A stretch of 64,000 bases of DNA from Hyphomicrobiales bacterium (lineage in GTDB: Bacteria; Pseudomonadota; Alphaproteobacteria; Rhizobiales; TMED25), in contig JAQWOP010000015.1 of NCBI GenBank assembly GCA_029245795.1, forward strand, positions 1 through 64,000, in the 5' to 3' direction. The notes under the pieces were generated by a model, which ran no database searches, was not told where the DNA came from, and was given only the letters and a program-made list of their open reading frames with translations. This document shows positions 1 to 64,000 of this stretch, piece by piece (position 1 is the first letter of the stretch; the number at the start of each line of letters is the position of its first letter). The position numbers and the translations under genes are program-made.

Positions 1-812
<812 letters not shown>

Positions 813-883
813 TTATTTGTTATAAATCAAAAAACTCAATTAATATTGATTGCATCGTCATACTTAATAATTATAAATATAAT

Positions 884-1441
884 TTAAGTATTTTCTGCAC
901 CCCTCTTAAGAGCAGCTATTCCAGTCCTTGAAACTTCAAGTAATCCAACACTTGACATAAGATGGATAAATCTATCTATCTCTCTTGTTCTTCCCGTAAG
1001 TTGAAATATAAAACTATTCAAACTTGCATCTACAGTCTGCGCATCAAATGCCTCAGCCAGCCTAAGTGCTTCTAATCGCTTATTGCCAGAACCTTTAACT
1101 TTAATTAGAGCAAGTTCCCTCTCAAGGGCACCATATTGTCCATATTCTGCTGTTAAATCAGATACTTTATGAACGGGCACTAATCTTTCAACCTGAATCT
1201 TAATCTTTTCAATAACACTCGGTGAACCACAAGATACAAGAGTAATCCTAGATAATTGGTTTTTACTTTCGATTTCTGATACTGTCAATGAGTCAATATT
1301 AAAACCTCTTGCTGCAAATAAACCAATGACTCTAGCTAGAACCCCTGATTCATTATCTACGATAATTGATAGTGTGTGACGTTCTTTATTTTCATCAATT
1401 GACACAAAGTCATAAGTTGAAGCTGGATTTTTATCATTCAT
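884..1441 (-). CDS. ilvH: acetolactate synthase small subunit
   Basis: ACT-domain protein (RHTLSIIVDNESGVLARVIGLFAARGFNIDSLTVS) between ilvB and ilvC. Confidence 0.96.
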   Translation of the reverse strand: MNDKNPASTYDFVSIDENKERHTLSIIVDNESGVLARVIGLFAARGFNIDSLTVSEIESKNQLSRITLVSCGSPSVIEKIKIQVERLVPVHKVSDLTAEYGQYGALERELALIKVKGSGNKRLEALRLAEAFDAQTVDASLNSFIFQLTGRTREIDRFIHLMSSVGLLEVSRTGIAALKRGAENT

Positions 1442-1473
1442 AGGATTTTCTCATAAATTGTAAAAATTAATAA

Positions 1474-3237
1474 TTAGACCATAATCTTTCCACTATCATC
1501 TATCGCGGTAGAAACTTGTTCGTCGGTTACATCATCGCCAAGTAGCATATCATTATGAGCTTTACCTGATGGAATCATTGGAAAACAATTCTCTAAACTT
1601 GCAACTTGACAATCCATTATTACTGGACCTGGCGTTTCAATCATTTTGATAATCGCTTGATCTAAATCTTTTGGTTTCTTAGCAGATATACCTGTTGCTC
1701 CATATGCTTCAGCAAGTTTTACAAAATCAGGAAGTGAATCCGAATAACTTTCTGATATTCTATTACCATGAAGAAGCTGCTGCCATTGCCTCACCATGCC
1801 CATATAACTATTATTTAAGATAAAAATTTTCGTGTTAAGTCTATACTGAACAGCAGTAGATAATTCTTGGATATTCATTAATATTGATGCATCTCCTGCT
1901 ATATCTATGACAAGAGATTCAGGAAAAGCTACTTGAACTCCATTTGCAGCTGGAAAACCATAACCCATTGTGCCAAGACCACCAGAAGTCAACCATCTAT
2001 TTGGTTTTTCAAATTTATAAAATTGTGCAGCCCACATTTGATGCTGTCCGACTTCCGTTGTTATATAAGTATCCTTATTTTTGGTTAATTCATATAATCT
2101 TTGAATTGCATATTGTGGCATTATGACGTCAGAATTTGCCTTATATTTAAGACAATCAACTTTTTTCCATTTTTCAATTTCTTGCCACCAATTGTCATAC
2201 GCTGGGAATGAATTAATCTTTTTCTCTCTAATAACATTTAGAGCTTCATTCAAGAATTTTCCACAATCAGCTAATATCGCTAAGTCAACATCAACATTTT
2301 TATTGATAGAAGTTGCATCTATATCTATATGTATTTTCTTTGATTTTGGAGAAAATTCATCAATCTTTCCAGTAATTCTATCATCAAAACGAGCTCCAAT
2401 ACATATCATTAGATCACAATCATGCATAGCCATATTAGCCTCATAGGTACCATGCATGCCAAGCATACCAAGCCAGTTCTTTCCTGAGCCAGGATATGCT
2501 CCTAACCCCATCAAAGTAGATGTAATTGGAATATTTGTTTTTTGAATAAATTTGTTAAGCAATTTTGATGTATTTGGTCCAGAGTTTATTATTCCTCCAC
2601 CGGAATAAATAATTGGTTTTTTTGATCTCTGTATTAGCTCAATAACTTTTGAGACAGCACTTTTATCAATTGAAGATGGAGGATTGTATGTTTTGTGTTT
2701 AATCTTTATTAGATTTTCATACTCACCTTCTGCAAATTGTATATCTTTTGGAATATCAATTAAAACAGGTCCAGGTCTTCCAGAACGAGCAACATAAAAT
2801 GCCTCATGCATAATTCTAGGTAAATCTTTTATATCTTTTACTAGCCAATTATGTTTCGTACAGGCCCTTGTAATCCCAACTGTATCGGCTTCTTGAAATG
2901 CATCACTACCAATTAAATGAGTAGGAACTTGACCACTGATACAAACTATTGGTATTGAGTCAAGAAGTGCGTCGGTTAAACCAGTTACAGCATTAGTGGC
3001 TCCAGGACCAGAAGTTACAATAAGCACTCCAACTTTACCAGTAGATCGGGCATATCCTTCCGCTGCATGAGCAGCCCCTTGCTCGTGTCTAACAAGAATG
3101 TGCTTTACTTTATCTTGCTGAAAAATTGCATCATATATAGGCAGTACAGCACCTCCAGGGTAGCCAAAAATAGAATCCACACCCTGATCTTCAATTGCTT
3201 GAATAACAATTTCTGCTCCTGTTTTTTTTATTCCCAT
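1474..3237 (-). CDS. ilvB: acetolactate synthase large subunit
   Basis: ThDP enzyme with GYPGGAVLPIYDAI, VRHEQGAAHAAEGYAR, GDASILMNIQELSTAVQY. Confidence 0.96.
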   Translation of the reverse strand: MGIKKTGAEIVIQAIEDQGVDSIFGYPGGAVLPIYDAIFQQDKVKHILVRHEQGAAHAAEGYARSTGKVGVLIVTSGPGATNAVTGLTDALLDSIPIVCISGQVPTHLIGSDAFQEADTVGITRACTKHNWLVKDIKDLPRIMHEAFYVARSGRPGPVLIDIPKDIQFAEGEYENLIKIKHKTYNPPSSIDKSAVSKVIELIQRSKKPIIYSGGGIINSGPNTSKLLNKFIQKTNIPITSTLMGLGAYPGSGKNWLGMLGMHGTYEANMAMHDCDLMICIGARFDDRITGKIDEFSPKSKKIHIDIDATSINKNVDVDLAILADCGKFLNEALNVIREKKINSFPAYDNWWQEIEKWKKVDCLKYKANSDVIMPQYAIQRLYELTKNKDTYITTEVGQHQMWAAQFYKFEKPNRWLTSGGLGTMGYGFPAANGVQVAFPESLVIDIAGDASILMNIQELSTAVQYRLNTKIFILNNSYMGMVRQWQQLLHGNRISESYSDSLPDFVKLAEAYGATGISAKKPKDLDQAIIKMIETPGPVIMDCQVASLENCFPMIPSGKAHNDMLLGDDVTDEQVSTAIDDSGKIMV

Positions 3238-3302
3238 AAGTTTATTGCCTTATTTGTATTTCTTCAATTATCGAATAGAATGGTTTAAATAAAATTAAAA
3301 AA

Positions 3303-3318
3303 AGGGGCGTATGCCCCT
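3303..3318 (-). terminator. intrinsic terminator of ilvB leader (attenuator)
   Basis: On the minus strand: AGGGGC-ATAC-GCCCCT followed by a T tract, between the leader ORF and ilvB. Confidence 0.8.
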
Positions 3319-3324
3319 GTAAAA

Positions 3325-3363
3325 GTATCACCATCATGAGAACCGTAAGGTCTCAGGTGATAC
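3325..3363 (-). promoter_or_regulatory. leader hairpin upstream of the ilvB attenuator terminator
   Basis: Perfect 8-bp arms GTATCACC/GGTGATAC; 5' arm overlaps the last codons of the leader ORF. Confidence 0.7.
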
Positions 3364-3412
3364 AAAAGACGACTAGCAGAGTTTTATTTAAATAAATCAT
3401 TATATCTTTCAT
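3353..3412 (-). CDS. putative ilvB leader peptide MKDIMIYLNKTLLVVFCIT
   Basis: 19-codon ORF, ATG at 3412, TGA at 3353-3355, consecutive Leu-Leu-Val-Val and later Ile, followed by hairpin and terminator before ilvB. Confidence 0.7.
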   Translation of the reverse strand: MKDIMIYLNKTLLVVFCIT

Positions 3413-3468
3413 TTTATAAACATTAATAATATATTTCATAAAATAAAATTAATCAATTTTTTTCTAGA

Positions 3469-4371
3469 CTAACTTAAAAAAAAATCCTCCTTATTTTTAA
3501 TCCACTCCCAATCATTCATTTTCTTTTTTGCCCATGTTATTTGTCTTTTTGCATATCTTTTTGTTTGAATATTCATATGCTCCTTTAGTTTTTCTAAACT
3601 ATGTTTTCCATCAATATATTCAATGACTTCTCTCACTCCAATTGCTTTCATTAATGGATAGGACAATGAAATATCCTTTCCTTCTATTCTTTTTATTTCA
3701 TCAAAAAGCAGTTGGTTATTAACCATCTGGTCAATACGTTCAGATATATTACTTTGAATAGTCTCTTTGCTTGGGCAAAGATAAACCTTCTTTACTTGAT
3801 CTTTTTTTATTAGAATATTACCTGTGTTCTTTTGCCAATCCCTTATGGATATACCTGTTTGATCAAAAACCTCTGTTGCCCTAATTACTCTAGTTGGATC
3901 ATTCATATTAATTGAATTTGCTGCCAATGGATCATTTCTTTGGAGAAATGTATATATATATTTTAATCCATTATTATCTTTTATTTGCTGCCATTTAATT
4001 CTTGTTTTTTGAGTAATTTGAGGTATCTCTGATATTTCTCCAAATAAACCAGAAAAATATAAACCTGTTCCACCAACAATTATTGGCAAGATCTTCATTT
4101 TTTCTAGAAAAATTAATAAACTTTCAATATTCTTTAACCAATCACCAACAGAAAACCTTATCCCTGGGTCAATATACCCATATAAAAAGTGGGGAGTACT
4201 TGACATTTGCGTAATTGACGGCCTAGCAGTAATGATTGAAAGGTCTTTGTATACCTGCATTGAGTCGGCGTTGATAATTGCCCCATTATATTTTTTTGCG
4301 ATATCTAAAGCTAGATGTGATTTGCCAGAAGCAGTTGGACCTGAAATAAGAATTGCGTTATAATTAAACAT
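3469..4371 (-). CDS. miaA: tRNA dimethylallyltransferase
   Basis: ISGPTASGKSHLALDIAKKYNGAIINADSMQVY, IIVGGTGLYFSGL. Confidence 0.95.
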   Translation of the reverse strand: MFNYNAILISGPTASGKSHLALDIAKKYNGAIINADSMQVYKDLSIITARPSITQMSSTPHFLYGYIDPGIRFSVGDWLKNIESLLIFLEKMKILPIIVGGTGLYFSGLFGEISEIPQITQKTRIKWQQIKDNNGLKYIYTFLQRNDPLAANSINMNDPTRVIRATEVFDQTGISIRDWQKNTGNILIKKDQVKKVYLCPSKETIQSNISERIDQMVNNQLLFDEIKRIEGKDISLSYPLMKAIGVREVIEYIDGKHSLEKLKEHMNIQTKRYAKRQITWAKKKMNDWEWIKNKEDFFLS

Positions 4372-4396
4372 CTATCCTAAATTCTTGTTTGTTAAA

Positions 4397-5293
4397 ATGG
4401 AAAAAATATTAACTTTAGTATCAAATAATAACAATATTATAACACCCCACAGAATTGAAGCAATTGAGGACTTGATAAAAGTCCAAACTTCAAAAGTTTG
4501 GTTAGAAGATAATATTGCTTGCGATATTTCATTTAGCACAAAAGATAATACCGATCTATCTATGCATACTATGAAGCAATTAAATAAATTACTCAATAAT
4601 TTTGAATATGATTGGTCAATACAAAATAAAAAGGATAGGAATAAAAAGATATTCTTATCAGATATGGATTCAACAATCATTAAACAAGAATGCATAGATG
4701 AAATTGCTTATTATGCAAATATTCAAGAAGAGGTTGCCAAGATTACAAAAATGGCGATGGAAGGTCAAATCCCTTTCATTGATGCATTGAGAAAGAGGGT
4801 TGCCTTACTCAAAGGGGTAAAGTTAGAACTATTAAACGAGATGTATCATAATAAAATTGAGATTAGCGATGGAGCAAAAACCTTATTAAAAACCCTAAAA
4901 AACAAAAAAATAAAAACAATACTTGTTTCTGGTGGCTTTACTTTCTTTAGTGCTAAATTATCAAAAAAACTTGGATTTGATGAGCATTATGCAAATTCAC
5001 TAGAAGTAAACGATGGCTACCTTACTGGAAAACTTATTATGCCAATCATAGATAGCTCTTTTAAGAAAAAAATTCTAAATGATACCGTTTCTAGGTTAGC
5101 GTTAAGTTGCAATAATGTTATTGCAGTTGGAGATGGTGCAAATGACATGGAAATGATAGAAGCAGCAGGTTTAGGAGTTTCCTACAAAGGCAAGGAAATA
5201 TTAAAAACACACTCAAATGCTCAAATAAATTATACTAATTTAAAAAGTATATTATATTTTATCGGAATTCCTCAGGTTGACTTTGTCAACTAA
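4397..5293 (+). CDS. serB: phosphoserine phosphatase
   Basis: HAD motifs SDMDSTIIKQECIDEIA and VGDGANDMEMIEAAGLGVSYKGK; likely start MEKILTL. Confidence 0.93.
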   Translation: MEKILTLVSNNNNIITPHRIEAIEDLIKVQTSKVWLEDNIACDISFSTKDNTDLSMHTMKQLNKLLNNFEYDWSIQNKKDRNKKIFLSDMDSTIIKQECIDEIAYYANIQEEVAKITKMAMEGQIPFIDALRKRVALLKGVKLELLNEMYHNKIEISDGAKTLLKTLKNKKIKTILVSGGFTFFSAKLSKKLGFDEHYANSLEVNDGYLTGKLIMPIIDSSFKKKILNDTVSRLALSCNNVIAVGDGANDMEMIEAAGLGVSYKGKEILKTHSNAQINYTNLKSILYFIGIPQVDFVN

Positions 5294-6732
5294 TCAAGCG
5301 ATATATCAATTGGAAATACTTTAATCATATTTTTTCCACGAACAACCTTAATAAGCATGAGGTTTCTATTAGCATTTCTATATTTTTCAATAATACGCAT
5401 AAATTGATTTTTACTATAAAGTTCGGGTTCATTAATTACATTAACCACATCACCTTCACGCAAACCTCTCTTGTAAGAGTCTGATTCGTTATTTATTTTT
5501 GTTACAACTAGACCTTTTTGGTTAACATTAAAATTATAAGCATCTGATAGTTCTTTATTTATTTTATTTAATGAAAATCCTAGATTTAAAACAAAACTAT
5601 CTTCAATAATATCATTGCCATCTTCATCTTCAATATCATTGTTAATTAACAAAACTTCATTTAATCTTTCAACAACGACGTATTTATTAATTGACCTATT
5701 ATTACGCCATATTTTAACTTCTACCTTACTACCCACTTTTGTTTCCGCAACAATTCTAGGTAATTTTCTCATGACATTAACCGGTATATTATTAAACTCA
5801 ATTATAACATCGCCTGACTTTATACCAGCATTTCTTGCTGGACTTTTTTCATCAACAGCCACAACTAGTGCTCCTTTTGGCTCATCAAGGCCAAGGCTGC
5901 TTGCTATATCTTCTGTTACATCTTGAATACGGACCCCTAACCATCCACGCTTTGTTTCACCAAATTCAAGTAACTGTTCAACGATCGAAATTGCTGTTTT
6001 TGATGGTATTGCAAATCCAATTCCAACTGAACCTCCAGTTGTAGAAATTATAGCTGAATTTATACCAACAACTTGACCATTTGTGTTGAATAATGGTCCG
6101 CCACTATTTCCTTTATTAATAGCTGCATCGGTTTGAATAAAATTGTCATAAGGACCTGCTCTAATATCTCGATTTTTTGCAGATACAATTCCTGCTGTTA
6201 CTGTTCCACCAAGCCCAAATGGATTTCCAATAGCGACAACCCATTCTCCAACTCTTAGTTTATCTGAGTCTCCAAATTCTAATGCTAGTAACTTTTGATC
6301 TGGTTGAGGTATTACTTTTAAAACAGCAATATCTGTTTTTGGGTCCTTGCCAATAATTTCAGCAGATAGAATAATTCCATTCGAAAATGTAACCTCTATT
6401 TCATCAGCATCTTGAATGACGTGAGCATTAGTTACTATGATTCCTTTGTTATCTATTATGAATCCAGATCCTAAAGAGCTATATTTTTCTTGCTGCTGAG
6501 GATTTTTATTCTTCTCATAATATTCTTTAAAAACATCCGGCACTTCTTCTGGATCAATTCCATTGAATGGATTAGCATTTTCAATTTTTTGTTTTGAAGA
6601 AATATTGACAACAGAATCAGCGTATATTTCTGCAATCTCAGAAAAATCAGCATAATTATTACCCAACGAAAGAGATGAGTTAGTTATAAAAATAACCAAA
6701 ACATAGATACTTATCTGAAAATATTTGTTCAT
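5290..6732 (-). CDS. Do/DegP-family periplasmic serine protease (DegP/MucD/HtrA)
   Basis: Trypsin-like domain with GNSGGPLFN, two PDZ regions, N-terminal signal. Confidence 0.93.
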   Translation of the reverse strand: MNKYFQISIYVLVIFITNSSLSLGNNYADFSEIAEIYADSVVNISSKQKIENANPFNGIDPEEVPDVFKEYYEKNKNPQQQEKYSSLGSGFIIDNKGIIVTNAHVIQDADEIEVTFSNGIILSAEIIGKDPKTDIAVLKVIPQPDQKLLALEFGDSDKLRVGEWVVAIGNPFGLGGTVTAGIVSAKNRDIRAGPYDNFIQTDAAINKGNSGGPLFNTNGQVVGINSAIISTTGGSVGIGFAIPSKTAISIVEQLLEFGETKRGWLGVRIQDVTEDIASSLGLDEPKGALVVAVDEKSPARNAGIKSGDVIIEFNNIPVNVMRKLPRIVAETKVGSKVEVKIWRNNRSINKYVVVERLNEVLLINNDIEDEDGNDIIEDSFVLNLGFSLNKINKELSDAYNFNVNQKGLVVTKINNESDSYKRGLREGDVVNVINEPELYSKNQFMRIIEKYRNANRNLMLIKVVRGKNMIKVFPIDISLD

Positions 6733-6803
6733 TAAAATTATTACCTTCCAACAATGTTAAAGCTAAAACTATTAAATACTAAATTTTGTCAAAATTATGT
6801 TCT

Positions 6804-6983
6804 TTATATTAACCATAGTATTACCACTCCAATAGTCACCATAATTAATCCAAAAGTTCTCAAGTAATTTACAGGAAGGTCCATCAGAAACCTTAGCATG
6901 TTCTTAGTCTTCTCAGGAAATATTGCGTATAAAGTTCCCTCAATTAACAAAAACAATGCGATTGCTGATATTATAACTTCCAT
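6804..6983 (-). CDS. DUF2065-family small membrane protein
   Basis: 59-aa ORF below the track cutoff: MEVIISAIALFLLIEGTLYAIFPEKTKNMLRFLMDLPVNYLRTFGLIMVTIGVVILWLI; directly downstream of hflC. Confidence 0.88.
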   Translation of the reverse strand: MEVIISAIALFLLIEGTLYAIFPEKTKNMLRFLMDLPVNYLRTFGLIMVTIGVVILWLI

Positions 6984-6992
6984 ATAATATTT

Positions 6993-7871
6993 TTATTTAT
7001 TATTACCCAGTGGATCCTTGAAATACGTAAAGAAATCTGAATCCGGATTAATTACAAGCCTTGTATCAGTTGAATTAAGGCTTTCCTCATAAGCTATCAT
7101 TGACCTATAAAACTTAAAAAACTCAGGGTCTTGGCCGTAAGATTCTGCATATATATTGTTTCTTTCCGCATCACCTTCACCTCTTGTTATTTCAGATATT
7201 TTATTAGCATCAGCAATAATGATCTTGGATTCCCTATCCGCTCTTGAGGTGATAATTAAGGCTTGTTCTTGTCCTCTTGCCCTAATATCATTTGCTTCTT
7301 TTGAACGCGCAGTTTGCATTCTTCTATATACAGCTTGACTGTTAGCCTCAGGTAGATCCGCTCTTCTTATCTTTACATCAATAATTGACATACCAAGCGA
7401 AGCCACCTCTTTATTTACTTGTTCAGTTATCCTTTTCATAAGCTCGGGCCTTTTGTCACGAACAATTTCTTCAAATGTTGACTCTCCCAAAACCCTTCTA
7501 ACTGCTGAGTTTAAGATTTGTGATAATCTTGCATTTGCTCTTGCTGATGTTTGAACTGATTGGAAGTATTTTAATGCATCTGTTATGCGATATCTGGAAT
7601 ATGCATCCACAACTAGTCTTTTTTGGTCTGATGCAATGACCTCTTGTGACTCGGAATCTAAATCAAGTATTCGTTTATCAATGTATACAGCGTCATCAGC
7701 TATGGGCAATTTGAAGTTCAATCCCGGCTCAGTAACTATTCTTATTGCTTCACCAAATCTTAAAATTAATGCTTGTTGAGTCTGGTGAACTGTAAATGCT
7801 GAGCTAAAAAATAATACAGAAGATCCAACTATTAATACTATTAGACCAGTTAATCCTATTTTCTTAATCAT
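6993..7871 (-). CDS. hflC: HflC, FtsH protease modulator
   Basis: SPFH protein, LILRFGEAIRIVTEPGLNFKLP; paired with hflK. Confidence 0.95.
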   Translation of the reverse strand: MIKKIGLTGLIVLIVGSSVLFFSSAFTVHQTQQALILRFGEAIRIVTEPGLNFKLPIADDAVYIDKRILDLDSESQEVIASDQKRLVVDAYSRYRITDALKYFQSVQTSARANARLSQILNSAVRRVLGESTFEEIVRDKRPELMKRITEQVNKEVASLGMSIIDVKIRRADLPEANSQAVYRRMQTARSKEANDIRARGQEQALIITSRADRESKIIIADANKISEITRGEGDAERNNIYAESYGQDPEFFKFYRSMIAYEESLNSTDTRLVINPDSDFFTYFKDPLGNNK

Positions 7872-8980
7872 TGGTTACCCTCACTATCTTGTCTCTTTTG
7901 TAATTGATCTAATGGCAAATATGGAACCACTCCAGAATTACTACCGCTTTCATTCTGATCAATTATAATTTTATCCATTCCTCCGTAAACTCTTTCAAGA
8001 GTTTCTAAATACATCCTCTGCCTTGTTACTTCTGGTGCTTTTCTATATTCTTCATAAACAGAGTTGAATCTAGCCGCTTGCCCTTCTGCGTCTGCTACAA
8101 CAGTATCTCTATATGCTTCAGCCGCTTGAATTAATTGAGCAGACTGCCCTCTTGCTGCGGGAATTATTCTATTTGTGTAGGCTTCAGCCTCATTTCTAAG
8201 TCTCTCTTGGTCAGCTCTGGCTGCCTGCACATCTCTGAAAGCATCAATTACAGCTGCAGGCGGATCAACTTTTTGAAGCTGAACACGTCTTACTAAAATT
8301 CCTGCTTCATACTCATCTAATGTCTTCTGCATCAGTTCCCTGACTGCTTCCTCATTTCTCTCTCTTCCTTCGGTTAGGATTTGTTCAAGATCTTGACTAC
8401 CAACGACTTCCCTCATAGCACTTTCAGCCACTGCTTTCACAGTGGACTCTTGATTCTGAATATTAAATAAATAATCAGAAGCGTCAGCTATGACCCATTG
8501 AACAGAGAAATCAACATCAACAATATTTTCATCACCGGTTAGCATTAAGCTTTCTTCTGGAACATCACGTCCTACTGTACCTCTTCCGAGAGATGTTTGA
8601 GTTGATGTTCTGATACCAACTTCTACTTGATTTTCTCTAGTTACTTTCGGTTTTAGAACTGATTCAATTGGAAATGGTAAATGATAATGCAAACCATCCG
8701 GTGTTGATCGAATATATTCCCCAAATCTCAGAACTATACCTTGTTCATCTGGCTGCACTTTATACACACCAGTTGCCCCCCAAACTGCTAATGCAATTAA
8801 AATGAACAAAAACCAGTTTTTCTTGTTAATTTTTCCATCTGGAGTTTTAGAGGAAAATCTTCCAAAACTATTTTTTAGATTATTTAATAATTTATCTAAA
8901 TCGTTATTATCAAAGTTCCCACCACCACGGGGACCTTTTCCCCAAGGGCCGTTATTGTTGTTATCGTTGTCCCATGACAT
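7868..8980 (-). CDS. hflK: HflK, FtsH protease modulator
   Basis: SPFH protein with Gly/Asn-rich N-terminus, VQPDEQGIVLRFGEYIRSTPDGLHYHLPFPIE. Confidence 0.95.
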   Translation of the reverse strand: MSWDNDNNNNGPWGKGPRGGGNFDNNDLDKLLNNLKNSFGRFSSKTPDGKINKKNWFLFILIALAVWGATGVYKVQPDEQGIVLRFGEYIRSTPDGLHYHLPFPIESVLKPKVTRENQVEVGIRTSTQTSLGRGTVGRDVPEESLMLTGDENIVDVDFSVQWVIADASDYLFNIQNQESTVKAVAESAMREVVGSQDLEQILTEGRERNEEAVRELMQKTLDEYEAGILVRRVQLQKVDPPAAVIDAFRDVQAARADQERLRNEAEAYTNRIIPAARGQSAQLIQAAEAYRDTVVADAEGQAARFNSVYEEYRKAPEVTRQRMYLETLERVYGGMDKIIIDQNESGSNSGVVPYLPLDQLQKRQDSEGNQ

Positions 8981-9078
8981 ATTGTCTTATCCTTTTGAAG
9001 TATTAATACTTACACTATTACAAGATAAGTATTCTGTATATTAATTTAAAGTCTTTTTGAACAATTAGATGAAATTAT

Positions 9079-9591
9079 TTATAACTGACTTTTAATTTTT
9101 TCAAAAACTACAAATGAGTATGGGATTCCTTCAATCTCATTATCATGATATTGCCTAGAAATTTCCTGCCAATCTTTATTCAATGGTTCAAAAAAAGTGT
9201 CTCCGTCAAATACTTTATGAACCTCCGTAATATATGCCTTTTCAATAAAATTCATTGATTGCATAAATATTTCTGAACCACCGATTATAAATATATCTTT
9301 ACAATTATTACTCTCAGCATAATTTCTTGCTCCATCAATAGCCTCATTGATAGAGCTATAAATCATACAATTATCTTTTTCATAATCTTGATTTCTTGTT
9401 ATAATTATGTTGTAACGATTTGGAAGCGGCTTTCCAATTGATTCAAAAGTCTTTCTTCCCATTATTATAGGATTTCCATTCGTTAACTTCTTAAAATACT
9501 TTAAATCATTTGATATGTGCCAAGGTAATTTTCCATCTTTACCAATAATATAATTAGAGTCATAGGCCACGATAAGAGATACTTTAATCAT
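9079..9591 (-). CDS. folA: dihydrofolate reductase
   Basis: [43 protein letters not shown]. Confidence 0.95.
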
Positions 9592-10382
9592 ATTGCAACT
9601 TTTGCTTTAATATGCGGATGCGCTAAATAATCTTTAATATTTATATCATCATATGTAAAATCAAAAAGACTCGTTATATTTTTATTTAATTCAAGAGACG
9701 GCAGTTTATACGGCTTTCTTTCTAGCTGAATCCTTACCTGTTCTGTATGATTTAAGTAAATATGGGCGTCACCAAAAGTTATAATAAAATCACCTACTTC
9801 ATAGTTCATAACATGTGCAATCATAGAAGTAAGAAGAGCATAAGAGGCAATATTAAATGGCACACCCAAAAAAACATCTGCTGATCTTTGGTATAAGTGA
9901 CAGCTTAACTTATTTTCTGATATATAAAATTGGAAAAGACAGTGGCACGGAGGTAAAGCCATATTTTCAACATCACTAACATTCCATGCGGATATAATAT
10001 GACGTCTCGATTCTGGATTACTTCTTAAGTTAGTTAGGAGATTTGCAATTTGATCTATAGCTTTATTATCAGGTCCTGACCATGAACGCCATTGTTTCCC
10101 ATAAACTGGACCTAAATTACCTTTATCATCTGCCCACCCATTCCATATAGACACTCCATTTTCATTGAGATACTTAATATTTGTATCCCCCGATAGAAAC
10201 CATAATAATTCATGAATAATTGACTTTAAATGAAGTTTTTTTGTAGTTACTAATGGAAAACCATTCTGCAAATCAAATCTCATTTGATAACCAAATATAG
10301 ACAAAGTCCCTGTCCCTGTTCTGTCATCTTTTTTTATACCATTATTAATTATATGGTCTAATAAATCTAAATATTCTTTCAT
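9588..10382 (-). CDS. thyA: thymidylate synthase
   Basis: [32 protein letters not shown]. Confidence 0.97.
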
Positions 10383-10489
10383 TTATAAATTATGCCTGAT
10401 TTATTCATTATTGCGAAGTATGAAATAAATTTATAATCCACTTTCTTTGTTTTTATTTTAATATTAAGATAAAAGGGCTGTTTCAGCTA

Positions 10490-10768
10490 TGGTAATAAAT
10501 AGGCGTCATAATAAACTTATCGGACCCGGGGGCAGTACCCGGCGCCTCCACCAATAAATTTTATGGGGGCGAAATAGGATCGACGAGAGTGTAAAAGACC
10601 TCCTTTTACTCGGTATAGTACCACCGTTATCGGGCTAATTTTATAGTTGCAAACGACAACTATGCTCCGGTCGCAGTAGCTGCATAGCAGCTTGAGCACC
10701 GAAACTTAAGTCCTTGACTCTAGCAAGCCAAGGCGGGGTTTGGGGGCACCTGGCAACAGAACGCCCCT
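10490..10768 (+). ncRNA. ssrA: tmRNA, circularly permuted two-piece form (5' boundary approximate)
   Basis: Acceptor piece with CCGGG-GGCAGTA-CCCGG T-arm and CGCCTCC-ACCA ending 10553; 11-nt spacer; coding piece GGGGGCGAAATAGGATCGACG from 10565 pairs with CGCCTCC; tag reading frame GCA..TAG 10649-10687 = ANDNYAPVAVAA*. Confidence 0.95.
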
Positions 10769-10836
10769 GTGAAAATACTTAAATTTTTTAACCTACGAAT
10801 AAATGGTATTTAATAAACTTAACTGAAAGGAAAATT

Positions 10837-11043
10837 ATGAAAAATATTATAATTGTATTAACATTAATACTACTTACGAGTTCAGTATATGCTGGTTCAT
10901 GCCCAATGATGGCTATGGAATTAGATGGTAAAATTGAAGAAGCCCAAAAAATGCGAGATGCTGGTATGAAAGCTCACGAAGCTGGAGACCATGCAAAGTC
11001 TGAAGAATTATTAAATAAAGCTATGGAGCTTTTTAAGAATTAA
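10837..11043 (+). CDS. small predicted secreted protein, unknown function
   Basis: 68 aa with a signal peptide (MKNIIIVLTLILLTSSVYAG) then a short helical Met/Glu/Lys-rich region; followed by a terminator. Confidence 0.7.
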   Translation: MKNIIIVLTLILLTSSVYAGSCPMMAMELDGKIEEAQKMRDAGMKAHEAGDHAKSEELLNKAMELFKN

Positions 11044-11056
11044 CAATAATATTATA

Positions 11057-11082
11057 GGGGCAACTGTTAACAGAATGCCCCT
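11057..11082 (+). terminator. intrinsic terminator after small secreted protein
   Basis: GGGGCAACTGTTAACAGAATGCCCCT followed by TTTTT. Confidence 0.75.
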
Positions 11083-11253
11083 TTTTAATCAAAATTATTG
11101 TTAATTTTATTTCTGAAAACTATTTTGCGAAAAAATGATATATAATTTGTAATATTTGTGAATATATTTTCTTTTAAAAGTATATTATTTTAATTTTAAT
11201 ATTTTTGTTTATTATTATAAGTACTAAAAAATTTTTTTATATATATACAAAAA

Positions 11254-11763
11254 ATGACAAAAGATCTTATTGGATATAATGATATAATAAATAGATCAAA
11301 GTTCTTTATAATTGAAGATGCCTTATCTTTTGTAAAGAAAAACGATGGCTTTCCAGGAGATCATCATTTCTACATTACCTTCGAAACAAACTTTAATGGC
11401 GTAGAAGTGTCAGAAAATCTTCATAAAGAATTTCCAAATGAAATGACAATAGTCCTTCAACACCAATTTAGTGAGCTTGATGTTAAAACCAATTACTTTA
11501 CAGTAACATTACATTTTGCAAATATTCCTGAAAAGATAGTTGTTCCATACAAAGCTATAAAAAGATTTTATGACCCAGCAGTGAATTTTGTAATTGATCT
11601 AAATATCCAGAATGAAGAAATGCCCTTATCTTCAGAAAAGCATAATTTAGAGGAATTAAAAACAAATGAAGAATTAAATAAGCCAAGAAACGTAGATAAA
11701 AATATCTCCAATAATGGCCAAGTTATATCACTTAATAGATTCAAGAAAGATTTAAAAAAATGA
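11254..11763 (+). CDS. sspB: SspB-family ClpXP adaptor (alphaproteobacterial type)
   Basis: DHHFYITFETNFNGVEVSENLHKEFPNEMTIVLQHQF..FANIPEKIVVPYKAIKRFYDPAVNF plus charged C-terminal tail. Confidence 0.85.
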   Translation: MTKDLIGYNDIINRSKFFIIEDALSFVKKNDGFPGDHHFYITFETNFNGVEVSENLHKEFPNEMTIVLQHQFSELDVKTNYFTVTLHFANIPEKIVVPYKAIKRFYDPAVNFVIDLNIQNEEMPLSSEKHNLEELKTNEELNKPRNVDKNISNNGQVISLNRFKKDLKK

Positions 11764-11770
11764 GGAATAG

Positions 11771-13150
11771 ATGAAAAAAAGAATTGAAACTGATACTTTT
11801 GGCGAAATAGAAGTTGATGCCGAAAAATATTGGGGCGCCCAATCTCAAAGATCTATAAAAAATTTCAAAATTGGATGGGAAAAACAACCTCAATCTATAA
11901 TTAAATCTCTTGGGATCATTAAAGCTGCTGCAGCTCAAGTGAACATGAATTACGGTAATTTAGATAAAGATATAGGTAATTCTATAATCCAAGCTGCACA
12001 AGAAGTTATAGATGGCAAACTTAATGATCATTTTCCTCTTGTCGTATGGCAAACCGGATCGGGCACCCAATCGAATATGAATGCTAATGAAGTTATATCC
12101 AATAGGGCTATCGAAATAATGGGTGGTAATATGGGATCAAAAGATCCTGTTCATCCAAATGATCATTGTAATATGTCTCAGTCTTCAAACGACACCTATC
12201 CCACTGCAATGTATATTGCAAGTTCATCCGAAATAATTGACCATCTTGTTCCCGCCTTACGATCAATTGCAAATAAATTAGATCAAAAATCAGAAAAATG
12301 GGAAAGTATTATAAAAATAGGTAGGACACACACACAAGATGCAACCCCATTAACACTTGGACAAGAATTTTCTGGTTATGCAAAACAAATAAAAAATGGA
12401 ATTGATAGAATTATGCTTACATTACCAGGGATTATGGAACTAGCTCAGGGTGGAACTGCTGTTGGAACTGGACTAAATTCTCCTAAGGACTTTGGAGAGA
12501 AAATAGCAAAAGAAATTTCAAGAATTACTCATAAGAAATTTACCTCAGCAGAAAATAAATTTGAAGCATTATCTGCCCATGATGCAATGGTAATGTGCCA
12601 TGGTGCAATAAATACAGTAGCTGTCTCTTTATTTAAAATTGCTAATGATATAAGATTTTTGGGAAGTGGTCCAAGAGCTGGTCTTGGAGAATTATCTTTG
12701 CCTGAAAATGAGCCAGGTTCTTCAATAATGCCAGGTAAAGTTAATCCAACTCAATGTGAATCATTGACACAAGTATGTATTCACATTTTTGGTAATAATA
12801 CAGCAATTTCTATGGCAGGAAGCCAAGGCCATTTCCAATTAAATGTGTTCAATCCAATGATGGCGTATAATTTTCTTCAATCGGTCCAACTTATGTCTGA
12901 TGCAGTAATATCCTTTGGTAATAACTGTTTAGATGGCCTAGAACCAAGAATAGAAAATATAAAAGCAAATGTTGATAGATCTCTCATGTTAGTTACTGCC
13001 TTAGCGCCAAAAATTGGTTATGATAAAGCAGCAAAACTTGCCAAAAAAGCTCACTTAAATAATACGAGTTTAAAAGAAGAAGCTCTGAAATCAGGTTATA
13101 TTAATGAAAAGGAATTTGATCTCTTAGTGGATCCAAGTAAAATGATATGA
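11771..13150 (+). CDS. fumC: class II fumarate hydratase
   Basis: [33 protein letters not shown]. Confidence 0.97.
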
Positions 13151-13154
13151 ATAG

Positions 13155-13376
13155 ATGGAAAAACGTTCAATAACTATTGCAAAGCATAAAACTAGTATTT
13201 CACTTGAGAGGGAATATTGGGATATGATAGACCATATATCTTTAGAAAAGAAAGTTTCTCTTTCAGGTATGATTGAACTTATAGATAGACAAAAAACGGG
13301 CACGAACCTTGCATCAGAAATTAGAATATACGTTTTAAATTATTTGTTAGAGCTATCAAAGAAATCGCTAGTTTAA
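13155..13376 (+). CDS. ribbon-helix-helix domain protein
   Basis: KRSITIAKHKTSISLEREYWDMIDHISLEKKVSLSGMIELIDRQ..LASEIRIYVLNYL, RHH architecture. Confidence 0.75.
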   Translation: MEKRSITIAKHKTSISLEREYWDMIDHISLEKKVSLSGMIELIDRQKTGTNLASEIRIYVLNYLLELSKKSLV

Positions 13377-13435
13377 AAGATCCTTTATAAGGATTATTCT
13401 ATTGCATGAATCAATCATATAAATATTATTAATTT

Positions 13436-15652
13436 ATGAATGCTGATTATTTAATTGATCTTAACGAAGCTCAAAAAGCTGCTGTGCTCCAAACCGATGG
13501 TCCTCTCCTAATATTGGCAGGAGCAGGCACTGGAAAAACAAAAGTCTTAACCTCTCGACTTGCGCATATTATATATACAAAAAAATCATTCCCTTCCAAT
13601 ATTTTAGCGGTAACTTTTACCAATAAAGCTGCGAAAGAAATGCAAATTAGAATAGGGAAAATTATAGGAAATGCTATCGAGGGGATGAACTGGTTAGGAA
13701 CATTCCATTCTATTGGAGCAAAACTGCTCAGGGCACATGCAGAACAAGTAAACTTGAAAAGTGATTTTACAATACTTGATACAGATGATCAATTAAAAGT
13801 AATTAAAGAAGTTATTAAGGCCGCTGGAATTGATGACAAACATTTTCCTCCAAGATTCTTTTTATCCTTTATTGAAGGCTGGAAGAATAAAGGATTAACT
13901 CCTGAAAAAATATTAAATCATCCAATTGATGCAATTGGTCATGAAAAAAGTGTTACAATCTATAAAAATTATCAACAACGTTTAACCAAATTAAATTGTG
14001 TTGATTTTGGTGATTTACTTCTACTTCCTCTAAAAATATTACAAAATAATGTTGATCTATTAAATAGATACCAGTCTTTATTTTCCTATATTTTAGTTGA
14101 TGAATACCAGGATACAAATACCGTTCAATATCTATTGTTAAGACTTTTATCTCAAAGAAATAGAAATATTGCCTGTGTTGGAGATGATGATCAATCTATC
14201 TATGGTTGGAGAGGAGCTGATGTTAATAATATTCTAAATTTTGAGAAAGATTTTGAAGGAGCAAAAATAATACGACTAGAAACAAATTATAGATCTACAA
14301 AGAATATACTTGGCGCGGCTAGAAGTTTGATATCTTTTAACAAAGATCGACTTGGAAAAGATTTATCTGCTCATTCTATTGATAGCGGAAACAAAGTTAA
14401 AATTCGAAGCCTTTGGAGTGCAGAAGATGAAGCCAGATATATATCTGATGAAATAGCTTCACTAAAGATTAATAAAATAAATTTAAATGAAATCGCAATA
14501 TTAGTTAGAGCCAGCTTTCAAATGCGAGAATTTGAAGATAGATTTATTATTAATAATATTCCGTATAGAGTAATTGGCGGACCCAGATTCTATGAAAGAC
14601 AAGAAATTAGAGATGTTATTGCCTACCTTCAGTTAGTGATAAATCCTGATAATGATTTAAAATTTGAGCGTATAATAAATACACCCAGAAGAGGTATAGG
14701 AGAAACTACGTTACGTCTTTTAATTGAAACTTCAAGAACACTTGGCTTATCTTTATATCAAGTATCAAAAAAATTAGTCCAAACAGATGAAATAAAACCA
14801 AATACAAGAGTTCAGCTATCAAAACTAATCACAATGATAGATGGTTGGATAGAAAAAAATGGTAATATGGACCATGTTAATCTTACTCAAATTATATTAG
14901 AAGAATCAGGCTACATTGCGATGTGGGAAAATGATAAATCACCAACATCAGAGACTAGAATAGAAAATATAAAAGAACTAATTGGACAGATATCTGAATT
15001 CAATTCTCTAAATGAATTTTTAGAGCATATATCACTTGTACTTGAAATAGAAAATGATGAAACAATAGACAAAGTTAATATAATGACACTGCATTCTGCA
15101 AAGGGACTTGAATTTGATGTAGTTTTTATCCCAGGACTAGAAGAGGGTGTATTTCCAAATCAAAGAGCTCTTGATGAAAAAGGAAATATTGGATTAGAGG
15201 AAGAAAGAAGACTTGCTCATGTTGGCTTAACAAGAGCAAAAAATAATTTACAATTATTACATGCTCAAAATAGAAGAATTTATGGAAGCTGGACCCAATC
15301 AATCCCATCTAGATTCTTAGACGAAATATCAAAAGAATTTGTTGAGCAGGATATTGTCTATACTAATAACAATATCAATAACTCTTTTAATGATAGCTAT
15401 AACAGACCTAACTTAAAGAAATTGACTGCACTTCAACGTTTGCAGGCTGCAGGTCATATCATAGATGGTGATTATGAAGAAATAACATCAGATGAATTTG
15501 AGATCATTGAACAAAATCAAAGAGTGTTTCACACAAAATTTGGTTATGGTTTTGTGGTAAGTAATGACCATGATAGAGTTGAAGTTGATTTTGAGAAAGC
15601 TGGTAAAAAAATCGTGCTATCGTCATATCTCGAATTGGTAAAGAATGGCTGA
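13436..15652 (+). CDS. uvrD: UvrD/PcrA-type DNA helicase
   Basis: LILAGAGTGKTKVLTSRLAHII, VDEYQDTNTVQY, VGDDDQSIYGWRGAD, TLHSAKGLEFDVVFIPGLEEGVFP. Confidence 0.93.
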   Translation: MNADYLIDLNEAQKAAVLQTDGPLLILAGAGTGKTKVLTSRLAHIIYTKKSFPSNILAVTFTNKAAKEMQIRIGKIIGNAIEGMNWLGTFHSIGAKLLRAHAEQVNLKSDFTILDTDDQLKVIKEVIKAAGIDDKHFPPRFFLSFIEGWKNKGLTPEKILNHPIDAIGHEKSVTIYKNYQQRLTKLNCVDFGDLLLLPLKILQNNVDLLNRYQSLFSYILVDEYQDTNTVQYLLLRLLSQRNRNIACVGDDDQSIYGWRGADVNNILNFEKDFEGAKIIRLETNYRSTKNILGAARSLISFNKDRLGKDLSAHSIDSGNKVKIRSLWSAEDEARYISDEIASLKINKINLNEIAILVRASFQMREFEDRFIINNIPYRVIGGPRFYERQEIRDVIAYLQLVINPDNDLKFERIINTPRRGIGETTLRLLIETSRTLGLSLYQVSKKLVQTDEIKPNTRVQLSKLITMIDGWIEKNGNMDHVNLTQIILEESGYIAMWENDKSPTSETRIENIKELIGQISEFNSLNEFLEHISLVLEIENDETIDKVNIMTLHSAKGLEFDVVFIPGLEEGVFPNQRALDEKGNIGLEEERRLAHVGLTRAKNNLQLLHAQNRRIYGSWTQSIPSRFLDEISKEFVEQDIVYTNNNINNSFNDSYNRPNLKKLTALQRLQAAGHIIDGDYEEITSDEFEIIEQNQRVFHTKFGYGFVVSNDHDRVEVDFEKAGKKIVLSSYLELVKNG

Positions 15653-16499
15653 TATCATTGAGGCAATTATTCAATCAGATATGGATATTAATGATATTGA
15701 CGAATACCTTCTTGATCATAAAATTGCATCTATTTCTCTATTTCAGATAGACGAAACTCCATATATTAGCCTGTTATTTTTGAATACAAAAAGTAATCTT
15801 ATAAAAGATATTATAATAGAAATTTTTGGTTCTGATGTGACATATACAAATAAAAATTTAAAATCTAAAAATTGGGTATTAGAAAGTCAGAAAAATTTAT
15901 CTCCTATTTCTATTAATGGTTTGATTATTCATAATGATAGCTATCCAAAAAATAAATATAAGAAAATTGATATCACAATAAATGAAAGTATAGCATTTGG
16001 AACTGGCCACCATGAAACCACAAGCGGTTGTGCCAAAGGGATGTTATACCTTCATAAATACAAGAATATAAAACATATACTGGATATTGGAACAGGGACC
16101 GGTCTTTTAGCAATTATAGCAGTAAAACTTTGGAAAACAAATGTACTAGCAATAGATAATGACCCTAACGCTATTGCAGTAACAAATTTAAATTCCAGAT
16201 TAAATCAAGTATCAAAATACATTAATGCAAAAGTCTGTGATATTTTGAATACATCAAATAAAATAACCCTTAGAAAGAAATATGATTTAGTTCTAATAAA
16301 CATTTATTCAAATGTAATAAATCAAATTAGGTTTGACATTTGTAAAAGCGTAAAAAGAGATGGTTTTATAATTCTATCAGGTTTCAATATTTTTCAACAA
16401 AGGAGTATAATCAGTAATTACCGTTACTTAGGATTTGTTCCTGTAAAAAAATTGGTAGAAAACAATTGGGTAACGTTGGTGCTAAAGCGCACCAAATAG
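15645..16499 (+). CDS. prmA: ribosomal protein L11 methyltransferase
   Basis: ESIAFGTGHHETTSGC, ILDIGTGTGLLAIIAVKLW; overlaps uvrD 3' end. Confidence 0.88.
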   Translation: MADIIEAIIQSDMDINDIDEYLLDHKIASISLFQIDETPYISLLFLNTKSNLIKDIIIEIFGSDVTYTNKNLKSKNWVLESQKNLSPISINGLIIHNDSYPKNKYKKIDITINESIAFGTGHHETTSGCAKGMLYLHKYKNIKHILDIGTGTGLLAIIAVKLWKTNVLAIDNDPNAIAVTNLNSRLNQVSKYINAKVCDILNTSNKITLRKKYDLVLINIYSNVINQIRFDICKSVKRDGFIILSGFNIFQQRSIISNYRYLGFVPVKKLVENNWVTLVLKRTK

Positions 16500-16658
16500 T
16501 TACTTCCATATAACGTGGTGAATTGTAGCTCTTGAAACACCAATATCTTGTAATATTTTATCAGATAGATGGCTTAATTCTGCCTCTTTACATACATTGT
16601 TTCTATAATGAGAATATCTTGATGCTATATTTTTTGCATAATTATATACAAAGTTCAT
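16500..16658 (-). CDS. DUF1127-like small protein
   Basis: 52-aa ORF not in track: MNFVYNYAKNIASRYSHYRNNVCKEAELSHLSDKILQDIGVSRATIHHVIWK; LSDxxLxDIGVSR motif. Confidence 0.8.
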   Translation of the reverse strand: MNFVYNYAKNIASRYSHYRNNVCKEAELSHLSDKILQDIGVSRATIHHVIWK

Positions 16659-16848
16659 TTTTTTCCTTTCAGTTATTATGTTATGTTAAAAACATGTTAT
16701 TTAAAAAATAGTATGTATTAGATATATGAAAGAATAGCTTCATTTAAAAGTATAAAAAATGTATGTTAGACATGCAAAATATGCATATCTAAATTTGATA
16801 TCCTTGCATAAGTAAATATCTAGAGAATTTAAAATTATTTGTATTCAT

Positions 16849-22446
<5,598 letters not shown>

Positions 22447-22454
22447 ACCTTACC

Positions 22455-23255
22455 CTAACGGATGGATTCCCAAGCCTTACTAATCCAAGAATCAGAATTT
22501 TCTTGAGGCTTAATCCCTCCCTTTTCAAGTTGATTATAAGTATATTCATACCAACGACTATTTGGGTAATTATATCCTAATATAGCGGCCGCTGTTTGAG
22601 CTTCTGAATAAATTCCCATAGACATATAAGCCTCTGAATATCTGGCTAGCGCTTCTTCAATGTGTGAGGTTGTTTGATAGTCTGATATAACAGTCTTAAA
22701 TCTATTTATAGCAGCTGAAAAATAATTCTTTTTTAAATAAAACCTACCGACTTCCATTTCCTCACCAGCTATATGATCTATAGCAAGATCCTTCTTTAAT
22801 CTTGCATCTGCTGCATAATCAGATTCTGGATACTTTTCCAAAATAAGGTTAAATTGATTCAGTGCTTTTTTAGCATTCAATTGATCTCTACCTAATTTTG
22901 CAATTTGAAGGTAATAAGAAACACCAATAATATAATTTGCATATATAATATCCTCACCATAGGGGTATAACTGGATATATCTTGTATATTGATTAATAGC
23001 TTCATTAAATTTTCTACCTTCATATAATGAATATCCTGCCATAATTATAGCTTTTTGAGACCACTTAGAATAGGGGTATTCTTTTTCTACATTTAAAAAT
23101 TCAGCTGCGGCCATTTCATACTTTTCGTTTTCGAGCAGATCTATTGCTGAATTATATATATTATCAATTTCTCTTGGGTTATAGAAATCTATAGGAGTTT
23201 CTGTTGCACAGGCAACTAGAAAAAAACTGATTAGTAAGATTATGGGACGAGTCAT
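22455..23255 (-). CDS. bamD: outer membrane assembly lipoprotein BamD
   Basis: Lipobox near LVACATE; TPR-like YNSAIDLLENEKYEMAAAEFLNVEKEYPYSKWSQKAIIMAGYSLY. Confidence 0.93.
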   Translation of the reverse strand: MTRPIILLISFFLVACATETPIDFYNPREIDNIYNSAIDLLENEKYEMAAAEFLNVEKEYPYSKWSQKAIIMAGYSLYEGRKFNEAINQYTRYIQLYPYGEDIIYANYIIGVSYYLQIAKLGRDQLNAKKALNQFNLILEKYPESDYAADARLKKDLAIDHIAGEEMEVGRFYLKKNYFSAAINRFKTVISDYQTTSHIEEALARYSEAYMSMGIYSEAQTAAAILGYNYPNSRWYEYTYNQLEKGGIKPQENSDSWISKAWESIR

Positions 23256-23304
23256 TCAGATAACAGAATTTAATATATCAATAAAGATATATTATAATCC
23301 AAGT

Positions 23305-24234
23305 TTATAGATTAACAAGCTTCTGTTGAATGTTTTCCTTTGTATTTGAAGTATTCTTATCATCATCGTCTAACTCAGTTAATTCCCAACAGTCTATATT
23401 CTCAAATAATTTTTGTAGAGCCAGGAAATTTAAATGATGCCCTCCATATACAGAAGTATATTTTCCAATAATATCAAAATTTGCTAATTTCAAATCACCA
23501 CAAATATCTAGTATTTTGTGTCTAACAAATTCATCATTATATTGAAGACCATCTCCATTCATAATATGTTTTTCAGTTAAAACTATTGTATTTGATAAAT
23601 TAACACCAAGACCATAACCCATTGATTTAAGTTTCTCTGCATGCTCCAAAAAACCAAAAGTTCTGGAGGATGCAATTTGGGATTGAAAAACATCATGATC
23701 CATTAGAGTTTCCATTCTTTGAACTCCAATACATTCATGACTAAAATCAATCTGAGCATCTATAAATAAGCTATCATGTGGCATAAAACTTGCATAAGAA
23801 CTATTGTTTGAAACTCTTATTGGTTTTGTTATATTTATAAACTTTTTTGTTTTATTTTGCTCTATAGTTCCCGTATCTTTTAATCCATCTAAAAATATTT
23901 TACTACTTCCATCTAAAATGGGAACTTCAGGTCCATCAATTAATATTTCAGCATTATCAATATTAAGACCAAATAGTGCCGCAAGCAAATGTTCAACTGT
24001 GAGTATTGATATTTGCTCATCATTGCTTAATTCAGTACAATAATATGTGGAACTTACATTAGCATGTAATGCTTTAATTGCTTTATTACTATTTGATTTT
24101 AGATCAGTCCTCCTGAAATAAATACCGCTATCAGCAGGAGAGGGGCAAATTATTACACTTGATACTTGACCAGAATGAATACCTTTCCCAATAAACTTTA
24201 CTTTATTTTTGATTGTTTTTTGTTTACTAGGCAT
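23305..24234 (-). CDS. lpxC: UDP-3-O-acyl-N-acetylglucosamine deacetylase
   Basis: GKGIHSGQVSSVIICPSPADSGIYFRRTDL, LTVEHLLAALFGL, VRHKILDICGDL. Confidence 0.97.
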   Translation of the reverse strand: MPSKQKTIKNKVKFIGKGIHSGQVSSVIICPSPADSGIYFRRTDLKSNSNKAIKALHANVSSTYYCTELSNDEQISILTVEHLLAALFGLNIDNAEILIDGPEVPILDGSSKIFLDGLKDTGTIEQNKTKKFINITKPIRVSNNSSYASFMPHDSLFIDAQIDFSHECIGVQRMETLMDHDVFQSQIASSRTFGFLEHAEKLKSMGYGLGVNLSNTIVLTEKHIMNGDGLQYNDEFVRHKILDICGDLKLANFDIIGKYTSVYGGHHLNFLALQKLFENIDCWELTELDDDDKNTSNTKENIQQKLVNL

Positions 24235-24306
24235 AATAAAAAATTACTAACATATATATATAAGAAATTCTATATAATAACTGAACACTATATATTTATT
24301 AAGACT

Positions 24307-26097
24307 TTAATTAGCTTGTCTTTTAAGAAATGATGGTATCTCAAGATCATCTTCTTTAATTTCTAAAGTGTCATCTTCAGATTTAATTTCTGATGATTGT
24401 TCATCATGCATAGTAAGAAGATCATCAAGAACTTCTTCTTGGAAATTATTTTCTACGCTATCTTCATTATTGATATCCTTTGACTCTTGTTCGAGCATGA
24501 AACCTTCTGCTTCATCTAGATTAATATCTTCTTCATTTGAATTAATTAAAGGATCCATTGCTTCTTCTTGTAAACTTGAAATATTAGATCTATCTTCAGG
24601 TTCATTTTGTGTACGTAATTCAATATTTGAATAATTTGTTTCAGTTATTGGGCTTTTATCTTCAATATCTTTTTTCTTAAAGCCAGCATTAACTAGTTTA
24701 CTAAAGAATCCAACTTTATTTTTCTTGCTAGCATCGTCTAATAATTGTTTATTCATGGCCATAGAGACATTTTCATCTTTGATAGAAAAAAATTCACTAA
24801 CTCTTGGTATTTCATTTTGCTCAAAGTCTTTTGTTAATTTTGAGTTAGTAATAAAATTTTCCATATTATCACTTTTTGATCCGTTAAATTCTTTTTTTGG
24901 TTTAATTTCTTGTGAGAAAAAACTGTGATTTGAGTCTATTTTTTTTATTGATATATCCCCATCATATTTTTTCTCAGCAATCGGATCATTTGTTATAGTT
25001 CTTTTCTGCATTACATTTTGTGTATGGTCTTTATTAATCATACCTATAGTATCTTTTGGTATTTGATTGTTTGTTGGAATTGTATAATTCTTATTGAAAG
25101 TATAATTTGTAGAATCCATATTTTTAATATTATTTTCAATTCCTGTCGCAACGACAGAAACTTTAACAGACCCTTCAAGATTAGAGTCAAAAGTAGCACC
25201 AAGAATAATATTTGCATTATTATCTACTTCATTTCTTATCCTGGTAGCAACTTCATCAACTTCGAATAGCGTTAGATCCTCACCACCAGTAATTGATATT
25301 AAGAGCCCTTGAGCACCCTTCATTGAAACATCATCTAAAAGAGGATTGGAAATTGCAGCCTCGGCAGCCTCAATTGCTCTTTTCTCTCCTGAGGCTTCAC
25401 CTGTTCCCATCATAGCTTTACCCATTCCTTGCATGATAGATTTAACATCTGCAAAATCTAGATTAATCAATCCTTCTTTTACCATTAAATCTGTTATTCC
25501 AGAAACTCCTGATAACAGGACTTGATCAGCCATTGCAAAAGCATCAGAGAAAGTTGTTCTTTCATTTGCAATTCTAAATAAATTTTGATTTGGTATCACA
25601 ATTAGAGTATCTACATATTTACCAAGTTCTTCTATACCCTCTTCGGCAATTTGCATCCGTCGCACTCCCTCAAACTGGAAAGGCTTTGTTACTACAGCAA
25701 CAGTCAATATATCTTGTTCTTTGCAGAGTTGTGCAATAACTGGGGCTGCACCAGTTCCAGTTCCTCCGCCCATACCAGCAGTTATGAAGACCATATGAGA
25801 CCCAGCAGAATAATCTAATATTTCAGCTTGAGCTTCTTGAGCTGCAGCAGCACCTATCTTTGGTTGTGAACCAGCTCCAAGTCCTTCTGTAAGATTAGTT
25901 CCCATTTGTATTCTACGCTCTGCACTTGACATTGCAAGAGCCTGTGCATCAGTATTCGCCACAACAAATTCAACCCCGTCAAGGCCCTCTTGTATCATAT
26001 TATTAACAGCGTTACTCCCAGCTCCACCAACACCAAAAACAGTAATTCTTGGCTTTAGTTCGCTCATTGCATCTGGAATTTTTAAATTAATTGTCAT
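24307..26097 (-). CDS. ftsZ: cell division protein FtsZ with long C-terminal linker
   Basis: [26 protein letters not shown]-terminal peptide [11 protein letters not shown]. Confidence 0.98.
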
Positions 26098-26174
26098 GGT
26101 GCTTTATCCCTATTTATGTTTTCACTAAAATCTTTCTATTAAAAAATACTCTAACTATAATCTTGTTATCTAAG

Positions 26175-27473
26175 TTAAAAACTATCTCTAAACCATTTTA
26201 ATAGATTAGAAAAAAAATTATTACTATTGTAGGATAAGCTTTGAGTAGTTATTTTTTTATTAACAAAAGTTTCATTCTGTGAATAAGTTAATAAACCTAT
26301 TACATTTGAGAAAATTGGATCGCTAATATCAAAAATTTCAGAACTTATTTGAGGTACTGCTCTCCTAATTGGTGAGTTAAATACTTCCCCTGCAAGATCA
26401 TCTATACCTATCAATTGACTCCCCCCTCCAGTCAGAACTATTCTCTTATTATGAATTAATGATTCACTTACATTAATTAGATTATCTCTAACCTTCTGAA
26501 AAATATCTAATGCTCTTGTGCGAGATATTTCCGCAATGATTGATTTAGATATTTGTATATCGTTTCCATCACTTCCTTCATATCCAACCATTTTCATATT
26601 TAAAAGATCTCCATTATCATAAGAGTTAGTTAAAACTCCTCCATATAAGATCTTTAATTTTTCAGCCTCAACAATTGGTATAGAGAGTGTTCTTGCTATA
26701 TCTTTTGTTATATAGTTTCCTCCAATTGGACTAACTCCAGCATATTTGAAGATACCATCACTAAATACTGAATATGATGTTGTACCAGCACCCATATCAA
26801 TAAGTATTGTCCCTAAATTTGCCTCATCAGAAGAAAGTGTCGCTATTGCACTAGCAAAAGGAGATATAATAATTTTTGATATCTTGGCATGAGCATTCTC
26901 AATAACGTTATTCAAATTTTGTACTATACTTCTCTTGCATGTAATTACACTGATATTTATATCTAATTTTTTACCATACATGCCAACTGGATCTTCAATA
27001 GAACGAACACCATCTATTGAAAATCCCAATGGCATTGTTTCTATTATTACCTTATCGTCCGAAACATTCTGTTCTTCAGCAATCATAAAAGCTGTCTCAA
27101 TATCTTTCTTGGAAACTTGGGTATCTTTTATAGGAACACTTATTTCGTAAAGATTGGATTCAATTGCCTCGGATGAAATATTAACGACTATTTTATCAAC
27201 TGTTAATGACGACATTTCTTCAGCTGCCTGAATAGAAGTTCTAATTGCTAATTCTAAAGCAGCTGGATCAGTAATTATACCTGATTCAAAACCCATTGAT
27301 CTATTATGACCTATTCCCAATATATCGAAACTATATTTATTATTTTCAGATATGATATTACGAACAATAAGACATAGTATTTTGTCTGACCCAATATCAA
27401 TTGCTGCTGTTACTGTATTATTGATTTTTGCAGTAAATTTTCTTGAGATTCGATCAAATGACATCAAGTGCAT
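26175..27473 (-). CDS. ftsA: cell division protein FtsA
   Basis: Actin-like fold TAAIDIGSDKILCLIV, VLTGGGSQLIGI; between ftsZ and ftsQ. Confidence 0.95.
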   Translation of the reverse strand: MHLMSFDRISRKFTAKINNTVTAAIDIGSDKILCLIVRNIISENNKYSFDILGIGHNRSMGFESGIITDPAALELAIRTSIQAAEEMSSLTVDKIVVNISSEAIESNLYEISVPIKDTQVSKKDIETAFMIAEEQNVSDDKVIIETMPLGFSIDGVRSIEDPVGMYGKKLDINISVITCKRSIVQNLNNVIENAHAKISKIIISPFASAIATLSSDEANLGTILIDMGAGTTSYSVFSDGIFKYAGVSPIGGNYITKDIARTLSIPIVEAEKLKILYGGVLTNSYDNGDLLNMKMVGYEGSDGNDIQISKSIIAEISRTRALDIFQKVRDNLINVSESLIHNKRIVLTGGGSQLIGIDDLAGEVFNSPIRRAVPQISSEIFDISDPIFSNVIGLLTYSQNETFVNKKITTQSLSYNSNNFFSNLLKWFRDSF

Positions 27474-27482
27474 TGCATATAC

Positions 27483-28259
27483 TCATATTGAATCTGTTTT
27501 AATACTTAAGCTTGGCATAACATCAATTCGATTAGGTAGTCTCATATCTATTACATCAATGTAACGGCTTAATAATTGGGAGTCTTTGTCTAATTTTTCT
27601 AGTTTCTGTATTGCCTTAGATAAGCCTTCTTCTGGTAAATATATTGTCATACCGTTAAATAATCTTATAGTCCATCTCCTATCACCAACTCGTAAAATAG
27701 ATTTAACCCTACTTTCGAATGTTGGATGTTTATCTAAAGAGTTTATAATATTTGGAATATACTCTAGAGCATTATAACCTGCTACAAATTTTAAATTCTT
27801 GAATTCGCTAGGATCTAATCCTTTGATTATTTGACCGTCTTGATCTACTAAATATTTATTTCCATCATAAAACCAAATTGCTATAGGTTCATACTCATTA
27901 ATATTTATCTCTAATGTTGATGGGTATAATTTCTTTATTTTAGTATCTTTAATCCATCTAAGTTGACTAATTCTTTTACTAGCTTCTTGTAGATTAAAAT
28001 TAATTAAAAGTGTGTCATTATTTAAATCTAATGCCCTAATTATATCAACACCTTTAGAATTATTAGTTCCCTCAATTTTAATTTTCTGTATATTAAGATC
28101 CAATTTACTTAAAAATTTAGAAGAGCTGGATAATAATTGGGATGAATTTTTTTGTATCTGATAAATTGAAAATATACATATTGCAATAAATATCGTTAAA
28201 AAAACTATTTTTTTTGATTGTTTCTTTAAATTTCTTTTTAGAATATTTTCTTTTATCAT
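27483..28259 (-). CDS. ftsQ: cell division protein FtsQ
   Basis: TM segment plus POTRA and FtsQ domain; synteny. Confidence 0.9.
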   Translation of the reverse strand: MIKENILKRNLKKQSKKIVFLTIFIAICIFSIYQIQKNSSQLLSSSSKFLSKLDLNIQKIKIEGTNNSKGVDIIRALDLNNDTLLINFNLQEASKRISQLRWIKDTKIKKLYPSTLEININEYEPIAIWFYDGNKYLVDQDGQIIKGLDPSEFKNLKFVAGYNALEYIPNIINSLDKHPTFESRVKSILRVGDRRWTIRLFNGMTIYLPEEGLSKAIQKLEKLDKDSQLLSRYIDVIDMRLPNRIDVMPSLSIKTDSI

Positions 28260-28269
28260 TTTGCTTTAA

Positions 28270-29190
28270 TTACCTATCCAAAGATGCATCATTGATTATC
28301 CATTCAACAAGCTCACTAAATGCAATACCTGAATGAGATGCTAAATCTGGAAGTAATGAATTTCTTGTCATTCCTGGCTGGGTATTAATCTCTAGGCAAA
28401 CTAATTTCTCTTCACTAGTTTTACTTGAATATCTAAAATCAACTCTACTTACACCCTTACAATTTAGACTCACATGAGCTCTTAATGCATATTCTTTCAT
28501 CTTTTCGTAAATATTTGGTTTAAGATTTCCAGGAATACAATGTTTAGTTAATTTTGATTTATATTTTGCATTATAATCAAATATTATATTATTAGTTTTT
28601 ATTTCAGCAATTTCGGTAGTTTTCTGTCCTATTACTCCACAAGTAAAATCCGTACCTTCAATAAATTCTTCAGCAAAAAAATTCTTTAAATCAATCTGAT
28701 TTTTTTTTATATAACTTAGAGCTTCACTATGATTATTTATTACTTTAACTCCAATACTTGATCCACCATTGATTGGCTTAATGATTATTGGAAAATCAAC
28801 TTTAAGGTTATCAAGATCATGAAGATCAAAGGATTTAGCAATTGGGATACCATGCCTAGAAAATATTTCTTTTGAAGCAATCTTATTCATTGCTTTAGCA
28901 GAAGCGATAACGCCAGAATGAGTATAATTAATTTTTAGATATTCTAAAATAGATTGTATATGTCCATCTTCTCCCCAGGAGCCATGCAAAGAATTAAATA
29001 CAATATCAGGATTTATTTCTAATAAATCATTAATGATATCATATCCAGGATCAAGAGTGCTTACATTATAACCAAGAGACTCTAGTGCCATCGAACACTC
29101 TTTACCACTTCTTATACTAACTTCTCTCTCCGCAGAAAAACCACCCATTAATACTAAAATTCTATCTTTTTGTGAGGTTCTTGTACTCAT
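28270..29190 (-). CDS. ddl: D-alanine--D-alanine ligase
   Basis: ILVLMGGFSAEREVSIRSGKECSMALESLGY; start set to the internal MSTRTSQ giving ATGA overlap with murB. Confidence 0.95.
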   Translation of the reverse strand: MSTRTSQKDRILVLMGGFSAEREVSIRSGKECSMALESLGYNVSTLDPGYDIINDLLEINPDIVFNSLHGSWGEDGHIQSILEYLKINYTHSGVIASAKAMNKIASKEIFSRHGIPIAKSFDLHDLDNLKVDFPIIIKPINGGSSIGVKVINNHSEALSYIKKNQIDLKNFFAEEFIEGTDFTCGVIGQKTTEIAEIKTNNIIFDYNAKYKSKLTKHCIPGNLKPNIYEKMKEYALRAHVSLNCKGVSRVDFRYSSKTSEEKLVCLEINTQPGMTRNSLLPDLASHSGIAFSELVEWIINDASLDR

Positions 29191-30122
29191 ATTAATACCT
29201 CCGGTCCATCGCCTATTATTTTTATCTCCCATTCAAGTTTAATTCCTGTTCTTTTTTCAACATAAGTAATAATAGTCTCTCCAAGTAATTCTATATCGTA
29301 TGCAGTTGCATTACCTTTATTTATAATAAAATTATAATGTCTCTGAGAAATCATAGCTCCACCAACTGACAAATTATTACATTCGGCATCACGAATAAGT
29401 TCCCATGCTTTTTTATTCTGTGTATTTTTAAAGGTTGACCCGCCTGTTCTTTCTCTTATTGGTTGCGTGTTATTTCTATAGTTCTTAAATTGCTCTATTT
29501 CTTGTTTTATATCATCTTTTCTTGCTAATGATCCTTCTAATGTTGCTGACAAGCATATCATTTCATCTGTTATATCTGTTTTACGATATCCATAATTAAT
29601 GTCGGATATTGATTTAGTATACGTATTACCTGAAGTATCAATAAATTTTGCGTTTAATATAATATCCATTATCTCTGATTTATAAGCCCCAGCATTCATC
29701 TTTATTGAACCACCAAGTGTACCAGGTATTGTACTTAAAAATGAAAAACCCTTTAGATTATTCTTTAAAGCAAAATTAGATATTTTTTTATTTGGTACAG
29801 AAGCGCCACAATTTATCTTTTCACTTTGAATATAATCTATGTGGTTAAATGCTTTCCCAAGTATTATTACAACTCCTGGTATACCATGATCTCTTATCAA
29901 TAAATTCGATGCACCACCGATCACAGTTATGGGTATACCTTCTGGTTTATTGAATAGAAAATATCTCAAATCTTGCTCGTCTTTAGGAATAAACAATATC
30001 TCAGCGTAACCTCCAACACGAAACCAAGAAATTGGCCTCAAAGAATAATTACTATATAATTCTCCTCTTACAAGATTATTAAGATTATCCTTTAATCTAT
30101 CTGCCTCTGCCCAAAATTTCAC
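29187..30122 (-). CDS. murB: UDP-N-acetylenolpyruvoylglucosamine reductase
   Basis: SWFRVGGYAEILFIPKDEQDL, GASNLLIRD, RTGGSTFKNTQNKKAWELI. Confidence 0.95.
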   Translation of the reverse strand: MKFWAEADRLKDNLNNLVRGELYSNYSLRPISWFRVGGYAEILFIPKDEQDLRYFLFNKPEGIPITVIGGASNLLIRDHGIPGVVIILGKAFNHIDYIQSEKINCGASVPNKKISNFALKNNLKGFSFLSTIPGTLGGSIKMNAGAYKSEIMDIILNAKFIDTSGNTYTKSISDINYGYRKTDITDEMICLSATLEGSLARKDDIKQEIEQFKNYRNNTQPIRERTGGSTFKNTQNKKAWELIRDAECNNLSVGGAMISQRHYNFIINKGNATAYDIELLGETIITYVEKRTGIKLEWEIKIIGDGPEVLI

Positions 30123-30137
30123 AATTATGTATTTCCT

Positions 30138-31532
30138 TTATAAATTCTGACAAATTTTACTTGAAATAATATTTATATCCCCTGCACCTATAAATAGGAC
30201 TAAATCCCCTGGTTTAGCAAAATCTCTAATAAACTTTATAAGTTCCTCAGGTCGTTCAATAAATTGAGGCTCTACTTTGGATTCTGAGTTGATATCCGTT
30301 ATAAATTTATTGTAGTCCATCTCGCTATTTTCTCGCTCCCCTGCACTATAAATAGGGAGTAGTATTAAGGCATCAGTATCTATAAATGCTGAACAAAATT
30401 CTTTATATAAACTCATTACCCTAGAGTGCCTATGTGGCTGGAAAATTGATATTACTCTACCTGACGATAGTTTTTTTGCTGATGATAATAATTGATTTAT
30501 TTCAGTCGGATGATGGGCATAATCGTCATAGTAGGCAACTCCATTCTTTTGAAGAATCTCAGAAAAACGCCTATAAACTCCAGTATAACTATATAAAGAA
30601 GATTGAATCATTTCATGTGAAATATTTCTTAATATTCCAACAATTGCTGCAGCTGTTGCATTATAAATATTGTATATACCTGGCCTATTTATATTTAATT
30701 TTATATAAAATCTTTTGTGATCTATTTTACCCTCTATTGTGAATTGATAGACACCTGATTTATTAAATATATTTTTAATTTGAACTGTTGAGCTCGCAGA
30801 TTGACCATAAGATATAGGATTTCCTGATGAAAAATTCTTTGAGACCTTATTAGTTATACGATCATCTTTACAGAAAATTATATAACCATCTTTTTGGATA
30901 TTATTTGCATATTCAACGAAGGAATCTTCTAAATTACCAATAGATCCATAATTCTCAATATGATCATAATCAATATTTGTAATCACTGATATCTTTGAAG
31001 GCAGTTTTATAAATGTTTTATCAGACTCATCTGCTTCGACTACCATCCATTCATTAGTACCAATTTGTATATTAGATTGAAAAGAACTATCAATACCTCC
31101 GATTATTGACGTAGGTTTATCCTTTCCTTGTGATAGAATCCAAGAAATCATTGATGCTGTTGTAGTCTTTCCATGAGTTCCCGAAATACAAATGCAACTC
31201 TTTTTTTTCATTAATTGCGCAAGCATATCAGCTCGAGAAATTACAGTAATATTTGCTTTTTTTGCTGCTATAAACTCTGGGTTTTCAACACTTATTGCTG
31301 AAGAAAAAACTACTAAATGAATATTCTTTTGAATATTACCAGAATTATGCCCTATGAATATCTTGATATTATTTTCTTGAAGTGATCTCGTCATATCATT
31401 TTCTACTATATCACTTCCCTGAACTGAGTATCCCATAGATTTACATAATTTTGCCATTGCAGATAATCCAATCCCACCGATGCCTATAAAGTGAATTGAT
31501 TGGTCTTTTGATAATTTGTTTATATTGAACAT
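30138..31532 (-). CDS. murC: UDP-N-acetylmuramate--L-alanine ligase
   Basis: IHFIGIGGIGLSAMAKL, ISGTHGKTTTASMISWIL. Confidence 0.97.
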   Translation of the reverse strand: MFNINKLSKDQSIHFIGIGGIGLSAMAKLCKSMGYSVQGSDIVENDMTRSLQENNIKIFIGHNSGNIQKNIHLVVFSSAISVENPEFIAAKKANITVISRADMLAQLMKKKSCICISGTHGKTTTASMISWILSQGKDKPTSIIGGIDSSFQSNIQIGTNEWMVVEADESDKTFIKLPSKISVITNIDYDHIENYGSIGNLEDSFVEYANNIQKDGYIIFCKDDRITNKVSKNFSSGNPISYGQSASSTVQIKNIFNKSGVYQFTIEGKIDHKRFYIKLNINRPGIYNIYNATAAAIVGILRNISHEMIQSSLYSYTGVYRRFSEILQKNGVAYYDDYAHHPTEINQLLSSAKKLSSGRVISIFQPHRHSRVMSLYKEFCSAFIDTDALILLPIYSAGERENSEMDYNKFITDINSESKVEPQFIERPEELIKFIRDFAKPGDLVLFIGAGDINIISSKICQNL

Positions 31533-31536
31533 AACT

Positions 31537-32640
31537 CTATAAATAATTTTTTTCTAAGATTTCAATAAATTTTTTATTTTCTATATCAATATTACTTTCA
31601 TATGCCTGCTTAGCCATATGAACGATTTGTGATTTATCATTAAATAAAATCTCTAATTTTTTTGCTAAAAAAACTGGGTCAACGATATTCTCTTCATACA
31701 AAATACATGCATCTTTATCACTCAAAAAAGAAGCATTATGATATTGATCATTATCAATAGATCCTGATAATGGAATCAAAATTGAGGCTCTTCCAATTGT
31801 ACATATCTCAATTACCATATTTGCCCCTGCTCTTGAGATTATTAGATCAGCCTGACTAATATAGCGTCCCATATCTTCAAAGAAATCCTTAATCTCATGC
31901 CGAATATTTAAACTTGAATATATACTTTCTAATTTTTTACTATCACCGATATTACAATTTTGGAATACCTTGATTTCATTTCTTATAAAACTTGGAAGAT
32001 TAGATATAGCCTTTGGGATAATATCTGTGAATGTTCTAGATCCCTGACTTCCTCCAATAATTAAAATATTAAAACCCTTCTCTATTTTATATAAAAAATC
32101 TTTTTCTCTATATTTTGTTATTCCTTCTCTTAATGGCAAACCAACATAAATTATTTTATGATGATGCTTTAATTTAATTCTTTTTGTATCCTGAAATGAT
32201 AAGGTAATTTTTTGAGCAAAGTTAGACAATAATCTATTTGCTCTACCCATAATAGCATTTTGCTCGTGAATAATTATAGGAATTCTTAGGATATATGCAG
32301 CTATGCATGAAGGAATGCTCGTATAACCACCAAAAGCAATTATAACTGATGGAGATATTCTTCTCATTATTAAAAATGACTCAATAAATCCTAGAAGAAT
32401 AAAAAAAGGAAATAGACACTTTTCTTTAATAGATTTTCTAAATGGCGAAGAAGAATTTATTTGATATAGAGTTTTTGATTGCACTTGATCAAAATATTTT
32501 TTTCCTCTCTTGTCAGTGAAAAAGTATGTCTCATTCTTAGGATTTTTTAACAACTGTTCACTTAGTGAAATTGCTGGGTGAATATGACCACCTGTACCAC
32601 CGGCGACTAAGATTAATTTTTTTTTAGGAAATTTTGCCAT
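31537..32640 (-). CDS. murG: undecaprenyldiphospho-muramoylpentapeptide N-acetylglucosaminyltransferase
   Basis: LVAGGTGGHIHPAISLSEQL, IGGSQGSRTFTDIIP. Confidence 0.96.
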   Translation of the reverse strand: MAKFPKKKLILVAGGTGGHIHPAISLSEQLLKNPKNETYFFTDKRGKKYFDQVQSKTLYQINSSSPFRKSIKEKCLFPFFILLGFIESFLIMRRISPSVIIAFGGYTSIPSCIAAYILRIPIIIHEQNAIMGRANRLLSNFAQKITLSFQDTKRIKLKHHHKIIYVGLPLREGITKYREKDFLYKIEKGFNILIIGGSQGSRTFTDIIPKAISNLPSFIRNEIKVFQNCNIGDSKKLESIYSSLNIRHEIKDFFEDMGRYISQADLIISRAGANMVIEICTIGRASILIPLSGSIDNDQYHNASFLSDKDACILYEENIVDPVFLAKKLEILFNDKSQIVHMAKQAYESNIDIENKKFIEILEKNYL

Positions 32641-32646
32641 TTGTAA

Positions 32647-33795
32647 TTAATTTTGGAAATTTAATTTTCTAGATGAATAAATAAAGTTGGTCGTTTTTTG
32701 TCTTGTGAAAGCTAGAATAAGACCAAAAGTCATTGCAATAGATAAAGCTGAAGAGCCACCATAAGAAATAAATGGAAGTGTCATTCCTTTTGTTGGAACA
32801 ATACCTAAATTCACAGCAATATTTATACCTACTTGAATACATATAAGAGACGTTAAACCGATTGTAGCGATCTTTGCAAAAAGATCTTCTTGTAATAATG
32901 CTCTACTCAATCCTCTAAAAACAATAAATGCAAACAAGGAAATTATTATAAAGCAACTTATCAAACCAAACTCTTCTGCAGCCACGGCAAATATGAAATC
33001 TGTGTGAGCATCAGGAAGTATATTTTTAATGACACCTTCTCCAGGCCCGACTCCAAACCAACCTCCTTGAAATATTGCATTATAAGCGGTATCTATTTGA
33101 TATGTATCACCAAGTGATGGGTTAAAAAATGTGTTTAATCTTTGATAAAAATGATCAACATAAAGATATGATAATCCAATTCCAATAAGAGAAAGTAGAA
33201 AAATTATAAATCCAATTATCAGAGGCATACCCGAGATAAAATAAATAATTGAAGCTGTCAAAGTTATAAGTATCGTTTGTCCTATGTCTGGTTGAAGAAT
33301 TAGGCCTAAAGCAAACAAAGAGTATAAGAAAAATGATATCATCTTTGAAGGGACAGTTTTAAATATAGACTCCGACAGAAGCCAAGAAATTAATACTATG
33401 AATGTTGGTTTTGCAAATTCAGATGGCTGAACAGAAATAATTCCTAAATCTAACCATCTTGTCGCTCCTTTGATTGGAGTACCAAAAATATTTAAAAAAA
33501 ATATTGCAATAAGGGAAGTGATAAAAATAGCAAGACACAGCCTTCTTAAATTTTTTAAATTCAGGAAGGAAAAAGAAATCATTACAACTACACCCATCAA
33601 AATAAATAAAAATTGTCTTTTCACAAAATAATACTGATTTAATGATAGTTTTTCAGCAATTGGTGGGCTCGCCGCTAAGTTCAGAACAATACCAAATATT
33701 ATCAATAGAGCTATAGCCCCAAGTTGGACTTTATCAATTGTCCACCACCAATCCGAAATGTAAGATTTAGTCGATCTATTAATCTTCATATTCAT
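32647..33795 (-). CDS. ftsW: lipid II polymerase FtsW
   Basis: SEDS polytopic protein, GATRWLDLGIISVQPSEFAKP, PFISYGGSS. Confidence 0.96.
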   Translation of the reverse strand: MNMKINRSTKSYISDWWWTIDKVQLGAIALLIIFGIVLNLAASPPIAEKLSLNQYYFVKRQFLFILMGVVVMISFSFLNLKNLRRLCLAIFITSLIAIFFLNIFGTPIKGATRWLDLGIISVQPSEFAKPTFIVLISWLLSESIFKTVPSKMISFFLYSLFALGLILQPDIGQTILITLTASIIYFISGMPLIIGFIIFLLSLIGIGLSYLYVDHFYQRLNTFFNPSLGDTYQIDTAYNAIFQGGWFGVGPGEGVIKNILPDAHTDFIFAVAAEEFGLISCFIIISLFAFIVFRGLSRALLQEDLFAKIATIGLTSLICIQVGINIAVNLGIVPTKGMTLPFISYGGSSALSIAMTFGLILAFTRQKTTNFIYSSRKLNFQN

Positions 33796-35188
33796 TGCTC
33801 TTCATATTATTTATCAAATTACAAAATTTATTCCCTCTTTCTTCAAAATTCCTATATTGGTCAAAAGAAGCGCAAGCTGGAGAAAGTAAAACTGTAGCTT
33901 TAGATGATATCGCCCTTGCATCCCTTATTGCTCTAATGAATGCAATATCTAATGTATGGCAGATTTCATTTTCAATCCCACAACTAATCAAAAAATCACT
34001 AAAAGATTCAGCTGCATGTCCAATTAAGTAAGCCTTTTTAATGTTATAAAATGAGTCCTTTATTTCACTTATTCCTCCATATTTTTTTATTCCTCCCAAT
34101 ATCCAAAATATGTTTTTATATGATTGAATGGCCAACCTCGACGCAAATGCATTGGTTGCCTTACTGTCATTTATAAAATCAATCTTATTATATGTAAGAA
34201 CATGTTCAGCTCTATGCTTAAGATTTTTAAAAGTTTTAAAATAAGATACATAGTTTTGATATCTAAAATCTAAAGCTTCCATACACGCAACTGCTGCAGC
34301 TATATTTTCTATATTTGTGGTATTATTTAAAAATCCTTCATATTCTAATAAATATTTATACTTCTCTTTATTTTTTTCAAAATAAATTGTTTTTTCACCA
34401 TCATAGTTTTCATTCTCTTTTAGTGAATCCTTACAACTTGGATTATCTATAAAAATTGTTTTTGCTTGTATTTCTTTGAGGCCAATTGTTTCTGAAATTA
34501 CACCTCCATCTAATCCAAAGATTGCATAATCATCCTTTCCTTGCCCACTAAAAAGATCGAATTTTATATTAATATAATTCTTAAAAGAACCATGCCTATC
34601 TAGATGATCTGGACTTATATTTAGTAGAATAGCTATATTTGGTTCAATATTTTGACATAGTTCAATTTGATAGGATGATATTTCAATTATAAAAATTGTA
34701 TCTTCATTAGATATATCAAATTCAAGAACACTTCTAGAACCTATGTTTCCTCCGACTTGGACATCATTTCTAAGTTTTTTCAATAGATGATAGATTAACA
34801 TTACAGTTGTAGATTTACCATTAGTCCCTGTAACCATTATAACTTTATTACTAAGATTTCTTTCCTTCAATTCATCCATAAATAGCTGTATGTCACCAAG
34901 TATTGGTATTTTATAATTTTTTGCAAGATTCACTATTCTATGTGGTGATAGATTATTGAAATTAATCCCAGGACTTAATATTATAGCATCGTAATCAATG
35001 ATATTTATTTCATCTGGATCAGTGATTATATTATTTGTATCTGAATAGGTTTTTCTAATATTTTGATTATCATCCCAAGCATATACTTCAGCTCCACCTT
35101 TGATGAGAGAATTAACAGTGCTTCTTCCGGATAGTCCTAAACCTAAAACAAAAATTTTCTGATTTTTTCTGTGTGTTAATGAAATCAT
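33779..35188 (-). CDS. murD: UDP-N-acetylmuramoylalanine--D-glutamate ligase
   Basis: FVLGLGLSGRSTVNSL, MVTGTNGKSTTVMLIYHLL. Confidence 0.95.
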   Translation of the reverse strand: MISLTHRKNQKIFVLGLGLSGRSTVNSLIKGGAEVYAWDDNQNIRKTYSDTNNIITDPDEINIIDYDAIILSPGINFNNLSPHRIVNLAKNYKIPILGDIQLFMDELKERNLSNKVIMVTGTNGKSTTVMLIYHLLKKLRNDVQVGGNIGSRSVLEFDISNEDTIFIIEISSYQIELCQNIEPNIAILLNISPDHLDRHGSFKNYINIKFDLFSGQGKDDYAIFGLDGGVISETIGLKEIQAKTIFIDNPSCKDSLKENENYDGEKTIYFEKNKEKYKYLLEYEGFLNNTTNIENIAAAVACMEALDFRYQNYVSYFKTFKNLKHRAEHVLTYNKIDFINDSKATNAFASRLAIQSYKNIFWILGGIKKYGGISEIKDSFYNIKKAYLIGHAAESFSDFLISCGIENEICHTLDIAFIRAIRDARAISSKATVLLSPACASFDQYRNFEERGNKFCNLINNMKSNEYED

Positions 35189-35204
35189 CTTATTTCCAAA
35201 TTAA

Positions 35205-36290
35205 TTATCTTAGTTTTAGTGTTAAGAGTCCTATCATTGCTAGTATAAGAGAAATAATCCAAAATCTTATAACAATAGTAGGTTCACTCCATCCTTTCTG
35301 TTCAAAATGATGATGTAGTGGTGCCATTTTAAATATTCTTTTCCCGGTATACCTATAACTTATAACTTGTACAATTACCGAAGTTGCTTCTAATACAAAT
35401 AAGCCTCCAATTATCATGAGAACGAATTCATGTTTTGTTATAACTGCAATAATACCAATTGTAGAACCAAGAGATAAAGATCCCGTATCACCCATAAAGA
35501 TCATTGCTGGAGGTGCGTTATACCACAAAAAACCCAATCCAGCGCCAATAATTGCGCCACATATAATAGCTAATTCACCAGATCCTGACATATATTGAAT
35601 ATTTAAATATTCTGCAAAAAGTATATTACCTGTAAGGTAAGCAATTAAACCAAAGCTACCAACTGCAATCATTACAGGCATAATAGCAAGTCCATCAAGC
35701 CCATCAGTCAAATTGACAGAATTGCTGGAACCTATGACAACTAAAGATGCAAAAATTATAAAAAATATTCCTAGATTTATTGAAAAATCTTTTAAGAACG
35801 GTATATATATAATTGGCTGAAAATCATCAGTAAATATTAGTAAATATAAAATAGCTAAAAGAGCTATAATTGATTGCAGAATGAATTTAGAAAGACTCTT
35901 CATTCCATTTGATGATGATCTGGTAACTTTTAAATAATCATCATAAAAACCTATTAAACCAAAACTAACTGTAACAAAACCGACTATCCATATATATTTA
36001 TTGTTAAGATCAACCCAAAGTATAGATGATATTAAAACACCTAATAGAATTATCACACCCCCCATTGTTGGAGTGCCAGACTTTTCAATGATATGCCTTT
36101 TAGGACCATCTTGACGTATCGGTTGCCCATTTTTTTGTTGGCTTTTGAGATATCTTATAATTGATGGACTAAAAATAAAAACAATTATCCCAGAAGTAAA
36201 AGTCGCAGCGACAGTCCTGGTGGTAATGTAAGCAAATGCATTTAATAATGGGAATGCAGCAACTAACTCATTGATAAGTAAAATCAACAT
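35205..36290 (-). CDS. mraY: phospho-N-acetylmuramoyl-pentapeptide transferase
   Basis: GTPTMGGVIIL, NLTDGLDGLAIMP, PLHHHFEQKGWSE. Confidence 0.97.
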   Translation of the reverse strand: MLILLINELVAAFPLLNAFAYITTRTVAATFTSGIIVFIFSPSIIRYLKSQQKNGQPIRQDGPKRHIIEKSGTPTMGGVIILLGVLISSILWVDLNNKYIWIVGFVTVSFGLIGFYDDYLKVTRSSSNGMKSLSKFILQSIIALLAILYLLIFTDDFQPIIYIPFLKDFSINLGIFFIIFASLVVIGSSNSVNLTDGLDGLAIMPVMIAVGSFGLIAYLTGNILFAEYLNIQYMSGSGELAIICGAIIGAGLGFLWYNAPPAMIFMGDTGSLSLGSTIGIIAVITKHEFVLMIIGGLFVLEATSVIVQVISYRYTGKRIFKMAPLHHHFEQKGWSEPTIVIRFWIISLILAMIGLLTLKLR

Positions 36291-36317
36291 ATAAATTTCA
36301 TCCTCACGAAAATTAAA

Positions 36318-37742
36318 TTATAAATGTAAATAATTAATAAAGTCCTGAACAAGTTTATTTAATCTGATTTGATTTCCACCTTTGAGAAAAATTAAATCTC
36401 CTCTATTAATATCAAAGTGTTGTTTTATTTGGATATCATCTACGGATTTAAAGGAATAAACTTGCTTATCTTTGTCTATCCTTTCAAAATATGATGGTAA
36501 AATATCTCCACAAAAATAAACTTTATCAATATTTGAACTATTTATAAGCTGAATTAGTTTGGAGTGATACTTATCTTTGAATACACCCAATTCTAGCATA
36601 TCACCAATAATTGCTATTTTTCTTGATATAAGGTTATTATTATATTCACTTACTGATTTTATAGCTTTATACATTGAATCTGGGCTAGCGTTATAAGTAT
36701 CATTAATTAATTTCACAATACCCCCATTAAATTCAAAATTCTTCTCCTGCCACCTCCCATCTGGACCATCCAGTTCTTCTAATCTTCCTAAGACATCATT
36801 TAGGTCAAGATTTAATAAATTAGCAACAGCTAAAACAGGCATATAATTATCAAATATACTTGGATTTCCTTTGGTTGATATAGTCTTATAAGACTTTCCA
36901 TTTACTTGAAAATTTAGAATGAAATTATTTTTATCTTTTATTATTGGTAGCATCTCAATGTCAGATTTATTTGATTTTCCAAATGTTATAAATTTAATTT
37001 CACTCTTATTAAATCTGTCTTTAATGAGATTAAAGTATTTGCTGTCATGTGGCAGTATAGCAGTAGAGTCTTTGGACATACCTTTCATAATATTTGATTT
37101 CTCGATTGCTATTGTCTTCATGCTACCCAAGTTACCAATATGTGCTTCTCCAATATTTGTAATTATTGAAACATCTGGGATAACAAGTTCAGACAATGGT
37201 TCTATTTCATTGACTCTATTCATACCTACTTCAAATAAAGCATACTTAGCTTTATTATTTATTTTTGCCAGAGATATTGGTACACCCCATTTATTATTAA
37301 AAGACTCTGGTGAAGAATATGTATTTTCATATTTAGATAAAATATTTGCTAAGTAGCTTTTTGTAGTCGTTTTCCCAACACTACCTGTTATAGCTATTCT
37401 TAGTGCTTTAGATCTAACGCGAATATATTTTGCAATTTTACATAATGCATCATATGTATCTTCTACATATATTAATGGGGAATCAGATCTCTTGAACAAT
37501 TCAATATTTGATATGATAGCTGCAGAAGCACCTTCTTTAAATGCTTGGTCAATATAAATATGTCCATCTGAATAGTTGCCTTTTATAGCTAAGAATAAAT
37601 CCCCTTGTTGTAAATTCCTAGTATCAAGTGATAGTACACATTTATTTTCTTTTATTGCAGAATTTACAGTTCCATCGATTATTCTAATGAAATTTGAAAT
37701 ATTAAAATCTAATTTAATTCTATAATTATCTTTCATTATCAC
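36318..37742 (-). CDS. murF: UDP-N-acetylmuramoyl-tripeptide--D-alanyl-D-alanine ligase
   Basis: ITGSVGKTTTKSYLANIL, NDTYNASPDSMYKAI. Confidence 0.95.
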   Translation of the reverse strand: MIMKDNYRIKLDFNISNFIRIIDGTVNSAIKENKCVLSLDTRNLQQGDLFLAIKGNYSDGHIYIDQAFKEGASAAIISNIELFKRSDSPLIYVEDTYDALCKIAKYIRVRSKALRIAITGSVGKTTTKSYLANILSKYENTYSSPESFNNKWGVPISLAKINNKAKYALFEVGMNRVNEIEPLSELVIPDVSIITNIGEAHIGNLGSMKTIAIEKSNIMKGMSKDSTAILPHDSKYFNLIKDRFNKSEIKFITFGKSNKSDIEMLPIIKDKNNFILNFQVNGKSYKTISTKGNPSIFDNYMPVLAVANLLNLDLNDVLGRLEELDGPDGRWQEKNFEFNGGIVKLINDTYNASPDSMYKAIKSVSEYNNNLISRKIAIIGDMLELGVFKDKYHSKLIQLINSSNIDKVYFCGDILPSYFERIDKDKQVYSFKSVDDIQIKQHFDINRGDLIFLKGGNQIRLNKLVQDFINYLHL

Positions 37743-39191
37743 TCATAAATTTAAAATTGTTTTAACTGCCTGTTGATCTGAGAAAAATATTTTTGCATCT
37801 TTATAAAGCATATAATCTTCATGTCCTTTTCCACAAATTATAAGATTATCACCTCTTTTTAATTTAGTAATTGCATATTTGATAGCTTCGAATCTATCAG
37901 GTATTTCAATAAAATTATCTGTATCTATCATTAGTTGGTCACGAATATTTTTTGGATCTTCATATCTTGGATTATCATCAGTAACTATAACAAGATTAGC
38001 AAAATATTTTGCAATATCTCTCATTAATTTTCTTTTTCCCTTATCACGGTCACCTCCTGCGCCAAAAACTAATATTAGATTATTTTTTGTTATTAATCTC
38101 AAAGACTCTAGAACGGATTTCATAGCTGAGGGTGTATGTGCATAATCAACATAGATATCTATATATTTATCCTTTGAAGCAACAAATTCTAACCTTCCAG
38201 TTATATCCTTTAGGGAAACCAAATCCATCAAGCTATCTATTAAAGACACTCGACTATCAATAGACGATACACAAGCTGCAATTACTGCATTAATGGATTG
38301 AAACAATGCAAAGAAGGGAGTTTCAATATTAAGTGACTTATCATCAATATTAATTTTTAAATTAATTTTCTTATCAATAGATCTGCTAACTTCTAGTATA
38401 TTTATAGTAGAATGAGATTTGCCAATAGTAATTAATCGCTTTGATTGAATGTCGTTAATAAAACTATGGTACCTTTTCTGAATACCAAGTAAATTCATAA
38501 CTACTGTACTGTCTTCCTTGATTAACTCTAAAAATAATCTTTTTTTCGTATTTAAATATTGTTGCATATTCTTGTGATAATCTAAATGATCTCGTGAAAA
38601 ACTTACAAATGCAGCCCCACTCAATTTAATATTATCAATTCTATGTTGATCTAATCCGTGACTAGATGCTTCAATTATAACATTATTACAATCTCTGATT
38701 GCCAATTGATTAAGCTGCTTATGAAGACTGATAGGGTCAGGGGTGGTTAATGTAGAATCTAATTTAATTTTCGAATTACCTAATGTTCCTATCGAAGCTG
38801 ATGGGATACCACTTTGTTCCCATATTTGTTCCGTAAATTTTGCAACTGATGTTTTGCCGTTAGTTCCAGTGATAGCAGCTATAGTTTTTGGCTGATTTGG
38901 AAAAAATCTTGAGCTAATAAAAGATAATTCTTTTCTCACAGAATCTACCTTTATAATTGGAATTATATTTTTTATATTTTTATTATTAAAGGTTGAGGAT
39001 AGGATTACCGCAGCGGCTCCCTTATCGATCGCTTGATTTATATATTTTATTGCCACGGATGGTTTTTTTTCTAATAAAAAAAAAATATCACCTTTATTAA
39101 CTTTTCGGCTATCAATAGAAATCCCACTTACATCGTTAGGTAATCCGTAATAGCTAATTTCTTTGTTATTAAGCAATTGTTTCTTAGTCAT
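37743..39191 (-). CDS. murE: UDP-N-acetylmuramoyl-L-alanyl-D-glutamate--2,6-diaminopimelate ligase
   Basis: AITGTNGKTSVAKFTEQIWEQ, VTDDNPRYEDP. Confidence 0.95.
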   Translation of the reverse strand: MTKKQLLNNKEISYYGLPNDVSGISIDSRKVNKGDIFFLLEKKPSVAIKYINQAIDKGAAAVILSSTFNNKNIKNIIPIIKVDSVRKELSFISSRFFPNQPKTIAAITGTNGKTSVAKFTEQIWEQSGIPSASIGTLGNSKIKLDSTLTTPDPISLHKQLNQLAIRDCNNVIIEASSHGLDQHRIDNIKLSGAAFVSFSRDHLDYHKNMQQYLNTKKRLFLELIKEDSTVVMNLLGIQKRYHSFINDIQSKRLITIGKSHSTINILEVSRSIDKKINLKINIDDKSLNIETPFFALFQSINAVIAACVSSIDSRVSLIDSLMDLVSLKDITGRLEFVASKDKYIDIYVDYAHTPSAMKSVLESLRLITKNNLILVFGAGGDRDKGKRKLMRDIAKYFANLVIVTDDNPRYEDPKNIRDQLMIDTDNFIEIPDRFEAIKYAITKLKRGDNLIICGKGHEDYMLYKDAKIFFSDQQAVKTILNL

Positions 39192-39197
39192 TTTCTT

Positions 39198-40844
39198 CTA
39201 ATTATATAAATTCAGATTAGATGCAATAGTAATTTGCTCAAAGTCATGGATGGTATCCAATTCCGATGGAACAATATCAAGCATTGGCGCTATTCTGGTT
39301 ACAATATTTGAAAATGTTGGTGCAACATTATAGCCAGCTGTTGCGTACCCATAAGTCTCCTCTATACCCTCTGGCTCATCTAAAAGAATAAATAGTATGT
39401 ACTCAGGATCATTAATGGGAAAAGCACCAAGAAATGTTGTTCGATTTTTATCCGAGTCATACTTTTCTGCTGTCCCAGTCTTCCCTCCAACCAAAATGCC
39501 CTCAACTGCTGCCTTACCTCCTGAACCATTAAGAACATTTAGATACATTAATTTTTTTATTTTATCGCTTGTTGTAGGATCAATAACTTGATTATAATTA
39601 ATAATTTCATTTTTATTTTTTTTAAGGAAAGTTGGGTTTATTAACCTACCACCATTAACGAGACTCGCCCCTGCTACGGCCGCATGTAAGGGGGTGATTG
39701 CAATACCATGGCCATATGAAATAGTCATGGTATTAAGTTCTTTCCAATCTTTATCTTCTGGAACTAAATTTTTTGGAGGGTCTGGCAATTCCGAATCAAT
39801 CTTATCCATAAACCCTAGTTTCTTTAGAAAAGATTTGTGATAATCAACACCAAAATCAGCAGCCATTTTTGCAGCGCCAATATTTGAAGAATATATAAAT
39901 ATTTCTTCAACTGTTAATTCACGGTTCTTCGCATGAAAATCGCTAATCGAATGCCTGCCAATTTTAATTGGATTAGTTGCATCATATATTGTATCCAAAT
40001 CAACAACTCCACTATCTAGTGCCATTGCGGCGGTAAATGCCTTAAATGTTGAACCAATTTCATATACTGCCATGGTCACTCTATTTATATTCTCAGGTTT
40101 TAATGCATCTTTGGGATAGTGTGGATCAAAATCAGGCAATGATGTCATACTAATTACTTCTCCAGTATCAACATTCATTAAAATCCCAGCTGCCCCCTTT
40201 GCCGAATACTTTTTCATTGATTTCAATAATTCATCGCGCATTGCGTGGCTGACCTCAAGATCCATAGATAAATGAATACCTTCTTTCATTTCTTCATTAA
40301 AATTTTGATCAATATATTTTTCAATACCTGTTTGTCCTTTATTGTCTATATTAATATAACCAATAACATTAGATAACGTGTTAGCTGCACTATAAAATCG
40401 CTTTGTCTCATCTATGAATTGAACTCCAGGTATTCCTAAATTATGAATTCTTTCTCTTTCATTTGGAGTAACTCCTCTTTTTAACCATACAAATTTCCTA
40501 TCATTCAATATTTTATTTTCTAAATCTTCACGATAAAGATTTGGAATAGCCACTAATAATCTATCAATAACATCGTCTTTGTTTGACAGGATTGAGGGTC
40601 TTATGGCAACAGATGAAATGTCTATATTTAAAGCTACTAAATTAGCATTTCTATCATAAATCAGTGGCCTTTCAATCTGATGATTGTTTTGTTTTAGCAT
40701 CCTATTATCTGAGTCATAAGAAATAGTTGCTAAATAAAAAAGCTTGGCTGATAGAACAAAAAATCCTAGAAAGAAACACAAAGATAGGAATCTTATTCTT
40801 ATCTGAATTCTATTGATTTTTCTAATGTCTATTCCTGAAAACAT
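39198..40844 (-). CDS. ftsI: peptidoglycan transpeptidase PBP3/FtsI
   Basis: YEIGSTFKAFTAAMAL (SxxK), SSN, GGKTGTAEKYD (KTG). Confidence 0.96.
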   Translation of the reverse strand: MFSGIDIRKINRIQIRIRFLSLCFFLGFFVLSAKLFYLATISYDSDNRMLKQNNHQIERPLIYDRNANLVALNIDISSVAIRPSILSNKDDVIDRLLVAIPNLYREDLENKILNDRKFVWLKRGVTPNERERIHNLGIPGVQFIDETKRFYSAANTLSNVIGYINIDNKGQTGIEKYIDQNFNEEMKEGIHLSMDLEVSHAMRDELLKSMKKYSAKGAAGILMNVDTGEVISMTSLPDFDPHYPKDALKPENINRVTMAVYEIGSTFKAFTAAMALDSGVVDLDTIYDATNPIKIGRHSISDFHAKNRELTVEEIFIYSSNIGAAKMAADFGVDYHKSFLKKLGFMDKIDSELPDPPKNLVPEDKDWKELNTMTISYGHGIAITPLHAAVAGASLVNGGRLINPTFLKKNKNEIINYNQVIDPTTSDKIKKLMYLNVLNGSGGKAAVEGILVGGKTGTAEKYDSDKNRTTFLGAFPINDPEYILFILLDEPEGIEETYGYATAGYNVAPTFSNIVTRIAPMLDIVPSELDTIHDFEQITIASNLNLYN

Positions 40845-40906
40845 TCAATATTATTTATGCCATGTTCTATTTATGATAGAATATTATCTATCAGTATTGC
40901 TCTGTT

Positions 40907-41251
40907 CTAATTAGCATCTGTTGAATATCCAATTAATGACCTTTTAACAAGTTCATCCATTACTTTATTTGCTGGTTTTATTGGTATATCCTCAATTTTT
41001 CCTATTTGCGATACCTTTATTGGCTCTAAAATTAAATTAAAATTCTGAGATAAAGTTTGAATTCTATCTGGCTGTGATAGTAAACTCAGTTCCGCCTCTA
41101 AGGTTTGAATAGAAGATTTTTCGTTTTTAATTAGATCTTTAATTTCTAAAATTTGTTTTGAAATATTCTTACTATCATAGCTGACAATATATAAAACAAG
41201 TGACGCTATTATGCTTAAAATAAGTATAGTTGAGTATATTAATCTTGTCAT
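40907..41251 (-). CDS. ftsL: FtsL-like cell division protein
   Basis: Short bitopic protein with TM and coiled coil between rsmH and ftsI. Confidence 0.75.
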   Translation of the reverse strand: MTRLIYSTILILSIIASLVLYIVSYDSKNISKQILEIKDLIKNEKSSIQTLEAELSLLSQPDRIQTLSQNFNLILEPIKVSQIGKIEDIPIKPANKVMDELVKRSLIGYSTDAN

Positions 41252-42291
41252 CTTAGCTCACTTAATATTTTATCGTATTTATTTGTACTATAAATATCTA
41301 AATTTTCTCTAAAGATAGCCTTTGTTCTTTGAATACATCTTAATTTTGCCGACCTTGATCTGGGATTTTCTAATATTTCAGAATTTGTTGGTTTCAAGAA
41401 TTTCTTATTTGGATACATAAATAGTTTTTCATCTATATTGGATCTTTCTGGGTAATATCGCGAGACTCCCATATTTTGTCCCGTTAAATCATCAAATATA
41501 TTCTTAACTATACGATCTTCAATGGAATGAAATGTAATTATTACAACTCGACCTTCAGTATTTATATATCTTGCAATATTAGGTAATACAGAAATGATTT
41601 CTTCTAATTCTTGATTTATCAAGATTCTTATTGCTTGAAAAGTACGAGTTGATGGATGAATATATTTACCTTTTTGTTTTCTATAGGACCAACCAATAGA
41701 TTTCTCAATAATTTCACTAAGCTGATAGGTGCTTTCAATTTTTTTATTTTTTCTGTGCTCACATATTTTCTTCGCAACAATTTTTGAATGTCTTTCTTCC
41801 CCAAAATCTCTAATTACTATAGCTAGATTTTCTTCTTTCAGCTTATTTACCACATCAGACGCGGTAATACCTTTATTGGCCATCCGCATATCTAATGGAC
41901 CATCTTTTTGAAATGAAAAACCTCTTTTTGGGTTATCTAGTTGTAGAGAAGAAATTCCTAAATCAAGTAATACACCATCAACTTTTTTATTTAAATTTTG
42001 ATCTAGTATATCCGGAATCTCACTAAAAGACTGATTATAAAATTTTATTCTCTTTGGGAACTTTTCTTTTAATTCCTTACCAATCTCAATTGATTTTATA
42101 TCTCGATCGATAGCTAATAAATTACACTGACAAGAATCTAATATAGCTTTTGAGTGCCCACCTCCACCAAAGGTGCCGTCTACATAAACATTTCCTCCTC
42201 TTAATGCTAATATATCAAGCACCTCTCTTAGCATAACAGGTACATGATGAGATGGTCCGCCAGTAGAGCTTGTTCTACTAATCATCATCAA
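41248..42291 (-). CDS. rsmH: 16S rRNA m4C1402 methyltransferase
   Basis: HVPVMLREVLDILALRGGNVYVDGTFGGGGHSKAIL, RVVIITFHSIEDRIVKN. Confidence 0.96.
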   Translation of the reverse strand: MMMISRTSSTGGPSHHVPVMLREVLDILALRGGNVYVDGTFGGGGHSKAILDSCQCNLLAIDRDIKSIEIGKELKEKFPKRIKFYNQSFSEIPDILDQNLNKKVDGVLLDLGISSLQLDNPKRGFSFQKDGPLDMRMANKGITASDVVNKLKEENLAIVIRDFGEERHSKIVAKKICEHRKNKKIESTYQLSEIIEKSIGWSYRKQKGKYIHPSTRTFQAIRILINQELEEIISVLPNIARYINTEGRVVIITFHSIEDRIVKNIFDDLTGQNMGVSRYYPERSNIDEKLFMYPNKKFLKPTNSEILENPRSRSAKLRCIQRTKAIFRENLDIYSTNKYDKILSELR

Positions 42292-42746
42292 ATACCTCTA
42301 TTTTTTTTACTCAATAAGAGTCTTTGCTCCTTTACTTTTTTTTGAGCCTGCTGAAGGTAATTTTCAAATTTAACAGGTTCCCAAATTTGAAATTTCTCTC
42401 CCAAACCAACAAATACAACTTCATCTTTAATTTGTGCATGATCAATCAAAGCATCACTCAATATTACGCGTCCATCATTATCTATTTTTAATTCTTCAGA
42501 TAAGCCAAAAAGTGCAGTGGATAGATAATCCCTCTCATCTGAATAAGGATCGAGATTGTCCATGAGAGCATAAATTTCTTTTGATAAATTTTCTCCACCG
42601 GCATCAATTGCTTGCGCATCAAGTGAAGGGTAACAAAACATCTTTTGAGAAACATCCTTAAGAAGAATATTTCTAAATTGAGCTGGAATTGAAACCCGGC
42701 CTTTGACATCAATCTTGTTTTTAAATCTAGATAAAAATAAATGCAT
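42288..42746 (-). CDS. mraZ: transcriptional regulator MraZ
   Basis: Paired SpoVT/AbrB-like domains, NKIDVKGRVSIPAQFR, LKIDNDGRVILSDALI; first gene of dcw cluster. Confidence 0.95.
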   Translation of the reverse strand: MHLFLSRFKNKIDVKGRVSIPAQFRNILLKDVSQKMFCYPSLDAQAIDAGGENLSKEIYALMDNLDPYSDERDYLSTALFGLSEELKIDNDGRVILSDALIDHAQIKDEVVFVGLGEKFQIWEPVKFENYLQQAQKKVKEQRLLLSKKNRGI

Positions 42747-42759
42747 AATAAATCCATTA

Positions 42760-42803
42760 ATGGGTCCTTATGGGATACCATGGTATTTAATGGAAGTCAA
42801 TGG
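42760..42803 (-). promoter_or_regulatory. putative MraZ operator, five ATGG direct repeats at 10-bp spacing
   Basis: Plus strand ATGGgtcctt ATGGgatacc ATGGtattta ATGGaagtca ATGG, starts at 42760/70/80/90/800, 14 bp upstream of mraZ ATG. Confidence 0.85.
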
Positions 42804-42832
42804 TTTTTTAATACTTTATTAACCAAATAATA

Positions 42833-43173
42833 ATGCTAGATGGCCTATAAGCCGGGTTCTGTGTTAATATGATCATTCATCTAGGTCACAAGTTGCCTTA
42901 TGACTCAAGCGACCTACCCAGATGGTATAAAGCGAAGGACTTCACCACCTCTATTTGGTCTTGCTCCCAGTGGGGTTTACAATGCCATTAATGTTACCAC
43001 TAATGCGGTGCGCTCTTACCGCACCTTTTCACCCTTACCATAATATTTCAATGGCGGTACACTTTCTGTTGCACTTTCCCTAAAGTTTCCTTCGCCGGAT
43101 GTTATCCGGCACTGTTCCTCCGTGGAGCCCGGACTTTCCTCTATTTGCATAGCGATCATCCAGCCATCTAGCA
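42833..43173 (-). ncRNA. rnpB: RNase P RNA (bacterial class A)
   Basis: Minus strand GAGGAAAGTCCGGGCTCCACGGAGGAACAGTGCCGGATAAC...GGGTAGGTCGCTTGAG...AACCCGGCTTATAGGCCATCTAGC; complementary ends. Confidence 0.96.
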
Positions 43174-43209
43174 TTCAATACAAATACTATAAATAGAGGT
43201 TGCTGTCTA

Positions 43210-43944
43210 CTAAGCAACTCGTGCTTCATTAAACTGACTATGAATATCGAGAAGGATATCCTTTGTTGAAATATCGATTAATCCATTAACTCTTGATGAT
43301 CTCCAATGCCTTTGAAATGCCCTAATTACTCGTATCGTATCATCATCAAATTTATTTGTTATATTTAACTCATAACCAATGTTTTTTAGCATCTGTTGAA
43401 TATCTTCAATAAAAAATTGATTATCCTCTCGGGGAATTAATCTTGAATAATTATAAGAATCACGATTTGAGAATACACCAATACCTTCCATAAATAGGGT
43501 TTGCCATGGGAATCTTTTGCCTGGATCAATTTTTCTATTAACAGAAACATCAGAATGCCCTATAACATTATGATATTTAATATTGCATTCATTCATTAAA
43601 AATTTTATCAGGTAAATTAGTGATTCAAGTTGGTCCTTCAAAAAATCTTCATCACCCGAATTGTGGATTTCTATACCAATAGATGCTGAGTTTATATCCT
43701 TATTACCATTCCAATAAGATTTACCAGCATGCCAAGCGCGGTATTTAATGTCTACAAAAGAATATATTTTTCCATCATAATCTATTACATAATGAGAACT
43801 TACCTTTGAGGAAGATTTCTCAAACCATTTACAGATATCTGAGAATGGAGCCTTAACTCCTGTGTAATGTATAATAATATATTCTAATGCTGAAGATAAA
43901 TTACGCTCATTAAAATTAGGTGATTTATATTTATGACTTATCAT
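43210..43944 (-). CDS. N-acetylmuramoyl-L-alanine amidase (AmiD/AmpD type) with C-terminal PG-binding-like domain
   Basis: IIIHYTGV, SSHYVIDYDGKIYSFVDIKYRAWHAGKSYW, NVIGHSDVSVNRKIDPGKRFPW. Confidence 0.9.
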   Translation of the reverse strand: MISHKYKSPNFNERNLSSALEYIIIHYTGVKAPFSDICKWFEKSSSKVSSHYVIDYDGKIYSFVDIKYRAWHAGKSYWNGNKDINSASIGIEIHNSGDEDFLKDQLESLIYLIKFLMNECNIKYHNVIGHSDVSVNRKIDPGKRFPWQTLFMEGIGVFSNRDSYNYSRLIPREDNQFFIEDIQQMLKNIGYELNITNKFDDDTIRVIRAFQRHWRSSRVNGLIDISTKDILLDIHSQFNEARVA

Positions 43945-44027
43945 TTATATAAAAATTTCTATAATAAATATTATTTAGTATAATCATTTGTTATCAGTTA
44001 GAAACAAGTAATATCATTATATATAAT

Positions 44028-47000
44028 ATGAATAAGAAAAATTGGAATTTTTGGGTTGATAAAGGAGGTACATTTACTGATATTATTGCGCTCTCGCCAA
44101 AAAAAGATATTTATCTCGAAAAAATATTATCTAACTCAAAAAACCATTATGACGATCCAATATCTTATGGAATTCAATCTATAATAAATAGAAGTTATGA
44201 AGAAAATGATCAAATAGATAATATTACAATTGGTACCACAGTTGCTACAAATTCAATACTAGAAAGAACTGGTCAAAAAACTCTGTTGATTGTCTCTAAA
44301 GGTTTCAAAGACAGCCAATTAATTAAATACCAAAACAGAGAACAAATATTTGAATTAAATATCAAAAAAACTCGACCTTTGTATTCTGATGTTATTGAGA
44401 TAGATGAACGAATCTCATCTGAGGGAATTGATATTATTGCCCCAGATTGGGAAAAAATAGAAAATAAGATAGAAAAGATCACAAAAAGAAACTTTTCATC
44501 AATTTGCGTTAGCCTCATCCATGGCTGGAAATTTCCAAAAAACGAATTGAAAATGTATAAAATTCTCAGCAAACTTGGTTATAAGAATATAACACTTGGT
44601 CATGAGATTTCTCAAACAATTAAATATATTAGGCGAACTAATAGCTCGATCATAAACGCATACGTTGATCCTGTTATTAGAGAAGACGTGAGGAAACTGA
44701 AAGAGAAACTAATGATCAATAAAAATAAAATTGATCTTAAATATATGCAATCGAATGGAGGTCTTTCTGATGAAAAAAATTTTAAAGGAATAAATTCAAT
44801 TCTCTCAGGACCAGCTGGAGGTGTAATGGGAGCAATTGCTGTAGCAAAAGCTTCAAATTCTTTAAAAATTATAACATTTGATATGGGTGGGACTTCAACA
44901 GATGTATCTCATTACTCAGGTCAAATAGAATATCAGAATGAAAAAAATATTGATCATCATTTATTACAAGTTCCAATGATTGACATTGAAACAGTAGCAT
45001 CAGGTGGTGGTTCTATTTTAGAATATAATAATTCAAGAATGACTGTGGGATCAAAATCTGCTGGATCAAATCCTGGACCTATGTGCTATGGGAAAGGAGG
45101 TCCGCTTACTATAACAGATGCTAATTTATATTTAGGAAGAATTTCTCAAACATACTTTCCAAAAATTTTTGGGGAAGATGGTAAATCACCTCTAAATAAA
45201 GATTTAGTAATTAAAAACTTTCAGATTTTGAGAAATAAGATAGATAAAAATATTCCAATAGAAGAAATTGTGGATGGATACATAAGAATCTCTATTGAAA
45301 AAATGTGTAGAGCAATAAAACAAATTTCTACAAAAAGGGGTTTTAAGTTAGCAGGATACTCACTAGTTAGTTATGGAGGTGCAGGGGGGCAGCACGCATG
45401 CTTAATAGCAGATAATCTAAACATGGAAAGAATAATAATTAACCCTTTTTCAAGTTTCCTCTCTGCATATGGGTTAGCCAATTCATTACAAAAACACACG
45501 AACCAAAAAACATTATTATTGGAAATAACAAATAATAATATAAATAAAATAATAAAAACAATTGAGAAGTTAAAATTAAAAAATTCAATAAATTTTAAAA
45601 TACAAAAATTGAATCATAATATTATTATTTATCTTAAATATTTAGGTACTGAACAATCCCTCAGCATAAGAGTTAGAGAAGACGAATTATATGCAGATAA
45701 TATAATTAGAAAATTTGATAAAATACATAAAAAACTATTTGGATATGTCTCAAATAAGAAGATTATTATTGAAATGGTTCAATTGGAAACCACTTCATCA
45801 AGCAGAAAGAACCCTATAAAAAATACTCCGGTTATCCCAAATAAAAAAATAGGCGTAACAGATATTTATACTATGGGTAGTTGGAAAAAAGCTAACATAT
45901 ACGATATAGATACATTTGATCAAAGGAGAGATCTATCTGGACCCGCTATTCTATTAAATCAATATTCAACTGTTATTATTGAAGATGGATGGAAAGCAAA
46001 GAGGGATCAAGGCAATAATATTATTCTTTCAAAAAAGAAATATCTCAAAAACAAGAATATTCCCACAAACTCAAATGTTATGCTAGAGATATTCAATAAT
46101 TTATTTATGTCGGTAGCAGAAACTATGGGTGAAACACTGAAGCGAACAGCAGCGTCCGTTAATATAAAAGAAAGATTAGATTATTCATGTGCCGTATTTG
46201 ATAAAAGCGGAAATTTAGTAGCTAATGCACCTCATATACCAGTTCATTTAGGATCAATGGATGACTGTATAAAAAAACTTATACACGCTCAGAAAAAGAT
46301 GAATTATGGTGATGTGTTTATTAATAATTCTCCAAATTTCGGTGGAACTCATTTACCTGATATAACTTTAATCTCTCCAATTTTTTCGAGTAATAAAAAA
46401 GAAATAATTTTTTATTTAGCCACAAGAGGTCACCATCCTGATGTGGGCGGTATATACCCAGGATCAATGTCCCCAAAAGCCAAGATTCTAGAGGAAGAAG
46501 GAGTTATTTTTGAAAATATGAAAATACTATCCAAAAATAAGTTTGATATAGAAACTTTAAGACAGAAACTCTTAGATGCAAAATATCCGGCCAGAAGCCC
46601 CGAATTAAATTTACAAGATATTATTGCACAGATAGCAGCTAATAAAATAGGAGAGATAGAACTTAATAAAATTATCCATCAATATGGTTTTTCTATTGTT
46701 TATAGCCAAATGAAAAGAATAAGAAAAAATGCCAAAGAATGTGTACTAGAAGTCATAAAAACTATAGAACCTTCAAAATTTAGTGTAGCTATAGATAATA
46801 TCTTATTCAACCTGAGTATTGATTTTAATAAAAAAAAAAACAAGATCTGTTTCAATTTTATTGGATCAAGCCCAGAGCAACCTAATAATTTTAATGCCCC
46901 AATTCCAATTACAAAGGCTGTTATATTATATGTTTTGAGATGTCTTATTGATGCTGATATTCCTTTAAACTCAGGTATATTAGAGCCTGTTGATATACTT

Positions 47001-47591
47001 ACTGATAAAAATTCCTTATTAAACCCCTCCAACAATGCTGCGGTATCGGCAGGTAATGTTGAAATTAGTCAAGTAATTGCAAACTGTATTTTTGCAACTA
47101 TTGGTATCAAGGCATCTTGTCAATCAACGATGAACAACTTGATCTTTGGTAATAAAGATTTTCAGTATTATGAAACAATATGTGGCGGTCAGGGAGCAGG
47201 AAATTATTTTAATGGATGTGATGCCATTCAGACAAATATGACCAACTCAAAATTAACTGATCCTGAGGTTTTTGAAGAAATTTATCCGATTCTTTTAATT
47301 GAATTATCCATTAATTATGAAACAGGTGGTAAAGGAAAGTTTATTGGTGGAAGTGGAATTCGAAAGGTTTTTAAACTTAATACTTCCATGGATTGCTCAA
47401 TATTATCAAATAATAGATCTGTCCCTCCATTTGGCCTTAATGGCGGACAATCTGGCTCTATTGGAAAAAATTTCTTAATACGAAATGAAATCGAAATAGA
47501 ATTAGATGGCAACTGCCAAATTCAGCTCCAAAAGGATGACATATTGATTATTGAAACTCCATCTGGAGGTGGATATGGAAAATTAAGTTAG
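44028..47591 (+). CDS. 5-oxoprolinase / hydantoinase A-B fused protein
   Basis: [19 protein letters not shown] (HyuA-like) through a HyuB-like half ending [14 protein letters not shown]...[12 protein letters not shown]. Confidence 0.9.
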
Positions 47592-50500
47592 CTTTTTGTA
47601 ATAATCTTTAGCCAATGATTCATTTCTTCTTCATTCCAATTTTTTCTTCTTGCATAATCTTTAGCTTGGTCATATCCAATCTTTCCAACTCCGAAATATC
47701 TTGACTCTGGGTTACTAAAGTACATTCCACAGACTGAAGAAGCAGGCATTATTGCGCAAGACTCCGTTAGCGACATTCCAATCCTCTTTTCAGCTTCTAA
47801 TAGTCTAAATATAGTAATTTTTTCTGAATGATCTGGCTGAGCTGGGTATCCTGGAGCAGGCCTAATACCTGTATAATTCTCTTTTATTAATTCTGCATTG
47901 GTATAATTTTCATCTGGTACATAACCCCATAAAGATCTCCGAACTTTCTTATGAAAATACTCCGCTGTTGCTTCAGCAAACCTATCGCATATTGACTTTA
48001 ATAATATCGATTTATAATCATCATCTTGTAGGTTAAGTTCTCTATTAATTTGATCCTCATTTAAATCAATTGTCACTGCAAAGAGGCCAATATAATCATT
48101 TATATCAATCTCTGATGGAGCAATAAAATCAGAGAGTGCTAAATTCGCTCTTTTCCCATTCCTCACAATTTGTTGTCTTATAGTATGAAGAGTAGCTAAT
48201 TTCTTCATATTTTCTGGATTGAATACTTCTATATCATCCCCGTTGGAAGATGCAGGCCAAAAACCAATTAGTGCTTTTGATTCAATTAACTCTCTATCAA
48301 TAATCTCTTTTATAAGAGATTTTGCATCATTATATAAATCTGTAGCTACAGATCCATACTTTTCATCTTTTAAGATTTGAGGGTAAACTCCCCTCACTTC
48401 CCATGTATGAAAAAAAGGTGTCCAATCTATATAGTTAGATAATTCTAATAAATTTACTTTATGAAACTCTCTAATTCCTAGAAAAGATGGCTCAGTTAGA
48501 TTTGCTAATTCCCAATTTATTTTTAATTTATTGCCCCTTGCAGCATTTATTTTTTCAAGATTTCGCTTATTACTTTTATTTAAATAATCTACTCTAATGT
48601 TTTCATATTCGATTTTGGTTGCTTCTAACAGGTGATCTCTTTTCTTATCAGAAGTCAATTCCGACATTATTGAAGCAGCCTTACTAGCATCTAAAACATG
48701 AATTGCACTTTGGTTATCATAATTTGGAGAAATCTTTAGTGCGGTATGGACTTTACTGGTAGTGGCACCTCCAATTAGGATTGGAATATTTAATTTCTGT
48801 TTCTTAACTTCACTTGCCACATAGCACATTTCGTCTAAACTTGGGGTAATAAGTCCTGAAAGACCAATTGCATCAGCTTTCATTTCAATTGCAGTTTTTA
48901 TAATTCTTTCTGCAGGAACCATTACTCCAAGATCAACAACTTCAAAATTATTACATTGTAAAACTATTCCTACAATATTCTTTCCAATGTCGTGTACATC
49001 ACCTTTTACTGTTGCCATAATTATTTTACCACTCTTCGATGATGAGATGTCGCTATCACTTTCCATATATGGAAGAAGATATGATACAGCTTGTTTCATA
49101 ACTCTTGCACTTTTAACAACTTGAGGGAGAAACATTTTTCCTTCACCAAATAGATCACCCACTACGTTCATACCATTCATCAGCGGTCCTTCAATAACAG
49201 CAAGTGGCTCTTTTATCTTATTTCTGGCTATTTCAACATCTTCTTCAATAAAATCATTGATGCCATTAATCAATGCATAAGATAACCTTTCATTAATATC
49301 AAAGGTTCGCCATAGTAATTTATCCTTTATTTTTTTACTGGATTTATTTTGATATGAAAGAGATAACTCAAGCAGTTGTTCTGTTGCATTAGAATTAGTA
49401 TTTAGAATAACACTTTCACATAATTCTTTTAGATCAGCATCAATATCATCATAAATTGCAAGCTGACCAGCATTCACAATTCCCATATCCATACCTGCTT
49501 TTATTGCATGATATAGGAAAACAGAATGCATTGCTTCTCTGACAATATTATTGCCACGAAAAGAAAAAGAAAGATTGGAAACACCTCCAGAAATACTTGC
49601 AAGTGGCATTTCTTTTTTTAATAACTTACATACCTCGATATAAGATACTGCATAATTATTATGCTCTTCAATGCCGGTAGCAACTGCAAAAATATTTGGA
49701 TCAAATATGATATCTTGCGGATCAAAACCAACTTTTGATGTCAATATCTGAAATGCTCTCTTTAATATATCAAATTTACTCTTTGCTGATTCAGCTTGCC
49801 CTTTTTCATCAAATGCCATGATAACTACAGCGGCGCCATAAAGTTTAATATTTTTTGCGACCCTTATAAATTCTTCTTCACCTTCCTTCAAACTTATTGA
49901 ATTAACAATTGATTTACCTTGAATGCACTTTAGGCCAGCTTCTATCACACTCCATTTTGATGAATCGATCATAATGGGTACTTTGATAATATCTGGCTCA
50001 GAAGCTAAAAGATTTAAAAATTCTACCATTATCTCTTCTGAGTTAAGCAACCCCTCATCCATGTTTATATCAATAATTTGTGCACCATTTTCAATTTGTT
50101 CTTTGGCAACTTTTACTGCTTGCTCATAATTCCCATCCTGTATTAGCTTCTTAAATTTTATTGATCCAGTAACATTAGTTCTTTCTCCAATATTTATAAA
50201 ATTTATATTCTCTTCCTTATTAAATGCTTCAAGGCCAGATAATCTTAATATAGGTTTCTCCGCTTTATACATACGAGGTTTTATATTTTCTGTTATATCA
50301 GCGATATGTTTAATATGTTCCGGTGAAGTTCCACAACAACCTCCCACGATATTTAAAGCACCTTCTTTGGCAAATTCTTCAATTATATTCGCAGTTTCAT
50401 GAGGCATTTCATCATATTCCCCAAGCTCATTTGGTAATCCTGCATTTGGGTACGCTGATATTAATGTGTCAGCTATTCCCGATAACTCAATTATATGAGA

Positions 50501-51250
50501 CCTCATCTGAGCTGCACCTAAAGCACAATTTAATCCCACAGAAAAAGGCTTTGAATATTTTATAGAATTCCAGAAAGCTTCTACAGTTTGCCCTGATAAT
50601 GTACGTCCTGATAAATCAGTTATAGTGCCAGAAATCATCAAAGGTTTTGTCAACCCTAATTTTTCAAATGTTTTATGAACAGCAAATATTGCAGCTTTAG
50701 CATTTAATGTATCAAATATCGTTTCTATAAGAATAATATCTGCTCCACCCATAATTAGTCCCTTTGCTGCTTCCGAGTAACATAGAACAAGTTCATCAAA
50801 ATTTACTGCTCTATATGCTGGGTTTTGAACATCAGGTGACATGGATGCAGTTTTATTAGTTGGGCCAATTGCACCAGCAACAAATATATTTCTTGAATGA
50901 TTTATAGAAAAATCATTAGCAACCTCCCTTGCAATCTGAGCTGACTTTATATTCATTTCTAAGACAAGGTTCTCATTCCCATAATCTGCCTGTGATATTG
51001 AGTTAGAAGAAAATGTATTTGTTTCAATTATATCAGCCCCTGCCTTACAATAAGATAAATGAATCTCTTTTATTAAAGCTGGTTGTGTAAGTGATAAAAT
51101 ATCATTATTACCTTTCTGATCATACTCTGAATTAACCAATAGAGGCCCTCTAAAATCTGACTCCTTCAAAGCTAATTTTTGAATCTCAGTGCCCATAGCA
51201 CCATCCATAATTAGTATTTTTTCCTTCGCTAATTTATGTATATTATTCAT
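47588..51250 (-). CDS. metH: cobalamin-dependent methionine synthase
   Basis: [12 protein letters not shown]; pterin-binding domain; cobalamin motif [17 protein letters not shown]; activation domain; start set to MNNIHKL. Confidence 0.97.
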
Positions 51251-52127
51251 ATTTTGTACCCAATTTCGATTGAATTTCAATCCATATATCATTCACTAGA
51301 CTAATCTGATTAAGTGTATAGATGTGAATATTTCTTATATCATTTTTAATTAAATCTAATGACTGCTCAGTAATATGTGATATTGCATTTTGAATTATTT
51401 TATCTTTATCACTTGATTTATTTGAAGTATTTTCGAATAAGTCAGAGACATTTTTAGGTATTGATGCACCACAATTCTCAGAGAATTGTTTTATTTTTTC
51501 GTAATTAGTAATAGGGATAATACCAGGAATTATTTTGCTTGATATATTATATTTTTTCATTGATTCTAAAAAATTAAAAAATATTTGATTATCAAAAAAA
51601 TATTGGGTAATTATAAAATCAGCTCCATTATTTACTTTTTCTTTCAAATTGATTAAATCCGAATGAACATTATACGATTCTGGATGTTTTTCTGGATAAC
51701 CGGCAACAAATAATTCTATAGTAGAATTCTCTTTTATCGCTCTAATCAAGTCAGAAGTTTTTTGAAAACCTTTTGGATGAGGCTTATATTTTTTTGTATT
51801 ACTATTTGGTGAATCACCGCGTAAAGCAACTATTTTAGTAATGCCAAGTTTAATATATTCATCCACAAGCCTCATAGTATCATCAATAGATGAATCAACA
51901 CACGTTAGATGAGCAGCAACGCTAATATCTGTATCTTTGTGGATACGTTTAACTAAATCTAATGTCCTATTCTTTGTTGAACCCCCAGCGCCATATGTTA
52001 CTGAAATAAAATCTGGCTTGAAATCCAAATTATTAATTTTTTCTACGAGTAGAGGATTTTGTTCCTCCATTTTTGGAGGAAAAACTTCTAAAGAAAAGCC
52101 AATTTTTTTCTTCTTCAAGTCAATCAT
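51243..52127 (-). CDS. metF: methylenetetrahydrofolate reductase
   Basis: [43 protein letters not shown]. Confidence 0.95.
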
Positions 52128-52134
52128 CTTTATA

Positions 52135-53100
52135 TTATTTACCTTTCATACCTAACCAAACTTTTACAATAAGCTCTTCTATATTAGGACCTTTAACAGA
52201 TACACCTTTGGTTTTATCAATAAGTTTACAGCCAAACCTATTAAACATTTCTATTATTTGTTCATCATGAAAACCTAGTCTACGATGAGAAAAATCTTTT
52301 CTTAAAAATTCATTTTGATGTTTTTCAAAGTCAACGATTAGTATATATTTATCTTTTCTTAGAAGTTTAACGGCTTCCTCAATTAATGAATCAGGATTAT
52401 CAAAGTAATGTAAGACTTGGTGAAGGATCGTGAGATCTGCAGATTCTTTCGCCAGATCTAATTTTGTTATATCACCGTATCTAATCTCACAATTACTTAA
52501 TTCAGATTCACAAATTCTGGCTCTTGCCATCTTAAGTATGCTGTGATTATTATCTACACCAATACAATTATTTGATAATTTTGATAACAAGGATAATATT
52601 TTTCCGGATCCTGTTCCAAGATCTATTAGATTATTGAATGGAATTTTTATATTTTTAGATAAAATTCCTACTATCTGCTCATCTATAGATTGATCATTAT
52701 ATTTATTTATTGAATCAATATAATATTGATCTTTATATTGATTATAAAAAAAATCATTTGCTTCCTGAACTCTGTTATGTTGCAACTCTAATAATCTTTT
52801 AAAATCAATCGAGGATAGATCTTTATCTGACTCTTTTCTTTCGCAAACGAAATCAATTATCTTTTCTATTTCTTGATTCCTATTCAGTTTACAGAAAACC
52901 CAGCCACCTTCTTTATTTTTTATAATTAGATTTGCGTCTTCGAGAATTCTTATATGTCTAGAAACTCTTGGTTGGCTTTGGCCAAGGATTAATGCAATAT
53001 CTTGAACACTTAACTCACCTTTTGATAGTATACTTACTATACGAATACGTGAAGAATCAGAAAGAGCTGCAAATATTTTTAATTTATTTTTACCAAACAT
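52135..53100 (-). CDS. ArsR-family regulator fused to SAM-dependent methyltransferase domain (SahR-like)
   Basis: N-terminal ArsR wHTH (LSVQDIALILGQSQPRVSRHIRILEDANLI), C-terminal methyltransferase fold (IDLGTGSGKILSLL); upstream of metF-metH; start taken as MFGKNKL. Confidence 0.88.
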   Translation of the reverse strand: MFGKNKLKIFAALSDSSRIRIVSILSKGELSVQDIALILGQSQPRVSRHIRILEDANLIIKNKEGGWVFCKLNRNQEIEKIIDFVCERKESDKDLSSIDFKRLLELQHNRVQEANDFFYNQYKDQYYIDSINKYNDQSIDEQIVGILSKNIKIPFNNLIDLGTGSGKILSLLSKLSNNCIGVDNNHSILKMARARICESELSNCEIRYGDITKLDLAKESADLTILHQVLHYFDNPDSLIEEAVKLLRKDKYILIVDFEKHQNEFLRKDFSHRRLGFHDEQIIEMFNRFGCKLIDKTKGVSVKGPNIEELIVKVWLGMKGK

Positions 53101-53148
53101 ATAAACACTATATAAACATATAAACATATCTTTATATAGTGTTTATAT
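53099..53148. promoter_or_regulatory. 18-bp perfect inverted repeat, probable operator of the SahR-like regulator
   Basis: ATATAAACACTATATAAA (53099-53116) and its reverse complement (53131-53148), 14-bp spacer, overlapping the regulator start codon. Confidence 0.75.
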
Positions 53149-53372
53149 TTAAATTCAATCAAAAACTCAAAAATGACTTAATGAATAAAAAAAATTATAT
53201 TATTTATATTTCTTATTTAAATTTTAATCTCCTTTTAAGACTTGATATTTAATATTATAATTATACACTGTTTATTAACTATGCGTATTTTATCTATTGT
53301 ATTGAATATTGAAGAAAAACAATTTATATTGAAAAAAAAATTTATGTTTTTATCTGGATAGACCTTTAAATA

Positions 53373-54212
53373 ATGCAAATACTCTCAAATAAAATTCAAA
53401 AAAATGTTGTGCTAATCTTGGTGTTACTTTTAGCTTGGCCTTCATACTCATATGCCGATGCATTTATGTCACCAGATGCAGATAAAAATTCTGAATATGC
53501 CGTAAATATTGTTGAATCTGAAAGTTTTGAATTTACAGAGAATTATGACCCCCTAGAAGAAACTAATAGAAAAATATTTAGTTTTAATAATTCTATAGAT
53601 AAAGGAATTTTAAAGCCAGTTGCAAAAGGTTATAGATCGATAGTTCCTGAACCAGGAAGAAATGCAATTAGAAATTTTTTGCATAATCTAGAAACTCCAA
53701 CTGTTCTTATTAACGATATGCTACAAGGAAGCTCAGATCGTGCTGGAAATACATTAAACCGTTTCTTGATTAATTCAACAGTAGGATTCTTTGGGTTAAG
53801 TGATCCAGCTACAGACATGGGTTATCCGAGACATACGGAAGATTTTGCCCAAACACTAGCTGTATATGGAGTGCCAGATGGACCATATATAGTCTCGCCT
53901 TTTTTTGGACCCTCAACCCCAAGACATATAACTGGCAGAATTGTTGATTTTGCTGCTCACCCTCTTACATGGTACATGCAAGAACAAGACGCAGAGGCAA
54001 GATATACGTATGGATTGACTGAAACCTTGGTTGCCAGGGAAGAATTACTTGATGTTTTAGATGAAATAGAAGTGAGTTCAACTGACTATTACGCAACTAT
54101 TCGTAATTTATATCGACAAAGAAGAATTGATGAAATTAATAATGGTGTTCCAGCAAACGAACCATCTGAATATTCAATTGATACAGCCAGAGATCTTAAT
54201 TTGGTATTCTAG
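53373..54212 (+). CDS. mlaA: MlaA/VacJ family protein
   Basis: YDPLEETNRKIFSFNNSIDKGILKPVAKGYR, LINDMLQG, FAQTLAVYGVPDGPYIVSPFFGPSTPR. Confidence 0.92.
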   Translation: MQILSNKIQKNVVLILVLLLAWPSYSYADAFMSPDADKNSEYAVNIVESESFEFTENYDPLEETNRKIFSFNNSIDKGILKPVAKGYRSIVPEPGRNAIRNFLHNLETPTVLINDMLQGSSDRAGNTLNRFLINSTVGFFGLSDPATDMGYPRHTEDFAQTLAVYGVPDGPYIVSPFFGPSTPRHITGRIVDFAAHPLTWYMQEQDAEARYTYGLTETLVAREELLDVLDEIEVSSTDYYATIRNLYRQRRIDEINNGVPANEPSEYSIDTARDLNLVF

Positions 54213-54224
54213 GTTCTAATAGAT

Positions 54225-54854
54225 ATGAAATATTTGAAAAATGTTTTATTTTTATTATCTTTTATAATCATTTACATTCTTAACCCAAATATACTATCTG
54301 CCAATACAGATATTTGTGATAACACGATTAGTTTTATTAATAATATTAGTAATGAAACACTTAATATTGTGAACTCAGAAAAATTTACTAGCAATCAGAA
54401 GAGATATCACCTATCAGATCTATTAGTAAAAAATGCAGATTTCAAAACTATGGGAAAAGTGGTGCTCGGTCGCTACTCAAGAAAGTTACCAAAAGAAAAA
54501 GAAGATCAATACATAAGATTAATTCAAAATATGGTAACACAAATGATCCACTCCAAATTTGATACTAACGTAGATGAAGTTAAAGCAACTTATGCAATTA
54601 AAAATAGAAATTGTAATTCCAAAGGATCCAAAAATCGAGAATTCTTAGTGGATGGAGATCTTTTGAAAAATAACTCCAAGCTTACCTCAATTAGATGGTG
54701 GATAATTATCAATAAAACAGGTGAATATAAAGTGATTGATATTTCTCTGGCTGGTGTATCCTTAGCTCTACAAAAAAGAGAAGAATTCTCATCCTTCCTA
54801 TCAAAGAACTCAATAGATGATTTAATTAACAATCTCTCAGAAAAATTTGAATAA
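54225..54854 (+). CDS. mlaC: MlaC/Ttg2-family phospholipid-binding protein
   Basis: Signal peptide; LLVKNADFKTMGKVVLGRYSRKLPKEKEDQYIRLIQNMVTQMI; follows mlaA. Confidence 0.82.
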   Translation: MKYLKNVLFLLSFIIIYILNPNILSANTDICDNTISFINNISNETLNIVNSEKFTSNQKRYHLSDLLVKNADFKTMGKVVLGRYSRKLPKEKEDQYIRLIQNMVTQMIHSKFDTNVDEVKATYAIKNRNCNSKGSKNREFLVDGDLLKNNSKLTSIRWWIIINKTGEYKVIDISLAGVSLALQKREEFSSFLSKNSIDDLINNLSEKFE

Positions 54855-54882
54855 AATAAAGTAATTCTGCTATTATTAACTT

Positions 54883-55947
54883 ATGAAGAGATTAAAAATT
54901 GCAGTTATGGAAGGTGATGATATTGGAACTGAGATTGTTCCTGTTGCAAAAAATGTCTTGCTACATTCCCTTAAAATTATGGACATAGGTATAGATATTG
55001 TTGAACTTCCAGTTGGAAAGATTGCACATGCAGAATATGGTGACACCTTCCCAGAATATACTGCAAATGAATTAAGAAAAGTTAATGGCATTATTTGTGG
55101 CCCTATCGGGCACAATAGCTACCCTCGAAATGATCCAAAATGGCGATTCCCTCCCATAAGAAAACAATTCGAACTATTTGCAAGTGTAAGACCGATCAAA
55201 TCTTATACGGAGGATAAAAATATTGATATAATTTTTGTTCGAGAGGTTACAGAAGGACTTTTAAGTGCGGAAACAGTCCTAGCAGGATACCCGGAATTCA
55301 GGCCAAATAATGATATTACTATTTCCTCAAGAGTTATAACACGGTCTGGCTCTGAAAGAGTTGCAAGATGTGCTTTTGACATAGCAAATACAATAAATAG
55401 AAAAAAAGTAACAGCAGCACATAAAGAGCCAGTATATCGTCTGAGCTGTGGAATGTTTCTTGAAGAATGCGTTAAAGTATCAAAAGAATATAGCGATATA
55501 TCTTTTGATGATAAATTGATTGATACAATCGCTATGCATCTAGTAAATTCTCCAGAATCTTTTGATGTGGTTGTAACCACTAATCAATTTGGAGATATTT
55601 TATCTGACATTGGAGCTGGACTTATAGGTTCGATTGGAATGGCACCCGGGTTATGTGTTGGTGATAATTTAGCAATGGCTCAGACCACTCATGGCTCAGC
55701 TCCTGATATATCAGGAAAAAATATATCAAACCCCTATGCAACAATTATGTCCGCAGCTCTTTTACTTTCATGGATGGGTTTCAAATACAAAGACGAAAAA
55801 TTAGTAAAAGCTTCAAAATTGATTGAGGCATCTACCATGAGTGTACTACGTGAAAAAGAATTTACTACGCCTGATATCGGTGGTAATTCATCCACTCAGG
55901 AAATGGGAGAAGAAATAATCAGAAGATTACAACGTAACACCCTCTGA
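54883..55947 (+). CDS. isocitrate/isopropylmalate dehydrogenase family protein
   Basis: GDDIGTEIVPVAKNVL, DILSDIGAGLIGSIGMAPGLCVGDN, HGSAPDISGKNISNP. Confidence 0.88.
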   Translation: MKRLKIAVMEGDDIGTEIVPVAKNVLLHSLKIMDIGIDIVELPVGKIAHAEYGDTFPEYTANELRKVNGIICGPIGHNSYPRNDPKWRFPPIRKQFELFASVRPIKSYTEDKNIDIIFVREVTEGLLSAETVLAGYPEFRPNNDITISSRVITRSGSERVARCAFDIANTINRKKVTAAHKEPVYRLSCGMFLEECVKVSKEYSDISFDDKLIDTIAMHLVNSPESFDVVVTTNQFGDILSDIGAGLIGSIGMAPGLCVGDNLAMAQTTHGSAPDISGKNISNPYATIMSAALLLSWMGFKYKDEKLVKASKLIEASTMSVLREKEFTTPDIGGNSSTQEMGEEIIRRLQRNTL

Positions 55948-57114
55948 AATTAGCCTATGATATTCTTTCTCATTAATTCCAATATTTTTTAGTATATCAA
56001 AGGTGTGTTGACCTAAAGCTGGAGCTAAGCTATTTATGGTTGGTCCATCATTATCCATACGCACAGGATTTCGGATCATTTTAATTTTACCCAATTCTGG
56101 ATCTTCTTTTTCAATAACAACACCTCTTTCAGAACTATGTTTGTCATTCAAAGCCTCCGCATAATTCCTGACGCAACCACATGGTATACCGTTCTCGGTA
56201 AGTATTTCTTCTAGCTTAATAGAATTCCAATTTGAAATCTTCTCAGCAACTAGCGGTACTAAATATTCTTCATTTTCTTTTCTACTAGCATATGTTTTGA
56301 ATCTTATATCGACCGAAAAGCTACTACAGTCCAACACATCCATTAATTTTTTAAAATGGGCATCATTTGGAGCTCCAATAGCTATAAATTTTTTATCAAT
56401 AGTCTTAAATAATTGATAAGGAGCACTTGCCCTATGAGAATGTCCTAATTGCTTTGGAATAACCCCAGTTGATAGATATTCTGTTGTTTCCCATACAGCA
56501 GAGGCGATTGATGCTTCCATCAATGCTACATCAGAATATTTTCCCTCTCCATTTTTTAATTGTCCTATTAAACCTGAGAGAGTTGCATATGTCGCAAACA
56601 TTGCACCTAATATATCTGCAGTTTGCAATCCTGGTCTCGGAGGTATTTCTCCTTCCTCCCCCATTACTGATAGTGTACCTGATAACGCTTCAATAATTAG
56701 ATTTACCCCAGCTCTATTTCTTAATGGACCTGTTTGACCAAAACCAGATACAGATGTATAAACTATCTTGTTATTAATCTTCTTTACATCATCTATACCT
56801 AATCCAAGTCGTTCCATAACGCCAGGTCGATTATTTTCAATTAAAGCATGTGTTTCTTTAATTAACTTTTCTGCAATAGATTTCCCTTGCTGAGATTTTA
56901 AATCAAGAACAACGCTCTTTTTATTCCTATTTAATGCCATAAATGCAGAGCTAACTCCATCTTTTAGCGGCGGGATAGCCCTTGACATATCACCACTTAT
57001 TGGCTCAATTTTTATTACTTCCGCCCCCATATCAGCCAGAAGCATTCCACAGAAAGGACCTGCAATAAAATTACCAAATTCAATTACTTTAATACCATCT
57101 AATGGTTTGGGCAT
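55927..57114 (-). CDS. CaiB/BaiF class III CoA-transferase family protein
   Basis: PLDGIKVIEFGNFIAGPFCGMLLADMGAEVIKIEP, NRNKKSVVLDLK, ENNRPGVMERLGLG. Confidence 0.93.
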   Translation of the reverse strand: MPKPLDGIKVIEFGNFIAGPFCGMLLADMGAEVIKIEPISGDMSRAIPPLKDGVSSAFMALNRNKKSVVLDLKSQQGKSIAEKLIKETHALIENNRPGVMERLGLGIDDVKKINNKIVYTSVSGFGQTGPLRNRAGVNLIIEALSGTLSVMGEEGEIPPRPGLQTADILGAMFATYATLSGLIGQLKNGEGKYSDVALMEASIASAVWETTEYLSTGVIPKQLGHSHRASAPYQLFKTIDKKFIAIGAPNDAHFKKLMDVLDCSSFSVDIRFKTYASRKENEEYLVPLVAEKISNWNSIKLEEILTENGIPCGCVRNYAEALNDKHSSERGVVIEKEDPELGKIKMIRNPVRMDNDGPTINSLAPALGQHTFDILKNIGINEKEYHRLISEGVTL

Positions 57115-57151
57115 GAAATTAATCTCCTTGCCTACTTATGATATAGCTAAA

Positions 57152-57961
57152 TTATCCTTCAATTTCATCCCCAATCAATTCTTCAGGTGAAATTAATACT
57201 TTCATATTATCTGTTACAAATGTAACGTCAATTCTCATTCCTGCATCAAGGGCTCTAACAAGATCGGTCCCTTCTTCAAATTCTCTATCAGAGGGTGGTA
57301 ATTGAATCAATCTATCTAAAGGACCTCTTCTCCAAGCATGAATTGGGACGAGTTTATAAATATCATCTGTATCAAACTTATTTATATCTCTTCTTATATC
57401 CTTTAAAGTTCCAACCTTTGATCCCTCGAGTGGATAAACTATTCTATCTGAATTCCAATCTACTTGAGCTTTTACAATATCATCATTAACTTTTTCTTCT
57501 TCCGTTAAGGGAGATACCATTGTAGCAATTCCAACATCACTATCAGATAATGCATACATTAAAGCTTGCATATAATACGGTTTTAATTCTGGCATATCAT
57601 CTGGAACAGCAACAACTATATCATGAGTATAATATCTATCAAACTTATTTACTGTTGCCGCAATTCTCTCAGCCCCTGATTTAGATCGATAGTTATGATC
57701 TTTACCAAACTCTGACATATCTGTCTTTAAAGCATAAGCTCCGTTTGCCTTTAACTCTGATATCTGATCATCAGTAACTCCGTCAACAATTACACTTCCA
57801 ATACCAGCGTTACCAACTTTTTTAAAAGCTGAAACAATTGCCTTTACTTGTTCTTTGGGTTTGGGTGGTTCTGTAGATAAATCTCTAATACCAAGTTCAG
57901 ATGCAACAATTATTAATGGATTAAAAATCATTGAGCGATTTTTTTCAAACTCATAATGCAC
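57152..57961 (-). CDS. divergent KdsB-like (CMP-KDO synthetase fold) protein, probably not a canonical KdsB
   Basis: SGAERIAATVNKF, VGIATMVSPLTEEEKVNDDIVKAQVD, RRGPLDRLIQLPPSDREFEEGTDLVRALDAGMRIDV..SPEEL match KdsB blocks; N-terminal PARYxSTRLPGKPL motif absent. Confidence 0.7.
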   Translation of the reverse strand: MHYEFEKNRSMIFNPLIIVASELGIRDLSTEPPKPKEQVKAIVSAFKKVGNAGIGSVIVDGVTDDQISELKANGAYALKTDMSEFGKDHNYRSKSGAERIAATVNKFDRYYTHDIVVAVPDDMPELKPYYMQALMYALSDSDVGIATMVSPLTEEEKVNDDIVKAQVDWNSDRIVYPLEGSKVGTLKDIRRDINKFDTDDIYKLVPIHAWRRGPLDRLIQLPPSDREFEEGTDLVRALDAGMRIDVTFVTDNMKVLISPEELIGDEIEG

Positions 57962-57989
57962 AAAAGATTGTCCTTAAAGATAGAAAACT

Positions 57990-58009
57990 TGGGAGCAATT
58001 ATGCTCCCA
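57990..58009 (-). terminator. hairpin downstream of the M24 gene
   Basis: TGGGAGCA-ATTA-TGCTCCCA perfect 8-bp stem between the M24 stop and the KdsB-like gene; weak T-rich tail on the minus strand. Confidence 0.6.
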
Positions 58010-58030
58010 GGTTTAAGTTAAAAGAAGATA

Positions 58031-59377
58031 CTATTTTTGTGGGTAACCAAAAATCTCTGCATGATGGAATTCACCTGGTCTATAACCTGCGACAGCTTCT
58101 TCCATGTGCTCCATTTTTGTAAAGACAGATGGTCCATCTTTTGTAACTAGAACATTCTCTTCTAGTCTACATGTCTGAGGAAGACCAACATGACCCGCAA
58201 ATGTTTCAATAGCAAAATACATATTCTCTTTAATTTCTGCTGGATATTTTAAAGAATAAGCTCTACTCATCCACATACCTTCATATAGAGTGATTCCGAT
58301 TGAATGAGCAAACTGTTGAAGGGTAACAGTACCATATTTATCATCATCATATTCAGGAAACTTGGATACAACATCCGCTGATGTTTTTCCAGGCCTAAGA
58401 TTCTCGAGTCCAGCATACATTGAGTCATAGGTCTCACGATAAAGATCAATTTCTTGTTGTGTCAGCTTACCTGCACATTTGAAAGTCCTTACGTAATCTA
58501 TGAAGTATCCTCCTGGTCCCACAGCATTAATATCAATAATCAAAAGATCTCCCTGCTGTATTAATTTATCAGTAGCCCATCTTCTGTATGGACTAGTATT
58601 ACCACCTGATGCTACAATAATATCATATATAATCTCACAACCTCGAGATAACATAAAGTCATGAACTTTTGCTTCAATTTGGCGTTCCGTAATTCCTGGC
58701 TTTAGCCATTCATGTTTAACGTGCCACATAGCTGCATCACCAATCGATGAAGACATTTTTAGATGTTCGATTTCGTCTATTGTCTTTACAACACGAGCTC
58801 TAGACATTGCAGGCCAACCATTTACAATTTTTATACCTGCCTTTTCCATTGCATGTAAAGCGGGCATATCTAGTTGATCAACACCTATCTTCTCTTTATC
58901 GACACCATTATCAACCAAAACTTGCTTAACAGAGGCAACCATTTTATCAGCCATTTCACCGACAGCACCTTCGGCCCATTGCCATGTCATAGCTGGTCTA
59001 ATATTCTCTTCCCCTAACCATGGTAAGTCTAGAAATGCATTCCTCATATCCGATCCTGCTGTTTCAAAAAGAACAGGGTCGCCACCTCTTGGTAACACAG
59101 CATATCTGATATTAATATTATATTTCCAGTTACCCTGATATGAACCAGTTATGTATCTAATATTAGCACCTTGAAATACAACAAGCGCACCTAGATCATC
59201 AGCTTCCATTTCAGCTCTAATTCTCTCTAGCCTCTGGCGTCTTAATCTTTCGTGATCGACACGGTACTGCCAATCAGCACCAGTTTGACTATACAATCTT
59301 CTTGGATTTGTATGATGTTGTTCTTGAATAAAGCTAGTATCTAGCTGATATCCCTTTGATGGATCTACTGGTCTCAT
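58031..59377 (-). CDS. M24 family metallohydrolase, DddP/creatinase-like subgroup
   Basis: LIIDINAVGPGGYFIDYVRTF, FAHSIGITLYEG, MYFAIETFAGHVGLPQTCRLEENVLVTKDG. Confidence 0.82.
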   Translation of the reverse strand: MRPVDPSKGYQLDTSFIQEQHHTNPRRLYSQTGADWQYRVDHERLRRQRLERIRAEMEADDLGALVVFQGANIRYITGSYQGNWKYNINIRYAVLPRGGDPVLFETAGSDMRNAFLDLPWLGEENIRPAMTWQWAEGAVGEMADKMVASVKQVLVDNGVDKEKIGVDQLDMPALHAMEKAGIKIVNGWPAMSRARVVKTIDEIEHLKMSSSIGDAAMWHVKHEWLKPGITERQIEAKVHDFMLSRGCEIIYDIIVASGGNTSPYRRWATDKLIQQGDLLIIDINAVGPGGYFIDYVRTFKCAGKLTQQEIDLYRETYDSMYAGLENLRPGKTSADVVSKFPEYDDDKYGTVTLQQFAHSIGITLYEGMWMSRAYSLKYPAEIKENMYFAIETFAGHVGLPQTCRLEENVLVTKDGPSVFTKMEHMEEAVAGYRPGEFHHAEIFGYPQK

Positions 59378-59500
59378 AATTATACCCCTTTTTCTTTATC
59401 ATCTACTTCATAATGAGATGTTTTGTTCATTTAATCACTATATTTAACACAGAATTAAAGCATAATGCAATCTGATTTCTTAAAAATCGAAAATAAATTT

Positions 59501-59629
59501 TTATAAATAATTTTTATCTAATAATCTAATAATAAGAATCCCTAATATTGTAAAAAATATCAAACCCAGAACTTCGTCTAATATCTTATTTATTACCCAA
59601 TATCGATATCTAAAGCTTAATTTAAACAT
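59501..59629 (-). CDS. putative 42-aa membrane protein
   Basis: MFKLSFRYRYWVINKILDEVLGLIFFTILGILIIRLLDKNYL; ATG overlaps preceding stop (TAATG). Confidence 0.35.
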   Translation of the reverse strand: MFKLSFRYRYWVINKILDEVLGLIFFTILGILIIRLLDKNYL

Positions 59630-59826
59630 TAAGTTTCTTTTGTGCCTTTTGGAAGGAGTTTGCCGTCAATTATCAATTTTGGTTCATCTCTTAAAACAAT
59701 TAATTCTGAATGATTACATAGATATTCTTGGACAGAATCTATCAATATTATATCATCTATAAATCTCTCTAATCTGGGAAATTTATTAAGTAGATCCTTA
59801 TCTATTTTTTTTGATAATATTATTAT
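59629..59826 (-). pseudogene. 65-codon open frame without ATG/GTG, gene remnant or non-ATG-start ORF
   Basis: ...DLLNKFPRLERFIDDIILIDSVQEYLCNHSELIVLRDEPKLIIDGKLLPKGTKET*, starts just after tRNA 3' end. Confidence 0.3.
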
Positions 59827-59843
59827 TTATTCGTAAAAAATTA

Positions 59844-59920
59844 TGGTGGGCGATCCAGGACTCGAACCTGGGACCACTCCGTTATGAGCGGAGGGCTCTA
59901 ACCAACTGAGCTAATCGCCC
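59844..59920 (-). tRNA. tRNA with CAT anticodon (elongator Met or Ile2), CCA encoded
   Basis: GGGCGATTAGCTCAGTTGGTTAGAGCCCTCCGCTCATAACGGAGTGGTCCCAGGTTCGAGTCCTGGATCGCCCACCA on the minus strand; full cloverleaf. Confidence 0.95.
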
Positions 59921-60018
59921 TAGACTCTTTTTATAGTACTACAAAATTAATATGTAAAGACCAAATGGTTATTGTGATTACATTTATTATAGAACTTACA
60001 TGCATAAGTAAAGGGAGA

Positions 60019-62007
60019 TTAGCTATCTAAAAAGCTTCTTAGTTTTCTACTTCTTGAAGGATGCTTCAGTTTACGTAAAGCCTTCGCTTCAATTTGCCTT
60101 ATTCGTTCTCTTGTAACTGAAAATTGTTGTCCAACTTCTTCCAATGTGTGATCTGTATTCATTCCAATTCCAAATCTCATACGCAAAACTCTTTCTTCTC
60201 TTGGTGTTAGGGTTGCCAGAACTCTTGTTGTTGTATCTCTAAGATTAGAGTGAATTGCTGCATCAATTGGTAATATTACATTCTTATCTTCAATGAAATC
60301 ACCAAGATGACTATCATCCTCATCTCCTACAGGTGTTTCAAGAGAAATTGGTTCTTTTGCAATTTTCATTACTTTTCTTACTTTATCTAAAGGCATACCT
60401 AATTTCTCTGATATCTCCTCTGGAGTCGGTTCTCTTCCAATTTCATTCAAAATCTGCCGCGATGTACGAACAATCTTATTTATCGTTTCAATCATGTGAA
60501 CGGGAATTCTTATAGTTCTAGCTTGATCAGCAATCGACCTTGTAATTGCTTGACGAATCCACCAAGTTGCGTAGGTAGAAAATTTATAGCCACGACGGTA
60601 TTCAAACTTCTCTACAGCCTTCATCAGCCCTATATTACCCTCTTGAATCAAATCAAGAAACTGTAATCCTCTATTTGTATATTTTTTAGCAATAGATATC
60701 ACTAATCTTAAGTTAGCCTCAACCATCTCTCTTTTTGCAGCATGAGACTCTCTTTCACCTTTTTGAACCATTTGGACAATATTTCTAAATTCATTAACTT
60801 CCACTCCCGCTTCCGTTGCAAGAAGAGCAATCTCGTCACGAATATTTTTAATCTCATTTTTTTCAATTGTTGAAAATTCTTTCCACCCACGCGCAGTCAA
60901 TCTCGACACTCTTCTTATCCAATTTATGTCCAGTTCATTATCGTGGTATTGTTTTATAAATTCGCCTCTTTCAACACCATAACTTTCGGCAAGCCTCATT
61001 AACTTACCCTCCAATGACATCAATCGCTTATTAATATTATACAATTGATGGACTAGAGCTTCAATTCTGTTTGCGTTAAGTGATAAGGCTTTAACTTCCT
61101 CAATGAGCTCGGTTCTAATTTTAGTATATTTTTTTTCCTCAGCGGCTGTAAACTTTTTTGTATTTGAATTTTTCTTTTCAAGAGAGTTTCTAAATTTTTC
61201 AAGATTATTGTATTCTTTTGCTATTTTATTAAATCTTTTAGAAACTTGATCTCTTAAAGCTGACTCCATAGCTGCTAATGATAGATTGTTTTCGTTATCT
61301 TCATCATCATTTTCATCATCTGCCTCTGGTGACTCTTTGCCCTCACCTTCAGAATCTTCATCGTTATCATTGGAAACAGATTTCTCTTCTTCAACTTGAT
61401 TTACATCTGGCTCAGCTACGACTTCTATTTTAGGCATTTCTTGGGCGTCTGGACCAGAATATGTCGCTTCTAAATCAATAATATCTCTTAGTAAAATATC
61501 TCCATCATTTAATTGATCTCTCCATATAATAATTGCTTGAAATGTAAGTGGACTCTCACATAGACCACGCATCATTGCTTCCTTGCCAGCTTCTATTCTC
61601 TTTGCAATGGCAATTTCACCATCTCGCGATAGAAGCTCAACAGATCCCATCTCTTTAAGATACATCCTCACCGGATCATCAGATCTATCATTACCAGTTG
61701 ATGAAGTTTGATCAATTTTTACCGGAAGCTGACCTTCCGGCTCAGAAGTTGTTTGCTCTTCGGCTTCTTCGTTTTCAATTACATTTATGCCCATATCTGA
61801 AAACATTGACATAATATCTTCAATTTGCTCAGAGGAGACCTCATTAGAAGGCAATATTTCATTTAATTCATCATGAGTAATATACCCACGTTTTTTCCCC
61901 AACCTAATCCAGCTTTTTACTGTTCTATCTGAAGTATCTATTAATGGAGAGTCTTTCTTACCTTCTGATTCTTGTTCAGTAGCAATTTCTTTAGTTTTTG
62001 GAGACAT
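60019..62007 (-). CDS. rpoD: RNA polymerase primary sigma factor (sigma-70)
   Basis: [97 protein letters not shown]. Confidence 0.98.
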
Positions 62008-62103
62008 AAATTACCGATTTTTTATAATTACAGATAATAATAATATGTATATAATAGATAAATAGAGAAATTCCTATATATTATTCAATAATTTATTGGT
62101 TTT

Positions 62104-64000
62104 CTATATATGATCTTTTTTTTGAAGTCTTGATTTATTCTCTTCATACCACTTATCGAAACCTTTTTTATTTTCTTGATTATGGCTTGGAGTAATATTT
62201 GCATTTGATCTGATCTTTTGAATCATTTGCTTTAACTCCTCTAGTTTCCTTCCATTCTCTTCTGTTGGAGAATTAGAATAATTTAATTTTGCATCTTCTA
62301 ATTCAGAAACAAGATGATATTTATTTATTTCACTTAGTACATTTTTGAATTTTAAACTAACCTTTAATAAATCTTGGCGGGTATTTAAAAAATCATATAT
62401 TTTTTCTAGATCAAATTCATAAATCTCCTTCAAAAGAGAAGAAAAACCAATTTCTTTAATATGATTTAGAACTAATGATGCCTGTTGATTATTAATTTTA
62501 TTTGAAATTATATAATCAATAATTTTTTTATTTAATAACATTGACCTATCATTCTTCAATTTAATTGAAACTATTTCTTCAAGATACTCCCCTACTAGTT
62601 CCGGATATTTAATAATAGTTGATATATAAAGAGCTTCTCCCTTGCTAATAGAATTACCAATTATATTTTTATTTGATTTTGTTATTAATTCTTTACTTGG
62701 TAATTTTACTTTATTGGAAGTGAAGAAGATTTTATTTGATTCAAAACTTTTTGACTTCCAATAGGCATTTAACTTATTTATGATTTCATATTTATAGTGT
62801 CTTTTCACTTCGGCATTGGTTATTTTTGAAATCACGCTCAGCATATGGGACTCAATCTTAGCTCTATCTTCCGGTGTTCCGTAATCTAAGATATTCATGA
62901 AATTGTTCCAAAATAAATCAATCAAGCTAACGCTATTTGAAATCAAAACATCCAAAGCTTTAGGTCCATTATTTTTCAATAAATCATCAGGGTCCATAGA
63001 ATCAGGCAAGAATAGAAAATTCATTGAAAAACCAGGTTTCAAGATAGGGAAAATCAGCTCAATAACCCTAATCGCAGCATTTTTTCCTGCTAAATCACCG
63101 TCGTAACAAAGTAATGGCTGATTAGATATTTGCCATAATCGGTTGATTTGCTCAACAGACAAGCTTGTTCCCATCGTTGCAACAGAAGATTCATAGCCAT
63201 TTATAGCAAGTGCCACAGTATCAAAATAACCTTCTGTTACAATTAGTGGTCTATCAGAAATTAGTGACTTTCTTGCGTTATAAAAATTATAAATTACACT
63301 CTTTTTTTGGAATAATTTTGTTTCGGGAGAATTTAAATATTTAGCTTGCGCTTTACCGGATAGATCTCTTCCACCAAAAGCAATAACACGATCTGTAGTA
63401 TCTGTTATTGGAAAAATTATTCTATCACGGAATCTTTCAAAATAATCCCCCTTATCATTTTCAATAATTAAACCTGCCTCAGATATCTGCCTTTTATTAT
63501 AACCACAAGATTGGAGATATGATATTAAATGCCCCCCTCCTTTTGTATAACCAATTTTAAAAAAATTTATATTTTCAACAGTTAAACCTCTTTGCTTCAA
63601 ATAATCATATTTATATTTATTTTCTTCCTTATTAAGCTCTTTAATAAAAAAATTAGATGCTTCAAAATTTATTTTGTAAAGAATTTCTCTTTTTTGATTT
63701 TCTACAGGATCAAAATGACCTTTCTCAGGTAATTTAACTCCACAATGATTTGCCATCTTAGATAGAGCTTCTGGGAAATTAATATTTTCGATATCCATAA
63801 GAAATTGATAGACATCTCCAGAGGCGTTACAGCCAAAACAATGATATGTTTTTTTTAAATTATCTACAGTAAAGGACGCAGTTTTTTCATTATGAAAAGG
63901 GCAGCAAGCCCAATATACACCCTTCGTAGAATTTGTTTTTCTACTATCCCAGCTGACATATTTTTGGATAACATCTGATAAAACTACCTTTGATTTAATT
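62104..64000 (-). CDS. dnaG: DNA primase, N-terminus runs off window edge
   Basis: Frame extends beyond the track ORF: WACCPFHNEKTASFTVDNLKKTYHCFGCNASGDVYQFLMDIENINFPEAL (CHC2 zinc finger), then TOPRIM IVTEGYFDTVAL. Confidence 0.96.
   Translation of the reverse strand, partial: IKSKVVLSDVIQKYVSWDSRKTNSTKGVYWACCPFHNEKTASFTVDNLKKTYHCFGCNASGDVYQFLMDIENINFPEALSKMANHCGVKLPEKGHFDPVENQKREILYKINFEASNFFIKELNKEENKYKYDYLKQRGLTVENINFFKIGYTKGGGHLISYLQSCGYNKRQISEAGLIIENDKGDYFERFRDRIIFPITDTTDRVIAFGGRDLSGKAQAKYLNSPETKLFQKKSVIYNFYNARKSLISDRPLIVTEGYFDTVALAINGYESSVATMGTSLSVEQINRLWQISNQPLLCYDGDLAGKNAAIRVIELIFPILKPGFSMNFLFLPDSMDPDDLLKNNGPKALDVLISNSVSLIDLFWNNFMNILDYGTPEDRAKIESHMLSVISKITNAEVKRHYKYEIINKLNAYWKSKSFESNKIFFTSNKVKLPSKELITKSNKNIIGNSISKGEALYISTIIKYPELVGEYLEEIVSIKLKNDRSMLLNKKIIDYIISNKINNQQASLVLNHIKEIGFSSLLKEIYEFDLEKIYDFLNTRQDLLKVSLKFKNVLSEINKYHLVSELEDAKLNYSNSPTEENGRKLEELKQMIQKIRSNANITPSHNQENKKGFDKWYEENKSRLQKKDHI

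Follow-up and report, generated by a model that had tools for sequence, protein, structure and literature searches.

A probable ribosome-mediated attenuator upstream of ilvB-ilvH-ilvC in an AT-rich Hyphomicrobiales genome, and the question of its antitermination step

According to the literature, leader-peptide control upstream of branched-chain amino acid genes is known from several bacteria. An ilvB leader peptide of alphaproteobacteria is credited to Vitreschak et al. 2004, as cited in PMC1273637, and the same work is cited in PMC2573895 for an entry 'ilvIH cis regulatory' in S. meliloti. Attenuation of ilvBN in Caulobacter crescentus is credited to Tarleton et al. 1994, as cited in PMC4117421. 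In Corynebacterium glutamicum, the attenuator of ilvBNC has Leu/Val control codons, a short leader and three hairpins upstream of ilvB (PMC11857589).

The window analyzed here is a stretch of 64,000 nucleotides from an AT-rich, 1.36-Mb Hyphomicrobiales genome. On its minus strand, a promoter-like element is followed between miaA and ilvB by a short ORF, then by a hairpin, termed P1, and finally by an intrinsic terminator (Table 1). We consider it very likely that together they form an attenuator by which translating ribosomes control transcription of the ilvB-ilvH-ilvC operon. Such an element had been proposed in a sequence-only reading of the same DNA, and direct reading reproduced the sequences and coordinates given there, except for the start codon of the ORF and the spacer between P1 and the terminator. 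With respect to the putative promoter, the combination TTGATT-16/17-TATATT is present at the same place in leaders of the same genus, and a promoter consensus scan of the window, taken whole, was not above shuffles.

Table 1. Coordinates of the leader, its neighboring genes, other RNA genes of the window and the coinciding RF02502 matches (window positions unless a locus is named)
Feature	Position	Strand	Basis or remark
miaA (IPP transferase)	stop at 3469	-	same direction, directly 5' of leader
Putative leader promoter TTGATT, 17 nt, TATATT	3428..3456 (TTGATT 3456-3451; TATATT 3433-3428)	-	consensus scan 9/12
Longer ORF form ATGAAAGATATAATGATT...ATCACCTGA	3412-3353	-	read directly
Leader ORF, conserved form MIYLNKTLLVVFCIT and stop	3353..3400	-	start conserved in genus
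Control codons CTG CTA GTC GTC (Leu Leu Val Val)	3368..3379	-	L-[LI]-V-V in genus
P1 arm 1 GTATCACC, last codons of leader ORF	3356..3363	-	pairs with 3332-3325
Leader stop codon TGA	3355-3353	-	inside inner hairpin
Inner hairpin TGAGACC-TTAC-GGTTCTCA	3337..3355	-	enclosed by P1; covaries in family
P1 arm 2 GGTGATAC	3325..3332	-	direct reading, fold, covariation
Intrinsic terminator AGGGGC-ATAC-GCCCCT	3318-3303, T run to 3297	-	terminator scan
ilvB, acetohydroxyacid synthase (AHAS) large subunit; predicted controlled gene	1474..3237	-	TPP enzyme domains
ilvH, AHAS small subunit	884..1441	-	domain assignment
ilvC (ketol-acid reductoisomerase), off window edge	1..797	-	named from translation alone
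Alphaproteobacterial (permuted) tmRNA gene	10438-10770	+	
RNase P RNA	42832-43171	-	
RF02502 coinciding with ilvB leader	L037 1304-1426; L042 1292-1409; L070 1295-1414; L034 1317-1437; L035 1254-1374; L049 1305-1427		

The leader ORF of the sequence-only reading is present as given, but its start belongs four codons further downstream. The ATG at 3412 is confined to this genome; at the corresponding site, the relatives L002 and L003 lack an ATG and carry an in-frame stop. Because the upstream in-frame stretch of these two relatives hits a stop before any ATG is reached, the second ATG (3400-3398), which is conserved, was taken as the start. Throughout the genus the leader peptide corresponds to MIYLN-x-x-LLVV-x-C-I-T or is close to that, and the Tyr, Leu and Asn codons vary synonymously in the genus leaders, while the residues are kept. 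Conservation of the Leu/Val run and of its frame in close relatives, on which the attenuation reading had been staked, was confirmed: L-L/I-V-V is found in 11 same-genus leaders, and L-V-V-V in 2 leaders of a sister genus, where the run is likewise in frame, just 5' of arm 1 and directly upstream of ilvB. Among the long ORFs of the window, CTG accounts for 3.3% of the Leu codons, GTC for 8.9% of the Val codons, and ATC, which the leader also uses, for 9.3% of the Ile codons. Control codons that are rare and slowly read are consistent with an attenuator, short of being proof of one.

Both arms of the 8-bp hairpin formed by the last codons of the ORF were recovered by direct reading. The spacer between this hairpin and the terminator is 6 nt long (TTTTAC), not 5 nt as previously given, and a second hairpin lying within P1 (3355-3337) had been overlooked. 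The terminator with its T run was found again by a terminator scan, which returned two overlapping sites against 0.5 expected. RNA folding, one of the checks suggested earlier, gave -32.5 kcal/mol for positions 3295-3412, compared with -19.0 +/- 3.3 kcal/mol for shuffles (z -4.1), so that the leader region folds better than shuffled sequence.

For a comparison within the family, 13 leaders were aligned, 11 from the same genus and 2 from the sister genus. The layout of leader ORF, P1 and terminator is kept in 13/13 of them, the terminator itself being conserved in every one. GU changes aside, P1 arm 1 is invariant in the family; it covaries class-wide. The sequence of the inner hairpin is free to vary in the family alignment except for its pairing, with compensatory changes in 4 pairs, two of these in other inner-stem pairs. 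A covariance model (R2) found exactly one match per genome in 14/14 family genomes, located at ilvB in all thirteen that have the ilvB start on the same contig, the family scores being favored by a training set that included part of the family. Order-wide matches in families outside the training set also precede ilvB.

Across the order, the covariance model gave 27 matches in 26 of the 41 genomes sampled, and all of them lie directly upstream of ilvB. One of the 27 belongs to a Rhizobium genome that has two copies of ilvB (G035:C1049:7949-8069, L207); it is located at the second of these, which is 60% identical and accompanied by its own copy of the leader. A strict detector demanding the leader ORF, P1 and the terminator together was applied to the regions upstream of ilvB in relatives of the window and in 80 named loci, mainly from rhizobia and their kin. 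It was passed by 82 of these 111 regions and by 13/13 family leaders, compared with none of 900 first-order-Markov randomised sequences. Two of 69 other class members with ilvB, one of these from the same order, passed the detector, which is blind to leaders of different design; these other class members were judged by a direct look upstream of ilvB. The covariation check for P1 proved positive in the class alignment, where compensatory changes are present: 47 cells with both sides changed were counted against 14.5 in shuffled alignments, a count that leans towards P1 since the class-wide structure was set by hand from paired columns, and the P1 columns are 80% paired as against 20-54% when slid. 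Despite the hand-set structure, the slid controls and the shuffles fall short of the P1 count. RNAalifold on the class-wide MAFFT alignment returned no structure. Measured over 84 leaders, the median distance from the last Ile/Leu/Val codon to the start of arm 1 is 4 nt (IQR 4-5); P1 comprises 9 bp (8-10), and the spacer between P1 and the terminator is 6 nt (4-7).

The view that the element performs branched-chain amino acid attenuation is supported by the conserved Leu/Val run, its frame, its place upstream of ilvB and the prior literature, from which we infer a response to these amino acids. In the proposed mechanism, the promoter just 5' would give rise to a leader RNA of ~125 nt, and a ribosome would translate the 15-codon leader peptide with its Leu-Leu-Val-Val codons. 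If there were no translation, P1 would form, the terminator would be free, and transcription would end before ilvB. If translation were complete, the ribosome at the stop codon would cover the 5' strand of the inner hairpin, and the terminator would again fold. Under shortage of charged Val- or Leu-tRNA, stalling would be expected at GUC-GUC, with the footprint of the ribosome extending into arm 1, so that P1 would be opened, the inner 5' strand set free and readthrough favored. With the last Val codon in its A site, the ribosome would cover about 9-11 nt further; therefore, most of P1 would be removed in the window. Readthrough in the genus may come from pairing of the inner 5' strand with the terminator arm AGGGGC; the strand reads CCUU here and GUCCCU in a relative, and the pairing is weak in the window.

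It had been noted by eye that no strong antiterminator is visible in this leader, and a systematic complementarity test both agreed and extended the observation to the whole family. The result bears on a variant of the attenuation mechanism, compatible with it rather than exclusive of it, according to which stalling opens P1 and acts, for example, through altered RNA-polymerase pausing or a very short overlap, with no helix of the 2:3 type and no antiterminator involving a terminator arm. We regard this variant as a real possibility, though not the one that we would favor. When the terminator arms were compared with the upstream RNA in the 84 alphaproteobacterial leaders, neither arm was more complementary than expected by chance (shuffles). 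For arm 3, the mean z was -0.1 in the family and 0.0 in the 71 other leaders, compared with -2.8 in E. coli, where four of the five leaders examined pass the test; the window leader itself has z +0.5 and an inner-stem permutation rank of 1.00. The leader ORF region likewise showed no sign of pairing with one or the other terminator arm, arm 3 being even less complementary than shuffled sequence. As neither arm exceeds chance family-wide, the missing antiterminator was no oversight of the earlier reading. The variant also agrees with the nearly fixed position of P1, 6 nt before the terminator, and with C. glutamicum ilvBNC, in which antiterminator and terminator reportedly share a boundary trinucleotide only (PMC11857589). 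Against it, the complementarity test has false negatives, hisL of E. coli being missed at z -0.7, and it could not score E. coli ilvL and ivbL, whose terminators are without a perfect stem under the rule used; in addition, the leader sequences tested are not independent of one another. Moreover, in the same-genus relatives L007, L008, L010 and L112, the 5' strand of the inner hairpin and the terminator arm are predicted to form an antiterminator about 4-8 kcal/mol better than the alternative fold. For the window leader, both folds come out equal (-8.2 vs -8.2 kcal/mol), and random re-ordering of the inner-stem base pairs produced equal or better antiterminators for most leaders, the window's included.

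Two candidate pairings were rejected. An antiterminator with arm 3 as a selected feature was supported neither by folds from which the ribosome-covered part had been removed, nor by the flipped-arm, shuffled-arm and inner-stem permutation controls, nor by a swapped-arm control applied to the family and the other alphaproteobacterial leaders. In the flipped-arm control, 58 of 71 leaders hinted at capture of arm 4; measured against shuffles of that arm, however, z is 0.0, and the signal is therefore a composition effect. In Bradyrhizobium (L067, L105), P1 is predicted to extend into the terminator arm by a few G-C pairs (CCC with GGG), and a direct exclusion between P1 and the terminator, not seen in other groups, is possible there on the basis of the modeled structure. 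As for the more general proposal, that no conventional antiterminator takes part in the switching of alphaproteobacterial ilvB leaders and that a ribosome on stalling opens a hairpin kept ~6 nt from the terminator, with no helix capturing an arm, we consider it rather unlikely.

Attenuation in cis may also be set against the idea that the terminated leader works additionally or mainly as a trans-acting small RNA or by way of a functional peptide, which appears improbable. Rfam lists the counterpart in rhizobia (Atu_C8, RF02502) among sRNA genes rather than cis-regulatory leaders, and the trp leader RNA and peptide of S. meliloti have been reported to be active in trans (PMC7298713, PMC10117765). 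On the other hand, every match in the order sample is directly upstream of ilvB, as befits a cis element, and the inner hairpin varies freely except for its pairing. The model RF02502 coincides exactly with the ilvB leader in loci of Agrobacterium, Rhizobium, Sinorhizobium, Ochrobactrum and Mesorhizobium, and a match at the ilvB leader was obtained for most of the rhizobial loci tried; the Atu_C8 'sRNA' is probably the terminated ilvB leader. The leader of the window gave no match to RF02502 (gathering threshold 50 bits) even at E-values up to 10, because it is too diverged, and genome G000 had no RF02502 match either. Comparison of the window leader with riboswitch and other Rfam cis-regulator families yielded sub-threshold matches only. 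The remaining explanation is very improbable; in it, the terminator would merely end the miaA transcript, the ORF would be incidental, and ilvB would be transcribed from a promoter of its own within the 65 nt that follow the terminator. In its favor, miaA is the next gene upstream on the same strand, and the terminator is of the ordinary intrinsic type. Against it, the ORF, Leu/Val codons, P1 and terminator form a single unit order-wide, with fixed spacing and covariation, the unit also occurs at L011 and L012, where the end of the upstream gene is unlike miaA, and the promoter-like TTGATT-17-TATATT is found 5' of the leader.

Leaders of the same type were also seen directly before MFS transporter genes instead of ilvB, one in Mesorhizobium caraganae (L205 1500-1610), the other in a genome from a different order (L126 1485-1595). 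Their leader peptides, MNITMVFVVVGERMGGTV and MMQVSVVVGRRMGKAA, respectively, are Val-rich, and the transporters are 50% identical. Judging by sequence, these leaders may be branched-chain amino acid attenuators controlling a transporter, and the presence of leader copies before transporter genes suggests a small regulon.

The attenuation reading implies that an AT-rich, small-genome relative of the rhizobia keeps apparently amino-acid-responsive control of its branched-chain amino acid operon. The tie between the Rfam 'sRNA' Atu_C8 and the ilvB attenuator bears on how sRNA catalogues of Agrobacterium and rhizobia are to be read. It is also asked how such leaders antiterminate when the expected pairing is undetectable in 84 of them.

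Among the described systems, the alphaproteobacterial ilvB/ilvI attenuator resembles the window's element in that an ORF with successive Ile/Leu/Val codons, the P1 hairpin and an intrinsic terminator lie directly before ilvB. The two differ in P1, which is GTATCACC/GGTGATAC in the window and GCGC-rich in other alphaproteobacterial ilvB leaders, and in the stop codon, which follows right after arm 1 (3 nt) in the window and lies a median of 13 nt further in other leaders. The leader of Caulobacter crescentus ilvBN likewise precedes an AHAS operon; as described in PMC4117421, it has tandem Ile and Val codons, and stalling blocks the terminator. The ilvBNC attenuator of C. glutamicum belongs to a different phylum, has another layout and is supported by mutations, whereas the mechanism proposed for the window is inferred. 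The trp, leu, thr and phe attenuators of E. coli share control codons, hairpin, terminator and logic with the ilvB leader, but the 5' terminator arm is strongly complementary to upstream RNA in these systems (z -2.2 to -3.7) and not in the alphaproteobacterial family. The unusual part of the window leader is thus its antitermination step, which is without detectable pairing above chance; in its other parts, the leader is an AT-rich, previously undescribed example of the known alphaproteobacterial ilvB/ilvI leader-peptide attenuator.
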